Below, one piece after another: positions 1 to 64,000 of a stretch of DNA of 64,000 bases (positions within the stretch are counted from its first letter, which is position 1; each line of letters starts with the position of its first letter). Under the pieces are notes generated by a model. The model made no database searches, was not told the DNA's origin, and saw nothing but the letters and a program-made list of their open reading frames with translations. The stretch is from an uncultured Thermoguttaceae bacterium (lineage in GTDB: Bacteria; Planctomycetota; Planctomycetia; Pirellulales; Thermoguttaceae). The DNA lies in NCBI GenBank assembly GCA_938042245.1, contig CALIRO010000040.1:62001-126000 (forward strand), read 5' to 3'. A program made the position numbers and the translations under genes.

Positions 1-84
1 GGCATCCAAGGGATTGACGAGGATTTGGACGATTCTCCTGCCCCCGCGAACAAAAAGTCCGAACACTCCACCGCCGATCGCTAA
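1..84 (+). CDS. C-terminal fragment of an unidentified protein truncated by the window edge (…GIQGIDEDLDDSPAPANKKSEHSTADR*)
   Basis: Open frame from base 1 to TAA at 82-84, just upstream of tatA; identity not determinable. Confidence 0.45.
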   Translation, partial: GIQGIDEDLDDSPAPANKKSEHSTADR

Positions 85-96
85 GAGTTCAGCCGT

Positions 97-444
97 ATGT
101 GCCACGGGATCTTTGCGTTTTTCTCCTTCGGCCCTACGGAGATGTTGATCATTCTGCTGCTGGCAGTGCTGCTTTTTGGAAAACGGCTGCCAGAGGTGGC
201 TAGATCCATTGGAAAAAGTCTCAGCGAGTTCCAGCGGGGAGTCCAGAGCATTCAACAGGAATTGCAGGCCACCCTTCAGGAAGAAGCCGACGCTACTGCC
301 TCTGCCCAGCCCACCCCCGCTCGGCCTAACCCAGAAGACCACGAGGAAACCTTAGCTCCCAAGTTCGAGCCACCCCCATTGCCCCCACAACCCCTAGAAG
401 TTGCTGAAACAAACCCTTTGCCCGAAACCCCAGCCCGTTCGTAG
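97..444 (+). CDS. tatA: Sec-independent protein translocase TatA/E family
   Basis: Short protein with FGPTEMLIILLLAVLLFGKRLPEVARSIGKSLSEFQRG: TatA transmembrane plus amphipathic helix signature. Confidence 0.85.
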   Translation: MCHGIFAFFSFGPTEMLIILLLAVLLFGKRLPEVARSIGKSLSEFQRGVQSIQQELQATLQEEADATASAQPTPARPNPEDHEETLAPKFEPPPLPPQPLEVAETNPLPETPARS

Positions 445-1082
445 CATCTGTCCCGCATCCACCTAGGGAAGACCCCTACCAGAAGTAGCCTTTCCCTTGC
501 CCATCCTTGGCGGAATATCTACCCATCCTTGGATGGCTATATTCTCGTGGCTATGGGAAAACCGTTTCCGGTACAGGAGGGCCAAACCCATCTAACCTGA
601 GAAAACCTGACCCCCAGAAGGAAATCTCCCTGACCCCGGAGAACATCCCCAGGGGAGGGGGATTCGTTCCTCAGCGGACCTTTCCCCCCAGGGGATAAGC
701 CCCCCGGCCCTGGAAAACCTGGCACCAAAGCCATATACGGTTTCTCGATGGGATGCCGGAGAACGGGGGATAGCAAGCTACGCCGGCGAACCTTCCATCA
801 GAGTCATATATTGTTTTTTCCCACCCCCTTATCACAACTACCCTAGGCGCCCTGTCTTGGCATTTGCTGGGGATAATGATAGATTATGAGTAGATTGTTC
901 CATCTATTTTTGATGTGATGGGAGGAGGTGTGGATTATCTTTGGTTTTTCTGGCTGAGGGCGATAACTAGCGAAAGGGTTATCCCTCAACAAGGGTAGGG
1001 ATACAAGAGTTCAATGATTCTATAAAACCAATTCCTGTTTCCCTGGAAGGAACTTTCCCCAGCTCCGAAGATTGTTAGATAT

Positions 1083-1156
1083 GGGCGGCTAGCTCAGTTG
1101 GTTAGAGCGCCATCCTCACACGGTGGAGGTCGCGCGTTCGAATCGCGCGCCGCCCA
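1083..1156 (+). tRNA. tRNA-Val (anticodon CAC)
   Basis: GGGCGGC/GCCGCCC acceptor stem, TAGCTCAGTTGGTTAGAGC D arm, CTCACAC anticodon loop, GTTCGAATC T loop. Confidence 0.95.
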
Positions 1157-1476
1157 CTCGGCCTCTCTCAACGCTTGCCATCTTCAGCGGGAGCTGTCAA
1201 AATAGGGGACGCTTTCCCCTATCTTCCCGGTTTACCCCCTCCAAAGATTCTTTCCCCTTTGAGTGATTGGCTGGAAAACTTTTGTTTTGCTTTTGGTAAC
1301 ATGTCAGCCGAATGATCCAACCTGTCCTTGCAGCGAAAGCAGGAATGCCGTTTTGATGGATCTCTGCTGGCGGGATTCGCGATTCCGGCACAGGGAACCT
1401 CGGAGGTATTCTCCCTAAAAAAGAAGAACCTACTTCACTCAGTTACAATGTTCCCTGTTTTGTAAGGAGAGAGGCC

Positions 1477-2949
1477 ATGTGTGTTCAGCACGATTGTTCT
1501 GGCTGTGTGAATCGGCGGGAATGTTTGAAGCTGATGTCGCTGTCGGCGGTGGGGGCGTCGGCATGGAGCACGTCGGTCGCCGCGGCATCCGAAGGCCCAT
1601 CGCCTACGGATGTTGTCGATCCGGCCAAACTGCGTCCCAAACCCGAAGTGCGGGTCATGGCCAGCTTTTTGGAAATGCCCCGGCCGTATTGGCTTGGTTG
1701 GCCTGGCACCGCTTATGATCTGGACGCCCGCCAAAAGGAGTACAAAGAACTGTTAGCCCAATCGGCCCAGCGCCTGGGCATCCAGGTGGAATTACGCCAG
1801 CAGCCGATCAACAACGAAGGCGATCTTACCGGCTGGATCAACGAGATCAAACAGAAGAAGCCTCATGCCGCCCTGGTCATCCTACAACATTTTGGTTGCT
1901 GGGGATGGGCTTCGATGGTAGCCAAGCAAAGCGGGATTCCTTTGGTCATATTTTCACCGATCGGGATGGCATTTACGGGCCATGTGGCTGGCCCGGCCCG
2001 AACGCCAGGCATTTATGTGGTCTCGTCGCTCGATTGGTCCGCCGTGGAAGACGGCCTGCGCATGGTCCGGGCCAAACGCATGTTTGAAGAAACCCGGGTG
2101 CTCTGGATCCGAGGCAACCAGCGGAACGAAACCGTTCTGGAACGGCTGGGGACCAAAGTGCGGGCCATCCCCAGAGATACCTTCAACCAAGAGTTCGACA
2201 AACAGCCGGTTACTGAAGAGGTCAAGGAATTGGCCGCCCAACTCCGCAAACAGGCCGCCAAAATCGTCGAACCCAATGAGCAGGAAGCCTTAAATGCGAT
2301 GCGGGCGTATGTAACGGCCAAACGGCTGCTAGCGCAGGAAAATGCCAACGCCCTGTCGATGGATTGTTTGGGCATGGTGGGGGCCAAATTGGTACCTACC
2401 CCGCCTTGTGCTGCATGGACATTATTACAGGATCAGGGCATCACAGCCGGCTGCGAGGCCGACCTATGGGGCGCCATGTCGCTGATGCTGACCAGTTACC
2501 TTTTGGATCGACCCGGCTACATGAACGATCCGGTCCCCGAGACGGTGCACAATACGCTCATTGCCGCCCACTGCACCAGCGGAAGCCGGATCGACGGGTT
2601 CGACAAACCGCCCGCCCCGTACATTTTGCGGAGCCATTCGGAGTCCAATATCGGAGTAGCTATGCAAGTGCTTTGGCCAGAAGGCCAGCCAGTTACCTTG
2701 GTCCGGTTTACCGGCCCGAACGATCTGATTGTGGATACCGGCAAAGTGGTGGGGAACGTTCCGACGCCGCCGGCGGGCGGTTGTCGGACTTCGGTAGAAA
2801 TTGCTATGGATGCGGTGGAAGACTGCCGGGATGTGCAGGGGTTCCATCAGGTGGTTACCCTGGGGAACCATTTTCGGGTGCTGCGTGGCTTCTGCGAACT
2901 GTACGGTATCAAGCTGGTTCGTTCCCCAAGGTTATCCACCTTCATGTAA
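1477..2949 (+). CDS. Tat-signal, L-fucose/arabinose isomerase-fold-like protein
   Basis: NRRECLKLMSLSAVGASAW Tat-like leader; long globular protein whose N half resembles the FucI/AraA-like fold; family assignment tentative. Confidence 0.6.
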   Translation: MCVQHDCSGCVNRRECLKLMSLSAVGASAWSTSVAAASEGPSPTDVVDPAKLRPKPEVRVMASFLEMPRPYWLGWPGTAYDLDARQKEYKELLAQSAQRLGIQVELRQQPINNEGDLTGWINEIKQKKPHAALVILQHFGCWGWASMVAKQSGIPLVIFSPIGMAFTGHVAGPARTPGIYVVSSLDWSAVEDGLRMVRAKRMFEETRVLWIRGNQRNETVLERLGTKVRAIPRDTFNQEFDKQPVTEEVKELAAQLRKQAAKIVEPNEQEALNAMRAYVTAKRLLAQENANALSMDCLGMVGAKLVPTPPCAAWTLLQDQGITAGCEADLWGAMSLMLTSYLLDRPGYMNDPVPETVHNTLIAAHCTSGSRIDGFDKPPAPYILRSHSESNIGVAMQVLWPEGQPVTLVRFTGPNDLIVDTGKVVGNVPTPPAGGCRTSVEIAMDAVEDCRDVQGFHQVVTLGNHFRVLRGFCELYGIKLVRSPRLSTFM

Positions 2950-2962
2950 GGAGGGCTTCGAT

Positions 2963-4159
2963 ATGCCGAAAGTGCCGATTCGCGTTTTGGGGTTGGCCGG
3001 GTTGATAGGCGTGCCTGCGGGGCTGGCGGCTATGGGCTGGAGTCTGGCAGCCTGTCTGTTGGCTGTTGGTTGGACCCTGGCCGCCGAACCAGTGGAATTT
3101 TCTTCTCCTGGTTTTCCCCCGAGCCGAATGGATCCCGAAGGCCGACTGGTGGAAGATTGGGGGGTGGTGGCCGTTCGGCTGCAGGGGGAGGGGTTGACCG
3201 AAGGATCGGTGAAAGTGGAGCCGGGGCAATTGGACAGTTGCATTCCGGCCGCCCGGGCTACCATAGATCGGGGACATGTACAAATGATCCTCACCGCTTT
3301 CCGATCCCCCATCTTCCCCGCTGGCGTCGATGTGCTCACTGTCCGACTGGAAGAAAAGGCCCACCAGCCGATCCAGGTAACGTTGGCTTTGGATCTGCCG
3401 CCGCAGGTAAAAGTGGGTATGAGCACGGCCCGGATCGACAACCGCATGATTCTGAGCGTACCGATGGAAACGCTGGCCCTTCTGGCGGTCCGGGATTGGG
3501 GCTATTGCAACCAGACCGCAGCCATGCCCGGTTGGGCCAAGCCCGAAGGACCAGCTGATCCAGCTTTTGCCAACATCCGGGCCGGCATGGGCGGCATTCC
3601 GATCCTCTACCGATTCCGAGTCGAACCCAAAGCCCAGGCCATCGTCATTCTCGGAATCTGCGAAAGCCATTACGATCGGCCTGGCATTCGGCCCATTTTG
3701 TGCGAAGTGGAAGGCGCCCGGCCTCAACGGGTCGATCCAATCGCCCAATGGGGCCGACATAAACCCGGTGTTCTCGTCTTTCAGGCCCGAGATATCGATG
3801 CCGACGGCCAGATCGAAATCGCAGTGCGGCCGGTACCCGGCGCAGCAGATCGAAACCCCATCCTGAATGTCCTCTGGGTCTTTCCGCCCGGAAAAACGCC
3901 GAACCTCGCTAAGTTGATTGCCGGCCAGTTAAGCGGCTCGGCCAAATACTATGTAGATGTTGGCGGGCAGAACGACCAGTGTTTCTACCAGGGAGGCAAC
4001 CTGCAGTATCCCATCCAACTACCGGCCGATGGGGTAAAAGAGCTTACCTTTTTGGTAGCATGTCCGGGCGGATCGGCCCCTGTGCCGGAAACCACCACCT
4101 GGACGCCCGAAACCCTCCGGCAGGCCGCCCGGCAGGTCTGGCAAGCCTGGCAAAAATAG
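2963..4159 (+). CDS. Hypothetical secreted protein
   Basis: ATG at 2963 preceded by AAGGAGG; hydrophobic leader (LAAMGWSLAACLLAVGWTLAAEP); ORF track starts upstream but overlaps the previous gene. Confidence 0.65.
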   Translation: MPKVPIRVLGLAGLIGVPAGLAAMGWSLAACLLAVGWTLAAEPVEFSSPGFPPSRMDPEGRLVEDWGVVAVRLQGEGLTEGSVKVEPGQLDSCIPAARATIDRGHVQMILTAFRSPIFPAGVDVLTVRLEEKAHQPIQVTLALDLPPQVKVGMSTARIDNRMILSVPMETLALLAVRDWGYCNQTAAMPGWAKPEGPADPAFANIRAGMGGIPILYRFRVEPKAQAIVILGICESHYDRPGIRPILCEVEGARPQRVDPIAQWGRHKPGVLVFQARDIDADGQIEIAVRPVPGAADRNPILNVLWVFPPGKTPNLAKLIAGQLSGSAKYYVDVGGQNDQCFYQGGNLQYPIQLPADGVKELTFLVACPGGSAPVPETTTWTPETLRQAARQVWQAWQK

Positions 4160-4315
4160 CTCTGCTTCTGGATCGCCGACGGTCCCGGGAACCCGCCGCC
4201 AGGACTGGCCAGTCTGGCAGAAAAAAATAGCTCCTTCTCCTAAGGCAAGCGGAGAGAGCCAGCAGCGGCTCAGGAGTCGAGCAATCTTGGTATAAATAGC
4301 TCCGTTCCGGGGCCG

Positions 4316-5992
4316 TTAAAAGCGCCGGAGGTAAATATCTTTGAACTGCACGCGCATGGGCGGGCCGACGTGCACCTGCAAGCCTAGCCAGCCATGCTGG
4401 GGCCGTTGGGGGTCCTGGTCTTCTACCACCTCACACATGACTACATCATTAATTTTCAGTATTATCTGGCCACCGCGGGCAATGATCGTATATTCATTCC
4501 ACTGGCCCAGGCGAACCACCCGAAGGAGCTTTTCCGGATCGCCTACCGAACCGATCACTTTCTTTTTGCCGGTCTGGTCGATCTGGACCTTCTGGCCTCG
4601 CTCGGCCACGGGTCCGCGGCCCAGGTATTCCATGAGCACGCCGGTCCATCGGCCTGAAGCGTCGAAGTCGGCCTGGGGCCCGATGAGCGGGTCGCCGCCG
4701 GTTTTGCCCGCCGGCCGCTTCTGCGCCCGAAAATAAATTCCCGAATTACCGCCTTCAAGGCGAAACTGCAGCCGAAGTTCAAAATTCTCCACCTGATCCT
4801 TCCAGATGAGAAACTGGTTTTCTTTCAAGGGTTTGTCGGCTCGGGTTTGCCCGGTGATGGCGCCGTCCTGGACGGACCAGATGTCCGGATCGCCCTGCCA
4901 ACCGGCCAAGGACTTGCCGTCAAAAAGTCGGACAAAGCCCGGCAGGCCAGGGACAGGCTCTCGGCCAGGAACATTTGTTCTTGCTGGCCGGGTTGCCCGA
5001 GGCTCTGCCGACGCCGCCAAATCCCCGCACGCCCACTGAATCGCATCCAGATAAAACTGCAACATCTGCGGATGGGAGTAAATCTGGCTCATGTGGCCAA
5101 AACTGGTAACAAAGACCCGTCCTTTGCCGTACCGTTTTACCCAGGCCAACGCGAAATCGTCGTCTTTCCGCTGAATCCAGCGGGCGCCCATGTTGGTAGT
5201 TGCCGGGTCTATGGACAAAAGCACCCGTAATTTGGAGCGATCATACGGCGGCCCATATTCGTAGATTTCGTCGGTAATCCGAAACGGCTTGCCGCCAAAG
5301 GCCGCCAGAAGCGGATGTCCCGGCTCTTCCACAGTTACCCCAACCTCCTCGGTCCACGGATGCCCAGTAAACGTAGCCCCGAAAAGCTCTGTGAACTCTG
5401 GCCAATGGCGATTGGCTGCAATGGCATAATGAATACATACCACCCCTTTGCCCCCCGCAATAAAGTCCAGAAAACTTTGCCGAAGCCGCTTTTCAATCGC
5501 CTCCTTGTCAACCCCCAACGCCCGAAGGGCTGGTTTCTCAAGGTCCTGGTCGGTCGGCGTAATCCAAGGGCCAGAGGCGTTATTCAGCACGATGGCGTCC
5601 AACCGGGTCAGGCTCTCCGGCGCCATAACAGCCAAATCGTCGCTAACGACCGGTTCGTAAGCCTTGGTCGTTTCGCCCAGAATGCGGAAGGCCGCTTCGC
5701 CGTAGGGAATGCAGTACCCTTTGTGCGGGTCTTTGGGCATAAGATGCGGCGGCGTGTTCCAGATGAGCACCCGGCGCGGCGATGGCGGTTTGGCCTGCGG
5801 CCGAACCTGCTGGGCCGCCTGCCGGATCAATGTTTCATGGTGGGCTGGGATCATTTGTCCACTAGCCCACGCCGCCCCAAAACCTGCCCCTAGAAAAACC
5901 TCTAGGCCCAGAAACCAGCACATCGCTCTGCACATCGTTTGGCCTCCCGTAGTAAAAAAAGTACACAGACGGAATCTTTTTCGCCGAAACAA
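4316..5992 (-). CDS. ThuA-like domain plus DUF1080 (3-keto-disaccharide hydrolase-like) secreted protein
   Basis: Signal peptide; ThuA-like half (FIAGGKGVVCIHYAIAA…) and DUF1080-like half (FVRLFDGKSLAGWQGD…NSGIYFRAQ…GWLGLQVHVGPPMRVQFKDIYLRRF). Confidence 0.85.
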   Translation of the reverse strand: MFRRKRFRLCTFFTTGGQTMCRAMCWFLGLEVFLGAGFGAAWASGQMIPAHHETLIRQAAQQVRPQAKPPSPRRVLIWNTPPHLMPKDPHKGYCIPYGEAAFRILGETTKAYEPVVSDDLAVMAPESLTRLDAIVLNNASGPWITPTDQDLEKPALRALGVDKEAIEKRLRQSFLDFIAGGKGVVCIHYAIAANRHWPEFTELFGATFTGHPWTEEVGVTVEEPGHPLLAAFGGKPFRITDEIYEYGPPYDRSKLRVLLSIDPATTNMGARWIQRKDDDFALAWVKRYGKGRVFVTSFGHMSQIYSHPQMLQFYLDAIQWACGDLAASAEPRATRPARTNVPGREPVPGLPGFVRLFDGKSLAGWQGDPDIWSVQDGAITGQTRADKPLKENQFLIWKDQVENFELRLQFRLEGGNSGIYFRAQKRPAGKTGGDPLIGPQADFDASGRWTGVLMEYLGRGPVAERGQKVQIDQTGKKKVIGSVGDPEKLLRVVRLGQWNEYTIIARGGQIILKINDVVMCEVVEDQDPQRPQHGWLGLQVHVGPPMRVQFKDIYLRRF

Positions 5993-6000
5993 ACAAGTGC

Positions 6001-6600
6001 TTAGAAAGGTGAGATTTCGTTATTCCCGCACAAGCGGCAGTCCGTGGAGCTCCTCACACAAAGAACACCAAGCACACAAAGAGGCAACAAGATGGATTCA
6101 TTCCCGCGCAAGCGGGAACCCAGACTGCTTTGTGCTGCTCCTCTGTCCCTTCCCTCTCCCCACCGTGGGAGAGGGTGGCCCGGCGCCAGCCGGGCCGGGT
6201 GAGGGGGCGACAATCCCTCTCCCCTTTGCGGGAGAGGGCCAGGGTGAGGGGGCCTTTTCAGCTCTCCGTTCGGTCGTAGTGGTCAAAATGCCATTATTTC
6301 TCCCTCACCCGGCTTCGCCTTCGGCTCAGCCGGCCTCTCCCCGCCAGGGGAGAGGTGATGAACAAAGAAGCATCATAAAGTAGCCTGGATTCCCGCTTGC
6401 GCGGGAATGACACGTCGGGCCTGTCCCGCCAGGGGAGAGGCGATACCCAAGGGGCAGACACACAGGAGCCTGGATCCCTGCTTGGGGAGGAATGACACCA
6501 AAAGGGCGTCTGGGTCTCCGCTTGCGCAGGAATGACACCAGAGGGGCCCGGATCGCTGCTTGGGCGGGGATGTCAGGCACGACCATATCTCTGTGCCGGC
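6001..6600. repeat. Mosaic of intergenic palindromic repeats (hairpin family A, CCCTCTCCC/GGGAGAGGG family B, CACAAAG family C)
   Basis: TTCCCGC-GCAA-GCGGGAA at 6101-6118 and its inverse at 6390-6407; CCCTCTCCC..GGGAGAGGG blocks 6145-6255 and 6302-6355; CACAAAGAACACCAAGCACACAAAG at ~6056-6080. Confidence 0.85.
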
Positions 6601-6633
6601 TCTCTCCATTCGGCGGAAGCGTCCCATAGTGTT

Positions 6634-8172
6634 TTACAGGCTCCAACCCTGGCGGTACTGACTGCGCAAGAGGGCGTCGGCTTCAGGCAGGTTGGTAATC
6701 TTCATGGCCAAAGGATCATATTCGATGGGTTGCTCGAACTGGGCAGCAATGTTGCCGAGCATGAGGAATTCGTTCAGCGGGGCGGCGTAATCGAACTGGC
6801 TCCAAGCGGCCGGTCCGCCCTGGCAGGCGGCAAGCCAATCCTGTTCCGGCCCCCGGGAGGCTGGGACCGTTTCCGGCCGATCGCACTGCACCCCGGCAAA
6901 CCGATCCGCCGGCAAAAGCCGAAACCACGCATTGTGCCCCGTGGTATGGATGCTCCCTTTTTCGCCGACGATCAGCGTACCGGCAAAATGCCAGAGGTTC
7001 CGCTGTTTTTCCGGGGCGTCCTGCATGATGGGTTTAAGCAGCTCTTCCAAGCCGGGCGCAGGTCCGTTGTACCATTGGAAGCTGATCGGAGGCCATTGGC
7101 CCCGGGCCGGGACCTCCCAATAAATCTTCTCCCACCGGGGGAACGAGAGCCGATTGATGCCTGAGGTTTCTGCCCGGACCCGGATTTTTGGCGCTGTGCT
7201 GGTCGGGGGCTTGGGTGCCGCCGATGCCTCCGCCGCCGGCGCCGAAGCCGACTCCGCCGACCAAAGCGTATGCACCTCCAGAGCCATGAAGGCCAGGTTA
7301 GCCGTGTGTGAGGCCCAGTTGCCCAACTGCCCGGTGCCAAACTCCCGCCAGAGGTTTCGCTGGAGCCAGTCGGGATGGAACGGCCGACTCGCAGCCGGGC
7401 CAAGCCAAAGGTCCCAGTGCAGATGCTTTGGCACGGGCATTTCCCCGTTGGGCGGCTGGCGGCGGTCGGCGCCGCCGGCATCGTTCCAGATATGGACCTC
7501 TCGGATCTGCCCCAGGGCGCCGCTACGGATCAGCTCCAAGGCCCGGCGAAACGGCCCGCTGTAAGTGCCTTGGTTCCCCATAGCAGTGGCGACCTTGTAT
7601 TGGCAGGCCAGGTCCCGAAGCGTTCGGGATTCGTGCACCGTGCGGGTGAGCGGCTTTTCACAGAATACATGTTTACCAGCCCGGATGGCGGCCGCACTGG
7701 CCACGGCATGGGTATGATCCGGCGTGGCTACCACGACCGCATCGATCTTTTGGCCCATCTGCTGGAGCATATGGCGGAAGTCGGCGAAAGTGGGGGGCTT
7801 GTTTTCGGCCAGCCGTCGATAGATTTCGGCGGCCTGCTGCTCCCAGGGATGCGGAGAGTTGGCCCATCGGCGGCCTGTCTGGTCCCAGAATCGGAACGCC
7901 TCTTCGACTTTTAGGTCGTTGACATCACAAAGGGCGACCACCTCGGCCATTTTGGGGATGGTTTCCACAAACCAGCGCCCCCGGCCTCCTACGCCAATCA
8001 GTGCTACATGGAACTTTTCGTTGGCCGAGTAGGCCCGGAGCAATCGGGCGGGCAAAACCGCCCATCCGACGGTTGCCCTGGCAGCCTGGCCCAAAACGCT
8101 CCTTGCCAGCCCGGCTCCCGCCGCCCCCAAACCCGTCTGCAACACCCGCCGCCGTGAAATCTTCCTGGTCAT
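6634..8172 (-). CDS. Gfo/Idh/MocA family oxidoreductase with Tat signal
   Basis: KISRRRVLQTGLGAAGAGLA leader; FHVALIGVGGRGRWFVETIPKMAEVVALCDVN Rossmann motif; GKHVFCEKPLTRTVHESR. Confidence 0.9.
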   Translation of the reverse strand: MTRKISRRRVLQTGLGAAGAGLARSVLGQAARATVGWAVLPARLLRAYSANEKFHVALIGVGGRGRWFVETIPKMAEVVALCDVNDLKVEEAFRFWDQTGRRWANSPHPWEQQAAEIYRRLAENKPPTFADFRHMLQQMGQKIDAVVVATPDHTHAVASAAAIRAGKHVFCEKPLTRTVHESRTLRDLACQYKVATAMGNQGTYSGPFRRALELIRSGALGQIREVHIWNDAGGADRRQPPNGEMPVPKHLHWDLWLGPAASRPFHPDWLQRNLWREFGTGQLGNWASHTANLAFMALEVHTLWSAESASAPAAEASAAPKPPTSTAPKIRVRAETSGINRLSFPRWEKIYWEVPARGQWPPISFQWYNGPAPGLEELLKPIMQDAPEKQRNLWHFAGTLIVGEKGSIHTTGHNAWFRLLPADRFAGVQCDRPETVPASRGPEQDWLAACQGGPAAWSQFDYAAPLNEFLMLGNIAAQFEQPIEYDPLAMKITNLPEADALLRSQYRQGWSL

Positions 8173-8217
8173 AGCAGCCCTCCTTTTTCAAGATACAATG
8201 AGGTGCGTTTGGTGTCC

Positions 8218-8480
8218 TTCCCGCGTAAGCGGGAATCCAGAATAATGATCCGGGCAGGACCTTCGGCGCTGGCGGAGGCCCCCTCACCCGGCTTCGCCTT
8301 CGGCTCAGCCGGCCTCTCCCGCCAGGGGAGAGGCAAATAATCCCCCTCTCCCCTCCGCGGGAGAGGGGAGGACCGGGCGTTAGCCCGGCCGGGTGAGGGG
8401 GAGTAGGTTCTGTGCAGCTTTGTGTTCTTTGTGCCAGGCAATCACCCTCCTCTCCCCGCCGTGGGAGAGGCGGGATTGCT
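8218..8480. repeat. Mosaic of intergenic palindromic repeats (families A, B, C)
   Basis: TTCCCGC-GTAA-GCGGGAA 8218-8235; 8281-8333 matches 6302-6355 with a single-base length difference; CCCTCTCCCCTCCGCGGGAGAGGGG at ~8344; TTTGTGTTCTTTGTG at ~8418. Confidence 0.85.
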
Positions 8481-8728
8481 CCCTAACCGGCAAAGCTACA
8501 GGGCCATTGGCCTATCATAGCGGACCTGGCCAGCCCCAGGCAACCGCCGGCTACCTTCTCCCAACTTTTGGCTTGCAAGATGGCCCCCAAAAATTTTGTT
8601 ACAACAGAGCCACCAACTTTCTCCTCGCAAAGTAGTTGTAATTGGTGTTTCGGAGGGTACAATCGAAAATGTCGGGATTTATTCGAGGCTTTGCCCATAG
8701 GTCTTCCGTTTTGAGAAAGGGTAGGACA

Positions 8729-8803
8729 ATGGCTCGACTAGCGAGGGGTGTTCTGGTGGGCGGCATGGTGTTTCTGGCGGCCTTCTCTGGGGGGAGTGCT
8801 TAG
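8729..8803 (+). pseudogene. Signal-peptide segment ending in in-frame TAG, upstream part of the PEP-CTERM gene
   Basis: ATG 8729 after AAGGG; MARLARGVLVGGMVFLAAFSGGSA*; TAG at 8801-8803 in the same frame as 8828..9889. Confidence 0.7.
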
Positions 8804-8827
8804 GCGGAAATCATCGGGCCGGCGCTG

Positions 8828-9889
8828 GTGAATCGGCCAAATGTAGATACCGCCTTCAATTATATGTTTCTTTACGATACCGGAACAGCCACGCCCGGAT
8901 TCACCCATTGGGGTACGGTTACTTCGTGGGCTTTTTACAACGATAACGGCGCAGCCCAAGGCGGTCGGCAGGTGGAGCCGGTGATTCTGAAAAAGGTCGG
9001 CACAGACTCTTGGCTGATTACTGGCGTGGGCCAGCCAATCACCACCCCCGCTACGATGAGCGGCGTGCAGAGTTTTCCGTTTATCCTGGCTTCGGGCAGT
9101 TCGGTGGTAGGACCTGGATATACATTTGCCCATAGAGATTTAAATAACGCCGGCAGTATCGAATTCGAATTCATTGGCTCAGGCACCCACCGCTATTTGG
9201 GCCGGGGCACGAACCCGGACATTGTCGGTGATCTGCTTACCGGTTTTTCTTCGGCGGGCCGAATCTATTCCATCCAATTTGCCACCCAAAACCAACCCAT
9301 GGTCCAGATCGGAAACCCGCTGATCGATCGGGCAAGCGAGGATACCGCCGTCGGCAGCCTGTTCATCCATACCCAGGAGTTTCCCTGCTGGGCGCCGGTG
9401 GTCGAATGGGCCTTTTATGACAATGACAACTTCACGCCGGACCGGCAGATTACGCCGCTCATTCTGGAAAAGGTGGGCAATACCTATATCATCCGAGGCA
9501 TCGGCCAAACCCGAACCACTACCGAACGCGGGGAACAACATTATCTGTTTGAGGTGGTTGCCGGGAGCAATCTGATTGGGCCGGGGTATTACTTTGGCTG
9601 GTACAGCGGCGGATGGGCCAACGGGCAGCCGACCGGCGCCAATGCAGGAGTGATTGACTTCAATACACTTCCAAGCGGTCCGTTAGGTATCCTTTGGTTC
9701 AGTAGTCCGGGCGCCTTCGGCCTAGGGAGCCAACTGACGGCTACCGGCGGGCTGGGTGTAGGCAGTTTCCATGCCCGGATGTATTCGGTGGAGGTAACGT
9801 TGGCGGTTCCGGAACCGGCCAGCGGCGTCCTACTAGGGCTAGCGCTGATAGGCCTTGTGTTTATTCCCCGCTGGCGCCGCTGTGGGTGA
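8828..9889 (+). CDS. PEP-CTERM sorting-domain protein with two internal repeats (body downstream of in-frame TAG)
   Basis: C-terminal VPEPASGVLLGLALIGLVFIPRWRRCG; ORF opens at a GTG only because of the upstream stop. Confidence 0.75.
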   Translation: MNRPNVDTAFNYMFLYDTGTATPGFTHWGTVTSWAFYNDNGAAQGGRQVEPVILKKVGTDSWLITGVGQPITTPATMSGVQSFPFILASGSSVVGPGYTFAHRDLNNAGSIEFEFIGSGTHRYLGRGTNPDIVGDLLTGFSSAGRIYSIQFATQNQPMVQIGNPLIDRASEDTAVGSLFIHTQEFPCWAPVVEWAFYDNDNFTPDRQITPLILEKVGNTYIIRGIGQTRTTTERGEQHYLFEVVAGSNLIGPGYYFGWYSGGWANGQPTGANAGVIDFNTLPSGPLGILWFSSPGAFGLGSQLTATGGLGVGSFHARMYSVEVTLAVPEPASGVLLGLALIGLVFIPRWRRCG

Positions 9890-11118
9890 ACATTAATCCA
9901 TCAAGGAAGCCCCGTTTGGAAACGAGGACGCCCATGGGGAAAATCTCTCTGTTTCGGCCCTCTGAGCGGTTGAACCAATCCGCTGTGCTCCGCCCTGACG
10001 AGGTGCGCAAGATGAAGTTTCGTACTCCGGGCCGCTCTTACCAATCCGCTGTTTGCCGGTTTAAGCAATTCCCTGGGTCTTCTCGCCCGGGGGTGAAAAT
10101 CAGCCGCCCGGTCCGGAACCGGGGTGGCCGGTTTGACCAAGCCGCTATTTGTCTTCGCCTCGGTTTTACGTTGGTGGAACTTTTGGTGGTCATTGCCATT
10201 ATTGGGATTTTGATCGCGCTACTTTTGCCGGCGGTGCAAGCGGCCCGGGAGGCGGCCCGACGGATGCAGTGCTCGAATAACCTCAAACAGATCGGTCTGG
10301 CCCTGCATAATTATCATAACGCCATGCGGGCGCTGCCGTTCGGCTGCGCCAATTGGGATGGCGTGGTGGTCGATCCGGTTACCGGCCGACGCTCCTACGG
10401 CGGCACCTGGGCTGCCATGATTCTGCCGTATATCGAGCAACAAGCCCTCTACAACCAGTTTGATTTCCGGATCCACATGAAGGATCAAAAACCGGAGGCT
10501 CTCACGGCCGTGGTGGCCACCTTCATCTGCCCCAGCGATCCGGCCTCGTCGAATCCGATTTTCACCCTGCCGGCCTCAAGCTGCCAGGCGGGCACGAGCA
10601 ACCCGACCGCCTCGCTGGGTCTTTGGTATCCCGGCTCCATCGGGCCGACGTTTATGGATTATGGGCCGTTCTGCCCCTTGGCCAAAAGACCATGGACCTG
10701 CACCGACCCGGATAGTTATTGCAGCCAGGGGTGTAATTTCGGTTCTAGCGGGCCGCCGGGCAATTCGGTGGGCATGTTCGGCCGATGGGCGCGGAGCTTC
10801 CGGTTTGAAGATTGCACCGACGGCCTAAGCAATACCTTCATGAACGGCGAAACCCTGCCGAAACATTGCTGCTGGATGCGGGCCTACAATTCCAACTTTC
10901 CGGTAACCGGCACGAGCATCCCGCTTAATACGAAAGAAGCCAAAGAGGACGGTTCGGAATGGTACCGGACCTGTGGGTTTAAGAGCCAACATCCGGGCGG
11001 AGCGAACTTCCTGATGGCCGACGGCAGCGTCCATTTCGTCTCGGAAGCCATCGACTACAAACTCTATAACGAACTGGGCACCCGGGCCGGGGGCGAACCG
11101 GTCCGCCTGCCGCAGTAA
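9886..11118 (+). CDS. DUF1559 family prepilin-like protein (true start may be ATG 10012)
   Basis: GFTLVELLVVIAIIGILIALLLPAVQAAREAARRMQCSNNLKQIGLALHNYHN; C-terminal FKSQHPGGANFLMADGSVHFVSEAIDY. Confidence 0.92.
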   Translation: MNINPSRKPRLETRTPMGKISLFRPSERLNQSAVLRPDEVRKMKFRTPGRSYQSAVCRFKQFPGSSRPGVKISRPVRNRGGRFDQAAICLRLGFTLVELLVVIAIIGILIALLLPAVQAAREAARRMQCSNNLKQIGLALHNYHNAMRALPFGCANWDGVVVDPVTGRRSYGGTWAAMILPYIEQQALYNQFDFRIHMKDQKPEALTAVVATFICPSDPASSNPIFTLPASSCQAGTSNPTASLGLWYPGSIGPTFMDYGPFCPLAKRPWTCTDPDSYCSQGCNFGSSGPPGNSVGMFGRWARSFRFEDCTDGLSNTFMNGETLPKHCCWMRAYNSNFPVTGTSIPLNTKEAKEDGSEWYRTCGFKSQHPGGANFLMADGSVHFVSEAIDYKLYNELGTRAGGEPVRLPQ

Positions 11119-11329
11119 CCGCCCCAGCATCGATGGACCCGCCCAGGCAGAATCGGAACCATCCGAGCCGGATGGTGGACTTTTTTATCCCTATCTTGGG
11201 AGCTACCATCCTTTAGCCCTTGCTATTACTTCCCGCCCTGTACAATTTGAAGTGTATTCTTAGTGTCTAGATAGCCACCGGCTGCCAGCCTTTGCCATCC
11301 TGGCGTACCCAGTAGGCTGCTGCCAGAAT

Positions 11330-11790
11330 CGGTCATCCCAGCGCAAGCCCCCAATCCAGGTGCCTCTGCCCGCCGGGAGAGAGGCTTCCAGTTAATCCCC
11401 CTCTCCCCTCCGGGGGAGAAGGTTAGGGGGTGGAGGGTAGGTTCTGTGTAGCTTCATGTTCTTGGTGTTCTTCGTGCGAGGCAATCCAATCCATGGACTG
11501 CTGCTTGCACGAGGATGACCAGATGAACGCCTCCAGGGGATGCAAAGAATGCCCCGTAGATGGAGCAGCGTCTGTCAGACGGTAGGGATTTCGCTCAACT
11601 GGCAGTAAACTCCATCTAACAGTCTAAGTTCCCCCACGGCGAACCGAATACGGACGGGACGCCCGCCATCCCCCCGTGGCTGGATTCCTCTGCTTCCACA
11701 GGAAGACAATAACCGGGCAGGATGTCTGTGTTGCCAAGGTGGCCTCTCAACCGTCGGCACCTCTCAGGTCAGCCGACCTATCCCACCAGG
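11330..11790. repeat. Degenerate intergenic repeat cluster (families A, B, C)
   Basis: CCCCCTCTCCCCTCCGGGGGAGAAGG… followed by TAGGTTCTGTGTAGCTTCATGTTC, parallel to 8343-8442; TTCCTcTG-CTTC-CAcAGGAA at 11685-11704. Confidence 0.65.
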
Positions 11791-11999
11791 GAAGAGGTAC
11801 ATACTCCCCCGACTGTCCGGAAGAAAGTTAGGATGGAAGGGGAACTGGATGAAGGGATTTTGCGGTGCTCCGCTTGATGCGACGGGGTGGTTCCAAACAG
11901 CAGAGTCAGTCCGGCGTTGGACAAAGGTGTTTCGTTTAACCGTGGGGGGTATTCCCTCCTGCCGCCCATCGAGCAACAGCAGCCTGCGATGCCGCCGCG

Positions 12000-12103
12000 A
12001 AAGCGTTTAGAACTACCAGGATTGTTCTATTCTTGGGGTTTCTTGCCGAACTTTCGGAGCAAGTCGGCTGCTAAAGCGTTTAGAACTACCAGGGCTGTTC
12101 CAT
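12000..12103. repeat. 31-bp direct repeat (28/31 identical), copies 12000-12030 and 12073-12103
   Basis: AAAGCGTTTAGAACTACCAGGATTGTTCTAT versus AAAGCGTTTAGAACTACCAGGGCTGTTCCAT. Confidence 0.9.
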
Positions 12104-12676
12104 CATGCCGACGATCTGCTGGGCCACCCGCTGGAGGGCCTTTTGATAGGCAGTGGCGGTGGATTGGCCGTATTCGGGGAAAAGCTCGGCGGTTTCGGTA
12201 ATCGTCTCGGAGCCAGACGGCAGCGGAATGGGGCCGGTCTCCCGAAGCAAATTGCCGCGGTTATCCATCCAAGCTACCTGGACCACCAGGCGTACTGCAG
12301 TTTGCCGGGGGCCGCCCACCCTACTGGGAATCACGGTGCTTCGGCCTTCTTCGATAATCCGGCCGGTCAGGATGCTGTCGGCCGGCGGACGACCGACCAC
12401 TTTGTACGGTGTGCGCAGCTCGATTTCTTTAATGACCGCTTCCGTCAGTTGTTCGCCTAGATGGCGACGGAAGCTATCGGAATCGAATATCGGCACATAA
12501 ATGGTTCGAATTTCTGGATGGTACAAAGTAGCATTCCCAACCCGATACCCGGCACAACCGGCGCAGAAGCCGCCGATGGCTGCCATCCACCCGTACAAGC
12601 AGACGGTGGAGATCGTAGGGTGCTGGGTGTTTTGCCCTGGCCGACTGGAACTGCCCGTTGAGAAGCAACTGCCCAT
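12086..12676 (-). CDS. lptE: LptE-like LPS assembly lipoprotein
   Basis: CAGYRVGNATLYHPEIRTIYVPIFDSDSFRRHLGEQLTEAVIKEIELRTPYKVV; typical of planctomycete LptE-family proteins. Confidence 0.75.
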   Translation of the reverse strand: MGSCFSTGSSSRPGQNTQHPTISTVCLYGWMAAIGGFCAGCAGYRVGNATLYHPEIRTIYVPIFDSDSFRRHLGEQLTEAVIKEIELRTPYKVVGRPPADSILTGRIIEEGRSTVIPSRVGGPRQTAVRLVVQVAWMDNRGNLLRETGPIPLPSGSETITETAELFPEYGQSTATAYQKALQRVAQQIVGMMEQPW

Positions 12677-12679
12677 GGG

Positions 12680-13987
12680 TTATCTGCCTTTTGGGAAGAT
12701 CCGATCCAGCCAACTGAAGTAATCGGGCGGCCGATCCGGTTTATCCTGGATTTGGGCGAGGCGCTGTTGGGCCAGCGGAACGTACTTGGTGCGGGCAAAT
12801 TGGGGGTTCTCGATTAAACTCCGATAGTACATCCGCGCAGCGCCGTAGAGGCGTTTTTTCTCGTAGAACTGAGCCAAGGCCCACTCTCGTTCCGCCAGTT
12901 GCTCGACCATGCGGTTTTTCTCTTCCAGCAGACGTTGGCGTTCTTGTGGAGGGGCTTTGGGGAAAAGGCGCAACGTGGCGTCGGCCAATTCTGCTGCCTC
13001 CTTAAGCGGGGTGCCGTCATACAGCGGCCCTTGATACAGGAGTTGTTTGGCCTTCATGCCCAACTGATGCGCTTGGTATTGATGTTCGCTCTGCGGATAT
13101 TCTTTGCGCAGAAGGTCATACTGATAGGCGGCGTCTTCGTATCGGCCTTTCAGAAAGTAGGCATTGCCAGCGGCCATCAGGGCATCGTCGGCCAACGGAC
13201 CGGTCGGATCATGCAGACGCACCGTCTCATACGCTTTCAGGGCATAGCCCCAGGTGTCGAAGACCGGCTGGGTCCGATCGATCAGATTCGGCACAATCGG
13301 CCAACGGGGATGCGCCTGGGCCATCTGCTCCCAATAGCGTCCGATAGCAAACTGCCGACGTACCGCCCGCTCCAAATACCGAGAGTTTTCGTATTTTTTC
13401 AGCAATTGCTCAAACACATCGTAGGCGGCGGAGTACTTCTCTGCGAAGAAGAGGCTTTCGGCCCGATAGAACAGGGCGTCTTCTTCCAGCGGGGAATCGG
13501 GCCAGCGGAAGGCCGCCAACCGAAATTTCTCTGCCGCCTCCGCATATTTGCCTTGTCGATACAGTTCGGTACCCTCGGCAAATAATTGACGGGCCAGCTT
13601 TTCGTCCGGACCGAGACCAACCGCTTCTTTCGCCTTGCCGTAGAGCTTCTCCGGCGCCAAGGCCGACAGATCCCACCACCTGCTCTTTTTGCCTTCCGCT
13701 TCTTCTTTCTGGAGGGCCTCGTCGAGATTTTCGCCGATGGGAGTGGTAGAAGGATAAACCGGCTGCTTGGAATCGGAGCCCAGATCGGGTTTGCCAGAAG
13801 CCTGTTGCGCGGAGGAAAATTTCTGCTGGCCTGTCAGTTTTTCCCACAACCAGCCCCCATCGTCCCCCCGGATCCGGAAATAAGGATTGTTTCTCACATG
13901 GTCCGGCAGGCCCGGCACTTGGCAAGCACCGGCGCCTAGCCCCAGCAGAACAATCCCTACTGTCCAGCTCCATCCATGGCTTGGCAT
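12680..13987 (-). CDS. BamD-like outer-membrane assembly lipoprotein with TPR-type repeats
   Basis: Lipoprotein-like leader (LLGLGAGACQ); GTELYRQGKYAEAAEKFRLAAFRWPDSPLEEDALFYRAESLFFAEKYSAAYDVFEQLLKKYENSRYLERAVRR. Confidence 0.8.
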   Translation of the reverse strand: MPSHGWSWTVGIVLLGLGAGACQVPGLPDHVRNNPYFRIRGDDGGWLWEKLTGQQKFSSAQQASGKPDLGSDSKQPVYPSTTPIGENLDEALQKEEAEGKKSRWWDLSALAPEKLYGKAKEAVGLGPDEKLARQLFAEGTELYRQGKYAEAAEKFRLAAFRWPDSPLEEDALFYRAESLFFAEKYSAAYDVFEQLLKKYENSRYLERAVRRQFAIGRYWEQMAQAHPRWPIVPNLIDRTQPVFDTWGYALKAYETVRLHDPTGPLADDALMAAGNAYFLKGRYEDAAYQYDLLRKEYPQSEHQYQAHQLGMKAKQLLYQGPLYDGTPLKEAAELADATLRLFPKAPPQERQRLLEEKNRMVEQLAEREWALAQFYEKKRLYGAARMYYRSLIENPQFARTKYVPLAQQRLAQIQDKPDRPPDYFSWLDRIFPKGR

Positions 13988-14024
13988 TCAGCACGTCCTT
14001 GTGCGAGGGATCATAGCTTAGCTA

Positions 14025-14124
14025 TATCCAGCCTGAGTGTCTCTTAGTCTGTCCAGCCTGACTGTAGCTTACTCTGTCCGGACGGACGGGAGGTTAGGCT
14101 GTCCAGACTGAGTAATCGCTCTCT
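14025..14124. repeat. Four tandem 25-bp repeats
   Basis: Units 14025-14049, 14050-14074, 14075-14099, 14100-14124, beginning TATCCAGCCTGA, TGTCCAGCCTGA, TGTCCGGACGGA, TGTCCAGACTGA. Confidence 0.85.
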
Positions 14125-14291
14125 GATAGCCGGCGATCCCATCGGGGCCGTCTTGACAGACGGCGTTGCATCATCCTCTGCCCAGGCGGTGTTACCGGTG
14201 GGAAGCCGTCCTATCTTCTCTCCGAGCAACAAACTCCTTTTCTCCGAAGGTCAAAAGAAACCCCCTGTGCTTTGCTTTATTTGGAGGGGGG

Positions 14292-15143
14292 TTAGGTTGG
14301 TGGTGGCCCAATCGGCCCGGTCGGTGCCGGCGGAAGGGGTTGGTCGAAGGTGGCTGCGGGGGTTTTCCGCCCAGGGCGTTCCTGCATCATCAGAGCCAGA
14401 TAGGCGTGCATTCGGGGCGGTCGGCCCAAGAGGTTGCAGATGACCTGATTGAGGAGATGTCGCAGTTGGCTTCGGTGGGCAGAGTCTAATTCCAGCCGAT
14501 CCGCAGCCGCATGTCCAGGCTCCGACAACACCGCCATACTGCGGAGCAATCCTTGATCGACCGTCAGGCTGGGCGGGGGAAGCGGTTGAGCAGTTCGGCA
14601 CGGTTGGCACACCACACCTCCTTGCAAAGGATTAAACCCCAGGTGCCGGTCTCCTTGGATCGGTTGCCCGCAGACGACACAGGTTTCCAACGAGGGAAGA
14701 TGTCCCAACAGCCGAAGCGCTGCTAACTCCCATCGAAACACCCATCGCCAGACCGGTTGGCCGAGGCTGAGGCTCTCCAGGGCCGAGTTGGCCAGATCGA
14801 AAAGCTCCGGCAGCGGGTCATACCGCGCGGTTAAATCCCGCAGAAGTTCCACCACATAATAGCCCGCATATAGGGGGGCTAAATCCCTCCCCGGACAACG
14901 AAACCGACGCAGGAGTTTCGCCTCGGTTATCAAGTCCAGGGCTTCGCTGGATTTGCGCAGAAAGACTATGCGACAGAGGCTCATCAGGTCAAGAGCAGAG
15001 TCGAAGGGATTTTTCAGTCTTTTGGCTCCCTTCGCTAAAGCCTCTATTTTGCCAAACTCCCTAGTAAACAGGGTAACTACCAAACTGCTTTCACTGAAAT
15101 CCACACAGCGGAGCACCAGGGCGGTGGCATGTTCGGCCGACAC
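14292..15143 (-). CDS. recO: DNA repair protein RecO
   Basis: ATALVLRCVDFSESSLVVTLFTREFGKIEALAKGAKRLKNPF; CVVCGQPI…GVVCQPC zinc-binding motif. Confidence 0.9.
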   Translation of the reverse strand: MSAEHATALVLRCVDFSESSLVVTLFTREFGKIEALAKGAKRLKNPFDSALDLMSLCRIVFLRKSSEALDLITEAKLLRRFRCPGRDLAPLYAGYYVVELLRDLTARYDPLPELFDLANSALESLSLGQPVWRWVFRWELAALRLLGHLPSLETCVVCGQPIQGDRHLGFNPLQGGVVCQPCRTAQPLPPPSLTVDQGLLRSMAVLSEPGHAAADRLELDSAHRSQLRHLLNQVICNLLGRPPRMHAYLALMMQERPGRKTPAATFDQPLPPAPTGPIGPPPT

Positions 15144-15276
15144 TGCTAAACCTATTTAAAAAATAGCTATTCTGTGTATATTATTTATTTGTTGTATTTC
15201 GTGTATTCTTAATAAACAACACAAACATTCTATTTTTATTACTCAATGTAGATTATCTAAATTGTTTGACACAGAA

Positions 15277-16602
15277 TCATTCGTCCGGCCCGTTGATATC
15301 CCCAGGAAAACCACCCTGCTCGGATTTCTCTGGGCCGCAAATCCGCAGGTCTTCAACCCGAAGCCGTTCGATCCGCCGCCCGGTAGCCTCCAGCACCGTA
15401 ATTCGCAAATGCTTCCAACAGAGGGTTTCCCCAGCGACCGGCACATGACCTAGCTCGCTAAAAACAAACCCCCCAATGGTGTCATAGTCGGCATCCTCCG
15501 GCAGCCCAAGGCCCAGTGCTTCATTGAGCTCTTCAATATGCATTCGAGCCGACATCTCCACCACGCCAGGTGCAACCGGCTGGAAGTGCTCTTCGGTCTG
15601 CTCCCGGTCATATTCGTCCTGGATCTCGCCCACGATCTCCTCCAGCACATCTTCCAGGGTAACAATGCCAGCCACCCCACCGTATTCGTCCAACACCACC
15701 GCCATGTGGTTGCGGGTTCGCTGAAACTCTTCCAGGAGCACATCCACCGGTTTCGTTTCGGGAACGAAATAGGGTTTTCGCAGCAGTTCCGTCCAAGGCC
15801 GACGAGGCTGGTCGGCCGGTTTAGCCAATTCCGGTAAAAGGTCCTTGGCATGAAGGATGCCCACAATATCGTCCCGGTTCTTTTCATAGACCGGAATTCG
15901 GGTATGTTCCGAAGCGATGACCTGTTGGAGCATTTCCGGCCAAGAGAGGTTCACTGGGATGGAGACCATATCGGTCCGGGGGACCATGATCTGCGAGACC
16001 TGCACATCGCTCAGTCGGATAACGCTTTCGATCATCTCCCGGGCATCTTCTTCCAGGAGGCCTTCCCGATGGCCTTCGGAGACGATCGTGCGGATTTCCT
16101 GTTCAAAGGAATTTTCATCCGGCGGTTGTTCGGGTTGGCCTGCCAAACGGTGCAGCAGGGTATTGACGAAACGTTCTGCCCAAATGGCCGGAACCATTAG
16201 GCTAGCCAGCAGTTGCCAAACTCGCCATAAAAAATAGACCACCGCCGCGGCGGCCAATTCAGCCAAGGCCGACGGAATCCAAATCAGTGCCGCCCACAAG
16301 GCAACCGCCGCTACCAGACTCAGCACAATCCCCTGGGGACCTAAGCGAACCTGCTGTTCCGCCTCTACCAGCCAAACCCCCCCCAGCAACCCGAAAAACA
16401 CCACCGCCCCCAGCACCTGCCAGGCTTCCATCCCCAACCGCACTTCGTTATACCGGCGCAGAATCAGGCCCAGCAGATCGGGATCCTGGCGGCGTTGACA
16501 CAGTTCATCCAGTTGGCTCCGGGAAAACTGAGCCAAACATCGGGCACCAATCGCACTGAACGTCGTGAGCATCCAAGCTCCAATGACTAGCCACCACATC
16601 AC
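15277..16602 (-). CDS. Hemolysin/CorC family CNNM-CBS domain protein
   Basis: IMVPRTDMVSIPVNLSWPEMLQQVIASEHTRIPVYEKNRDDIVGILHAKDLLPE; HMAVVLDEYGGVAGIVTLEDVLEEIVGEI. Confidence 0.92.
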   Translation of the reverse strand: MMWWLVIGAWMLTTFSAIGARCLAQFSRSQLDELCQRRQDPDLLGLILRRYNEVRLGMEAWQVLGAVVFFGLLGGVWLVEAEQQVRLGPQGIVLSLVAAVALWAALIWIPSALAELAAAAVVYFLWRVWQLLASLMVPAIWAERFVNTLLHRLAGQPEQPPDENSFEQEIRTIVSEGHREGLLEEDAREMIESVIRLSDVQVSQIMVPRTDMVSIPVNLSWPEMLQQVIASEHTRIPVYEKNRDDIVGILHAKDLLPELAKPADQPRRPWTELLRKPYFVPETKPVDVLLEEFQRTRNHMAVVLDEYGGVAGIVTLEDVLEEIVGEIQDEYDREQTEEHFQPVAPGVVEMSARMHIEELNEALGLGLPEDADYDTIGGFVFSELGHVPVAGETLCWKHLRITVLEATGRRIERLRVEDLRICGPEKSEQGGFPGDINGPDE

Positions 16603-17174
16603 TATTTACCCTGACGGGTTCTCTGTCTGGAGGAATCCGAAGAGGTGGATCGGCCTAGGGGCCGAGCAGGCCGTGGGGGGCGATGTTCGGCAAGCGCCCG
16701 GCGGGAGGAAGGGTTAGAAGTCGGCGGGGACTTGGCCTGATCGGTAGGCAGCACCACTCCAAGCCGACGTAAACACAACGTCTCTTGCTGACGCATCCGT
16801 TGCCGCTGGGTAGGCGTACCGTCATCGAAACCCACTAAGTGCAATGCTCCATGGATGACATAAAGGAGCAGTTCCTCTTCCGGGCTCCAGCCATACTGAC
16901 CGGCCACGGCTGCCGCCCGCTCGGCACTGACGGCAATTTCGCCCTCCACTGTCCGGCCGTCTCGACCCATCGGAAAACTCAACACATCGGTCGGTTCGTC
17001 GTGCTGGAGGAATTGTCGGTTTAATTGCTGGATGGAGGCGTCGTCGATCAGAGCCACTGTGATGCGGCCCTGACGGCACCCAGCCGATTCCAGGGCCACT
17101 TGAACCGCCTCTTTAATTTTCCGTTTGGGAAGTCGAACATACGCCTGCTGATCCACCACCGCCACGGAAATCAC
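16602..17174 (-). CDS. ybeY: rRNA maturation RNase YbeY
   Basis: LNRQFLQHDEPTDVLSFPM; LLYVIHGALHLVGFDDGT (HGxLHLxGxDD-type motif); extra low-complexity C-tail. Confidence 0.9.
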   Translation of the reverse strand: MISVAVVDQQAYVRLPKRKIKEAVQVALESAGCRQGRITVALIDDASIQQLNRQFLQHDEPTDVLSFPMGRDGRTVEGEIAVSAERAAAVAGQYGWSPEEELLLYVIHGALHLVGFDDGTPTQRQRMRQQETLCLRRLGVVLPTDQAKSPPTSNPSSRRALAEHRPPRPARPLGRSTSSDSSRQRTRQGK

Positions 17175-17265
17175 GTTGCATGCTCCTCCTGACGGAGAGC
17201 TACCGGAGCTACTTGGTTTGACCTCAGTTCACGCAATCGACTTGACTTCGGTACAGCCAATCCGG

Positions 17266-19524
17266 TCATACAGGTTTCGGTTCGGGATATTTAATTCGGG
17301 TATGGTAGATGGCAATGAGGGATTTGATGAGGCTGTCTTGAATGATGCGGAGTTCTCGAAGGGTCAGGTCACTTTCGTCGAACTGACCGTCTTCGAGGCG
17401 GCGCTCGGTAACTTGCTGGACCACATTTTGGAGCCGACCGGGGGTAGGATCGACGAGGCTTCGGCATGCCCCTTCGACCGCGTCGGCTAACATAAGGACA
17501 CAAGCCTCTTTCGTTTGGGGCTTTGGACCAGGATACCGGTAGGCGCTTTCATCTACCGAAGCGCCGTTTTTGCCGTTGGAATCGTTTTGGGTCTGCTCGG
17601 CGGCCCGGGCGTAGAAATATTCCACGCGGGTGGTGCCGTGGTGTTGGCAGATGAGGTCGATAATCGGCTCAGGCAGATGATGTTGGCGGGCTAGATCGGC
17701 CCCGTCTTTCACGTGGGCGATAATGACTAGGCTGCTTACCGCCGGCGCCAAGCTGGCGTGATGATCCTCATCGGGCGGTTGGTTTTCGGTAAAGTAGCCG
17801 GGATTGAGCATTTTGCCGATGTCGTGGAAATAGGCCCCGGCCCGTACCAGCAGGCCTCGGGCGCCGATGGCATTGGCGGCGGCCTCCGCCATTACTCCAA
17901 CAGTGATCGAATGATTATACGTACTGGGCGCCCGACGCACCAATTCCTGCAAGAGGGGATGCTGTGCGTCTGTTAGCTCCAACAAACTAATATCCGTCAA
18001 CACCCCAAACGCCTTTTCCACAAAAGGCAACAGGCCGCTCATCAAAAACCCAGCCCCCACCGCCCACACCCACGGAAACGCCGCTTTCCATAAAAGCGAT
18101 TCCCAAAGGGGCTGATTCTCCAAAGCCTGGACCACTACGCTGAGGGCGACAGCAACCAAGCCCGAAGTAAATCCAATAGAAATCGGTTTGCTTCTACTGC
18201 GGATCCGTCGTGTCTGGACAATGGCCGCCGCCGAGGCCCCCAGCCAAACCAACATTCCCCCAAACAGATCCCCCAGACCAAGCCCTACTACCAGACTGAC
18301 CAAGCCACACAAAAGCAAGGCCAATTCTGGTCCATACGCGATGGTAGCTACTTGGGCAAAAAGCAACATGGGCAAAAGTTCCGCCCCCCAGGGATCCACC
18401 GCTCCGAGTTGCATCAATACCACCGTGGCGACCAGCAAGGCCGTCAGCACGCTCAACCGACGGACATCTCTTAGTAAACCTCTTTTCTTATAGAACAAAT
18501 ATACTCCACAAACCACCAAAGCCCCAAACACCAGCAAACTGATGGCGCTGGCGCGCAGCAGCCGTTGCCCCCAGGACCGCTCGCGCAGAAAAGCTTCGTG
18601 TTCCAAGCGAAGCAGTCGGAGTTGCTGGGAGGAAATGGGTTGACCGGCCTTAGCCAGTGGAAGGCCCTCCCGCCAAAAGACTTCCAGAGGACCAGCTTGC
18701 TGGAGGGCTTCCTGTTGAGCTTGCTCGGTGGCAGAACGGTCCCACTGAAGCGTACTGCCCAACCGTTGCAGCCGCTCCCACAGCCACTGCTCCATCCACC
18801 TAGCCGCCTCCGGCGCCATGGACAACCGTGGTTCCATCTGGCGCTGGAGGGATTCCGGATTCTGAATCCAAACCTGGGCAATTTTGACCCGGCGTTTCTT
18901 TTCCGGCTGCCCCACCGGATACACGAGAATTTCGTTGGGATGGCCTTCCGGTTCTTTGGGAAGCGGATGAAGCGTTAGGCCTGTCGTTTCATAGGGGGCC
19001 AAGGTGTCGGCGAGAATTTTTTTCAGTTCCTCCGCGCCTGGCGTACCCAGCACAGCCAGCCGGAAGGCCTCGAAATATTTTGAGGCTCGGGCAGGATCCA
19101 GGGTGTTCCAAGAGGGAGTGAATATATGTTCCCTATATTGCCCTTCAACAGCCCCCTCCTCAATGGCCCGCACCAGCTCCTCCCAGTCCTGCCGAATCGC
19201 CGCCAGGCCAGACGGATCATGAACATAGACCCATGGTACCTGCCGAACCGTCCATTCCCGCCGCCGCTGAGTCTCCAAAGGATCCAGAAAACTCACCCGA
19301 GCCACTACCGTACGCGTAGGCACCTGCCCCAACCGAAACTCAAACGGCGGCGCCCAACCTTGAATCACCACACACAACAGCACCGCCAGCGCCAAGGCAA
19401 AGAGCACTCGGGTCCAAATCTGCCGACGACCCACCACCTCCATCAGCCGCCGCCAATGCGCCGGCGGGAGTTCCAACGCTGCCACCCGCTCTAACCGTGT
19501 GCGTCTGGATCCACTACTAAACAT
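17266..19524 (-). CDS. 7TM-HD family membrane protein (HDIG, YqfF/PgpH-like)
   Basis: Multiple TM helices; APSTYNHSITVGVMAEAAANAIGARGLLVRAGAYFHDIGKMLNPGYFTENQ. Confidence 0.92.
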   Translation of the reverse strand: MFSSGSRRTRLERVAALELPPAHWRRLMEVVGRRQIWTRVLFALALAVLLCVVIQGWAPPFEFRLGQVPTRTVVARVSFLDPLETQRRREWTVRQVPWVYVHDPSGLAAIRQDWEELVRAIEEGAVEGQYREHIFTPSWNTLDPARASKYFEAFRLAVLGTPGAEELKKILADTLAPYETTGLTLHPLPKEPEGHPNEILVYPVGQPEKKRRVKIAQVWIQNPESLQRQMEPRLSMAPEAARWMEQWLWERLQRLGSTLQWDRSATEQAQQEALQQAGPLEVFWREGLPLAKAGQPISSQQLRLLRLEHEAFLRERSWGQRLLRASAISLLVFGALVVCGVYLFYKKRGLLRDVRRLSVLTALLVATVVLMQLGAVDPWGAELLPMLLFAQVATIAYGPELALLLCGLVSLVVGLGLGDLFGGMLVWLGASAAAIVQTRRIRSRSKPISIGFTSGLVAVALSVVVQALENQPLWESLLWKAAFPWVWAVGAGFLMSGLLPFVEKAFGVLTDISLLELTDAQHPLLQELVRRAPSTYNHSITVGVMAEAAANAIGARGLLVRAGAYFHDIGKMLNPGYFTENQPPDEDHHASLAPAVSSLVIIAHVKDGADLARQHHLPEPIIDLICQHHGTTRVEYFYARAAEQTQNDSNGKNGASVDESAYRYPGPKPQTKEACVLMLADAVEGACRSLVDPTPGRLQNVVQQVTERRLEDGQFDESDLTLRELRIIQDSLIKSLIAIYHTRIKYPEPKPV

Positions 19525-19581
19525 AAAGCGTTGGGTAAACTACCCAAATCTTCCACCCCAAGCCACCTCAATCAACTCCCA

Positions 19582-20535
19582 TTATGCCTCCGCCGGCTTT
19601 TTGCCGGGTTCGGCATACGCATCCACAATCTCCTGTACTAACGGATGCCGCACAATGTCCTGCCCACCCAGTTGCACCACCGCAATGCCGTCGATCTCCT
19701 TCAGCCGCACAATCGCATCTACTAGTCCACTCCGGCTATGGGGCGGAAGATCAATTTGAGTAATATCGCCACAAATGACAATCTTTGAGCCCTGGCCCAT
19801 CCGAGTCAGAAACATCTTCATCTGCCCAATGGTCGTGTTTTGGGCCTCATCCAGAATCATAAAGGCATGGTTGAGCGTCCGGCCCCGCATGTAGGCCAAA
19901 GGTAATACCTCAATCAGCTCCTGCTCTTTATATCGCTGAATCAGATCGACGTCCATCATCTCCCGAAGGGCGTCAAACAGTGGCCGAAGATAGGGATGGA
20001 TCTTCGCTTCCAGATCTCCAGGCAAATACCCTAAGCTTTCGCCCGCTTCGACCGCTGGCCGAACCAGCACCAATTTCCGCACCGCACCTTCTTTCAGGGC
20101 AGCCACAGCCATAGCGACGGCCAAATAGGTTTTGCCCGTGCCCGCCGGTCCAATACAAAAGACAATCGAATGCCGCCGAATCGCCTCCAAATAGTGCGAT
20201 TGACCAGCCGACCGGGGCCGAACCATCCGGCCTCCAAAGACCTCCACCGGCCTGCTAAAAGCAGCAAAACTTTCCTTGCGCTGATAGCGATCCAGCACCC
20301 GATCCACATCTTCGGCCGAAAGCATCCCCCCACGCTCTATCTGAGATTGCAATTCCTCCAAAACCAGCGTGGCCGAAGTTACCGCCTCCTGACTGCCCCG
20401 CACATGAATCCGACCCTCCCGGGCCGATATGCTCACCCCTAACGCCCTCCGTATCTTCCGGAGATGTTGATCATACGTCCCAAACAACACTAACAGCGAC
20501 TTGGTATCACCCACCGCAATAATCGATTCGCTCAT
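19582..20535 (-). CDS. phoH: PhoH family ATPase
   Basis: FCIGPAGTGKTYLAVAMAVAALKEGAVRKLVLVRPAVEAGESLGYLPGDLEAKIHPYLRPLFDAL; FMILDEAQNTT. Confidence 0.95.
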   Translation of the reverse strand: MSESIIAVGDTKSLLVLFGTYDQHLRKIRRALGVSISAREGRIHVRGSQEAVTSATLVLEELQSQIERGGMLSAEDVDRVLDRYQRKESFAAFSRPVEVFGGRMVRPRSAGQSHYLEAIRRHSIVFCIGPAGTGKTYLAVAMAVAALKEGAVRKLVLVRPAVEAGESLGYLPGDLEAKIHPYLRPLFDALREMMDVDLIQRYKEQELIEVLPLAYMRGRTLNHAFMILDEAQNTTIGQMKMFLTRMGQGSKIVICGDITQIDLPPHSRSGLVDAIVRLKEIDGIAVVQLGGQDIVRHPLVQEIVDAYAEPGKKPAEA

Positions 20536-21226
20536 GCTACCCTAGACTACTCCCGCTGCAGAGAGCATCCGGCCCCAATCCTGCCGCCTCCTACCGGTTT
20601 TTTCGGGCTACTACCTATCTCCACCTGCCAACGTGCAGTTCCCAACTGCTACCGAGCAATTTCCCACTGCTATCTTGTCATTCCCGCACAAGCGGGAATC
20701 CCGTTTCCTGCTGGGAGGCAATATCCGTTTCTACTTCCTTCTCTGCCCCCACCTTCATTTGTTCCAAGAGCTCTGTTGACTTATCGAAGGGCTCTCTCCC
20801 AATCTTAGCAACCCCTGAAAAGGAATGCAGAATTATAACCAGAAAACCCTTTAAAAATATACTCCGAAAGAACTATAAAAAACCACCCATTTGGAGCATA
20901 CATCCATCTCCCTTCCTTCCCTCCAATAAAACTTCCCCTGTCGAGGTTTTCAATAGGGGTCTCCAAAAATCCTCTCCCGCTGCTAGGGATTGAAAAACTG
21001 CCTATCTATTGGTTTTATTCTTCCTAATTTACCTAAGTTCCCAAATTTCTCTTTTCCCCCTCCCCCTGCAGCAGGATTATCCAAAATACCTCCAAAACTC
21101 TCCAGCCAAACTTTCTACCCCAAAAGGGGTAAAAGACCTCACCAATTAGAGGGGTTCTTTCTCCCCCTATCCAAAGATTGTCTAAAAGCCCCTGATTTCG
21201 GAAAGGGCTAGAAGAGGGAAAGTGTG

Positions 21227-22291
21227 TTAAAGCTCCTCTTCGGCCAGGGCCAAACATTTTCGCATCGCCTCGGCCACCAAGGCCAAGGCCTTTTCCGGTG
21301 GCATTTGGCGCAATGGTCGATAGAACGGTTCGATCAGGGCTGGTCCGTCAAAGCCAATTTTCACTAAAGCCTGCAAAAAGCCCTTTAGATTGATCACGCC
21401 AGTGGCCAGGGGCAATTGTCGGACCGAATCGACTTGCTGGGCCACTGGCACGCCGGCCGGGGCGTCGTTCAGATGCACCAGGACCACCTCCTCGCCCCGA
21501 AGCTGCAGGATATCCTCCACCGTTTCGCCTGCGGTGTACCAGTGCCAACTATCCAAAAGAAGCCCCACAACCGGGTGGTTAATCTCGGCGATCAGCTCCT
21601 TCATTTCCCGCATGCTGTGGATGAAAGGGAACCGAGCGGCGGTCCAGGAGGTTTTCGGCCCCACATATTCCAAGCCTAAGCGGAGTCCGTGCTGGCCCAG
21701 GATGTCGGCCACTGCCCGAAGCCGACGCACATGGAGCCGAAAGTTCTCTAGATACGTCCGTTCCGGATGGCAGGGCCGTAGATACGTCCCCAGGCGCTCC
21801 ACCCCCGCCTGTTGGAGTGCCCGGGCATATTCCGGCAGGGCTTTGAGGTCTGCGGCAAATTGCTCCTCCGAGTCCCGGAACTGCACTGGCAGATTGGCCG
21901 CCGACCAGTAAACCCCGGCCTGCTGAAGCTGCTGACGCAGCTCGGCCAACTGGAGCTCGGACAAGCGGCGGAGGTAATCCGGCAATGGTTCAACGGCCTC
22001 GAAGCCGAACTGCTTGGCATACTGGATGGCTTGCTGTTGATCAGCCGGGATGCCCAAAGCCGAGCAGTGCAATGCAGAGCGGAACCGGCGTTTAGGCCTG
22101 CTGGTGTCTGCCGAGCCTTTTTCTGGCGGAAGCCCTTGGATGCGGGGCGGCCTGGCAGCTTCCGCCCCCAGAAGGGGCAGCCGGCCAGCCACTCCAGCGG
22201 TTATCCCAGCCCAAACATGCTTCAGCCAACGTCGTCGATCCCACCAGAACATCCCAGGCGCCTTTCGGAATGATCGGCGTTGAATACGCAC
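21227..22291 (-). CDS. Sugar phosphate isomerase/epimerase-like TIM-barrel protein
   Basis: LRLGLEYVGPKTSW…EINHPVVGLLLDSWHWYTAGETVEDILQLRGEEVVLVHLNDAP. Confidence 0.85.
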   Translation of the reverse strand: MRIQRRSFRKAPGMFWWDRRRWLKHVWAGITAGVAGRLPLLGAEAARPPRIQGLPPEKGSADTSRPKRRFRSALHCSALGIPADQQQAIQYAKQFGFEAVEPLPDYLRRLSELQLAELRQQLQQAGVYWSAANLPVQFRDSEEQFAADLKALPEYARALQQAGVERLGTYLRPCHPERTYLENFRLHVRRLRAVADILGQHGLRLGLEYVGPKTSWTAARFPFIHSMREMKELIAEINHPVVGLLLDSWHWYTAGETVEDILQLRGEEVVLVHLNDAPAGVPVAQQVDSVRQLPLATGVINLKGFLQALVKIGFDGPALIEPFYRPLRQMPPEKALALVAEAMRKCLALAEEEL

Positions 22292-22350
22292 AGTTCGGCC
22301 GGACCGTCCAGACCGAGGAGAACCACCGTCTATGCCCCTACGTGCTAGGA

Positions 22351-24522
22351 TTATGGCGGGAGAGTGAACTGTTTTACCACAGTTTTGCTTTTCCCTTGGT
22401 GTTGGACTTCAATGCGCAGTTGTCCGGCGGGCCGAAGGGGGCTGGGCCGGGCGATGAACCGACCGTCCAGACCGAGTTCCACCCGGTGGCCGTTAACCTT
22501 GACTTCCGCCCCCGCTTCGGTAAGTCCCAGCACTTCTAGGGCAATCGGCTCCCCATAGAGGGTGCTGCCAGCCGGCGGCTCCACCTGGAGCAAAAGAAGC
22601 GGCGGGCTGTCCAAGGCAAGGATTTCGTCGGCCACCTGGGAACGAACCGCCATGATACGAGCCGGCTCCCGCTCCCATTGGGTAATGGCCGGCGCCACCT
22701 GCCGAGCCAGTTCCATGGCAGTGCGTTCCGGTTCCAGCCAGTGGGCTTTTTGGCCCAGTTGCTCCCGAAGTTTGGCTGTTTTGGCGGTTAAAAGCCAGAG
22801 GTATTCAAAATCTTCCAAGCTTTCCCGCTGGATTTCCCACCGGAGGCTGTTCAGCGGGCCTTCGGGGCCGGGATAGACCACATGCGTATCGCCGGGCGGG
22901 AGTCGATCGCTGGGCGGCCCGAATGGATCTTCGCCCCAAAAGTTCCAGCCCCAGTGTAAGTAGCCTGCCAACCGCTCGGTAAAGTTGATCCAATGCAGCA
23001 CCCGCACCGCCGTTAACGGATAGTCTAGGAATCGGTTCGGATAATGGCTGCCGTGGGGGTTGCAGCAGATGTAATACCAAAGTTCCGCTTGTGGGCGATG
23101 GCGTTCGTAGGCGCTGCGCCACCGCTCAAAATGGCTAAGCTGCGGTACCCAGACCTCCAGAAATCCGGAGCAGTCGATGGTTTCGATGGCTTCGATGCGG
23201 CGGAGGCGGGGGGCTGACTGATGAACAAAAGCCGATGCTTCCCGCCAACTGGCTAGGTTCGTCAGGATCGGCTCGTCGGCCACATGGATCATGCTTTTTT
23301 CCAGCCAACCCCGCTCGGCCAAGTGCTTTTCCAGGGCGGCCAGCAAAGGCCGGAGGCCCTCCTGGGGTTCCAGGGTGATCCGTTTGCCGGTTTTGCGATC
23401 CAGGGCGCTCAGTCGGCTAAGGACCACCGGACTTCCCCAGCCTTTTTCGCCGTGGCCGACATGGCTGATCTCCAGTCGGCCCGCTACGCCGGCCTTCTCA
23501 AATAACTCCACCAATCGGTCGAAGCGGGAAAAATCGAAACTTAATTGCCCATTCTCTTCCCGGACCACTTCAATGAGCGTCCAGGGCACTAGGACCACAT
23601 TCTGTCGGTGCTCGGCCATGTTTTGGGCATAGAGGGCCAAGACCTTCCAAAATCCATCAGACCACATTTCCACCTGATGGACCTTGGCAATCTGATGCAT
23701 GTTAAACCAATTGGTAACCCAGAGGTGGCGCTGGTCGGGAAGGGTGAATGGATCAACCCGAAGTTGGATCGGCACTACCGCTCGCTGCTGCCCGGCTACC
23801 ACAGTAACCTGACCCTGATACAGGCCGGGTTTAGCGTCTTTGGGTACATACAGAGTGATCCAGACCGGCTGGGTGTGGTGGGCGGGGAGGTCCTTCGTTC
23901 GGTCGGCAAGCAGCGGATCGGGTACTTCGAACGGGGCTTTGCGAATTTGAAGCCTCTCGGCATGGGGGGTGTTTTTCGGAATAGGAATATAGCCGACAAA
24001 GTTCCACTGGAGGTGTTGGGCCTCGATGGTGCTTTGGCCGTCTTCGTGCCGAAGCGGCCCCAGCTCTACCTGCACCCCTTGCAAAGGTTTGGAGGAACGA
24101 ATAGCAATTTGGGCCGGTTCGTATTCATTGCGGGCAGCCCGAAGCTGAATTGCACCTGTTGCCGGAACCACTGCTTGATCTGGCGAACCTACCTTCGCCG
24201 ATTGCTCCGGTTGGCCCTGCTGGCCGAGTTGGTTCGGTGGGTTAGCCTGTCCCGTTTGCCCGGGTTTGTTCGCCTCTTCGGCTTTCGCTGGCGCCGGCGG
24301 CGGCAAGGTGTCCCGAAATACTTTCGTATGCGGATCCAGCACCCAAACCCATACGTCTTGCCCCCAGGCTGACGAAAGTAAAACCGCCCCGACCACTCCT
24401 ACTCCCCAAACCCGCCAAAAGAGAGCCATTGGTAAAAGATGTCGAACGGCGTCCAAAAGACCACCAAACAACCAGAATGAGCAGAACATCCACCCATTGG
24501 ATTTACATGATCGCATTTTCAT
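22351..24522 (-). CDS. DUF4091 / glycoside-hydrolase-like secreted protein
   Basis: LNSLRWEIQRESLEDFEYLWLL (DUF4091-like motif); N-terminal Gln/Pro-rich linker. Confidence 0.8.
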   Translation of the reverse strand: MKMRSCKSNGWMFCSFWLFGGLLDAVRHLLPMALFWRVWGVGVVGAVLLSSAWGQDVWVWVLDPHTKVFRDTLPPPAPAKAEEANKPGQTGQANPPNQLGQQGQPEQSAKVGSPDQAVVPATGAIQLRAARNEYEPAQIAIRSSKPLQGVQVELGPLRHEDGQSTIEAQHLQWNFVGYIPIPKNTPHAERLQIRKAPFEVPDPLLADRTKDLPAHHTQPVWITLYVPKDAKPGLYQGQVTVVAGQQRAVVPIQLRVDPFTLPDQRHLWVTNWFNMHQIAKVHQVEMWSDGFWKVLALYAQNMAEHRQNVVLVPWTLIEVVREENGQLSFDFSRFDRLVELFEKAGVAGRLEISHVGHGEKGWGSPVVLSRLSALDRKTGKRITLEPQEGLRPLLAALEKHLAERGWLEKSMIHVADEPILTNLASWREASAFVHQSAPRLRRIEAIETIDCSGFLEVWVPQLSHFERWRSAYERHRPQAELWYYICCNPHGSHYPNRFLDYPLTAVRVLHWINFTERLAGYLHWGWNFWGEDPFGPPSDRLPPGDTHVVYPGPEGPLNSLRWEIQRESLEDFEYLWLLTAKTAKLREQLGQKAHWLEPERTAMELARQVAPAITQWEREPARIMAVRSQVADEILALDSPPLLLLQVEPPAGSTLYGEPIALEVLGLTEAGAEVKVNGHRVELGLDGRFIARPSPLRPAGQLRIEVQHQGKSKTVVKQFTLPP

Positions 24523-24941
24523 ACCAGGCCTCCTTAAGGGAGAGAGAACCTAGGGGAAGACCTTTCTGAAGCGGGAACCATCCAAAGGTAGGCTAACCTA
24601 GCCCATCCGGGCAACCATCGCTGGGAAGACACTTCTCGTGATGGACACCATCAGGGAGGTGTTCCCATAGTTTACCCCAATCCCAGGCGGAAAGCCATCA
24701 ACCGGAATTTCAGAGAAAACACTTCGGGCCGTGGAGGAAATCGCCTTTTCGACCGGCGCCCCAATCCTGGCTGCTTCTTTCCACCAAATGGTTGCCATGG
24801 AGTTTCACACAAAGCACACCAAGCTCACAAAGGCGAAGGAAAAAATCTTTGTGCTCTTTGCGCGCTTGGGGTCCACTGGCTTGCCTCCAAAGTCGTGCGG
24901 AGAGGAGGGACAAAGAGAGAAAGTAGACTAAGGAACTATTT

Positions 24942-27230
24942 TTACACTAATCCCCACCGTTTTCGCAGATACCATTCTACGCCCAGAAGGCCCACAAATA
25001 GCATGAACACGGGCCAGGTATCCCAGAGGGGCTGTTTGCGCACCTGTTCGACTTGCAAGGTGCTGGTTTGGCGCAACAGTTTCTCTAGCAGGCTGGGGAA
25101 TTGTTCGGGCGGCAGAGCTTGGCCTCCGGTCATAGCTGCTATGGTTTCCATGGTGCCGATGTCGGCTGGGGCCAGATCCAGTTCCAGGTCCTGCTCATAG
25201 ACCAAAAACCGGGCGGTGGTGGTAAGCTCTTGGCCGTCGGGCAATTGGGCCGTTGCCCGCAGGGTGTAATCGCCCGGCTCTTCTGTTTGCAAGAAGGCGC
25301 CTTGCCAAGCTGTTTCGCCAGAGACCAAGGGGACCTGTTCGGAGTGGCCGTTCGGTAGCAGCAGGTCAGCCCGGAACTGAGCGTGCCGGATCGGTTGGCC
25401 TGCTGGGTCATTGACGCCGAGTTGAAATTCCACTCGGTCGCCTGGGGCAAACCGGCGCTGGGGCAGCTTAATCCAGAGGTCGGATTGGGCGGCCTCGTCG
25501 GCCTGGGCTAGCCACAATATCACCTGCCGCCAAAATCGCTTATGTTCCGCTTGGAAACCGCGCATCCACCATCGCCAGGTGCTATCGCCGGCAAAGGCCA
25601 GGACCCGGCCTCCGCCAAACGCATGGGCCACCAGGATCGGATGGTTGGCCTCATCGGTTGCCCAGACCAGGGCACCAGGGGCCGGGCTGCCAAGGCGGTT
25701 GATACCTTCCAACGGCGGCAGCTGAAACCAGAGTCGGCGATTGTCTTCCGGATCGGCGGCCAATCGCATCGGCGAAGCCCGCTGGCCAACCGGAGTAGGC
25801 AGCATCCGAATCGGCCCCGGTAGATGCATATCTTCCCGGATCTTCTCCTCGAACCGTTGCCGAGCAAATCGGTCCATGATGATGGGCAGCAGCTTGGCCA
25901 AGGGCGTCTGGTCGTAGCCCCCCGGCGCAAAACTATGAAATCCGCCTAGCATCAAAAGTCCCGCTCGCTGGGAGACGGCCTCGGCCAACTGAGCCAGCTC
26001 TTCCGGCCGAAACACCCCCGAATCCAGATCCCCCAGAATATAGACATCATATTTGCCGGGCCGGAACGCGTCGGCTAAATCCAAGTTAGCTGGGCGAACA
26101 AAGGCGGCCGTAGACCCCCGCTCGATGGCCCCCTTAGGATCCCGCACAATCCGATAAAAGTCCATCTGTACATTTGATGCTTCCTGTAAAGCCTGGAGAA
26201 TAAATCGGCTTTCGACCCGTATCTGCCCCTCCAGATACAAGACGTTAATCCCCCCTTTGAGGACCTGCACAAAGGTAGCCATTTCATTATTGGTGGTAAT
26301 CAGTTCCCCAGGCTGCGGCTCCACCCGGACCATCAATTTATAATCGCCCGGCGTTTCCGGGACATACACTAATTCCAGCGGAATTCGCTGGCCGGGTGCC
26401 TGAACTTCCACTTCTTTTCGTGCCACCTCTTCGAGTTGGCCCGAGAGGGTTTCAAAAAGCATCTGGACCACCAGGGTCTTATTGACATAGCCGTATGCTT
26501 CTAGCTCCGCAGCAACGCTCAGCTCATTTTTGACAAAAACGGTCGGATTGCACCGAAGGGAAGAGAGCCGAACATCCTGTGCCTGGCCTAGTCCCCGAGA
26601 TTGGCCGATCGGAAACGTATAAAGCGGGATGCCTTGGCTCTTGAGCCGAGCCGCTGCCGTTTGCACCGGCAGGTCCCGAGGCGGACGGGCCTGTTGAACC
26701 CCATCGCTCAACAGCAGGACCGCTACAATGCGTTTTCCCGCCTCGTGCTGCAAGAGGCTGTCCAAGGCCGCCCCCAGGGCAGTTTGATTCCCGTCGGGTG
26801 TGCCCGGCACCACCACTTCTCCGTCCAAGACCTGCAGCGGCTGCAACTGGGCGTCAAAAGCGTATGCTTTTAGTTCAAACTGTTCGGCCAGGCTGCGAAG
26901 GGAACCTTTGGCCTCAGCCAACGTCTGCTGGAGGATCTGGTAGCGGGTTTGCCCCCCAATGCCGTCCGGAATCGACATGCTTCGGGACTTGTCGGCCAGG
27001 AGCACTACCGTAGCCTGCTGGGGTTTCAGCTGGGTATAAACCAAGGTAGGCCGAAGCCATGCGAAAACCAAAAGTCCAAAACTGCCCAACCGAAGCCCAA
27101 ACAAGAGCCAACGGCGTTGGCCGGCGGTTTTGCTCCGAGGCGGCCCCCAAGGCAATAAGGCTAACAGCCCCAGCACCAGGGCTGCTAACCCTAACCAACC
27201 TCCTACGGGCTCCCAGGTTAAACGGACCAT
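24942..27230 (-). CDS. Membrane-anchored VWA / glutamine-amidotransferase-like protein
   Basis: TM leader; VVLLADKSRSMSIPDG (MIDAS DxSxS); YDVYILGDLDSGVF…AGLLMLGGFHSFAPGGYDQTPLAKLLPI. Confidence 0.85.
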   Translation of the reverse strand: MVRLTWEPVGGWLGLAALVLGLLALLPWGPPRSKTAGQRRWLLFGLRLGSFGLLVFAWLRPTLVYTQLKPQQATVVLLADKSRSMSIPDGIGGQTRYQILQQTLAEAKGSLRSLAEQFELKAYAFDAQLQPLQVLDGEVVVPGTPDGNQTALGAALDSLLQHEAGKRIVAVLLLSDGVQQARPPRDLPVQTAAARLKSQGIPLYTFPIGQSRGLGQAQDVRLSSLRCNPTVFVKNELSVAAELEAYGYVNKTLVVQMLFETLSGQLEEVARKEVEVQAPGQRIPLELVYVPETPGDYKLMVRVEPQPGELITTNNEMATFVQVLKGGINVLYLEGQIRVESRFILQALQEASNVQMDFYRIVRDPKGAIERGSTAAFVRPANLDLADAFRPGKYDVYILGDLDSGVFRPEELAQLAEAVSQRAGLLMLGGFHSFAPGGYDQTPLAKLLPIIMDRFARQRFEEKIREDMHLPGPIRMLPTPVGQRASPMRLAADPEDNRRLWFQLPPLEGINRLGSPAPGALVWATDEANHPILVAHAFGGGRVLAFAGDSTWRWWMRGFQAEHKRFWRQVILWLAQADEAAQSDLWIKLPQRRFAPGDRVEFQLGVNDPAGQPIRHAQFRADLLLPNGHSEQVPLVSGETAWQGAFLQTEEPGDYTLRATAQLPDGQELTTTARFLVYEQDLELDLAPADIGTMETIAAMTGGQALPPEQFPSLLEKLLRQTSTLQVEQVRKQPLWDTWPVFMLFVGLLGVEWYLRKRWGLV

Positions 27231-27492
27231 ATGAACACGCTATCCTTCCCTAATCTTCCAGCCAAACCCACCTTCCACTCATGCCGCCAGAAGCCCATCT
27301 ACCGCTTTTGGCTGTCCCCTTAGAAACCAAACACCCCGTCTTGGAACCGAATCGTTCCGATAGAAAGATTTTTGTATATCTATACAAACTCCATCCCCAA
27401 CGGCATCCCTCCGCCGCCGACAACGACCAAAACGAATCGATCCTCGTCTCGCCAGACGATGGGCCAAAGGACGATTGTTTCCCATGGTTGGA

Positions 27493-29682
27493 CTAATCTT
27501 TATAAAACCGATTGGCTACCAACAGTTCGACACCCCAGAGGCAGGCGACCAGGCCGATCAGGAAGGGGAACAGTTCCTGACCGACGCGCCCCAAGCTCAC
27601 ATGGCGGTTGATCTCTTGCTGGCTCCGCGCTAGCCGAACGTTTTTTGCCCCCAGGAGCTGGTCGATCTCTTCCGGCGTCAAGCGGTCGAGTCGGGTATGC
27701 TCTGGTGGTAAATTCACGCTGAAGCCGGTATCTGGGCTGCCGCCGCTGTGGACGCGATAATTCCCCGGCACCGCAGGAGGAGTGAGGACCAATTGATTCG
27801 CTGGGGCTTCGGCTTGGGCGGTAAAGGTCATCCCATCCGGGGCGGTAATCACAAAGGAACGCCTGCCGGCGGTTGCTTCCGCTTTCATCACGACCGTCTG
27901 ACCGACCGTATAATTGAGCTGCTGTTCGGCGGCGCCGACCAGATAGGCGGCCATTTCATTCACCAGGATCAGATAAGGCCAGGCGTCGCCGGTGGGCAGG
28001 AGATTCCAAGGCTCTTGATTGGTGTGATCGGTCAGGGGGGTAGTGATCATAAGTACTCTTCCTTTGCCCACCACTCGCTCCAGCAAGGCCGGGCCTCCGT
28101 CCGTATAGGGAATGATCACGCTGGCCCCCTTGGCCAACTCACCCAATTGCCAGTAGCATAGGACCGGGAAGGCGTCCCAGGGCACGCTGCCAGACAGGCG
28201 ACGGAACTCGCCCAAGATCGGATGCTGCCGATCTGCCGGCGCCAAATAGGTGTCATAATCAGGCCGACGTACTTGCATCTGCAGCGGAGCGGGCAGGAGC
28301 GTCTGAGCGGCGGGGGTGAGGAAGCTATCCATCGGCTGGGCGTTGCGCCCTAAACAAATAGCCAGTCCATGCCCGTCTGCTACATAACTGACCAACTTCT
28401 GCCACAAGGCATCCTCTAAAGGTTGTGGGTCCAAAAGGAACAAGGCAGCATACTGGCTCAGATCTACCGCCGATAATTCTTCCTGCCGGATCAGACGGCA
28501 GTCATATCGGGCCTGGCCTGTCAGACGAAATTCGCGCGGCGCTAACGCCTCCGTAACAAAGGCGGGCACCAAATGCACCGAATCAGGCGCTACCAGCAGC
28601 AGTTGCCAAGGGGGTTTTACCTCAAATGTAAAATATCGTACATCATTAGCTGGGAGCGCATCCCCGCCTACTATTCGTACTTGCCCCTGATGGACCCCGG
28701 CAGAAAGCCCTCGGAGACGAAACACCACTTGTTCTTTTTGTCCGGGTTGCAACTGGCAAAGTTTTTCTTCTCGCTTTTGCCAACTTCGCTGGCCGGTCTT
28801 CGGATCCTCTTCCCAGAGCTCCAACTGAACCGGACAAGCGCCACCGACGCCGGTGGCTTCCACCTGGGTCTGGACAATCAGAGTGCCTCGGCTAGATAGG
28901 ATTTGCCTGGGCAGTTCCAGGCCACCTAGGCCGAAATCTTTTGGCTCGGGCACACCCACATCCACCAGATAGACACTCAGTCCAAAGGCCTTTTCCAATT
29001 GGGGGCGGAGTTGGGCTAGCGATTGGCTGGGCCAGGCGGAGCGGGCAAGATCAGTAAAAATATATATTTCCCGAAGACGCTGCTGACTCTGCTGGACTAG
29101 TTCCAGCGCCCGGCTAATAGCGGTAGGCAACGGCTGGCTGTCGGCGCTGGATTCCAATCGACGGATCCGCTCCCGGGCGGAAGCACGATCTACCTCGAAA
29201 GCCACCGGCCCCGCCCGACTAGAAAGCACCGCAATCTCACTCTGTTGAGGCAGTTCCGCCAGGAGCCAAGTGGCTAGTTGCTTGGCCGCCTCCAATCGCG
29301 TCTGGTTCTCATGCCGATATTCCATCCGCACCGAAGTGTCGAAAACCAAAGCGGCGGCCACCGGCTCTTCCTGCAACACCCAATCGCCGGAAAAGATCAC
29401 GCTCGGCCGGGCCAAAGCTAATGACAACAAACCTATCAGCCCCACGCGTAACGCCAAAAGCAACCAATGACGAATCCGTAGCCGACGTTTCTGCGGCAAC
29501 TGCCTCTGCCGAACAAATTGTATGGCCGGAAACTCCACTCGCCGCGGCCGACGCCGCAATAGCAAATGCAATATAATCGGCAGGGCAATAAACACCGTCC
29601 CCGCTACTAAACTAACATTCAAAAATGTCATAGCAACCAGTTCCCCAGAACATCTTTCCTGCAGAGACCCCTTTCTGGCCAA
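27493..29682 (-). CDS. BatA-type N-terminal domain plus VWA membrane protein
   Basis: MTFLNVSLVAGTVFIALPIILHLLLRRRPRRVEFPAIQFVRQRQLPQKRRLRIRHWLLLALR; VAAALVFDTSVRM. Confidence 0.85.
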   Translation of the reverse strand: MARKGSLQERCSGELVAMTFLNVSLVAGTVFIALPIILHLLLRRRPRRVEFPAIQFVRQRQLPQKRRLRIRHWLLLALRVGLIGLLSLALARPSVIFSGDWVLQEEPVAAALVFDTSVRMEYRHENQTRLEAAKQLATWLLAELPQQSEIAVLSSRAGPVAFEVDRASARERIRRLESSADSQPLPTAISRALELVQQSQQRLREIYIFTDLARSAWPSQSLAQLRPQLEKAFGLSVYLVDVGVPEPKDFGLGGLELPRQILSSRGTLIVQTQVEATGVGGACPVQLELWEEDPKTGQRSWQKREEKLCQLQPGQKEQVVFRLRGLSAGVHQGQVRIVGGDALPANDVRYFTFEVKPPWQLLLVAPDSVHLVPAFVTEALAPREFRLTGQARYDCRLIRQEELSAVDLSQYAALFLLDPQPLEDALWQKLVSYVADGHGLAICLGRNAQPMDSFLTPAAQTLLPAPLQMQVRRPDYDTYLAPADRQHPILGEFRRLSGSVPWDAFPVLCYWQLGELAKGASVIIPYTDGGPALLERVVGKGRVLMITTPLTDHTNQEPWNLLPTGDAWPYLILVNEMAAYLVGAAEQQLNYTVGQTVVMKAEATAGRRSFVITAPDGMTFTAQAEAPANQLVLTPPAVPGNYRVHSGGSPDTGFSVNLPPEHTRLDRLTPEEIDQLLGAKNVRLARSQQEINRHVSLGRVGQELFPFLIGLVACLWGVELLVANRFYKD

Positions 29683-29864
29683 GGGTATTCTAGGAGAAAG
29701 GCGGAGCCAGGGACCGCATCCCTGGCAGGCAAAGCTCCCGATGGCTCTCTTTTTTTCGGTGGGGAGGACGGCCAGCCTCTAGGCTAGCCGAATCAACCAG
29801 CTCGAATTCCCGCTTGGGCGGGGGTCTCCCCCCAGGAAGTATTTCTCCCAGAGGACTCAGGCGG

Positions 29865-30818
29865 TTAAGACCTTTGGCTTCGGTTGATCAAATATTCACT
29901 CAATGCCCGGTCGAACGGCATACTGGTATCCAAAGGAACATAGTCGATCTTGGCACGGGCGCATTCCCGGCCCAAGCTCTCTCGGAACTGCTGGATTTCT
30001 TCTAGATAGGTGGGACGAAAATCCGAGGCATCCACCTCCACCAATTGGCCGGTTTCCGGGTCCTCCAATTCCACAAGCCCGTCAAAAGGAAACCGCACTT
30101 CCGCTTCGTCCAGGATATGAAAGACAATCACATCATGGCCTCGGTGTCGAAGCCGGTAGAAGGCCTCCAAAATAGGTTCCAACGGGCCCAACAGATCGGA
30201 AAACACCATCACTAAACTAGCGTGCCGAAGCATCCCGGCAATCTGGGTGAGGCTGGCCGCCACATCGGTTCGACCTGTGGGTTGCAAACGCGCCAAAAGC
30301 GAAAGCACGTCGCCCAACTGCGTCCGCTTACTCTTGGGCCGAAGACTACTCCGCACCTTTTCGTCGAAGGCAAAAAGGCCGACTGGGTCCTGCTGCTGAA
30401 TCATCAGATAACAAAGGGCCGCCGCCAGACTGATCGCATACTCCCACTTGCTAACTTCCTGCCGATAGGTGTAAGCCATCGAGCGGCTCAAATCCAACGT
30501 CAAATACCCGGTGATGTTCGTTTCCGCCTCGAACTTCTTGACATAGTATTTGTCCGTCTTGGCATAGACAATCCAATCGATGTCCTTCGGATCGTCGCCA
30601 GGGGTGTATTTGCGATGTTCGCTAAACTCCACAGAAAACCCATGAAACGGACTCCGATGCAGCCCCTGGAAAAAACCTCTCACAATAAACTTGGCCCGCA
30701 GATCCAGCCGCCGGATCTGACGAACCACTTCCGGTTTCAGATATTTGGCCACCAACGACATGGCAACGTCCAAGAGGAAGAAGGTGGTATTTTGTGTAGG
30801 AGTCCTTTCTGGCGGCAT
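29865..30818 (-). CDS. DUF58 domain protein
   Basis: RGFFQGLHRSPFHGFSVEFSEHRKYTPGDDPKDIDWIVYAKTDKYYVKKFEAETN. Confidence 0.95.
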   Translation of the reverse strand: MPPERTPTQNTTFFLLDVAMSLVAKYLKPEVVRQIRRLDLRAKFIVRGFFQGLHRSPFHGFSVEFSEHRKYTPGDDPKDIDWIVYAKTDKYYVKKFEAETNITGYLTLDLSRSMAYTYRQEVSKWEYAISLAAALCYLMIQQQDPVGLFAFDEKVRSSLRPKSKRTQLGDVLSLLARLQPTGRTDVAASLTQIAGMLRHASLVMVFSDLLGPLEPILEAFYRLRHRGHDVIVFHILDEAEVRFPFDGLVELEDPETGQLVEVDASDFRPTYLEEIQQFRESLGRECARAKIDYVPLDTSMPFDRALSEYLINRSQRS

Positions 30819-30839
30819 CCTCCTTTGCCATCCCCGACA

Positions 30840-31030
30840 CAGAGCAGGAATCCAGAAATCCCCTCTCCCTACCGTGAGAGAGGGTTAGGGAGAAGGGGCG
30901 TAGCCATCTAACTCCTGATCCAGGCTCCAGGGAACTTGCTACCCCGTTATCCCTCCGAAAGGAGGGATCCAGGAATAACACGGCGCAAACCCAACGCAGC
31001 CTGGATTCCCACTTTGGCGGGAATGACCAT
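30840..31030. repeat. Intergenic hairpin repeats (families A and B) between moxR and the DUF58 gene
   Basis: CCCCTCTCCCTACCGTGAGAGAGGG at ~30863; ATCCCTCC-GAAA-GGAGGGAT 30949-30968; TTCCCAC-TTTG-GCGGGAA 31006-31023. Confidence 0.8.
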
Positions 31031-31091
31031 GCGATGACCTCGGGGAACAGAGGCCATTCTGGATACTGTTATAATGTTCTCCATCGAGGGG

Positions 31092-32117
31092 TTAACCTCG
31101 GCCTTCGAACTTTGGCATGGCCGGAGGCGGTATTTCTCGAAGGAGGCGCTGGATAATGTCTTCCGGGCTGATGCCTTCGGCCTGAGCTTGGAAATTGGTG
31201 CTGATGCGATGGCGGAGGACGGGGATAGCTATTTTTTGTACATCTTGGATTGCCACGGAAAACCGGCCGTCCATCGCCGCCAGGGCTTTGCCGCCCAGAA
31301 TCAAAAATTGCCCTGCCCGAGGCCCAGCCCCCCAATCCACCCACTCCTTAATATAACTGGGTGCCGAGGGGTCCGATGGCCGGGTCGCCCGCACCAGCCG
31401 CGCTACATACTGCACAATATACGGACTCACCGCCACCGAAGCCACCAACTTCTGCAGGTTCAAAATCGCCTTGCCCGATAGGACCTTGTGCACCTCCACC
31501 TTTTCGCTCCGGGTGGTAACGGCCAAAATCTGCTCCTCTTCCTCGGCCGAGGGATAATCGACCTTAATATTGAACATAAACCGGTCCAGTTGGGCTTCCG
31601 GCAACGGATAGGTCCCCTCTTGTTCGATCGGGTTTTGGGTGGCAATGGTAAAGAAAGGCTCCGGCAACGGATAGGTCTTCTGCCCAACAGTTACTTCCCG
31701 TTCCTGCATCGCCTGCAAAAGGGCTGCCTGGGTCTTGGGGGGAGTCCGGTTGATTTCGTCCGCTAGCAGGATATTGGTAAAGACCGGTCCGGGAACAAAC
31801 CGGAAGTTCCGCCGCCCGTGTTCGTCTTCCTCCAGCACATTGGTGCCGGTAATGTCCGAAGGCATCAAATCGGGCGTAAACTGAATCCGCTTAAAATCCA
31901 GATCCAGGATCCGGGCCAAGGTGCTAACCATCAACGTCTTGGCCAACCCAGGCACCCCGACCAACAGACAATGACCGCGGACAAAAATGGCCGCAAAAAT
32001 CTGTTCGATCACTTCCGTTTGGCCTACAATGACCTTTTGGAGTTCCTCCTGCATACGCTGGCGCTGTTGCCGGAACTCCTGGAGGACTTCTCCGAGACTA
32101 CGTGGCTTGGTGGACAA
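31092..32117 (-). CDS. MoxR-family AAA+ ATPase
   Basis: [76 protein letters not shown]. Confidence 0.96.
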
Positions 32118-32655
32118 GGCTCTTCCTTATGCTCCTAAAGGGGGGTAAAACCGGAGGAAACTCTCCCTCAACCAGATATCCAACCCACTTTTGGCCGGGA
32201 TAATATAACCCAAAGGTAGCAAACATGCCTGCCCCTTTGACATGGTTTCCCTTGATTCCATTATACCTTCGGTATGACCTGCTCCCAGAAGGTGTTTCAT
32301 CAACCCCATCGGACACGCCATATCGGATTAGAACACCCCCCCAAAAAAGGTGGAACAAGACCTAAGCTCACTTCTCCTTCCTTCCTCTGAGGTGAAGCTC
32401 CCGAGCCTTTTTCAGGATTTGGTGGCCTTTTTAGTGGGTTTTGCCTCAGATTTGATTTAAGGAACCTCAATAATTCAAAGGAGCTATTGTTCCACTATTT
32501 CGGAACCTCCGTTAATAGCCCCACATATAGTGGCACTGCCAACATGAGACTCCATATATAGTGCCTAGCAATGGGAACCAATGGGCAAAGGAATGTAGCA
32601 AATGTTCATAAAGTTCATGGGATATTCAGGATTTTGCAGAGCTTCCTTAAGAACT

Positions 32656-32816
32656 CTTCAGCCGACCGAAAGAACTTACCCGCAGGATCCGAGGAAAGCC
32701 TTTTGGCTCTCCCTGCCGGGCAAGCGGCAGTCCAGAACAAATAAACCTAGCCAAAAAAACCAGATTTCGGGTTTCGGAGGAATGAGGAATGCTGTGGTAC
32801 AACCATTCGGCTGAAG
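32656..32816. repeat. Dispersed MITE-like non-coding element, copy 1
   Basis: CTTCAGCCGA…TTCGGCTGAAG termini; shares GATCCGAGGAAAGCCTT and GCAGTCCAGAACAAAT with 63425-63574. Confidence 0.75.
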
Positions 32817-32881
32817 TGGTAGCAATTATAAACTTATGATAGAACTCCATTAACCCTAACAACAATTAGGGACAAAAGGCA

Positions 32882-35284
32882 ATGGGTAGGAATCTTAGGA
32901 ATTTAGGGCGGCGGAAGTGGGTGTGGTATTGGATATGGGGAGTAGGGGAGGCGGCATGCTATTTTTGGGGGGCTATCGAATCCTCTGGACAGGGGATTAC
33001 CCCAGAAATGGTTCGGGAAGCCATTCAACGAGGAGTTAATTACCTGAAAAATGTGCAAAATCCGGACGGTTCTTGGGGGGATTGGCCCCTCCAGCCGGGT
33101 GCCCGAACTTCTCTATGTACGCTGGCCCTGCTAAATGCGGGAGTTAAGACCACTGACCCGGCCATCCAAAAAGCCCTCGCCAATCTTCGAAAACTCCGGC
33201 CTGACTCCACCTATGCCGTGGCGTTGCAGACGATGGTCTTTTGCCAAGCGGAACCGGTGCGAGACCTCCCGCTGATCCGGGAGAATGTAGCTACCTTGCT
33301 CCGGATTCAAAAACAAGAAGGGCCTCGCAAAGGCGCTTGGGGTTATCGAGCCAGCTTAGGCGAAGGGGATAACTCGAACAGCCAGTTTGCCATTTTGGCC
33401 CTTTATGAAGCGGACCGGGTAGGGGTTCGGTTTCCAGAACGGAATTGGCGTCTGGCCAAAGCCTATTGGGAAGATTGCCAAAACCCAGATGGCTCCTGGG
33501 GTTATTATAAAGGGGTACCGGGTACAGGCAGCATGACCTGTGCCGGCATTGCCAGTCTGGTTATTTGTAATGAAATTTTGGGCCAGCCGAACGTGGTTTA
33601 TGATCCTACCACCGGCCGAATCAGTTGTTGCCAAGCTTCGGAGCCAGCTAGTGATGCGATCCAGCGTGGCCTTGCCTGGCTGAGTCGGCCCAGTGTCTTT
33701 GCGGTTAGCCATAATCCCGGTTCCCGGCAATGGCTCTTCTATTACCTTTACGGCCTGGAACGGGTGGGGCGGATGACCGGCCGACGCTTCTTCGGCCAAC
33801 ATGATTGGTATCGGGAAGGCTGCCATCAACTAGTCCTAGAGAATGGGCCGGATGCTCTGTCTGGATTCTGGCGGGGCACCGGACATGCCGAAAACGATCC
33901 GCAGATTGCCACCAGTTTGGCTTTGCTGTTTTTATCCAAAGGTCGTCGGCCCACCCTGCTGGCCAAACTGCAGTATCGCGCCGACCTGGATTGGAACCGG
34001 CATCCGAACGACGTGGCCAAACTGACCCGATATGTGGAACCCCGCTGGGGCTTGGATTTGACCTGGCAGATCGTGGATATCCGGGCCGCTTCCGTCGAAG
34101 ACCTGCTGCAATGTCCGGTGCTGTTTATGAGCGGCAACTTGGACCCCCGGCCTGAGTCGGACCAAGCTCTTCAAACGTTGGCTGACAAACTCCGGGCCTA
34201 CCTGGAACGGGGAGGCTTCCTTTGGGCCGAAGCCAATTGCACCGGTCAGGAATTCGACAACGGCTTCCGGGCCTTGGTAGAACGGATCTTCCCGGAAGCG
34301 GAATATCGGCTGCGTCTTTTGCCGCCCGAACATCCCATCTGGCGGGCTGAAGAATCAGTCGATCCGAAATATCATCGGCCGATTTTGGGGGTAGAATTCG
34401 GGTGCCGAACCAGCCTGATCTATTTTCCGCCGCATCCGGCCGACTCGCCTGGCCCTTCGCTTTCCTGCCTGTGGGAACTTTCGCAGCCTGCTGGTTCTGG
34501 GAGTTTCCCGGCCGCCGTGCAGCAGCAAATCGACGCCGCCCTTTCCATCGGAATTAATGTACTGGCCTATGCCACCAACCGGGAGCTAAAACCAAAGGAA
34601 TATTATTTGCGGCGGCCCATGCTGACAGGAAGTACAGATAGTTTGGTACGTGGACGTTTGGCCATTGCTAGCCTCCGACATCCCGGCGGTTGCACAGCAG
34701 CCCCCCGAGCACTCCGCAATCTCCTGGAAACCCTCCAGGACGAACTAAAACTGCGAGTACCCACCGATCCGGTGGAACTTGGCCTGACCGAGGAAGCCCT
34801 GTTCGACTATCATCTGCTGTTTATGCACGGCCGGAATGCCTTTCGTCTGACCCCCGCCGAACGGGACCAACTGAAAACCTTTCTGGAAAGGGGCGGCACC
34901 CTGTTTGCCAACGCCATCTGCGGCAGCCAAGCCTTTGCCGACTCCTTCCGACAGGAAATGGTGCAGATCTTCCCCAAAACACCGCTGGAACAGATCCCAC
35001 CGAATGACCCGATCTGGACGCCCGTTTTTGGCGGATTTGATCTGAAAATGGTTTCCCGTCGGGACCCGCAGCCGACTGCCCCGGGCGGCAAACTCCGAGC
35101 CGCTATCCGACAAGCCCCCCCTTCGTTCGAAGGGATCAAACTCAACGGCCGTTGGGCGGTCCTGTTTTCCCCCTATGATCTGAGTTGTGCCCTGGAAAAA
35201 CACGATTCTTTAGAATGCTATGGTTATACCCGAGACGATGCGGCGCGAATCGCGATCAACGTGATCCTCTACGCCCTCCATTAG
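32882..35284 (+). CDS. Terpene-cyclase-like repeat domain plus tandem DUF4159-like domains
   Basis: AIQRGVNYLKNVQNPDGSWGDWP and CQNPDGSWGYYKG cyclase-type repeats; two C-terminal modules, each with LxxxLERGGxLxANA/EANC motifs (YLERGGFLWAEANC, FLERGGTLFANAIC). Confidence 0.85.
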   Translation: MGRNLRNLGRRKWVWYWIWGVGEAACYFWGAIESSGQGITPEMVREAIQRGVNYLKNVQNPDGSWGDWPLQPGARTSLCTLALLNAGVKTTDPAIQKALANLRKLRPDSTYAVALQTMVFCQAEPVRDLPLIRENVATLLRIQKQEGPRKGAWGYRASLGEGDNSNSQFAILALYEADRVGVRFPERNWRLAKAYWEDCQNPDGSWGYYKGVPGTGSMTCAGIASLVICNEILGQPNVVYDPTTGRISCCQASEPASDAIQRGLAWLSRPSVFAVSHNPGSRQWLFYYLYGLERVGRMTGRRFFGQHDWYREGCHQLVLENGPDALSGFWRGTGHAENDPQIATSLALLFLSKGRRPTLLAKLQYRADLDWNRHPNDVAKLTRYVEPRWGLDLTWQIVDIRAASVEDLLQCPVLFMSGNLDPRPESDQALQTLADKLRAYLERGGFLWAEANCTGQEFDNGFRALVERIFPEAEYRLRLLPPEHPIWRAEESVDPKYHRPILGVEFGCRTSLIYFPPHPADSPGPSLSCLWELSQPAGSGSFPAAVQQQIDAALSIGINVLAYATNRELKPKEYYLRRPMLTGSTDSLVRGRLAIASLRHPGGCTAAPRALRNLLETLQDELKLRVPTDPVELGLTEEALFDYHLLFMHGRNAFRLTPAERDQLKTFLERGGTLFANAICGSQAFADSFRQEMVQIFPKTPLEQIPPNDPIWTPVFGGFDLKMVSRRDPQPTAPGGKLRAAIRQAPPSFEGIKLNGRWAVLFSPYDLSCALEKHDSLECYGYTRDDAARIAINVILYALH

Positions 35285-35301
35285 AAACCAGCAGACCTCC
35301 G

Positions 35302-36816
35302 ATGAGGCGATCTGTAGGGACTTTCCTCCGGCAGGCCGAAGGGGGGGCGGTGGTGGGCTTGGCCTTGGTGATTCGAGCGGCAGTGCTGCTGCTTACACCC
35401 AACGCCCTGCAAGCAGATCCGGACGGCTACCGAGCGGTAGCCGAAAACCTCCTTCAGCACGGAGTGCTAGGCCATGGGCCCCAGCCGACTGCAAAACGGC
35501 CGCCCCTCTATCCGCTGATTTTGGCCGGATGTGCGGTGTTTGGATCGGCTGCCCGAGGGGTGCTCAGCCTGCTCCATCTGGCCATGGGAGGGGCCACGGT
35601 GTGGTTGGCCTGGCACTTGGCCCGAACGTGCCGACTCCGACGCCGGCAGCGCTGGCTGGTAGCCGCTCTGATGGCCGCTGATCCCCTCTTACTGCGAGCA
35701 AGCACCTTGGTCATGACCGAAACCGTAGCCGTCCTCCTGGCTACGGCCGCATTAAATCTGTGGACCCACTATCTCCGGCAACCAACCGGTTGGCGGGCCG
35801 GTCTGGCAGGACTCCTGATGGGCCTGGCAGTGCTATGCCGGCCAGCTTGGAGCCTGTGCCTTCTTGCCCTGGGAGCAATGGTACTGAGCAGTCCGGTTCG
35901 GCAAAAGAGGCTGCTCCGTCCAGTCTCGGAAAAGCCAGGGCCTCTGTTTGGCAAAGGATCGCTCCTGTGCCACCCAAGACTGCGGTTGTTTGCCCTCTAC
36001 GGGCTAGGGGCGGGCTTGGTGTGGACTCCATGGGCTTGGCGAAATGCCCTCCAATTTGGCTGGCCAGTACTAACCACCACTCATGGCGGCTATACGATGT
36101 TCTTGGCAAATAATCCATGGCTGTACGAACACCTTCGGCAAGGCGGCAGCCTGCAAAATTGGAACCCAAAACCGTTCCACCAGGCATGGGATCAGACAGT
36201 CCAAGACCGCTTCCTGCTGAATCCAAGTGGCATCCGGAAAAGGAATGTCTTTAGGCAGAGTTCCTTGTTGTTAGATAAGGGCTCCGGCGGACGGGTTAGC
36301 CGTTGGAACTGGGAAAGGAATCCTTTAAGCAACCCTTCCTCCGAGGCAGGGGTCCCCCCCACAGGGGATTCCCCGTTCCGTTGGATCGATGAGCTGGCGG
36401 CGGATCGGTGGGCCTATCAGCAAGCCTGGCATGCCATCCGGGAAGAGCCGGGGCTTTTTTGCCGAGCAGTCTTATTACGTTGGTCCCGATTCTGGCAGCT
36501 GACTCCCTCTCAGAAGGGAGAGGCCGGGGTGAATTGGTTAGTTTATTATGGGAGTGGCGCATGGTACGCCGGAGAGTTTATTTTGGCAATTTGGGGAATA
36601 TGGGTCGTTTACACAAAATCAAATCGCAATTTCGCCCTCCAAAATACCCTCCTGGTGGGGTTGATATGGAGTGGGCTTTTATCCGGAGTGCATATCTTCT
36701 ATTGGACGGAAATGCGAATGCGCTGTCCTCTCACAGCGGCCATCGCGCTTGCTGCCGCTTCCGGAATCTTCCAAAGACCCCTCCATCGGCGGCAAACCGC
36801 TCCCTCACCCAGGTAG
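35302..36816 (+). CDS. Membrane glycosyltransferase (GT39/ArnT-like)
   Basis: Multi-TM; QADPDGYRAVAENLLQHGVLGHGPQPTAKRPPLYPLILAG; start taken at ATG 35302. Confidence 0.75.
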   Translation: MRRSVGTFLRQAEGGAVVGLALVIRAAVLLLTPNALQADPDGYRAVAENLLQHGVLGHGPQPTAKRPPLYPLILAGCAVFGSAARGVLSLLHLAMGGATVWLAWHLARTCRLRRRQRWLVAALMAADPLLLRASTLVMTETVAVLLATAALNLWTHYLRQPTGWRAGLAGLLMGLAVLCRPAWSLCLLALGAMVLSSPVRQKRLLRPVSEKPGPLFGKGSLLCHPRLRLFALYGLGAGLVWTPWAWRNALQFGWPVLTTTHGGYTMFLANNPWLYEHLRQGGSLQNWNPKPFHQAWDQTVQDRFLLNPSGIRKRNVFRQSSLLLDKGSGGRVSRWNWERNPLSNPSSEAGVPPTGDSPFRWIDELAADRWAYQQAWHAIREEPGLFCRAVLLRWSRFWQLTPSQKGEAGVNWLVYYGSGAWYAGEFILAIWGIWVVYTKSNRNFALQNTLLVGLIWSGLLSGVHIFYWTEMRMRCPLTAAIALAAASGIFQRPLHRRQTAPSPR

Positions 36817-36863
36817 CTTGACATGGGCTTCTTCTGAATCTTCCTAACTTCTTATCCCACAAG

Positions 36864-39800
36864 TTGTTAAACCATTCTAAATCTTCCCAACCCAGAAGAA
36901 CATGCCTTGATTCGGGCGGAGCTTCTCTTTATAATCTGCCGCAGCGTGGGAAGAGGCCTTTTCGTCGTAACTTCTTTGGTATCCTCAGGTTAGGCTATTG
37001 GACAGGTGCGTTCGCCTGTCCAGGTTGGCAAGGACGCCTCTTGCAGACGGCTCATCTGGTTGGTCAGCGCCCTGATTGGCACAAGCCGACTCCAGGTCGG
37101 CCGGATCGCACTCCGTCCTTTCTTCCTCCTGTTTGGACAGGGGGTTACTGTGCGATTAATTTCTCCCATCCTGCTCCTCCGTACACCGCTTCGAGTGTTT
37201 TTGGGAGCTGGTCTGGCAATTGCTCTTGGGGGAAGCTGTCGAATCCTGCTAGTTGGTGGGTGGTTTACTGGTTGCGGTGGTTGGTTCTTCTGGGGGGATG
37301 GATACCCTGCTTACTTACTGAAACCAATTCCGCCTCACAAGTCTGGGCCTCTTCGCCCCCCGTGGGGCAGGCCCGGGTGGAACTCCCGCCGCCCTCGGAG
37401 TCTTTGCCGCTCAAAATCTCCGCCGATCGTGGTACCCTGTGGACCGAAGGAAGTTGCCAAGTCTGGGCTCTAGAAGGTAACGTCCAGTTGGTCCAAGGTT
37501 CCCACAAAGTCCAGGCTCAACGGGCTGTCTTCTGGGTATCTGCCCAGGTCCCCCCGGAAGAAGCTATCTCCAAAGTCTTCGGATCTTCGCAAATCCAGTT
37601 TGCCCAAGATTATCCCCTGGGGAGCTCAGAAGGAGCTCTGACCAAAGTCGTCGGATATTGGGAAGGGCAAGTGGAAGGCCAATGCTGGGGCAATGCAGGT
37701 CAGGTCCGATGGACCGACCAAACTTGGCTAAGCCGGTGGGTCAGTACCAGTGCCCCAGAAATCCACGTGGTCCAATGGCTGCCTGAAGCAACCGAAAAAC
37801 CCCCCTGGTATGATCGGGCAGTGGCCCGTCGGCGCCAGGAACTGGCGCAGGCCATCCAACAAACTCCGGGGGGGTTGCCTGGGGGAGCCAGTGGGACGGG
37901 TTCCGGTAGCCAACCCATGGGCTTTGATCTGTCTTCATGGGGAGGAGTTCCTTCGGCGGCAGGGGGCGGGTCAGCCCCTCGGCTAGGCGTGGCTCCGGGT
38001 TCTGGCGGGGGGGCGCCTTGGGCTGGGGCTGAAGACGGCCAAAGCCCTACACCAAGCCCATCGGCCACGGTAGCTCAGTTGGCTAAGCCACTCCCAGCGC
38101 CAGCGGCATCAGCCCTGCCCCCCCGAACTCGCCGGATCCGCGTCTTTTCCCGAAGCGATGTGCGGATTCAGGCCCAATGGTTTCCCGATCCGCAGACTAA
38201 TCAAGGCATTGCCGTCATTGACGGCGGAGTGAACATCGTCATTGACGAGGCGGGCAGGTGGGGAACCGTGGATATTTCCGCGGATCGGATGGTCATTTGG
38301 ACACGTGCCGATCAGGAGCCTGGGCTTTCTGGCCAAGCGCTGCAGGATGCAGAAACCCCCATGGAAATCTATATGGAAGGCAATGTGGTTTTCCGGCAAG
38401 GGCAGCGCACAATCTGGGCGGATCGGCTTTATTATGATGTGCGCCGGCGGTGGGGAACCATTTTGGGTGCAGAAGTGCTCACCCCAGCTCCCAAGTATGA
38501 AGGTCTTCTGCGCCTTCGGGCTGAGCTGCTTCAGCAAACAGGGCCTGGCCAGTTTTTTGCTCGGGATGCGTTTGTTACTTCCAGTCGGCTGGGCACCCCT
38601 CGGTATCGACTCCAGGCTAGGGAAGTGTATTTCGAGGATGTTCAAGTGCCCCTGGCAGATCCATGGACCGGCCAAATCCAGGTGGATCCGCAAACAGGAG
38701 AGGTTTTACTGGATCATCAACAGAATTTTACTAGCCGACACAATTTCCTTTTCCTGGAAGAGGTGCCGGTTCTCTATTGGCCGTGGATGGCGGCCGATGT
38801 GAGTGAACCGACCCTGTATATCCGCCGGGTACGGTATAAATACGATAAATCGTTTGGCAATCAGATTTTCACGGACTGGAATGCGTTTCAGCTTTTCGGG
38901 ATTCGGCGGCGGCCCGAGGGAACCCGCTGGGACGCTAGTATCGATTATCTGGATAAGCGAGGCTTAGGTCATGGCACCACCTTTACCTATCGCCGGAATG
39001 AATTTCTTGGGATTGTTGGGCCGGTTTCCGGCCTGGTGGATTACTGGGGGCTGAAGGACCATGGAGAGGACCTATTGGCCGGTCGGGGTTGGGTGCAGCC
39101 GGAATCGGAATATCGGCATCGGCTCTTCTGGAAACATCGGCAGCAGATTGCCGAAGAGTATCTCTTGTCGGCAGAGGTCAACTGGATCAGTGATCGGAAC
39201 TTCCTGGAGCAGTATTACCGTACCGAATGGGAAACCTTCAAGGATTTTACCACGGGGGTGGAATTACGACGGGCAAGAGACCACATTTCCTGGAGCGTGG
39301 CGGCGGACGTTCGGCTGAACGACTTTCTGACCCAGACGGAGTGGTTACCCAGGGCGGACCATTTTATTTTGGGCCAGCAGGTAGCCGAGGGGCTGACGTG
39401 GTTTTCGCATTCTGGGGTTGGCTACGGGCGGTTTCGGACCGGGGCGGCGCCGACGTTTGCCAGGGAGGCGGCTTTGTTTACCTATCTGCCGTGGGAGTCG
39501 CCGGGGCCGCCTGGTGCACCGGGCGTGCCCTTAAAAGCCGATGGGGAACGGATATTTACGCGTCAGGAAATCGACTGGCCGCTGCAATTAGGACCGGTTA
39601 AGGTCGTGCCGTATGCCCTAGGGGAAGCGGCCCATTGGGGGGAGGATCGGACCGGCGAGGACCTGCAACGGCTCTACTATCAGGTGGGTGTGCGGGCCAG
39701 CCTGCCTTTCTGGCGCAGCTTTCCCGAGGTAGAGAGCCTCTTATGGAACGTGCACGGCTTGGCGCATAAGGTAACCTTGGAGGGGGAGTTTGCTTTTGCG

Positions 39801-40610
39801 GAGGCCAATCGGGATCTCAGCCTGCTACCGCTTTATGACCCGCTGGATGACGATGGGATTGAGGCGTTGCGCCGGCGGTTTGCGGTGCGCACCTTTGGTC
39901 TGCCGGCGGGTACGGTGGCGGCCATTCCGCTGCCGTTTGATGAACGAGTTTTTGCTTTGCGGAGCGGCCTAGCCAGTTGGGTGACTGCTCCGGTGGAAGT
40001 AGCAGACGACCTGATGGTATTCCGGCTGGGAATGCACCAGCGGTTGCAGACCAAACGGGGGCCGCCCGAAAACCGCCGAATTATCGACTGGATGACGCTG
40101 GAGACGAATTTCACGATTTTTCCGGAGGCCGACCGGGATAATTTCGGGACCGCTGTCGGTCTGCTGGATTACCAGTACCGATGGTTTATTGGGGATCGCT
40201 TCACGCTGGTTTCGACGGGGTTATTTGATTTCTTCCATGATGGGGCACAAGTGATTACTATTGGGGGGTACTTGGAACGCCCGCCGCAGGGCCGACTGTA
40301 TTTAGGTTTGAACCTCCTGGAAGGCCCCTTCCGAAGCCAGGTGCTGCTGGCTTCCTTCTCCTATCAGATGAGTCCCAAGTGGATTGGTACGGTAAGCGCC
40401 TCGGTGGATTTGACCGGTGAAAACATCGGCCAAAGTGCCTCGGTTACCCGGATCGGCGAATCCCTAGTGGTCAACGTAGGGGTGCGGGTGGATGCCATTC
40501 GGAAAGATACCGGTGTGTTTTTAAGTGTGGAGCCTCGGTTTTTGCCCAAACGTCGTTTGGCCGGTGCCGCAGGCCGAATCCCCCTTGCCGGGCTGGAAAA
40601 GCTGGAGTAA
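36864..40610 (+). CDS. LptD/OstA-like outer membrane protein (start uncertain, possibly ~37260)
   Basis: EIYMEGNVVFRQGQRTIWADRLYYDVRRRWGTILGAEVLT OstA-like region followed by long beta-rich C-terminus; hydrophobic leader only from ~residue 132. Confidence 0.75.
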   Translation: MLNHSKSSQPRRTCLDSGGASLYNLPQRGKRPFRRNFFGILRLGYWTGAFACPGWQGRLLQTAHLVGQRPDWHKPTPGRPDRTPSFLPPVWTGGYCAINFSHPAPPYTASSVFGSWSGNCSWGKLSNPASWWVVYWLRWLVLLGGWIPCLLTETNSASQVWASSPPVGQARVELPPPSESLPLKISADRGTLWTEGSCQVWALEGNVQLVQGSHKVQAQRAVFWVSAQVPPEEAISKVFGSSQIQFAQDYPLGSSEGALTKVVGYWEGQVEGQCWGNAGQVRWTDQTWLSRWVSTSAPEIHVVQWLPEATEKPPWYDRAVARRRQELAQAIQQTPGGLPGGASGTGSGSQPMGFDLSSWGGVPSAAGGGSAPRLGVAPGSGGGAPWAGAEDGQSPTPSPSATVAQLAKPLPAPAASALPPRTRRIRVFSRSDVRIQAQWFPDPQTNQGIAVIDGGVNIVIDEAGRWGTVDISADRMVIWTRADQEPGLSGQALQDAETPMEIYMEGNVVFRQGQRTIWADRLYYDVRRRWGTILGAEVLTPAPKYEGLLRLRAELLQQTGPGQFFARDAFVTSSRLGTPRYRLQAREVYFEDVQVPLADPWTGQIQVDPQTGEVLLDHQQNFTSRHNFLFLEEVPVLYWPWMAADVSEPTLYIRRVRYKYDKSFGNQIFTDWNAFQLFGIRRRPEGTRWDASIDYLDKRGLGHGTTFTYRRNEFLGIVGPVSGLVDYWGLKDHGEDLLAGRGWVQPESEYRHRLFWKHRQQIAEEYLLSAEVNWISDRNFLEQYYRTEWETFKDFTTGVELRRARDHISWSVAADVRLNDFLTQTEWLPRADHFILGQQVAEGLTWFSHSGVGYGRFRTGAAPTFAREAALFTYLPWESPGPPGAPGVPLKADGERIFTRQEIDWPLQLGPVKVVPYALGEAAHWGEDRTGEDLQRLYYQVGVRASLPFWRSFPEVESLLWNVHGLAHKVTLEGEFAFAEANRDLSLLPLYDPLDDDGIEALRRRFAVRTFGLPAGTVAAIPLPFDERVFALRSGLASWVTAPVEVADDLMVFRLGMHQRLQTKRGPPENRRIIDWMTLETNFTIFPEADRDNFGTAVGLLDYQYRWFIGDRFTLVSTGLFDFFHDGAQVITIGGYLERPPQGRLYLGLNLLEGPFRSQVLLASFSYQMSPKWIGTVSASVDLTGENIGQSASVTRIGESLVVNVGVRVDAIRKDTGVFLSVEPRFLPKRRLAGAAGRIPLAGLEKLE

Positions 40611-40695
40611 TCCGTTTCGGCGATTGGTGTCCTAGCGGCCAACTTGTGGCCGCTCCGTTTCTCTGGAGGGGGCAGCATGATCTGGACATTTGTCG

Positions 40696-41802
40696 CTACT
40701 TTTCCTCTCCGGATGCCACAAAGGCCTGCACCGGGATTTCCACAGCCTCTGGGGTGAGATCGGTCTGTAGGCGGATAATGCCTTTATGTTTACCTAGCCT
40801 ATCAGGCGCTTGATACCGGAGAGTAACCCGATGGAGTCTCTGCGCTGGGGCAGGCTGGGGGAACGGGACGCTCAGGCCAGGCAGAGTTGCGGTAGCTGAC
40901 AGCAAGCGGAAAGGGCGTTGGGCCTGGACGACCAGGAGTTTCGTAACTGTCTGGCCAGGCCAGATGGCCCCCAGCCAAACTATCGGCGGATACACCTGCA
41001 GTTCTGCCGCCACCCGTCCGGTAACCAACACCGAAATGGCTGCATTCTGAGAGTCATGGGTTTGCAGTACCAAGAGTTCTTTAAACGGGCCTAATGGGCC
41101 GGTGGCTTCCACGTGCACCTGAAGCCGATAGCAAACTTGCTGGTGGCTGCGTTCGATCTGCGTCAGATTAGCCCCGAGGCGCTGCTGCGGACTTTGGAGG
41201 CTTTCGATCCGCCAGTCGGGACGGTCTCGGCAGATGATAAGGGCTTCTCGGAGAGCTTTTTGGCCAGGCTGCAACGTACCGAAATCCAATTCGGGAGGCT
41301 CCAAGGAAATGGCGGGATCGATATACGCAGTTACATGGAGTTGGACCTCTGCAAATTCAGGACGGATGAACGTTACGGTCAAGGTGGAACCCTTCCGTCC
41401 TTGGAATCGGTCGGTGCGCAGGCGAGCAGTAAGATGCTTTTGTTCACCAGGCGCTAAAATCGCTTTTGGTAACACCGGTTCGGTACATTCGCAGGTATGA
41501 CGGACCCGGCTAATTTCGACCTCAAAAGGATAGGGGTTAGTAATGACGAAATCGAACTCGGCGTGGGCTTTGGCGGGCACTCGACCGAAATCATACTCCT
41601 TTCGTTCAAACAGCCGGCCGGCCCACCCAGGCGGTAACGGAGGGGGGTTTTCATTGTGGTTGGGTCTGTGGGCACTGGGCGCACTGATTGGCCAAAAGAT
41701 CACTCCAATCATATAACCCCAACCAATCCATCCGAAAACCGAACGAAGGAAAATAGGATGCCTGTTCATAGTCCACAAGGCCTGGTTAACGATTTTGGTC
41801 AA
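40696..41802 (-). CDS. DUF1573 domain protein
   Basis: RKEYDFGRVPAKAHAEFDFVITNPYPFEVEISRVRHTCECTEP. Confidence 0.9.
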   Translation of the reverse strand: MTKIVNQALWTMNRHPIFLRSVFGWIGWGYMIGVIFWPISAPSAHRPNHNENPPPLPPGWAGRLFERKEYDFGRVPAKAHAEFDFVITNPYPFEVEISRVRHTCECTEPVLPKAILAPGEQKHLTARLRTDRFQGRKGSTLTVTFIRPEFAEVQLHVTAYIDPAISLEPPELDFGTLQPGQKALREALIICRDRPDWRIESLQSPQQRLGANLTQIERSHQQVCYRLQVHVEATGPLGPFKELLVLQTHDSQNAAISVLVTGRVAAELQVYPPIVWLGAIWPGQTVTKLLVVQAQRPFRLLSATATLPGLSVPFPQPAPAQRLHRVTLRYQAPDRLGKHKGIIRLQTDLTPEAVEIPVQAFVASGEEK

Positions 41803-43018
41803 TCAGTCGGGTTTGGGCCTGCTGGCTCCAGGGGCTTTCTGGAGCTAGGGCCAGGAAGCTGCGCCAGTGGGATTTGGCCTGTTCCGTTCGGCCCAACTGG
41901 TCCAACAGGCGGGCCAGGTGATAATGGGCATCCGCATAGTGGGGATGATAGGCTAATGCGCCTTGCAGGGCTGCCACAGCCAGCTCCGTTTCTCCGGTTT
42001 CCGCCAAAAGACAGCCCAAATTACACCGGGCTTCCACGAAGTCTTCATCCAGTTCGATGGCCATGTAATAACGTTCCCGTGCTCCGGACAGATCGCCCAT
42101 CCGATAGAGGAGTTCGGCTAATTGGAAGCAGAGTTCTGGGGAGGGGCCGGCGGCGGCCAACGCAGCCCGGAGCATTTCAGCCGCTTCGCGAAGTTGGCCG
42201 GTCTCCTCGAACTGCATGGCTATTTGGACCATTTCCTCTGGGGAGTAATAAGGGGGGCTGTCCGTGGGCACAAAGCGCTCGGCCAGGCAGAAGGCGGCTG
42301 AAGAAGAGGCGCCAGGACGTTGTGGGAGATTTTGGTTTTGTTCGGCCTGGGTAGGCACCCCCTCGAACTCCAGACGCAATTGGCCTCCAGGTTCCATTAG
42401 CCGATCCCCATCCCAAAGCAAAATCTGCTTTCCCTCGATGCGCAGAGGGAGTTGGCCGAGGGGGCGGTCCAGATCGGGGCGGCAGCGGCTCAGGTCGGCC
42501 ATTTGGCGGAGGATGGTCTGGGTGGTGGCGCCCGCCTGGTACAGCTCTGCCAATCGCCGGGCAACAGTAACTTCCTGGAAATCGAAATAAGGTAATTTAT
42601 GGACCACTTTGGCGGGTCGGAGCCAGCCCCGCTGATACCACCGCCGTAGCTGAGCCAGGGGAACCCGGAGCAATTCGGCCAGCATGGCTGGGGTATAAAG
42701 GCGATGGATTTCTGAATTTTCGTTTATTATTCCCAGGCGCTCCCAAAGTTGACTTTCCGGCACTAGTTCGAGGTGTCCTTCGGCTGCTGCCTCCTGAAGC
42801 GATGCAGGGAGGCAGATCCCGAGGGAAGACGTGGACTTGGAAAGTGCCTCTCCGGTGCCTTCCCCCAGGATCAGGATGTCTGCCTCCGGGCCCGGGCGTT
42901 CGAGAACCTTCGCCCCTTGTTGTCGTAACAGGTGGGCCAACTCCCGACGGCTAAGGCTAGCCAATCGGCCCACAATGGCAATCCGTTTGCCTTGCAGGGT
43001 GCCACCAAAATTAGCCAT
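41786..43018 (-). CDS. BRCT-like plus MerR-type HTH plus TPR protein
   Basis: GTLQGKRIAIVGRLASLSRRELAHLLRQQGAKVL; YTPAMLAELLRVPLAQLRRWYQRGWLRP; FVEARCNLGCLLAETGETELAVAALQGALAYHPHYADAHYHLARLL. Confidence 0.85.
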   Translation of the reverse strand: MANFGGTLQGKRIAIVGRLASLSRRELAHLLRQQGAKVLERPGPEADILILGEGTGEALSKSTSSLGICLPASLQEAAAEGHLELVPESQLWERLGIINENSEIHRLYTPAMLAELLRVPLAQLRRWYQRGWLRPAKVVHKLPYFDFQEVTVARRLAELYQAGATTQTILRQMADLSRCRPDLDRPLGQLPLRIEGKQILLWDGDRLMEPGGQLRLEFEGVPTQAEQNQNLPQRPGASSSAAFCLAERFVPTDSPPYYSPEEMVQIAMQFEETGQLREAAEMLRAALAAAGPSPELCFQLAELLYRMGDLSGARERYYMAIELDEDFVEARCNLGCLLAETGETELAVAALQGALAYHPHYADAHYHLARLLDQLGRTEQAKSHWRSFLALAPESPWSQQAQTRLIDQNR

Positions 43019-43181
43019 TACTGCCTCCTGAAGGAGTGGAAGGGGTACGAGGATATCCAGAACCTGGCGGAGTCTCCTTCCCCTGCAGGGGCATCGCCTA
43101 CCATCGAGCGCCTCCTGCCACCGGGGAGAGGCAGGGCGTGGCCCCTCCAGTTGGTCCTGCCAGGCGCACCGCCTCCCAAAG

Positions 43182-44684
43182 CTACGAACCCGATGGAAGG
43201 ATGCGGAGCGGGTGATCGGGTTGGTCTGCCAATCGAATTTCTACTGGGCCGGTTTGACGAGCCACCGCTTCCTGAAATTCCCGCGGAGTACGAACCGGGA
43301 CCTGGCCCACCTGGCTGATGATCATTCCCGGGCGTAGTCCTGCTTGCCAAGCAGGGGACCCCTCCTGAACTTCAATGACTGCTACGCCCAGATCAAACGG
43401 GAGGGTGGGGAACATGGGTCGGCCGCTGGCATCGACGACTCCGCTGATATAATCGACCCACAGGCCTCGCCAAGCCGGCGCCCGTTGGCTAACCACCTTT
43501 CTGCCTCGGAGAGGATATTTGCTCAATACCACCTCGATGGGCAAGGGGCGACCGTCTCGAAGCACCTCCAAGTGCACCCGACTTTCCACGGGCAATTTGC
43601 CCACTTCCAGGACCAAGCCGTCAAAATCGTAGATCGGGCTGCCATTGACCGCGAGGATCAGGTCGCCTGGTCGGAGACCAGCTCGATGGGCAGGCGAACC
43701 GGGCACCACATCCTCTACCCGCACTCCGCCGGAAGGCGCAGCCTCCGAAGCAGGCATGCCGCTGGAGCGGCGAATCCCAAGATACCCGTATTCCACCTCT
43801 CGACCTGTTTTTAAGGTATCGACCACCCGGCGAAAGGTGGGATCGACCGGGATGGCGTAGCCGGCAGCGGTTTCATAGCCGGCCACAGCGGCCAACGAGA
43901 CACACAGGCCGATCATCTCCCCCTGCAAGTTGACCAGGGGGCCGCCGCTGGTGCCCAGGTTCAGACGGGCATCGGTCTGGATTAATGTACCAAAGTGATA
44001 CAGTGCTATTTTGCCCACCGGATCGTTTTCATCCGGTTGCGGCGGCGCCTTTCGAGCCAGATTGGAAATAATGCCCCAACTGGCGCTGGCTTGGCCATCT
44101 CGGGCAATAGCATACGGATTGCCTAAGGCAAGAACAATCTGGCCTTTGCGAAGCTGTTGGGCGTCGCCAAAAGCAATTGGGCTGAGGCCTTTGGCCGGAA
44201 TGCTTAAGACGGCTAGATCGCTCCGGGGATCGGCGCCTTTGATCGAGGCGCGGTACGTCTTCCGATCTGGAGTAGTAACATAATATTCACATTCTTCCGG
44301 CAAGGCGTGAAACGCAGTCAAGATCAGCCCATTCGGATCGATCACCACGCCGGTGGCATATTGGCTGGGGATAAAATCGGGGTCGAGAGGCCCTGGCTGG
44401 AGTGGCGGAGTCCGTCGGCGGCCGAATGGGTCGGGAGGCTCTTCGAGTTGCATGGCAGCGCCGGCTGCGGGACGGGGTACCAACGCGATGGCCACGACCG
44501 ATTTTTCGGCCCGTGCGATGGCTTCGATCAGAGCGGCTTCCAGAGCGGCGAGCATCGCCCGAGGGTTTTCTTCCGCCCAAAGCCAACTCCCGCAGCGTCC
44601 GCTCGGCCATAATGGGGCCCCCATCCCTACCCACAGCCCGCCTACCAAAAATCCCCAGCCGATCCGAAAAACTTTTCCCCTCAT
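43182..44684 (-). CDS. HtrA/DegP-like trypsin-like serine protease with PDZ domains
   Basis: LTAFHAL, SDLAVLSI, NLGTSGGPLVN; PDZ HRAGLRPGDLILAVNGSPIYDFDGL. Confidence 0.93.
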   Translation of the reverse strand: MRGKVFRIGWGFLVGGLWVGMGAPLWPSGRCGSWLWAEENPRAMLAALEAALIEAIARAEKSVVAIALVPRPAAGAAMQLEEPPDPFGRRRTPPLQPGPLDPDFIPSQYATGVVIDPNGLILTAFHALPEECEYYVTTPDRKTYRASIKGADPRSDLAVLSIPAKGLSPIAFGDAQQLRKGQIVLALGNPYAIARDGQASASWGIISNLARKAPPQPDENDPVGKIALYHFGTLIQTDARLNLGTSGGPLVNLQGEMIGLCVSLAAVAGYETAAGYAIPVDPTFRRVVDTLKTGREVEYGYLGIRRSSGMPASEAAPSGGVRVEDVVPGSPAHRAGLRPGDLILAVNGSPIYDFDGLVLEVGKLPVESRVHLEVLRDGRPLPIEVVLSKYPLRGRKVVSQRAPAWRGLWVDYISGVVDASGRPMFPTLPFDLGVAVIEVQEGSPAWQAGLRPGMIISQVGQVPVRTPREFQEAVARQTGPVEIRLADQPDHPLRILPSGS

Positions 44685-44912
44685 GGCTCGCCCCTCCCAT
44701 CCAAGCAGCCGTCGCAGATGGATATCGCAGAAAGTAGCTCGTTATTGGCTTATGGTGAATTGCAGATCGGAAGTCGGTTCGTTAGGGATGCGGGGGGCAA
44801 CCTGTTGGGTGGCCCCCCAACCGTCAGCTTATACCTTTTTGGGACGCTTGGTGAAGAGCTTGGGAAGCTCCGGCTTGTGCCGTGGAGTGCTTGTTGCCCA
44901 CAGCTTCCCCCT

Positions 44913-46217
44913 TTAGCTAAGTACTCTCATGCACACCACGCCCGGTTCCACACAGGAGAGTCGTTCGATTTGAGTTAACGACTCGGCCAGTTTGCCGGCA
45001 GGGGCCGCATGGGTCATAATCACCAGAGGCACCATGGGATGATCGCCGGGCTCTTCGGTTTCGTGTTGGATGACCGAAGCGATGGAGACCCGATGGGCGC
45101 CGAGGATACCGGCGATTTCGGCCAACACGCCGGGGCGATCTTCTACATGGAGCCGTAAGTAATATCGGCTGCTGATCGCGGCGGGGTCCCGGAGGGGGAA
45201 GGCGGCTGGTCGATCGGGTGCCCAGAGGCGAAGCGTCCGGAAGGTGATGGCGGTGCGTCCCAGCGCGGTGCTGATGATGTCGGCGGTAACGGCGGATGCA
45301 GTAGGCATTTGTCCAGCCCCCTGCCCGTGGAAAAAGACCGGACCGACCGCATCGCCCACCACCCGAATCGCATTAAATGCGCCGCGCACATGCGCTAGCG
45401 GATTGTGCCGACCCACCAACGTGGGCGACACGTGCAACTCTAAGCCGCCGGAAACCAACTCCGCCACCGCCAACAACTTAATCGTATAGCCCAACTCGGC
45501 CGCATACTTCATGTCGGGCGCCTGGACTGTATCGATGCCGGTGCGGGGAATCTCCTGCCAGCGGACCCGCACGCCAAAGGCCAAATGAGCTAAAATAGCC
45601 AACTTCTGCGCCGCATCCGTGCCATTGACATCCAGGCTGGGATCGGCCTCGGCATAGCCAAGCTGCTGCGCCGTCCGAAGCGCCTCCGCATACGCCGTCC
45701 CATGGTCGGCCATCTCGGTGAGGATGAAATTGCTCGTACCGTTCAAGATGCCATAGATGGAGTGGATTTGGTTGGCGGCTAGACTCTCGGCAAGAGCCGC
45801 TATAATCGGAATGCCGCCGGCCACGGAGGCTTCAAAGGCGATGGAGCGGCCGTATCTTCGTGCCGCCTCGAACAATTCCGTGCCATGCTCGGCCAACAGG
45901 GCCTTGTTAGCGGTTACCACGTCTTTGCCGGCCTCCAGGAGCCGAAGCACAATCGTTCGGGCCGGTTCCAGCCCCCCGACCAGCTCCACGGCAATCTGAA
46001 TTTCCGGATCCTCTAGAACGGCAGAAAGCTGATTGGTCAGCAAACCCGGGGGCAACCGCACATTCCGCGGCCGCTCCAAATCCACATCTACCACCCGGGC
46101 CAACTCCAAGGGGCGTCCTACTTGCCGGGCCAGCCGCTCCCGCTCCTCCAACAACAGCTTGGCCACCCCAGAACCTATCGTGCCAAACCCAATAATAGCC
46201 ACCTTCACCGGCTTCAT
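44913..46217 (-). CDS. hom: Homoserine dehydrogenase with ACT domain
   Basis: KVAIIGFGTIGSGVAKLLLEE; GGIPIIAALAESLAANQIHSIYGILNGTSNFILTEM; GYAEADPSLDVNGTDAAQKLAILAHLAFG; C-terminal ACT. Confidence 0.96.
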   Translation of the reverse strand: MKPVKVAIIGFGTIGSGVAKLLLEERERLARQVGRPLELARVVDVDLERPRNVRLPPGLLTNQLSAVLEDPEIQIAVELVGGLEPARTIVLRLLEAGKDVVTANKALLAEHGTELFEAARRYGRSIAFEASVAGGIPIIAALAESLAANQIHSIYGILNGTSNFILTEMADHGTAYAEALRTAQQLGYAEADPSLDVNGTDAAQKLAILAHLAFGVRVRWQEIPRTGIDTVQAPDMKYAAELGYTIKLLAVAELVSGGLELHVSPTLVGRHNPLAHVRGAFNAIRVVGDAVGPVFFHGQGAGQMPTASAVTADIISTALGRTAITFRTLRLWAPDRPAAFPLRDPAAISSRYYLRLHVEDRPGVLAEIAGILGAHRVSIASVIQHETEEPGDHPMVPLVIMTHAAPAGKLAESLTQIERLSCVEPGVVCMRVLS

Positions 46218-46532
46218 ATCCCCACCTTTGAACTATACAGAATTTTTATCCTAAAACGAACCCCCTGGCCGGTCAAGGCCTGTCCGCTCCTTCCTCATCC
46301 GTAGAGGAACACGGACGTGGTGGCCCGATTGGGCTAGCAAACTGGCTGATTGGTTGACAGTTGCTGACCGTCCACGTTCCAGCAGGCCTTCTCTGAGGAA
46401 CTTCAGTATTCCAAAGCCCTTTCCCTCAAAAAGCCTGTCGGATAAAATTTTCCAAGCGTGGCTTCCTCTCCATTGAGTCGCTGAACCTTCGGAGGAGGTT
46501 TTTGTTTGAATACACCGGAAAGGTAATTCCCC

Positions 46533-47738
46533 ATGAAGCGTCGAGTCATCTGTGCAGGTGTGGAGTGGTTGGGGGTGGTGGATTGGAATCGGCGGCTGTT
46601 CGACGCGTTGATTCCGCTGCCCGATGGCACCAGCTATAACGCCTATCTGGTCCGGGGGACGGAAAAGACCGCCCTTTTGGATACGGTGGATCCACCGATG
46701 ACCGATCAGCTCCTTCGGCAATTGGAAGATGTTCCACGCATCGACTATCTAGTCTCCCACCATGCCGAGCAGGACCATTCCGGCGCCATTCCGACCATCC
46801 TGCGCAAATATCCGGAGGCTCAGCTTCTGTGTTCGCCGAAAGCCAAGCCGCTGTTAGTGGATCATCTGGACCTACCGCCGGAGCGGATCCTAACCGTAGA
46901 AGATGGCCAGGAACTGAGCCTAGGCGGCAAAACCCTCCGATTCCTTCATACCCCCTGGGTCCATTGGCCGGAAACAATGTGCACCTACCTACCGGAAGAC
47001 CAGATTCTATTTTCCTGCGACTTTTTTGGGTCCCACTTGGCCACTTCTCAGCTTTACGCCGGGGAGGACCCGGAGGTGCTGCAGGCGGCCAAACGCTACT
47101 ATGCCGAAATCATGATGCCGTTCCGAAAAATCGTGGCCAAGAACATTGAGAAAGTGCGGCCGTTGGAACTCAAATACATTGCCCCCAGCCACGGGCCTAT
47201 CTACGATCGACCCGGGCAGATTATTGCCGCTTATCAACAGTGGGTTTCCGACCGGGTGAGCAATTTCGCCCTGGTCCTCTATGTCTCGATGCACGGAAGT
47301 ACGGAACTGATGGTCAATTATCTTGTGGCGGCCCTGGCCGACCGGGGGGTACGCGTGCAGAAATATGAACTGAGCAGCACGGACATCGGCAAATTGGCGA
47401 TGGACCTGGTGGATGCGGCCACTTTAGTCGTCGGCACGCCGACGGTGCACGGCGGCCCGCATCCGGTGGTCTTTGCTGCTACGAACTTGGCCAAGGCGCT
47501 TCGGCCAAAACTGAAATATGTCGCTATTATTGGCTCCTACGGTTGGGGGGGCAAAGAGCCGGAACAGATCCGCGAGCTTATCCCCAATTTGCAGGGGGAG
47601 CTTTTGGATACAGTGTTTTGCAAGGGGCTGCCTCGGCAGGAGACGTTCAGTGCATTGGACGGCTTGGCCGAGCGGATCGCCCAAAAACACGCCGCGTTGC
47701 AAGACGTCAGCCCACAAAAAGAACACGTCCGCCTATAA
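46533..47738 (+). CDS. A-type flavodiiron protein (FprA family)
   Basis: VSHHAEQDHSGAIPTIL metallo-beta-lactamase motif; VLYVSMHGSTELMVNYL flavodoxin motif. Confidence 0.93.
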   Translation: MKRRVICAGVEWLGVVDWNRRLFDALIPLPDGTSYNAYLVRGTEKTALLDTVDPPMTDQLLRQLEDVPRIDYLVSHHAEQDHSGAIPTILRKYPEAQLLCSPKAKPLLVDHLDLPPERILTVEDGQELSLGGKTLRFLHTPWVHWPETMCTYLPEDQILFSCDFFGSHLATSQLYAGEDPEVLQAAKRYYAEIMMPFRKIVAKNIEKVRPLELKYIAPSHGPIYDRPGQIIAAYQQWVSDRVSNFALVLYVSMHGSTELMVNYLVAALADRGVRVQKYELSSTDIGKLAMDLVDAATLVVGTPTVHGGPHPVVFAATNLAKALRPKLKYVAIIGSYGWGGKEPEQIRELIPNLQGELLDTVFCKGLPRQETFSALDGLAERIAQKHAALQDVSPQKEHVRL

Positions 47739-47884
47739 CAACTAGTTTCGGTCCCTTATGCGGGCAACCCCCGTTCCTTGCCAGTCTGGACACCCAAAAA
47801 CATCCTCGCACCATCCTAGTCTGTTGGCCTAGGCGGCTTGTGGATGGACCGACTCGATGGCCTCTCCATGGAACCAGATGTTCC

Positions 47885-47904
47885 TGACCACGCAAAAGTG
47901 GTCA
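47885..47904. terminator. Putative bidirectional terminator hairpin between convergent genes
   Basis: TGACCAC-GCAAAA-GTGGTCA perfect 7-bp stem between fprA (+) and rpoC (-) 3' ends; no immediate T-tract. Confidence 0.4.
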
Positions 47905-47960
47905 TGGCGGGTAGCTTTTTATCCGGTTGGAAATGGTAGGTGAATGCTAGGTTCCCGCCC

Positions 47961-50900
47961 TTAAGAGGCCTCTGAGGTAGGTTGGTCAAACGGGTCGGGA
48001 TCGGCGGAGGCCGACGGCGCAAATTCTGCGGATTCAGCGGGAGGCGGCGGAGCTTCTTGCAACAGGGTGAACTCCCGACGTGGCGCCATTTCCCGCGGGG
48101 CCGACAGCCGAGCCAGCACTTCCGGCGGAATCTTCACCTCGGCATCTTGATATTTTCGGAACCCAGTGCCTGCGGGGATCAAGTGGCCCAGGATGACGTT
48201 TTCTTTCAGACCTACCAAGCGATCGACCTTCCCGGCCAAGGCGGCTTCGGTGAGCACTTTGGTGGTCTCTTGGAAGCTGGCCGCCGAGATGAAGCTGGAG
48301 CTTTGGATGGCGGCTTTGGTGATGCCCAGAAGCTGGGTGCTGGCGGTAGCGGGTTTGGGTTTGACGCCTTGAGCTGGTTCGCCGCCGAGGGCTTCGATCT
48401 GGGCATTTTCCTGCTCGAAGACCTCTCTGGGCACAATGGCGCCGACCTCGAAGTTGCTATCCCCTTTGACGGTGATTTTCACACATTTGCTGAGTTCTTC
48501 GTTGACTTTGCGGAACTCAAACTTATCCATGAGAATGCCGGGCAGCAGGTTAGTATCGCCCACAGTCTCTACACGCACCTTTCGCATCATTTGGGCAATG
48601 ATGATTTCGATATGTTTATCGTTGATGTCCACCTTTTGAGCTCGGTAGACATTTTGGATTTCTCGCAAAAGATACTGTTGGACCGCTTCTTCGCCGGAGA
48701 TGCGGAGGATGTCGTGGGGCACGAGGGGGCCATCGACCAGGGCTTCGCCCGCTTTGACGTAGTCTCCCGAATGCACGCGAAGCCGTTGCCCGTGCGAAAC
48801 CAGATGCTCGCGTTCGATGCCGCTTTCGCTGCGAACGATGATGGTTCGTTTGCCGCGGCGTTTCTCGCCAAGGATTTCCACAATCCCGTCGATTTCTGCG
48901 ATGACGGCGGGTTCTTTGGGTCTTCGAGCCTCAAATAGTTCGGTTACCCGCGGCAGACCACCGGTAATATCCTGGGTGCCGGAGACTTCCCGAGGAGTTT
49001 TGGCCAGCAGGGTACCGGCGGTAACGAACTGACCTTCTTCCACTTCGATATAGGCTTTTTCCGGCAGATAATACCAATCTAAGGTTTTGCCGCCGGCATC
49101 TTCCAAGACGATTTGGGGATACAAATCCCCTTTGGCTTCCAGGACAAGCCGTCGTGTATGACCTGCCGCGTCATGTTCCAACCGGAGAGTCTCGCCTTCG
49201 ATGAGGTCTTCATAACGGACGCGTCCGTTGACTTCGGCCAGAATAGGAATACTATGCGGATCCCATTGGCAGAGGAGTTGGCCGGCCTGGACCTGTTGGC
49301 CTTCTTTGATAAACAACAACGCCCCGGCAGGAACTTCGTATTTTTCTAGTTCCCGCCCTTTCGGGTCCAGCAAGAGGATTTCGCCGTTGCGGGTCAGAAC
49401 GATCTCTTGACCTTGCTCGTTGAGAACCGATTTGAGGCGCATGAAGCGGACTTGGCCTGCCTTTTTGGCCCGCAGTTCGCTTTCTTCGATGATCTTGGTG
49501 GCGGTACCGCCGATGTGGAAGGTCCGCATCGTAAGCTGGGTTCCTGGCTCTCCGATGCTTTGGGCGGCGATGATGCCCACGGCCATGCCCTCTTCAACCA
49601 ACTCGCCGGTCGATAAATCCATCCCATAGCAGAGGGCGCAGACACCCAGGGGCGCCTCGCAGGTCATCGGACTGCGCACCTGGAGTTTCTCCAGGCCGAG
49701 CTCCTCGATCTTCCGGGCGATCTCCGCGGTGATCAGCTCGTTCTCTCGCACAATGACTTCATCGGTCACGGGGTCAACGACGTTGGTTCGGCTGACGCGG
49801 CCGCGGATGACTTCGGCCAAGCTGCGTTCGACCTTTTCGCCTCGATAGACGACGCTTTTGGTGATGCCCTGGGTCGTGCCGCAGTCGTACATAGTAACCA
49901 CGACATTTTGGGCGACATCGGCCAATTTCCGCGTCAGATACCCGGAATCTGCGGTTTTCAGGGCGGTGTCGGCCAGGCCTTTTCGAGCCCCGTGGGTGGA
50001 GCTGAAGTATTCCAAAACATTCAAGCCTTCGCGGAAATTGGCTTTGATCGGCGTTTCGATAATTTTGCCGGACGGTTTACTCATCAGGCCTCGCATTCCC
50101 GCCAACTGGCGGATTTGTTCCTCGCCGCCACGGGCGCCGGAGATGGCCATCAGATAAATCGGATTGACATAGCCGGGGAACCGGTAGTCGTTTTTGAGGG
50201 CCTCCATCATTTCCGAGGAAATCCGTTCTCGCGCATGGGACCATGTGTCCAACACTTGCCGATACCGTTCCAAATCCGTGATCGTTCCTCGGTTGAAATT
50301 CTTCTGGATCTGCAGGATCTGTCTTTCCGCTTCTCGAATGATCTGAGCTTTACTGGCGGGAGTGATCAGATCATCGGTACTAAAGCTCAGGCCGCTTCGC
50401 GTGCTTTGGCGGAAACCGAATTGATTCATCCGGTCCAGCAGTTCGATGGTAGCCCTTCGCCCCAGCAGTTCATAGCAGTCGGAAATGACCATCGATAGCT
50501 CGCTCGATTTGAGCGGCATGTTGTAGAAGGGCATCCCTTCGGGAAGAATACTGTTGAACAGGACTCGACCTACTGTGGTTTCGATTATTTTCGGGGGCGG
50601 CGAGTCGTCTTTATCGTCTTTGCCGGTTTTGACCTTGCGGCCGGGTGGCAAACGCAGTTGGATCACCGCATGGGTATCTACTTTTCCTTGCGCGTAGGCC
50701 ATTTCCACCTCATCCATCGAGGCGAAGATCATCCCTTCGCCTTTTCGTTCGGGCAGGGCCAGCGTAGTATAATAGCAACCCATGACGATGTCCTGCGAAG
50801 GGCTAATAATCGGACCTCCATGGGCGGGACTGAAAATGTTGTGGATGGACATCAGTAAAGTATGCGCTTCCACTTGCGCTTCGATCGACAGCGGTAGATG

Positions 50901-52298
50901 CACCGCCATCTGGTCCCCGTCGAAGTCCGCATTAAACCCTTTGCAGACCAACGGATGCAGTTGAATGGCGTTGCCTTCGATCAGCACCGGCTCAAACCCC
51001 TGGATGCCCATTCGGTGCAACGTAGGCGCCCGGTTCAACAGCACCGGATGGTTGACGATGACCTCGGCCAGGATTTCCCAGACCTCGTCGTCTTTCCGTT
51101 CGATCATCTTTTTAGCGCTTTTGATGGTATCGGCATGGCCGAGTTCTTTGAGCCGACGAATGATGAACGGTTGATACAATTCCAGGGCGATCCTCTTCGG
51201 CAGGCCGCATTGATGGAGTTTCAGCGTCGGTCCGACCACAATGACACTCCGAGCGGAGTAATCCACCCGTTTGCCGAGCAAGTTTTCTCGGAATCGGCCT
51301 TGTTTCCCTTTGATCATGTCGGTTAGCGATTTGAGCGGCCGGTTACTGGAGCCGAGCACCGGCCGTTTACATCGGCTGTTATCGAACAGGGCATCAACGG
51401 CCTGTTGAAGCATCCGTTTTTCATTGCGGATGATCACTTCAGGGGCGTTCAGATCCACCAGTTTTTTCAGCCGGTTATTCCGGTTGATGATCCGGCGGTA
51501 CAGGTCGTTCAAGTCGCTGGTAGCAAAATTGCCCGAATCCAGAAGCACCAGAGGACGCAGATCCGGCGGAATCACCGGAATGACGTCCAAGACCATCCAT
51601 TCCGGACGGTTGTCGCTATCGCGGATCGCTTCAACCAATTTCAGACGGTTGATTAGTTCTTTCCGACGTTGTTTGGAGGTGGTTTCCGCCAATTCGGCGC
51701 GGAGCTCTTGAGAAAGTTTGACCAGGTCCAGATCGATCAGGAGTTTTCGGATGGCTTCAGCGCCCATGTCGGCTTTGAAGGCGTTTTCGCCATATTGCCG
51801 ACGTGCTTCCCGGTATTCTTCTTCGGTAAGCAATTGCTGTTTCTCTAACGGTGTGTCGCCGGGGTCGATGACGACGTAGTCTTGGTAGTAGATAATTTTT
51901 TCCAGGCTGGTGGTCTTCATATCGAGCAAGACCCCCAGACGACTGGGCACCGCTTTGAAGAACCAGATATGGACCACGGGAGCGGCTAATTCGATATGGC
52001 CCATGCGTTTGCGTCGGACCCGGCTGTGGGTGATTTTCACCCCGCATCGGTCGCAGATCATCCCCTTATATTTCATTCCTCGGTATTTGCCGCAGGAGCA
52101 TTCCCAGTCTTTTTCCGGGCCGAAGATCCGTTCGCAAAACAGCCCGTCCCGTTCCGGCCGATACGTACGGTAGTTGATTGTTTCCGGCTTTTTGACTTCT
52201 CCGAAAGACCAACTACGGATATCATGAGGTCGCGCAAGGCTGATTTTGACCGAAACGTAGTCATTAATTCGGTCGTACAAGGGTTCGCCGATGCTCAC
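47961..52298 (-). CDS. rpoC: DNA-directed RNA polymerase subunit beta'
   Basis: [16 protein letters not shown] catalytic motif; full-length. Confidence 0.99.
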
Positions 52299-52424
52299 CG
52301 TTTGACCTCCTTTGCCGGCAGGAAGATAACAACAACCAATTCCACACCTTTGAGCTGGTATGACGGCTGGGGCGTCAGAAGCGGAGCCGATGACGCCGCC
52401 GGCCGCCTTCTGACCCAGGAAGCC

Positions 52425-55400
52425 TTACATCTGGACTTTTTCCAGTTGCATATTCAAGGCCAGGCCGCGGATTTCATTCACCAGCACATCGAAGCTGGCT
52501 GGGGTACCTGCTTCGAGGGTATTTTTTCCGTGGACCATTGCTTCGTAGATTTTGGTGCGGCCTTCCACATCGTCGCTTTTTACTGTCAGCAGTTCCTGCA
52601 GGATGTAGGCCGATCCATAGGCTTCCAAAGCCCAGACTTCCATTTCTCCGAATCGTTGGCCGCCGAAGCGGGCCTTTCCGCCCAAGGGCTGTTGGGTGAT
52701 CAACGAGTAGGGGCCTGTGGATCGTGCATGGACCTTATCATCGACTAGGTGATGCAGTTTCATCATGTAAATATAACCAACGGTAGACAGTTGCTCAAAT
52801 GGTTCGCCGGTTCGGCCGTCATAAAGTTGCACTTTTCCGTTTTTCGGCAGGCCGGCTTCTTCCAGGGCCTTTTGGATTTCTTCTTCCGAAGCGCCATCGA
52901 AGACCGGGGTAATGGCGCGGAATCCCAGTCGGGCCGCCGCCCAACCTAAATGGGTCTCCAGGATTTGGCCGACGTTCATTCGGCTCGGCACGCCCAAGGG
53001 ATTCAGCAAAATTTGGACCGGCGTGCCATCGGCCAAAAAAGGCATGTCTTCCTTCGGAAGGATCTTAGCAATTACCCCTTTATTCCCATGCCGACCCGCC
53101 ATCTTATCGCCTACGGAAATTTGCCGTTTGGTCGCCACATACACTTTCACCATTTGAAGCACCCCACTTCGGAGCTCATCGCCCCGCTTGAGACTGTTGA
53201 GTTTGCGGTCCCGGGCGTCGATGGCCGCCTCGATTTCCGGCCAATATTGTTTATAGATCTTCTCTACCTCCGCTCGACGTTGAGGACTGCGGATGTCTAG
53301 TTTATCGGGGTGGAAACTCTGGGCTTGTTCGACCAAATAAGCAGGCTGATGATCTGCTAAGAGCGGTTGGCCATCTTCGTCGGTCAATTTCCGCTCTAAC
53401 ACCGCCTCCATCTCGGAAATCATCTGGCGGAAGATACTGGCAATTTTGGCGTTGCCTTCTGCTTCTGCATCTTTAAGGGCTTTATCGTATTCAGCTTTTT
53501 CTTTTTCGCTGAGGCTAATTCGGCGGGAGAATTTTTGGGTGGCGATGACGATTCCTTCCACGCCGGAGGGGACTTCCAGGGATTCGTTTTTGACATCTTC
53601 GCCCGCTCGACCGAAGATGGCATGAAGCAGTTTTTCTTCCGGGGTGAGTTCCGTCTTGCTCTTCGGCGCTACTTTGCCGACCAAAATGTCTCCTGGCCGG
53701 ACATAGGTGCCTACCCGCACGATCCCGTTTTCTTCCAGGTTCCGGCGGGCCTTTTCGCTGATATTGGGAATGTCTCGCGTGAATTCTTCTCGCCCGAGTT
53801 TGGTCTCTCGGATTTCCACGTCAAATTCATCAATATGAATAGATGTATATGCATCACATTCTACCAGTTCCTGGCTGATGATAATGGCGTCCTCGAAGTT
53901 GAATCCATCCCAGGAGACGAAGGCGGCCAGCACATTGCGGCCCAGGGCTAGTTCCCCTTGGTAGGTGGCCGCTCCGTCGGCGATCACCTGACCTTTCTCC
54001 ACCTTGTCCCCTACGCGCACCACCGGTTTTTGGTTCAAACAGGTACGTTCGTTCAGGCCAACAAATTTCTTCAGCTCATAGACATCCGGGCCGATCTCGA
54101 TCCGATTCGCATCCACATAGGTAACGGTACCTTTGCGTCGGGCTCGGACCACCATGCTGGAGTTGCCGGCCACTTCCGGTTCCATTCCGGTGGCCACCAA
54201 GGGGGCTTCGGTTACCAGAAGGGGCACCGCCTGGCGTTGCATGTTCGATCCCATCAGTGCCCGGTTGGCGTCGTCGTGTTCCAGGAAGGGGATCAGGCTG
54301 GCCGACACCCCCACCATCTGACAGGGGGAAACGTCGATATATTGAACTTTGTCCACTGGAACTAAATGGAAATCTCCTTTGTAGCGGGCCACAATGGTTT
54401 CGCCCACGATCTTGCCGTCTTTGATGGGGGCATCGGCCGGGGCGATCACCACTTCTCGTTCCTGGTCGGCCCGGAGCCATTCAATCTGGTCGGTCAGCTT
54501 GCCGTGCACCACCTTTTGATATGGTGTGATCAAAAATCCATATTGATCCACATCGGCGTAGATGGCCATACTGGAAATAAGGCCAATATTCGTTCCTTCC
54601 GGTGTTTCGATTGGGCAGATGCGGCCGTAGTGGGAAATATGCACATCCCGCACCTCGAAGCCGGCCCGCTTGCGGTTTAGCCCCCCCGGCCCCAACGCAC
54701 TTAAACGCCGTTCATGCGTCAGAGTCGAAAGTGGGTTGGTCTGGTCAATCACCTGCGAGAGTTCGCTTCGGCCGAAGAAGTATTCAATGGCCGCCGAAAC
54801 ACTCTTCGGATTGACCAACGTCCGGGGGGTCATATCTTCCACGTCTTTCAAGCTCATCCGTTCCTGCACGGTGCGCCGGAGTTTCAGCAGCCCCTTTCGG
54901 ATTTCTTCGCCAGCCAATTCATCGATGGTTCGTAGCCGACGATTCCCCAAGTCATCAATATCATCCAAGCGGGCCTCCGGATCATTGCTCTGCAGCCGTA
55001 ACAGATATTCCATGGCAGCAATCAGGTCCTCAGCCCGCAGCGTCATTTCATCTTCCGGAACCTGCAGACCCAATTTTCGGTTGATGCGGAATCGGCCCAC
55101 GCGCCCAAGCCGATACCGATTCGGGTCGAAAAACTTCTCCCGGAATAACGTCTTGGCCTTTTCTAAATGGGGCGGGTTGCCGGGCCGAAGACGCTGGTAA
55201 ATCCGAAGCAAGGCTTCTTCATGGCTGGCAGTGGGGTCCTCAGCTAAGGTGTTCAGAATCAGAGGAGTTTTAGGGGGCGGCATGACCTCCACTTCCGTCA
55301 GGCCGGAAGAACAAATAATTTCTGCCATATTTTTGGTGATCTTCTGCCCTGCTTCGACGATGATTTCCCCGGCCCGGGAGCTTCCGGCCGGATAGACCAC

Positions 55401-56135
55401 ATCCGTTACAGCGATCTTGCCTTCGAGTTTGACGGCGCTGCGTCCGTCGATGATCTTTTCAACACTGGTGGGATAGAAGGCCCGCAAGATGGAGGCGTTG
55501 TCGCTGTATTTGGGGTCCATGGCCCGGAGGAGGGTCGTGGCGGGAAATTTGCCGCTCTGATCAATCCGCACCGCCAAGGTTTCCCGACGGGTTACATTAA
55601 TCTCCACCCAACTGCCCCGTTCGGGAATAATTCGGCAGACATGCAGTTTACGATCCCCTCCTTCGGACTCAGCAATGAAATCCATGCCGGGACTGCGATG
55701 TAATTGGCTGACAACGACCCGCTCGGCACCGTTGATGATAAATTCTCCGCCGCCCAGCATGATGGGGATATCCCCTAAATAGACTTCCTCTTCGACCGGC
55801 TGTGGTTTGGTCAGCCGAAGCCATACCTTCAGCGGTCGGCCATACGTCAGTCGCAACTGCCGACATTCGTCCGGATCATACCGAGGTTTGCCTAATTCAT
55901 AGCGGATATATTCCAACCGAAGCGATTTGTCATAATTTTCGATGGGAAAGATTTCTCGAAACAAAGCTTCCAGCCCCTGGTTTTTTCGTTTTTGCCAGGG
56001 CACCTCCGCCTGAAGAAAAGCTTCGTAACTGCGAGTTTGCAGTCGAGTCAGGTCGGGAATCGGAAAAATCGGCCGACGAGAGCCAAAATAGCGAACTTCT
56101 TTAGGCTGAAGACGGCGTTGGGCCGGAACGGCCAT
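52425..56135 (-). CDS. rpoB: DNA-directed RNA polymerase subunit beta
   Basis: [64 protein letters not shown]. Confidence 0.99.
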
Positions 56136-56336
56136 AGCATCCTCCTCCCAAACAGACCATTAGGATCCAGCCAGAAAAGAAGAACCATCCACCCGCACTT
56201 GAGCGCAGACACGGAATTCGGACCAATCGGGTTGCCTTCGCCCTCCCGATTGTCTAGCAGACCATACCACCACCGACTGCCCCTAGGGTGCCCGGAACCT
56301 CGGCCTATGGGGAGTGGTTCTCCAGGCAAGCCAGGC

Positions 56337-56765
56337 TTATTTGATCGAGACCGTGGCGCCCACCTCTTCTAACTGTTTTTTGATTTTTTCGGCTTCTTCT
56401 TTGGAGACGCCTTCTTTGACTTTTTTCGGGGCGCCTTCGACGAGGTCTTTGGCTTCCTTTAACCCCAGCCCGGTGATCTGCCGGATCACCTTGATGACCT
56501 CGATCTTTTTATCGCCGAACTTTTCCAGGACGACATCAAATTCGGTCTTGGCTTCGGCTTCAGCGGCAGCAGCGCCAGGTGCCTGCGAAGGCATGACCAT
56601 CATGGCTGCGCCAGCCGCCGCCGCCTTAATCCCATAGACCTCTTCCAAATAATCGCTCAATTCCTTGGCTTCCAGCAAGGTAAGCTTTACAATCCGATCT
56701 CCCAATTCCTTCGTGGTTTGGGAAAATTGCCGTGTTGCCGTGTCGGTAGCCATCGCTATGTTCAC
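56337..56765 (-). CDS. rplL: 50S ribosomal protein L7/L12
   Basis: [68 protein letters not shown]. Confidence 0.98.
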
Positions 56766-57019
56766 CCTTTCATGCTAACCGGAAAAAAACACTTCTGTTC
56801 ACTCCTTTTTCGTAATCCTCGATACCTATGCTTATCTCGGTAGTCCCGGAAGCGCAGAGGCTAACCGGGATGAGGGGTTTTGATTTGCAGAAATGGGATT
56901 GCTTGGGGAAGTGTACTCCCTCCAGGTTTCCAAGGATTGCACCAAAGGTTCCGAAATGCCAAGCGAATCTCCAGGAGCGTACGAAGGAAAACAGTTCCGT
57001 GGGAAGGAATCGATTCTCC

Positions 57020-57559
57020 TTATTCTGGCGGGGAGGGCTGTTGTTCTGGCTCTGCTTTTTGGCGGATTTGAGCGGCCAAGGTGGCCGCCGGGCCAACAAG
57101 CTGCCCCACCAATTGGGCCCCCGGCGAAAGGATCTGCCCGAGCAACCGGGCCAAAAGCTCCTGCCGGGTAGGCATCTTACTGACCTGTTTTAACTCCTCC
57201 GGGCTGAGACGTTTGCCCTCCATGCAGCCGCCCCGGAGCTCCAGTTTCTCGTAGTCTTTTTGCTCCGCAAGCCGAAAGACCTCCTTGGCCAGGCTGACAA
57301 TATCCTCCCCACCCCAACAGATGGCGGCCGGCCCCGTGAGTCCCTCAAACATAGAAGCCAACGGCGTGCCCACCAACGCCCGCCGCGCAAGACTGTTTTT
57401 GACCACCATCAGCGAAATCTTCTTTTCCCGGAGCTCCTTGCGCAGTCTGGTACTGCTCACCCCGTCCAGCCGAGACACATTGACCAAAACGGCCGAATCT
57501 ACCCCGGCCAACCGACGACGTAACTCCTCTGTTATTAAATTTTTCACATATTTACTCAT
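57020..57559 (-). CDS. rplJ: 50S ribosomal protein L10
   Basis: SSTRLRKELREKKISLMVVKNSLARRAL; position in operon. Confidence 0.95.
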   Translation of the reverse strand: MSKYVKNLITEELRRRLAGVDSAVLVNVSRLDGVSSTRLRKELREKKISLMVVKNSLARRALVGTPLASMFEGLTGPAAICWGGEDIVSLAKEVFRLAEQKDYEKLELRGGCMEGKRLSPEELKQVSKMPTRQELLARLLGQILSPGAQLVGQLVGPAATLAAQIRQKAEPEQQPSPPE

Positions 57560-57648
57560 GGATATTTCCTACCTATCCGAGCTTAGGATTCTGCGGGCAG
57601 TTCAAGTTATGTTTTGCCGGCCTCCCGCCTCCCACGGTCCATCGGCGA

Positions 57649-58332
57649 TCAAGCGGCCTGCACCCGAACACTAGGGCTCATGGTGGCAGAAATCGCGATA
57701 CTTTTAATATATTGCCCACGTACCGCCGCCGGTTTGAGCGACTGCACATAGTCGATCAACGTTTTGATATTTTCTACCAGTTTTTGAGCGTCGAAACTGA
57801 GTTTGCCCACCACCGCATGGATCACCCCCCCGGCGTCATTGCGGAACTCTACCTTGCCCGCTTTGTACTCCCGGACCACCCGGCCGACATCCATGGTAAC
57901 CGTGCCGGCCCGGGGCGAAGGCATGAGGCCTCGGGGACCAAGGATTTTCCCCAACGGCCCTACAAGCCCCATCATATCGGGAGTCGCAATGCAGACATCG
58001 AAGTCGGTCCAACCAGCCTTGATTTTTTCGGCCAATTCAGCGCCGCCGACTTCATCGGCCCCGGCCGCTCGAGCCTCATCCACTTTATCCCCTTTGGCAA
58101 ACACCACCACCCGAAGGGTTTTGCCGATTCCATGCGGCAACACAATCGAACCCCGCACCGTTTGATCTGCCTGCCGAGGATCAATCCCTAAGCGGATGGC
58201 AACCTCGACGCTCTGGTCAAACTTGGTGGTATTAAATTGCTTCAATAAGGCCACCGCCTCGGGCAACGGCAACGGTTGTTTGCCCGGCGTCTTGGCCAAC
58301 ATCGCTTTCATCCGTTTAGATCGTTTCACCAT
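57649..58332 (-). CDS. rplA: 50S ribosomal protein L1
   Basis: [39 protein letters not shown]; start at MVKRSKRMK (58332). Confidence 0.98.
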
Positions 58333-58456
58333 GGCTGGCTCTTCCAAAACAGTTTCCCGGAAACGCATGCTTCCGCCAAAATGCCCCTGCTGGAACGCTT
58401 TGCTCTCCAAAAGCTACCTGGGTGGATTTCGGGGAAGTTCATGTGCTGAGAGCAAC

Positions 58457-58882
58457 TTAGTCTCGAATTTCCAATCCCATGCTTCGCGCGGTGCCTTCGA
58501 TCATTCGGCGGGCGTGTTCCAGATCCCGGGCATTCAGGTCCGCTGCTTTGATTCGGCATATCTCGTCAATCTGGGCCCTGGTGACAAAACCCACCTTTTC
58601 TTTGTTGGGCACTCTGGAGCCTTTGGCAATGCCCGCAGCCTTCTTCAATAGCACTGCTGCCGGCGGACTCTTGGTAACAAACTCAAAACTCCGGTCATGA
58701 TAAACACGAACCACCACGGGAATCGGCATCCCAATGTCGTTTTTGGTCCGTTCATTGAATTGCTGCACAAATTGGCCCAGATTGATGCCATACCGGCCCA
58801 ACGAGGTACCTACCGGCGGAGCCGGTGTGGCCTGGCCCCCAGGAACTTGAAATTTCACTTCTGCTATCAGTTGCTTCGCCAT
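58457..58882 (-). CDS. rplK: 50S ribosomal protein L11
   Basis: [40 protein letters not shown]. Confidence 0.98.
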
Positions 58883-59040
58883 AGCCGATGCAGAATCCTT
58901 TAATAAGTTGCCAGTTTCCTATTCTCCCTCAGCCCATCCTAATGAACCAACTTGGCTCTGCGGAACCCTTTTCTAGGGGAAGCTAATGTACTCGCGTACC
59001 ATTTCTGCCTACTGAAGCAGGTTCCTGTTTTTTAGAACGA

Positions 59041-59153
59041 ATACCCCCCGCGTATCACTGCCGCGGAACCGGCAGTCCAAAAAGCAGAAACCCCTCGAAA
59101 AGACAGGATTCCTACTTTCGCAGCAGCAACAGGTTGCATCCCTCGGCTGAACT
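59041..59153. repeat. Partial copy of the dispersed MITE-like element
   Basis: ACTGCCG-C-GGAA-C-CGGCAGT hairpin 59057-59076, CAGTCCAAAAAG, ATTCCTACTTTCGCAGCAGCAACAGGTTG, CTCGGCTGA. Confidence 0.55.
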
Positions 59154-59586
59154 GATACAAGTCACTAAAACCTCCAAAAACACCTTTTATTTATTGACCC
59201 ACATCTCTATAATCCCACAGAGCCTTTCCACAGAGCCAACCAGGTCCTAAAAATTTTCTGTTTACTATGGTTGTTTAAGGTCTCTGTTCATTTTGCCAAC
59301 CGGGGCACCCAACGTACTTCCGGTGGGAAAATTCCGAATCTTCGTGAATTCCGATTTTTCGTAAGGATGACAAAACAATCCCTTCCGAGGAAATGGTCGA
59401 CCAGGATGCCATTTGATTTGGCCCAGCTTACCCAACCGGGCTATGGGCTGGCCTCATCCCCGCCAAGCACTGTCGGTCCCACCGGACCACCCCGATTGAG
59501 AGCCTCTACCAAAACCACCTTTGCTGACCCTTTCCGCCTAGGAAAAGGGCTAGGGGGAGCTTTTGGGGTTGGTTTGTTGGTAGTCC

Positions 59587-60795
59587 TTAGACTTTTTCCA
59601 GTTGCCAGTATTCGAACTCCACCGGAGTGGTTCGGTTAAAGATGCTAATCATTACGGTAACCCGACCGTTGGTTTCATCGATCGACGAAACTTCCCCTTC
59701 AAAGTTTTCAAAGGTGCCTTCGGTGATTTTCACCCGATCCCCAATACGGAATCCGATTTTCAATTTGGGGATTTCGTCGGTTCGTTCTTCTTTTTTGGCC
59801 AGTATTCGGTTGACTTCATGCGGGGGAAGCGGACTAGGCCGACCCACCGCTCCGGTAAAATCCCCAATCCCAGGGGTTTCTCGAACTAAAAACCATGTAT
59901 CGTCGTTTAATTCCATTTGGACTACCAGATAGCCGGGGTAAAGTTTTCGGCTGGTAATCCGTTTTTTGCCTCCTTTGAATTCTGTAACTTTTTCGGTAGG
60001 GATAATAATTTCGCCAAAGTAATGATCCAATCCGGCGATAGCAGCGCGGCGGCGTAATCCCTCCCGGATCGACTCCTCTCGGTTGGTTTGGACTTTCAGG
60101 ATATACCAGTCCATTTTGTCCGATTTTGGTGGTTTATCGGAAGGTTGTCCTTGGCCGGCCGGTGGACCGGATGCTGCTGGCAAGGACTCTAGGGGCGAAG
60201 GTGTCTGGACCTCAGGGCTGCTCGGCTCACCCATGGCGGGGGATGAAATTTCCTCCCCCCCGCTCTCCTTTGCCGGAGGCTGTTCTGGTTGGCCTGCCTG
60301 GGAGGAAATGGTTTCTGGCAGCTTGGCTGTTTCTGTCGGCTGTCCGAAGGTTTCTGCTAGGCTGTGGGTTTCTCCGGGTTGGGTCTGTGCCGGAGAGACG
60401 GATTCGGTTTCGTTGGCTCCGGGGGGTACAACCGGCTTCTGAATGTCTGACTGGGCAATTTCTTCAGGGGAGGTTGGATAAGGGCCCTCCGGAGGTTTTG
60501 AACCCGGTTCCTCTATCGGCGCCAAGGACGCCGAAGGTTCTTCTGGCACAGGGGCAGTAGAGGGCAGGGCAGCCCACTCTGTCGGCCCCGCTGCCAGGCT
60601 GGAAGCAGGTTCCGCCGCTACGCTCTCCACCCCCGGCCCAGACCCACAGCCAGGGGAGCTTCCTCGGCCAGCCAAATCCTCTGCTGGCAACGAAAGCTCT
60701 TGCGGCTTGGAACCCTCCCATGGGAAAACCGGTTGCTCACTCACCCTGTTACCCCTTGGCGCCAAACAGATAGGTTTAGGCAAGCGAGAGACCAC
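59587..60795 (-). CDS. nusG: Transcription termination/antitermination factor NusG with long N-terminal extension
   Basis: Core MDWYILKVQTNREESIREGL…LYPGYLVVQMELNDDTWFLVRETPGIGDFTG and KOW GDRVKITEGTFENFEGEVSSID; core begins at internal ATG 60114. Confidence 0.95.
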   Translation of the reverse strand: MVSRLPKPICLAPRGNRVSEQPVFPWEGSKPQELSLPAEDLAGRGSSPGCGSGPGVESVAAEPASSLAAGPTEWAALPSTAPVPEEPSASLAPIEEPGSKPPEGPYPTSPEEIAQSDIQKPVVPPGANETESVSPAQTQPGETHSLAETFGQPTETAKLPETISSQAGQPEQPPAKESGGEEISSPAMGEPSSPEVQTPSPLESLPAASGPPAGQGQPSDKPPKSDKMDWYILKVQTNREESIREGLRRRAAIAGLDHYFGEIIIPTEKVTEFKGGKKRITSRKLYPGYLVVQMELNDDTWFLVRETPGIGDFTGAVGRPSPLPPHEVNRILAKKEERTDEIPKLKIGFRIGDRVKITEGTFENFEGEVSSIDETNGRVTVMISIFNRTTPVEFEYWQLEKV

Positions 60796-60844
60796 GGGGA
60801 GCTTAGTTCTCTCTCTGCTCCAAGTATTTGCGGGAGCCTCTTCC

Positions 60845-61246
60845 TTACAAAACCTTTAACGTCTGGAACATCCACGTCCAAAAAGCGTCGAAGACCAACA
60901 ATACCCCAGCCAACACAAACATCGTGATTAATACCACGATCGAACTGCGGATCAGTTCGGTTCGAGTGGGCCAGGATACCTTATTCATTTCTGCTTCGAC
61001 GGCGATCAAAAAGTCGGCAAACCGCGGCAAGTTGACGATCCGGTAGGCGATCCAGAATCCAGCCACGGCTAACAGCCCCGGCACCAGATAGGCCGTCGTG
61101 GTGTTAATGCCCAAGGTCTGATTCAATCGCCAACAGCCCAGCGCTACCGCTAGGGCCAAACCGGCAAAGGTAACCTGACGGATGATACGACCTTGGGTTC
61201 GTTTATAAATACTGATGCGGAACAGTTCTTGCAAAAAATCCTTCAT
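60845..61246 (-). CDS. secE: Preprotein translocase subunit SecE
   Basis: FLIAVEAEMNKVSWPTRTELIRSSIVVLITMFVLAGVLLVFDAFW. Confidence 0.93.
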   Translation of the reverse strand: MKDFLQELFRISIYKRTQGRIIRQVTFAGLALAVALGCWRLNQTLGINTTTAYLVPGLLAVAGFWIAYRIVNLPRFADFLIAVEAEMNKVSWPTRTELIRSSIVVLITMFVLAGVLLVFDAFWTWMFQTLKVL

Positions 61247-61409
61247 GGTCGAGCATCCATGGTACGGATCGTCCTAGGAGGGCGGCCCGCTGAGCGTTCG
61301 GTCAGATCGGCTTAAGGCACAAGCAGTCGCTCCGGGCATCCGCTTCAAAAGCTCCTTTGGCCCATCGGGATGGGCAACTTGCCGCAGCCAGCATCCCTCC
61401 TGGATGCAG

Positions 61410-61482
61410 CAGGGGCGGAGAGACTCGAACTCCCAACCGCCGGTTTTGGAGACCGGTGCTCTACCAATTGAGCTACACCCCT
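61410..61482 (-). tRNA. tRNA-Trp (anticodon CCA)
   Basis: AGGGGTG…CGCCCCT acceptor on minus strand; anticodon loop CTCCAAA; tuf-trpT-secE synteny. Confidence 0.96.
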
Positions 61483-61577
61483 GCGTCTCAGGAGCCGTTG
61501 GGATTGCTTGGCCCAATTCTCTGGGATCAAGGAATCCTCCGGCCCTTTGGAAAAGTTTGCTGGTAAAAAGGAGACGG

Positions 61578-62777
61578 CTATTTGATGATCTTGGTAACCA
61601 CTCCGGAACCGACGGTTCGGCCTCCTTCCCGGATCGCAAAGCGAAGGCCTTCCTCCATGGCGATGGGATAAATCAGTTCTACGCCGAGGCGGACATTATC
61701 GCCAGGCATGCACATTTCCACACCCCCCAGCAGGTTAATCGTCCCTGTTACGTCCGTGGTGCGGAAGTAGAACTGCGGCCGGTAGCCGCTGAAAAAGGGC
61801 GTGTGCCGGCCCCCTTCCTCCTTGGAGAGCACATACACTTCTGCTTCAAAGACCGTATGGGGGGTGATGGAGCCGGGTTTGGCCAACACCTGGCCCCGCT
61901 CCACCTCATCCTTCCGAATGCCACGAAGCAGGCAGCCGACGTTATCACCCGCCTGGCCGACTTCGAGCGTTTTGTTGAACATTTCTACTCCGGTTACCAC
62001 CGTTCGGCGTGGCTCGGCCGAAAATCCCACAATCTCCACCTCGTCGCCGACCCGCACCGTGCCTTGCTCGATCCGCCCCGTGGCTACCGTACCTCGACCT
62101 TCGATGCTGAAGATATCCTCAATGGCCATCAAAAATGGCTTATCAATTTGACGAATCGGCTGAGGAATGTAGTCGTCAATGGCTTTCAGCAATTCGTCGA
62201 TGCACTTGATGGCATTCGGATCCTCCGGATGCTCTGCTGCTAGCAAGGCAGATCCCCGAATAATCGGAATCTCATCTCCAGGGAAACCGTATTTGGTGAG
62301 CAATTCCCGAAGCTCCAATTCTACCAGCTCCAACAGTTCGGGATCGTCCACCAAATCGACTTTGTTTAAAAACACGACAATGGCCGGTACATTCACCTGC
62401 CGAGCCAACAGGATGTGTTCTCGGGTCTGCGGCATCGGGCCGTCCGCCGCCGAGACCACCAAGATGGCCCCATCCATCTGCGCGGCGCCAGTGATCATAT
62501 TTTTAATATAGTCGGCATGGCCGGGACAGTCGATATGGGCGTAGTGGCGTTTTTCGGTCTCATACTCCACATGCGCCACCGCAATGGTAACTGTCTTCGT
62601 GGCATCGCGAACAGTCCCACCTTTCGCAATTTCGGCATACGGTTTGAACCTGGCCATCCCCCGCCGGCTTTGCACCGCTAGGATAGCTTCGGTGAGCTTG
62701 GTCTTGCCGTGGTCAATGTGACCAATCGTACCTACATTGACATGAGGTTTCGTGCGTTGAAATACTTCCTTGGCCAT
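61578..62777 (-). CDS. tuf: Elongation factor Tu
   Basis: [59 protein letters not shown]. Confidence 0.99.
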
Positions 62778-62866
62778 TCTTGCTCCCTGTACGCTCTCAA
62801 AAGGGGTTCTAGGATACTAGACCATCTTTCCCAATGTGGTTCTCTGCTTCACCGGTTAGCGCCCAG

Positions 62867-62939
62867 AGCTGCTGATGGGACTTGAACCCATGCCCTCGTC
62901 CTTACCAAGGACGCGCTCTACCGACTGAGCTACAGCAGC
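62867..62939 (-). tRNA. tRNA-Thr (anticodon GGT)
   Basis: GCTGCTG/CAGCAGC acceptor, anticodon loop TTGGTAA on minus strand. Confidence 0.95.
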
Positions 62940-63017
62940 CCACCGGCCAGTACCTCTTGGTTCCTCCTGCACAACGGTTTCGGTTGACCCACTTCCCAAC
63001 GTCGGTCTCCCAGAGCA

Positions 63018-63088
63018 AGCGGGTGAAGGGAGTCGAACCCTCGTCTCCAGCTTGGAAGGCTGTGGCTCTACCGTTGAGCTACACCCGC
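63018..63088 (-). tRNA. tRNA-Gly (anticodon TCC)
   Basis: GCGGGTG/CACCCGC acceptor; CTTCCAA anticodon loop on minus strand. Confidence 0.95.
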
Positions 63089-63163
63089 ATCCACATCGCA
63101 ACGCCCACGACCTTGCTCTGGAAAGCTCCGACACCAGAGCCTGCCAATCTTTCTCTACGAACT

Positions 63164-63245
63164 TGGGGGGTGCAGGATTCGAACCTGCGAAGGCAGTGCC
63201 ATCAGATTTACAGTCTGACCCCTTTGACCACTCGGGAAACCCCCC
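63164..63245 (-). tRNA. tRNA-Tyr (anticodon GTA)
   Basis: GGGGGGT/ACCCCCC acceptor; long variable arm; CTGTAAA anticodon loop on minus strand. Confidence 0.95.
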
Positions 63246-63320
63246 GTGGATTTTTCCCTCAGGCTGCCTTTGCAAACCCCCTCCAGGCCATGCCTTTGCA
63301 TAGGGCAACAGGCCCGGCCA

Positions 63321-63393
63321 AGCTAGCGGAGGGACTCGAACCCACAACCTGCTGATTACAAATCAGCTGCTCTACCTGTTGAGCTACGCTAGC
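63321..63393 (-). tRNA. tRNA-Thr (anticodon TGT)
   Basis: GCTAGCG/CGCTAGC acceptor; TTTGTAA anticodon loop on minus strand. Confidence 0.95.
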
Positions 63394-63424
63394 CTCTGCA
63401 GCCATAGGATATAAAGAACTTTTC

Positions 63425-63574
63425 CTTCAGCCGATTGAAAAACTGCCCCGATTGATCCGAGGAAAGCCTTCCGGGCTGCCCGCCACGCAAGCAGCAGTCC
63501 AGAACAAATCCACTACCACAAAAAACCAGCTGCCTGCTTTCGCAAGAATGCCCTGGTACACCCTTCGGCCGAAG
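63425..63574. repeat. Dispersed MITE-like non-coding element, copy 2
   Basis: CTTCAGCCGA…TTCGGCCGAAG termini and long identical blocks shared with 32656-32816. Confidence 0.75.
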
Positions 63575-64000
63575 TCTTGTGATTTTCTAAGTGTACTCTT
63601 CTTATCTCTTTCTTACAAGCTAACTAAATTAAAAAAACTTCCCCTCCCTGGCAGATAAACCAGGATTCAAAAAACTTATTATTACCTATAAGGCAACTGT
63701 TTTCAAGGCCTGGGGGCAGAAATCCCTTCTCAGAAGCTTCCCTGTTTATTTTTCTCAAATTTACCTATTTTCTCTATATTCCCAAATTGGCTCTTGTAGA
63801 GTCTATTTGCCCCCGAAAAGGTTATTTTTCCCCACATCTTATTATTTTATTCTTTCGAATGGGCGAATCCCTTTTTCCTCGTTTGGGCTTGATGGTTTAG
63901 GCTCTGTTGAAAGAGGCTTTCTCGATTTGGAAATGTTGTCCATAAGAAAAAGTGTAACACCTCAGGCAAATGAAAAGCAGCCCACATGCAAGAAAATCTT

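What the first reader, a model, noticed from the sequence alone, without database searches (positions are those of the whole stretch)
32656..32816. Dispersed ~150-160 bp MITE-like element with terminal inverted repeats (copy beside the DUF4159 gene)
This segment starts CTTCAGCCGA and ends TTCGGCTGAAG. It shares with 63425-63574 the 17-mer GATCCGAGGAAAGCCTT, the 16-mer GCAGTCCAGAACAAAT, an A-rich centre (AAAAAACCAG) and a matching right end (TGGTACAnCC-TTCGGC). The layout is TIR, hairpin 1, A-rich spacer, inverted hairpin 2, TIR, as in a BIME or non-autonomous MITE. No transposase or RAYT gene is in the window, so mobilisation would be in trans.
Basis: partly seen in the sequence, partly recalled or inferred. 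Interest (0 to 1): 0.62.

Follow-up and report, generated by a model that had tools for sequence, protein, structure and literature searches.

The report
IS66-type MITE, hundreds of decaying copies
The 170-base segment is one worn copy of a small parasitic DNA element present hundreds of times in this planctomycete genome; it was most likely spread by the enzyme of a larger jumping gene of the IS66 family, of which only a broken remnant was found here.

Summary
The 162-bp consensus begins and ends with a 19-bp terminal inverted repeat (GTAACACTTCAGCCGAATG) and has exactly 8-bp target-site duplications (47 copies, z=9). The founder folded into a strong multi-stem hairpin (z=-8), but the copies decay independently on both sides of each stem, with no covariation: the hairpin is inherited, not maintained. 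Copies sit mostly between genes. The same TIR, with different interiors, is amplified in two sister species and in another family of the order, where 11 of 15 elements examined have perfect 8-bp duplications. IS66-family (PF03050) transposase genes in a sister species and other Pirellulales carry nearly the same ends; the host has only a broken IS66 remnant and no RAYT-type transposase. It is therefore a MITE of IS66 type (nearest the ISBst12 group), not a BIME/REPIN. The flagged copy's own duplication has decayed beyond recognition. New family, known kind.

The parts
32650..32822 (+). MITE copy under study (173 bp; TIRs partly decayed: AGAACTCTTCAGCCGACCG ... CATTCGGCTGAAGTGGTAG)
   Evidence: Profile match 125.9 bits, 83% identical to the consensus
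32650..32668 (+). left terminal inverted repeat, decayed
   Evidence: alignment to the consensus TIR GTAACACTTCAGCCGAATG
32804..32822 (-). right terminal inverted repeat, decayed at its outermost bases
   Evidence: alignment to the consensus TIR
   Evidence: 133.9 bits, 81% identical to the consensus
58996..59158 (+). third, more divergent MITE copy (162 bp class, TIR GTACCATTTCTGCCTACTG / CCCTCGGCTGAACTGATAC)
   Evidence: 52.4 bits, 68% identical to the consensus
1296..1432 (-). partial MITE copy, one TIR retained
   Evidence: 28.7 bits for profile positions 44-162
63954..64000 (+). left end of an interrupted MITE copy that continues beyond the window
   Evidence: TIR GTAACACCTCAGGCAAATG and partial profile matches at C40_2001:123954-124146

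Best explanation
[quoted passage not shown] A founder of about 162 bp, with 19-bp terminal inverted repeats and no gene, was recognised at its ends by the DDE transposase of an IS66-family insertion sequence (closest to the single-gene ISBst12 group). That transposase inserted copies, each time duplicating 8 bp of target, mostly into gaps between genes. The amplification was largely lineage-specific. The transposase gene is now lost or broken in this genome and most copies are decaying without sign of selection. Shown here: copy number, TIR, 8-bp duplications, lack of covariation, matching ends on IS66 transposase genes in relatives, and a degraded IS66 remnant in the host. Inferred: that the IS66 enzyme moved them, and that the family is now immobile in this genome.
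For: (1) 65 copies in 829 kb, 0 in control; 206 TIR matches within 2 mismatches genome-wide, 0 for the reversed-pattern control. (2) Flanks of 47 full copies match best at k=8, flush with the TIR: 4.30/8 against 2.54 shuffled, z=8.95; 12 of 47 have at least 7/8 against 0.4 expected. (3) TIR intactness correlates with duplication intactness, rho 0.41, p=0.004. (4) Same TIR with another interior in G035, where 11 of 15 elements have perfect 8-bp duplications. (5) Sister species G001 has a PF03050 transposase (E=6e-26) whose gene begins about 100 bp inside GTAACATTTTAGCCGAATGCAGT, 18/19 like a MITE TIR variant, with the matching right end on another contig. (6) Elements in G125 (1541 bp, intact frame) and G262 (1677 bp, two stop codons) carry GTAACACTTCAGCC- and GTAAYATATCAGCC-type TIRs on both sides of an IS66 transposase gene. 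(7) The own genome holds an IS66 remnant at C11:30112-30528. (8) Published: IS66 gives 8-bp direct repeats (PMC11946415); ISDge4 of the ISBst12 group has TIRs GTGACTACTCAGCA / GTAACTGCTCAGCA and an 8-bp direct repeat (PMC12898284).
Against: The three autonomous-type elements with both ends present (G125, G262, G088) show no recognisable 8-bp duplication (2-3 of 8), and the G001 element is split over two contigs. G002 and G035, which carry many copies, have no match to P0001 at E<=0.001, and G000, G002 and G035 have none to PF03050, so the mobilising enzyme in those genomes is not shown. MITE and IS share only the TIR; no interior was traced to an IS. The flagged copy itself has no recognisable duplication (3/8).
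Confidence: 0.85

Rival explanations
1. The MITE is real but was mobilised by a transposase of another family that makes 8-bp duplications; the match to IS66 ends would be convergence or incidental.
For: No PF03050 match in G000, G002 or G035, all rich in copies; no autonomous element with matching ends and a clear duplication was found.
Against: Several diverged IS66 transposase genes of the order lie inside 14-19-bp near-identical TIRs; GTAA ends with 8-bp duplications are the published IS66 pattern; a decayed IS66 remnant lies in the own genome. Other transposase families were not surveyed.
Confidence: 0.1
2. A RAYT/REPIN-type palindromic repeat (BIME), moved by an IS200/IS605-like tyrosine enzyme.
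For: Hairpin layout and intergenic location resemble BIMEs.
Against: No Y1_Tnp in G000, G001 or G002; 19-bp TIRs with 8-bp target duplications, which that enzyme class does not make (established knowledge).
Confidence: 0.02
3. The copies are kept because they act as structured RNA or DNA (regulator, terminator, mRNA stabiliser) beside genes.
For: The consensus folds far better than shuffles (-74.3 kcal/mol, z=-8.05), and 60 of 65 copies lie between called genes.
Against: On 23 copies, 73.9% of cells pair against 73.3% when partners are shuffled, and paired changes are no more frequent than in shuffles; no conserved fold by RNAalifold; no Rfam match; gene configuration around copies is close to background; no copy was found upstream of the DUF4159 orthologues in the sister species. 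Individual copies could still have been co-opted.
Confidence: 0.03

Closest known systems
IS66 family insertion sequences, ISBst12 group (e.g. ISDge4 of Deinococcus geothermalis, PMC12898284)
   Same: Terminal pattern GTAAC...TCAGC, 8-bp target duplication; related elements in the order have one transposase gene between such ends.
   Different: The element here is about 162 bp without any gene and shares only the TIR with the transposase-bearing elements.
Bacterial MITEs with an identified parent IS, e.g. MITECca01 (IS982; PMC9769881) and MITEPsy1 (probably from ISPsy2; PMC3189936)
   Same: Short, gene-free, TIR-bounded, mobilised or presumed mobilised in trans by the enzyme of an IS with the same TIR.
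   Different: Other IS families; here about 360 copies (extrapolated), older, and without an intact parent found in the genome.
REP/BIME/REPIN with RAYT
   Same: Palindromic, intergenic, numerous.
   Different: No RAYT-type gene in the genus genomes searched; 19-bp TIRs and 8-bp target duplications.

Membership tests
MITE (non-autonomous transposable element) | short (<300 bp), no coding capacity, terminal inverted repeats | tested here: met
   162-bp consensus, 19 of 20 terminal bases complementary
MITE (non-autonomous transposable element) | dispersed high copy number | tested here: met
   65 per 829 kb; 206 TIR matches genome-wide
MITE (non-autonomous transposable element) | target-site duplication of fixed length at the ends | tested here: met
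   8 bp, z=8.95 in G000; 11 of 15 perfect in G035. Not recognisable for the flagged copy itself.
IS66-type MITE | TIR shared with an IS66-family element | tested here: met
   G001, G125, G262, G195 transposase genes beside near-identical TIRs
IS66-type MITE | 8-bp duplication, as IS66 | tested here: met
   MITE copies; published for IS66 (PMC11946415, PMC12898284). Not seen on the autonomous-type elements found here.
IS66-type MITE | intact IS66 transposase in the present host to act in trans (needed for current mobility, not for origin) | tested here: not met
   Only a degraded remnant in G000 (C11:30112-30528); the assembly is 93% complete
IS66-type MITE | transposase acts on the MITE ends | not testable with these tools
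   needs a transposition or binding assay
BIME/REPIN (RAYT) | RAYT (Y1_Tnp) gene in the genome | tested here: not met
   none in G000, G001, G002
BIME/REPIN (RAYT) | no target-site duplication | tested here: not met
   8-bp duplications

The most novel reading that the evidence does not exclude
Across the Pirellulales one IS66/ISBst12-type end sequence has launched several unrelated structured MITE families, each re-invented and amplified into tens or hundreds of copies in its own lineage, in genomes where no intact transposase with that end was found. MITE interiors would thus turn over while the TIR stays fixed.
Probability: 0.45. Interest if true: 0.45.

Novelty: new member of a known kind. 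Interest (0 to 1): 0.32.

Why it matters
It puts a repeat family of about 1% of this genome (extrapolated) into a known class, with its likely mobilising enzyme family. A few searches of the open full-text library showed no MITE assigned to IS66 and none described from Planctomycetes, though subscription papers and ISfinder could not be searched. The young family in G035 (Pirellulales bacterium IP29b_bin.16) would be a good substrate for testing IS66/ISBst12 transposition in trans. The rapid turnover of interiors under a fixed TIR is of interest to students of mobile DNA. Otherwise ordinary.

Tried and rejected
Rfam: no match to the element. RNAalifold on 23 copies: no conserved fold; the consensus structure counted on the same copies shows no covariation. 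PF03050 in the own genome: none. Long TIR pairs in the 829-kb sample as autonomous elements: the few pairs 500-5600 bp apart largely coincide with ends of neighbouring MITEs; none was shown to hold a transposase. A 1365-bp TIR pair in G035 (L127): two MITE ends around an ordinary phosphoesterase-like gene, not an IS. IS66 in G005 and G007 (L147, L152): perfect TIRs but different sequences (GTAAACATTCGCC, GTAACAGTTTAGTC). P0002 in family f7: no further complete autonomous copies. Empty-site comparison upstream of DUF4159 in G001/G002: intergenic sequence too diverged to align, only absence of the copy can be stated.

Full report
What was checked. A search of the window's own assembly (G000, 4.65 Mb, 103 contigs, 93% complete) with the first segment gave 40 scored places out of 191 candidates; the second copy scores E=1.4e-19. 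Thirty copies were aligned after turning the minus-strand ones; their consensus is about 162 bp: GTAACACTTCAGCCGAATGAAGAAGCTGCCTGGTTGATCCGAGGAAAGCCTTTGGGTGTCCCTGCCGCGCAAGCGGCAGTCCAGAACAAATAAACTAGCACAAAAAACTGGATTCCTGCTTTCGCAGGAATGCCTTGGTACACCATTCGGCTGAAGTGTTAC.

Copy number. A profile of 29 copies searched against 829 kb of the genome (contigs C2, C11, C45 whole, most of C40, part of C20) gives 65 hits at E<1e-3 and none in an order-3 Markov control. Scaled by length this is about 360 copies, an extrapolation; a few hits are fragments of one interrupted copy. The TIR alone (up to 2 mismatches) occurs 206 times genome-wide, against 0 for the reversed pattern. Against a simple ORF caller 60 of the 65 hits lie between genes, where about a fifth of the sequence lies; the mix of convergent, divergent and co-directional gaps is near background.

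Target duplications. For 47 full-length copies the flanks were compared at all lengths 4-13 and offsets -3 to +3. The best signal is exactly 8 bp, exactly flush with GTAAC...GTTAC: 4.30 matches of 8 against 2.54 when flanks are shuffled between copies, z=8.95. Twelve copies have 7 or 8 of 8, against 0.4 expected. Copies with better-kept TIRs have better-kept duplications (rho 0.41, p=0.004), as expected from ageing; profile score alone does not correlate (rho -0.15, p=0.32). The flagged copy has 3 of 8, i.e. no recognisable duplication.

Structure. The consensus folds into a long terminal stem with internal hairpins, -74.3 kcal/mol, z=-8.05. On 23 copies this structure is neither found by RNAalifold nor supported by paired changes: 73.9% of cells pair against 73.3% with partners shuffled, 17 pairs with two-sided changes against 17.8. 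The founder was palindromic; the copies have since mutated without regard to pairing. This speaks against a maintained RNA role for the family. Rfam has no match in six copies' loci apart from tRNA genes.

Relatives. The TIR is abundant in the two other genomes of the genus (306 and 221 matches) and in one genome of another family of the same order, G035 (64), with few or none in 36 others. In G035 the elements are 176-306 bp with a quite different interior, and 11 of 15 have identical 8-bp flanks (at most 5 in 10,000 shuffles): a younger family. The G000 interior is 86-91% like its consensus in the best G000 copies but only about 67-75% in full-length matches of the sister species, and essentially absent elsewhere (one partial match in G009). 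A tree of copies puts the window copies 32650 and 63419 in a bushy, mainly G000 clade (labels REL_L299, L302, L305, L308, L311 and L314 there are G000 loci).

The mobilising enzyme. 8-bp duplications and GTAA ends suggested IS66. G000 has no PF03050 match. G001, same genus, has an IS66 transposase (P0001; PF03050 E=6.4e-26) whose gene starts about 100 bp inside GTAACATTTTAGCCGAATGCAGT; the contig ends inside the gene, and another contig carries the gene's end followed by ACTGCAAACGGCTAAAATATTAC. Homologues in G125 (1541 bp, frame open) and G262 (1677 bp, two stops) are bounded on both sides by GTAACACTTCAGCC- and GTAAYATATCAGCC-type TIRs; G195, G153 and G103 show one such end. None of the complete ones shows a clear duplication. 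In G000 a shifted, broken IS66 gene lies at C11:30112-30528 with a MITE-type end beside it. Published IS66 data fit: 8-bp direct repeats (PMC11946415) and, for ISDge4 of the ISBst12 group, TIRs GTGACTACTCAGCA / GTAACTGCTCAGCA with an 8-bp repeat (PMC12898284). RAYT-type Y1 transposases are absent from the three genus genomes; G035 has some, not examined further.

Surroundings. The copy lies between a MoxR-type ATPase gene (31092-32117, minus) and a DUF4159 protein gene (32882-35284, plus). No copy was found in the stretch fetched upstream of the DUF4159 orthologues in G001 (about 0.5 kb) or G002 (about 1.5 kb), so nothing suggests that this copy is a conserved part of that locus.

Verdict. A MITE of IS66 type (nearest ISBst12), mostly decaying in this genome. 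New family, known kind. Not shown: that an IS66 enzyme moves it, and that no intact enzyme remains in the missing 7% of the assembly. Transposase families other than IS66 and Y1 were not surveyed.

Noticed in passing
L290 (G002 C239), upstream of the DUF4159 orthologue: A short sequence aaaatggcaaaagtcgagctaaa appears in close succession, with a near copy (aaaaatggcaaaagtcgaactaa) at the far end of the same locus; possibly another small repeat family.
   Followed up: no
L127 (G035 C270:1500-6500): Two MITE ends in opposite orientation 1365 bp apart enclose a phosphoesterase-like gene; could in principle move as a unit, but the flanks do not show a clear 8-bp duplication.
   Followed up: partly
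window 63320-64600 (continuing past the window): Three MITE copies, one of them interrupted, lie within about 1.2 kb beside a cluster of four tRNA genes on the minus strand.
   Followed up: no
L046 (G000 C11:30112-30528): Degraded IS66 transposase gene with frameshifts and a MITE-type end at its edge.
   Followed up: partly
L200, L210, L212, L228, L245, L256, L261 (VGYV01 records, M_DeepCast_400m_m2_195): Elements of exactly 151 bp with perfect TIR pairs in another Planctomycetota MAG: apparently a further, very uniform and so probably young MITE family with the same TIR.
   Followed up: no
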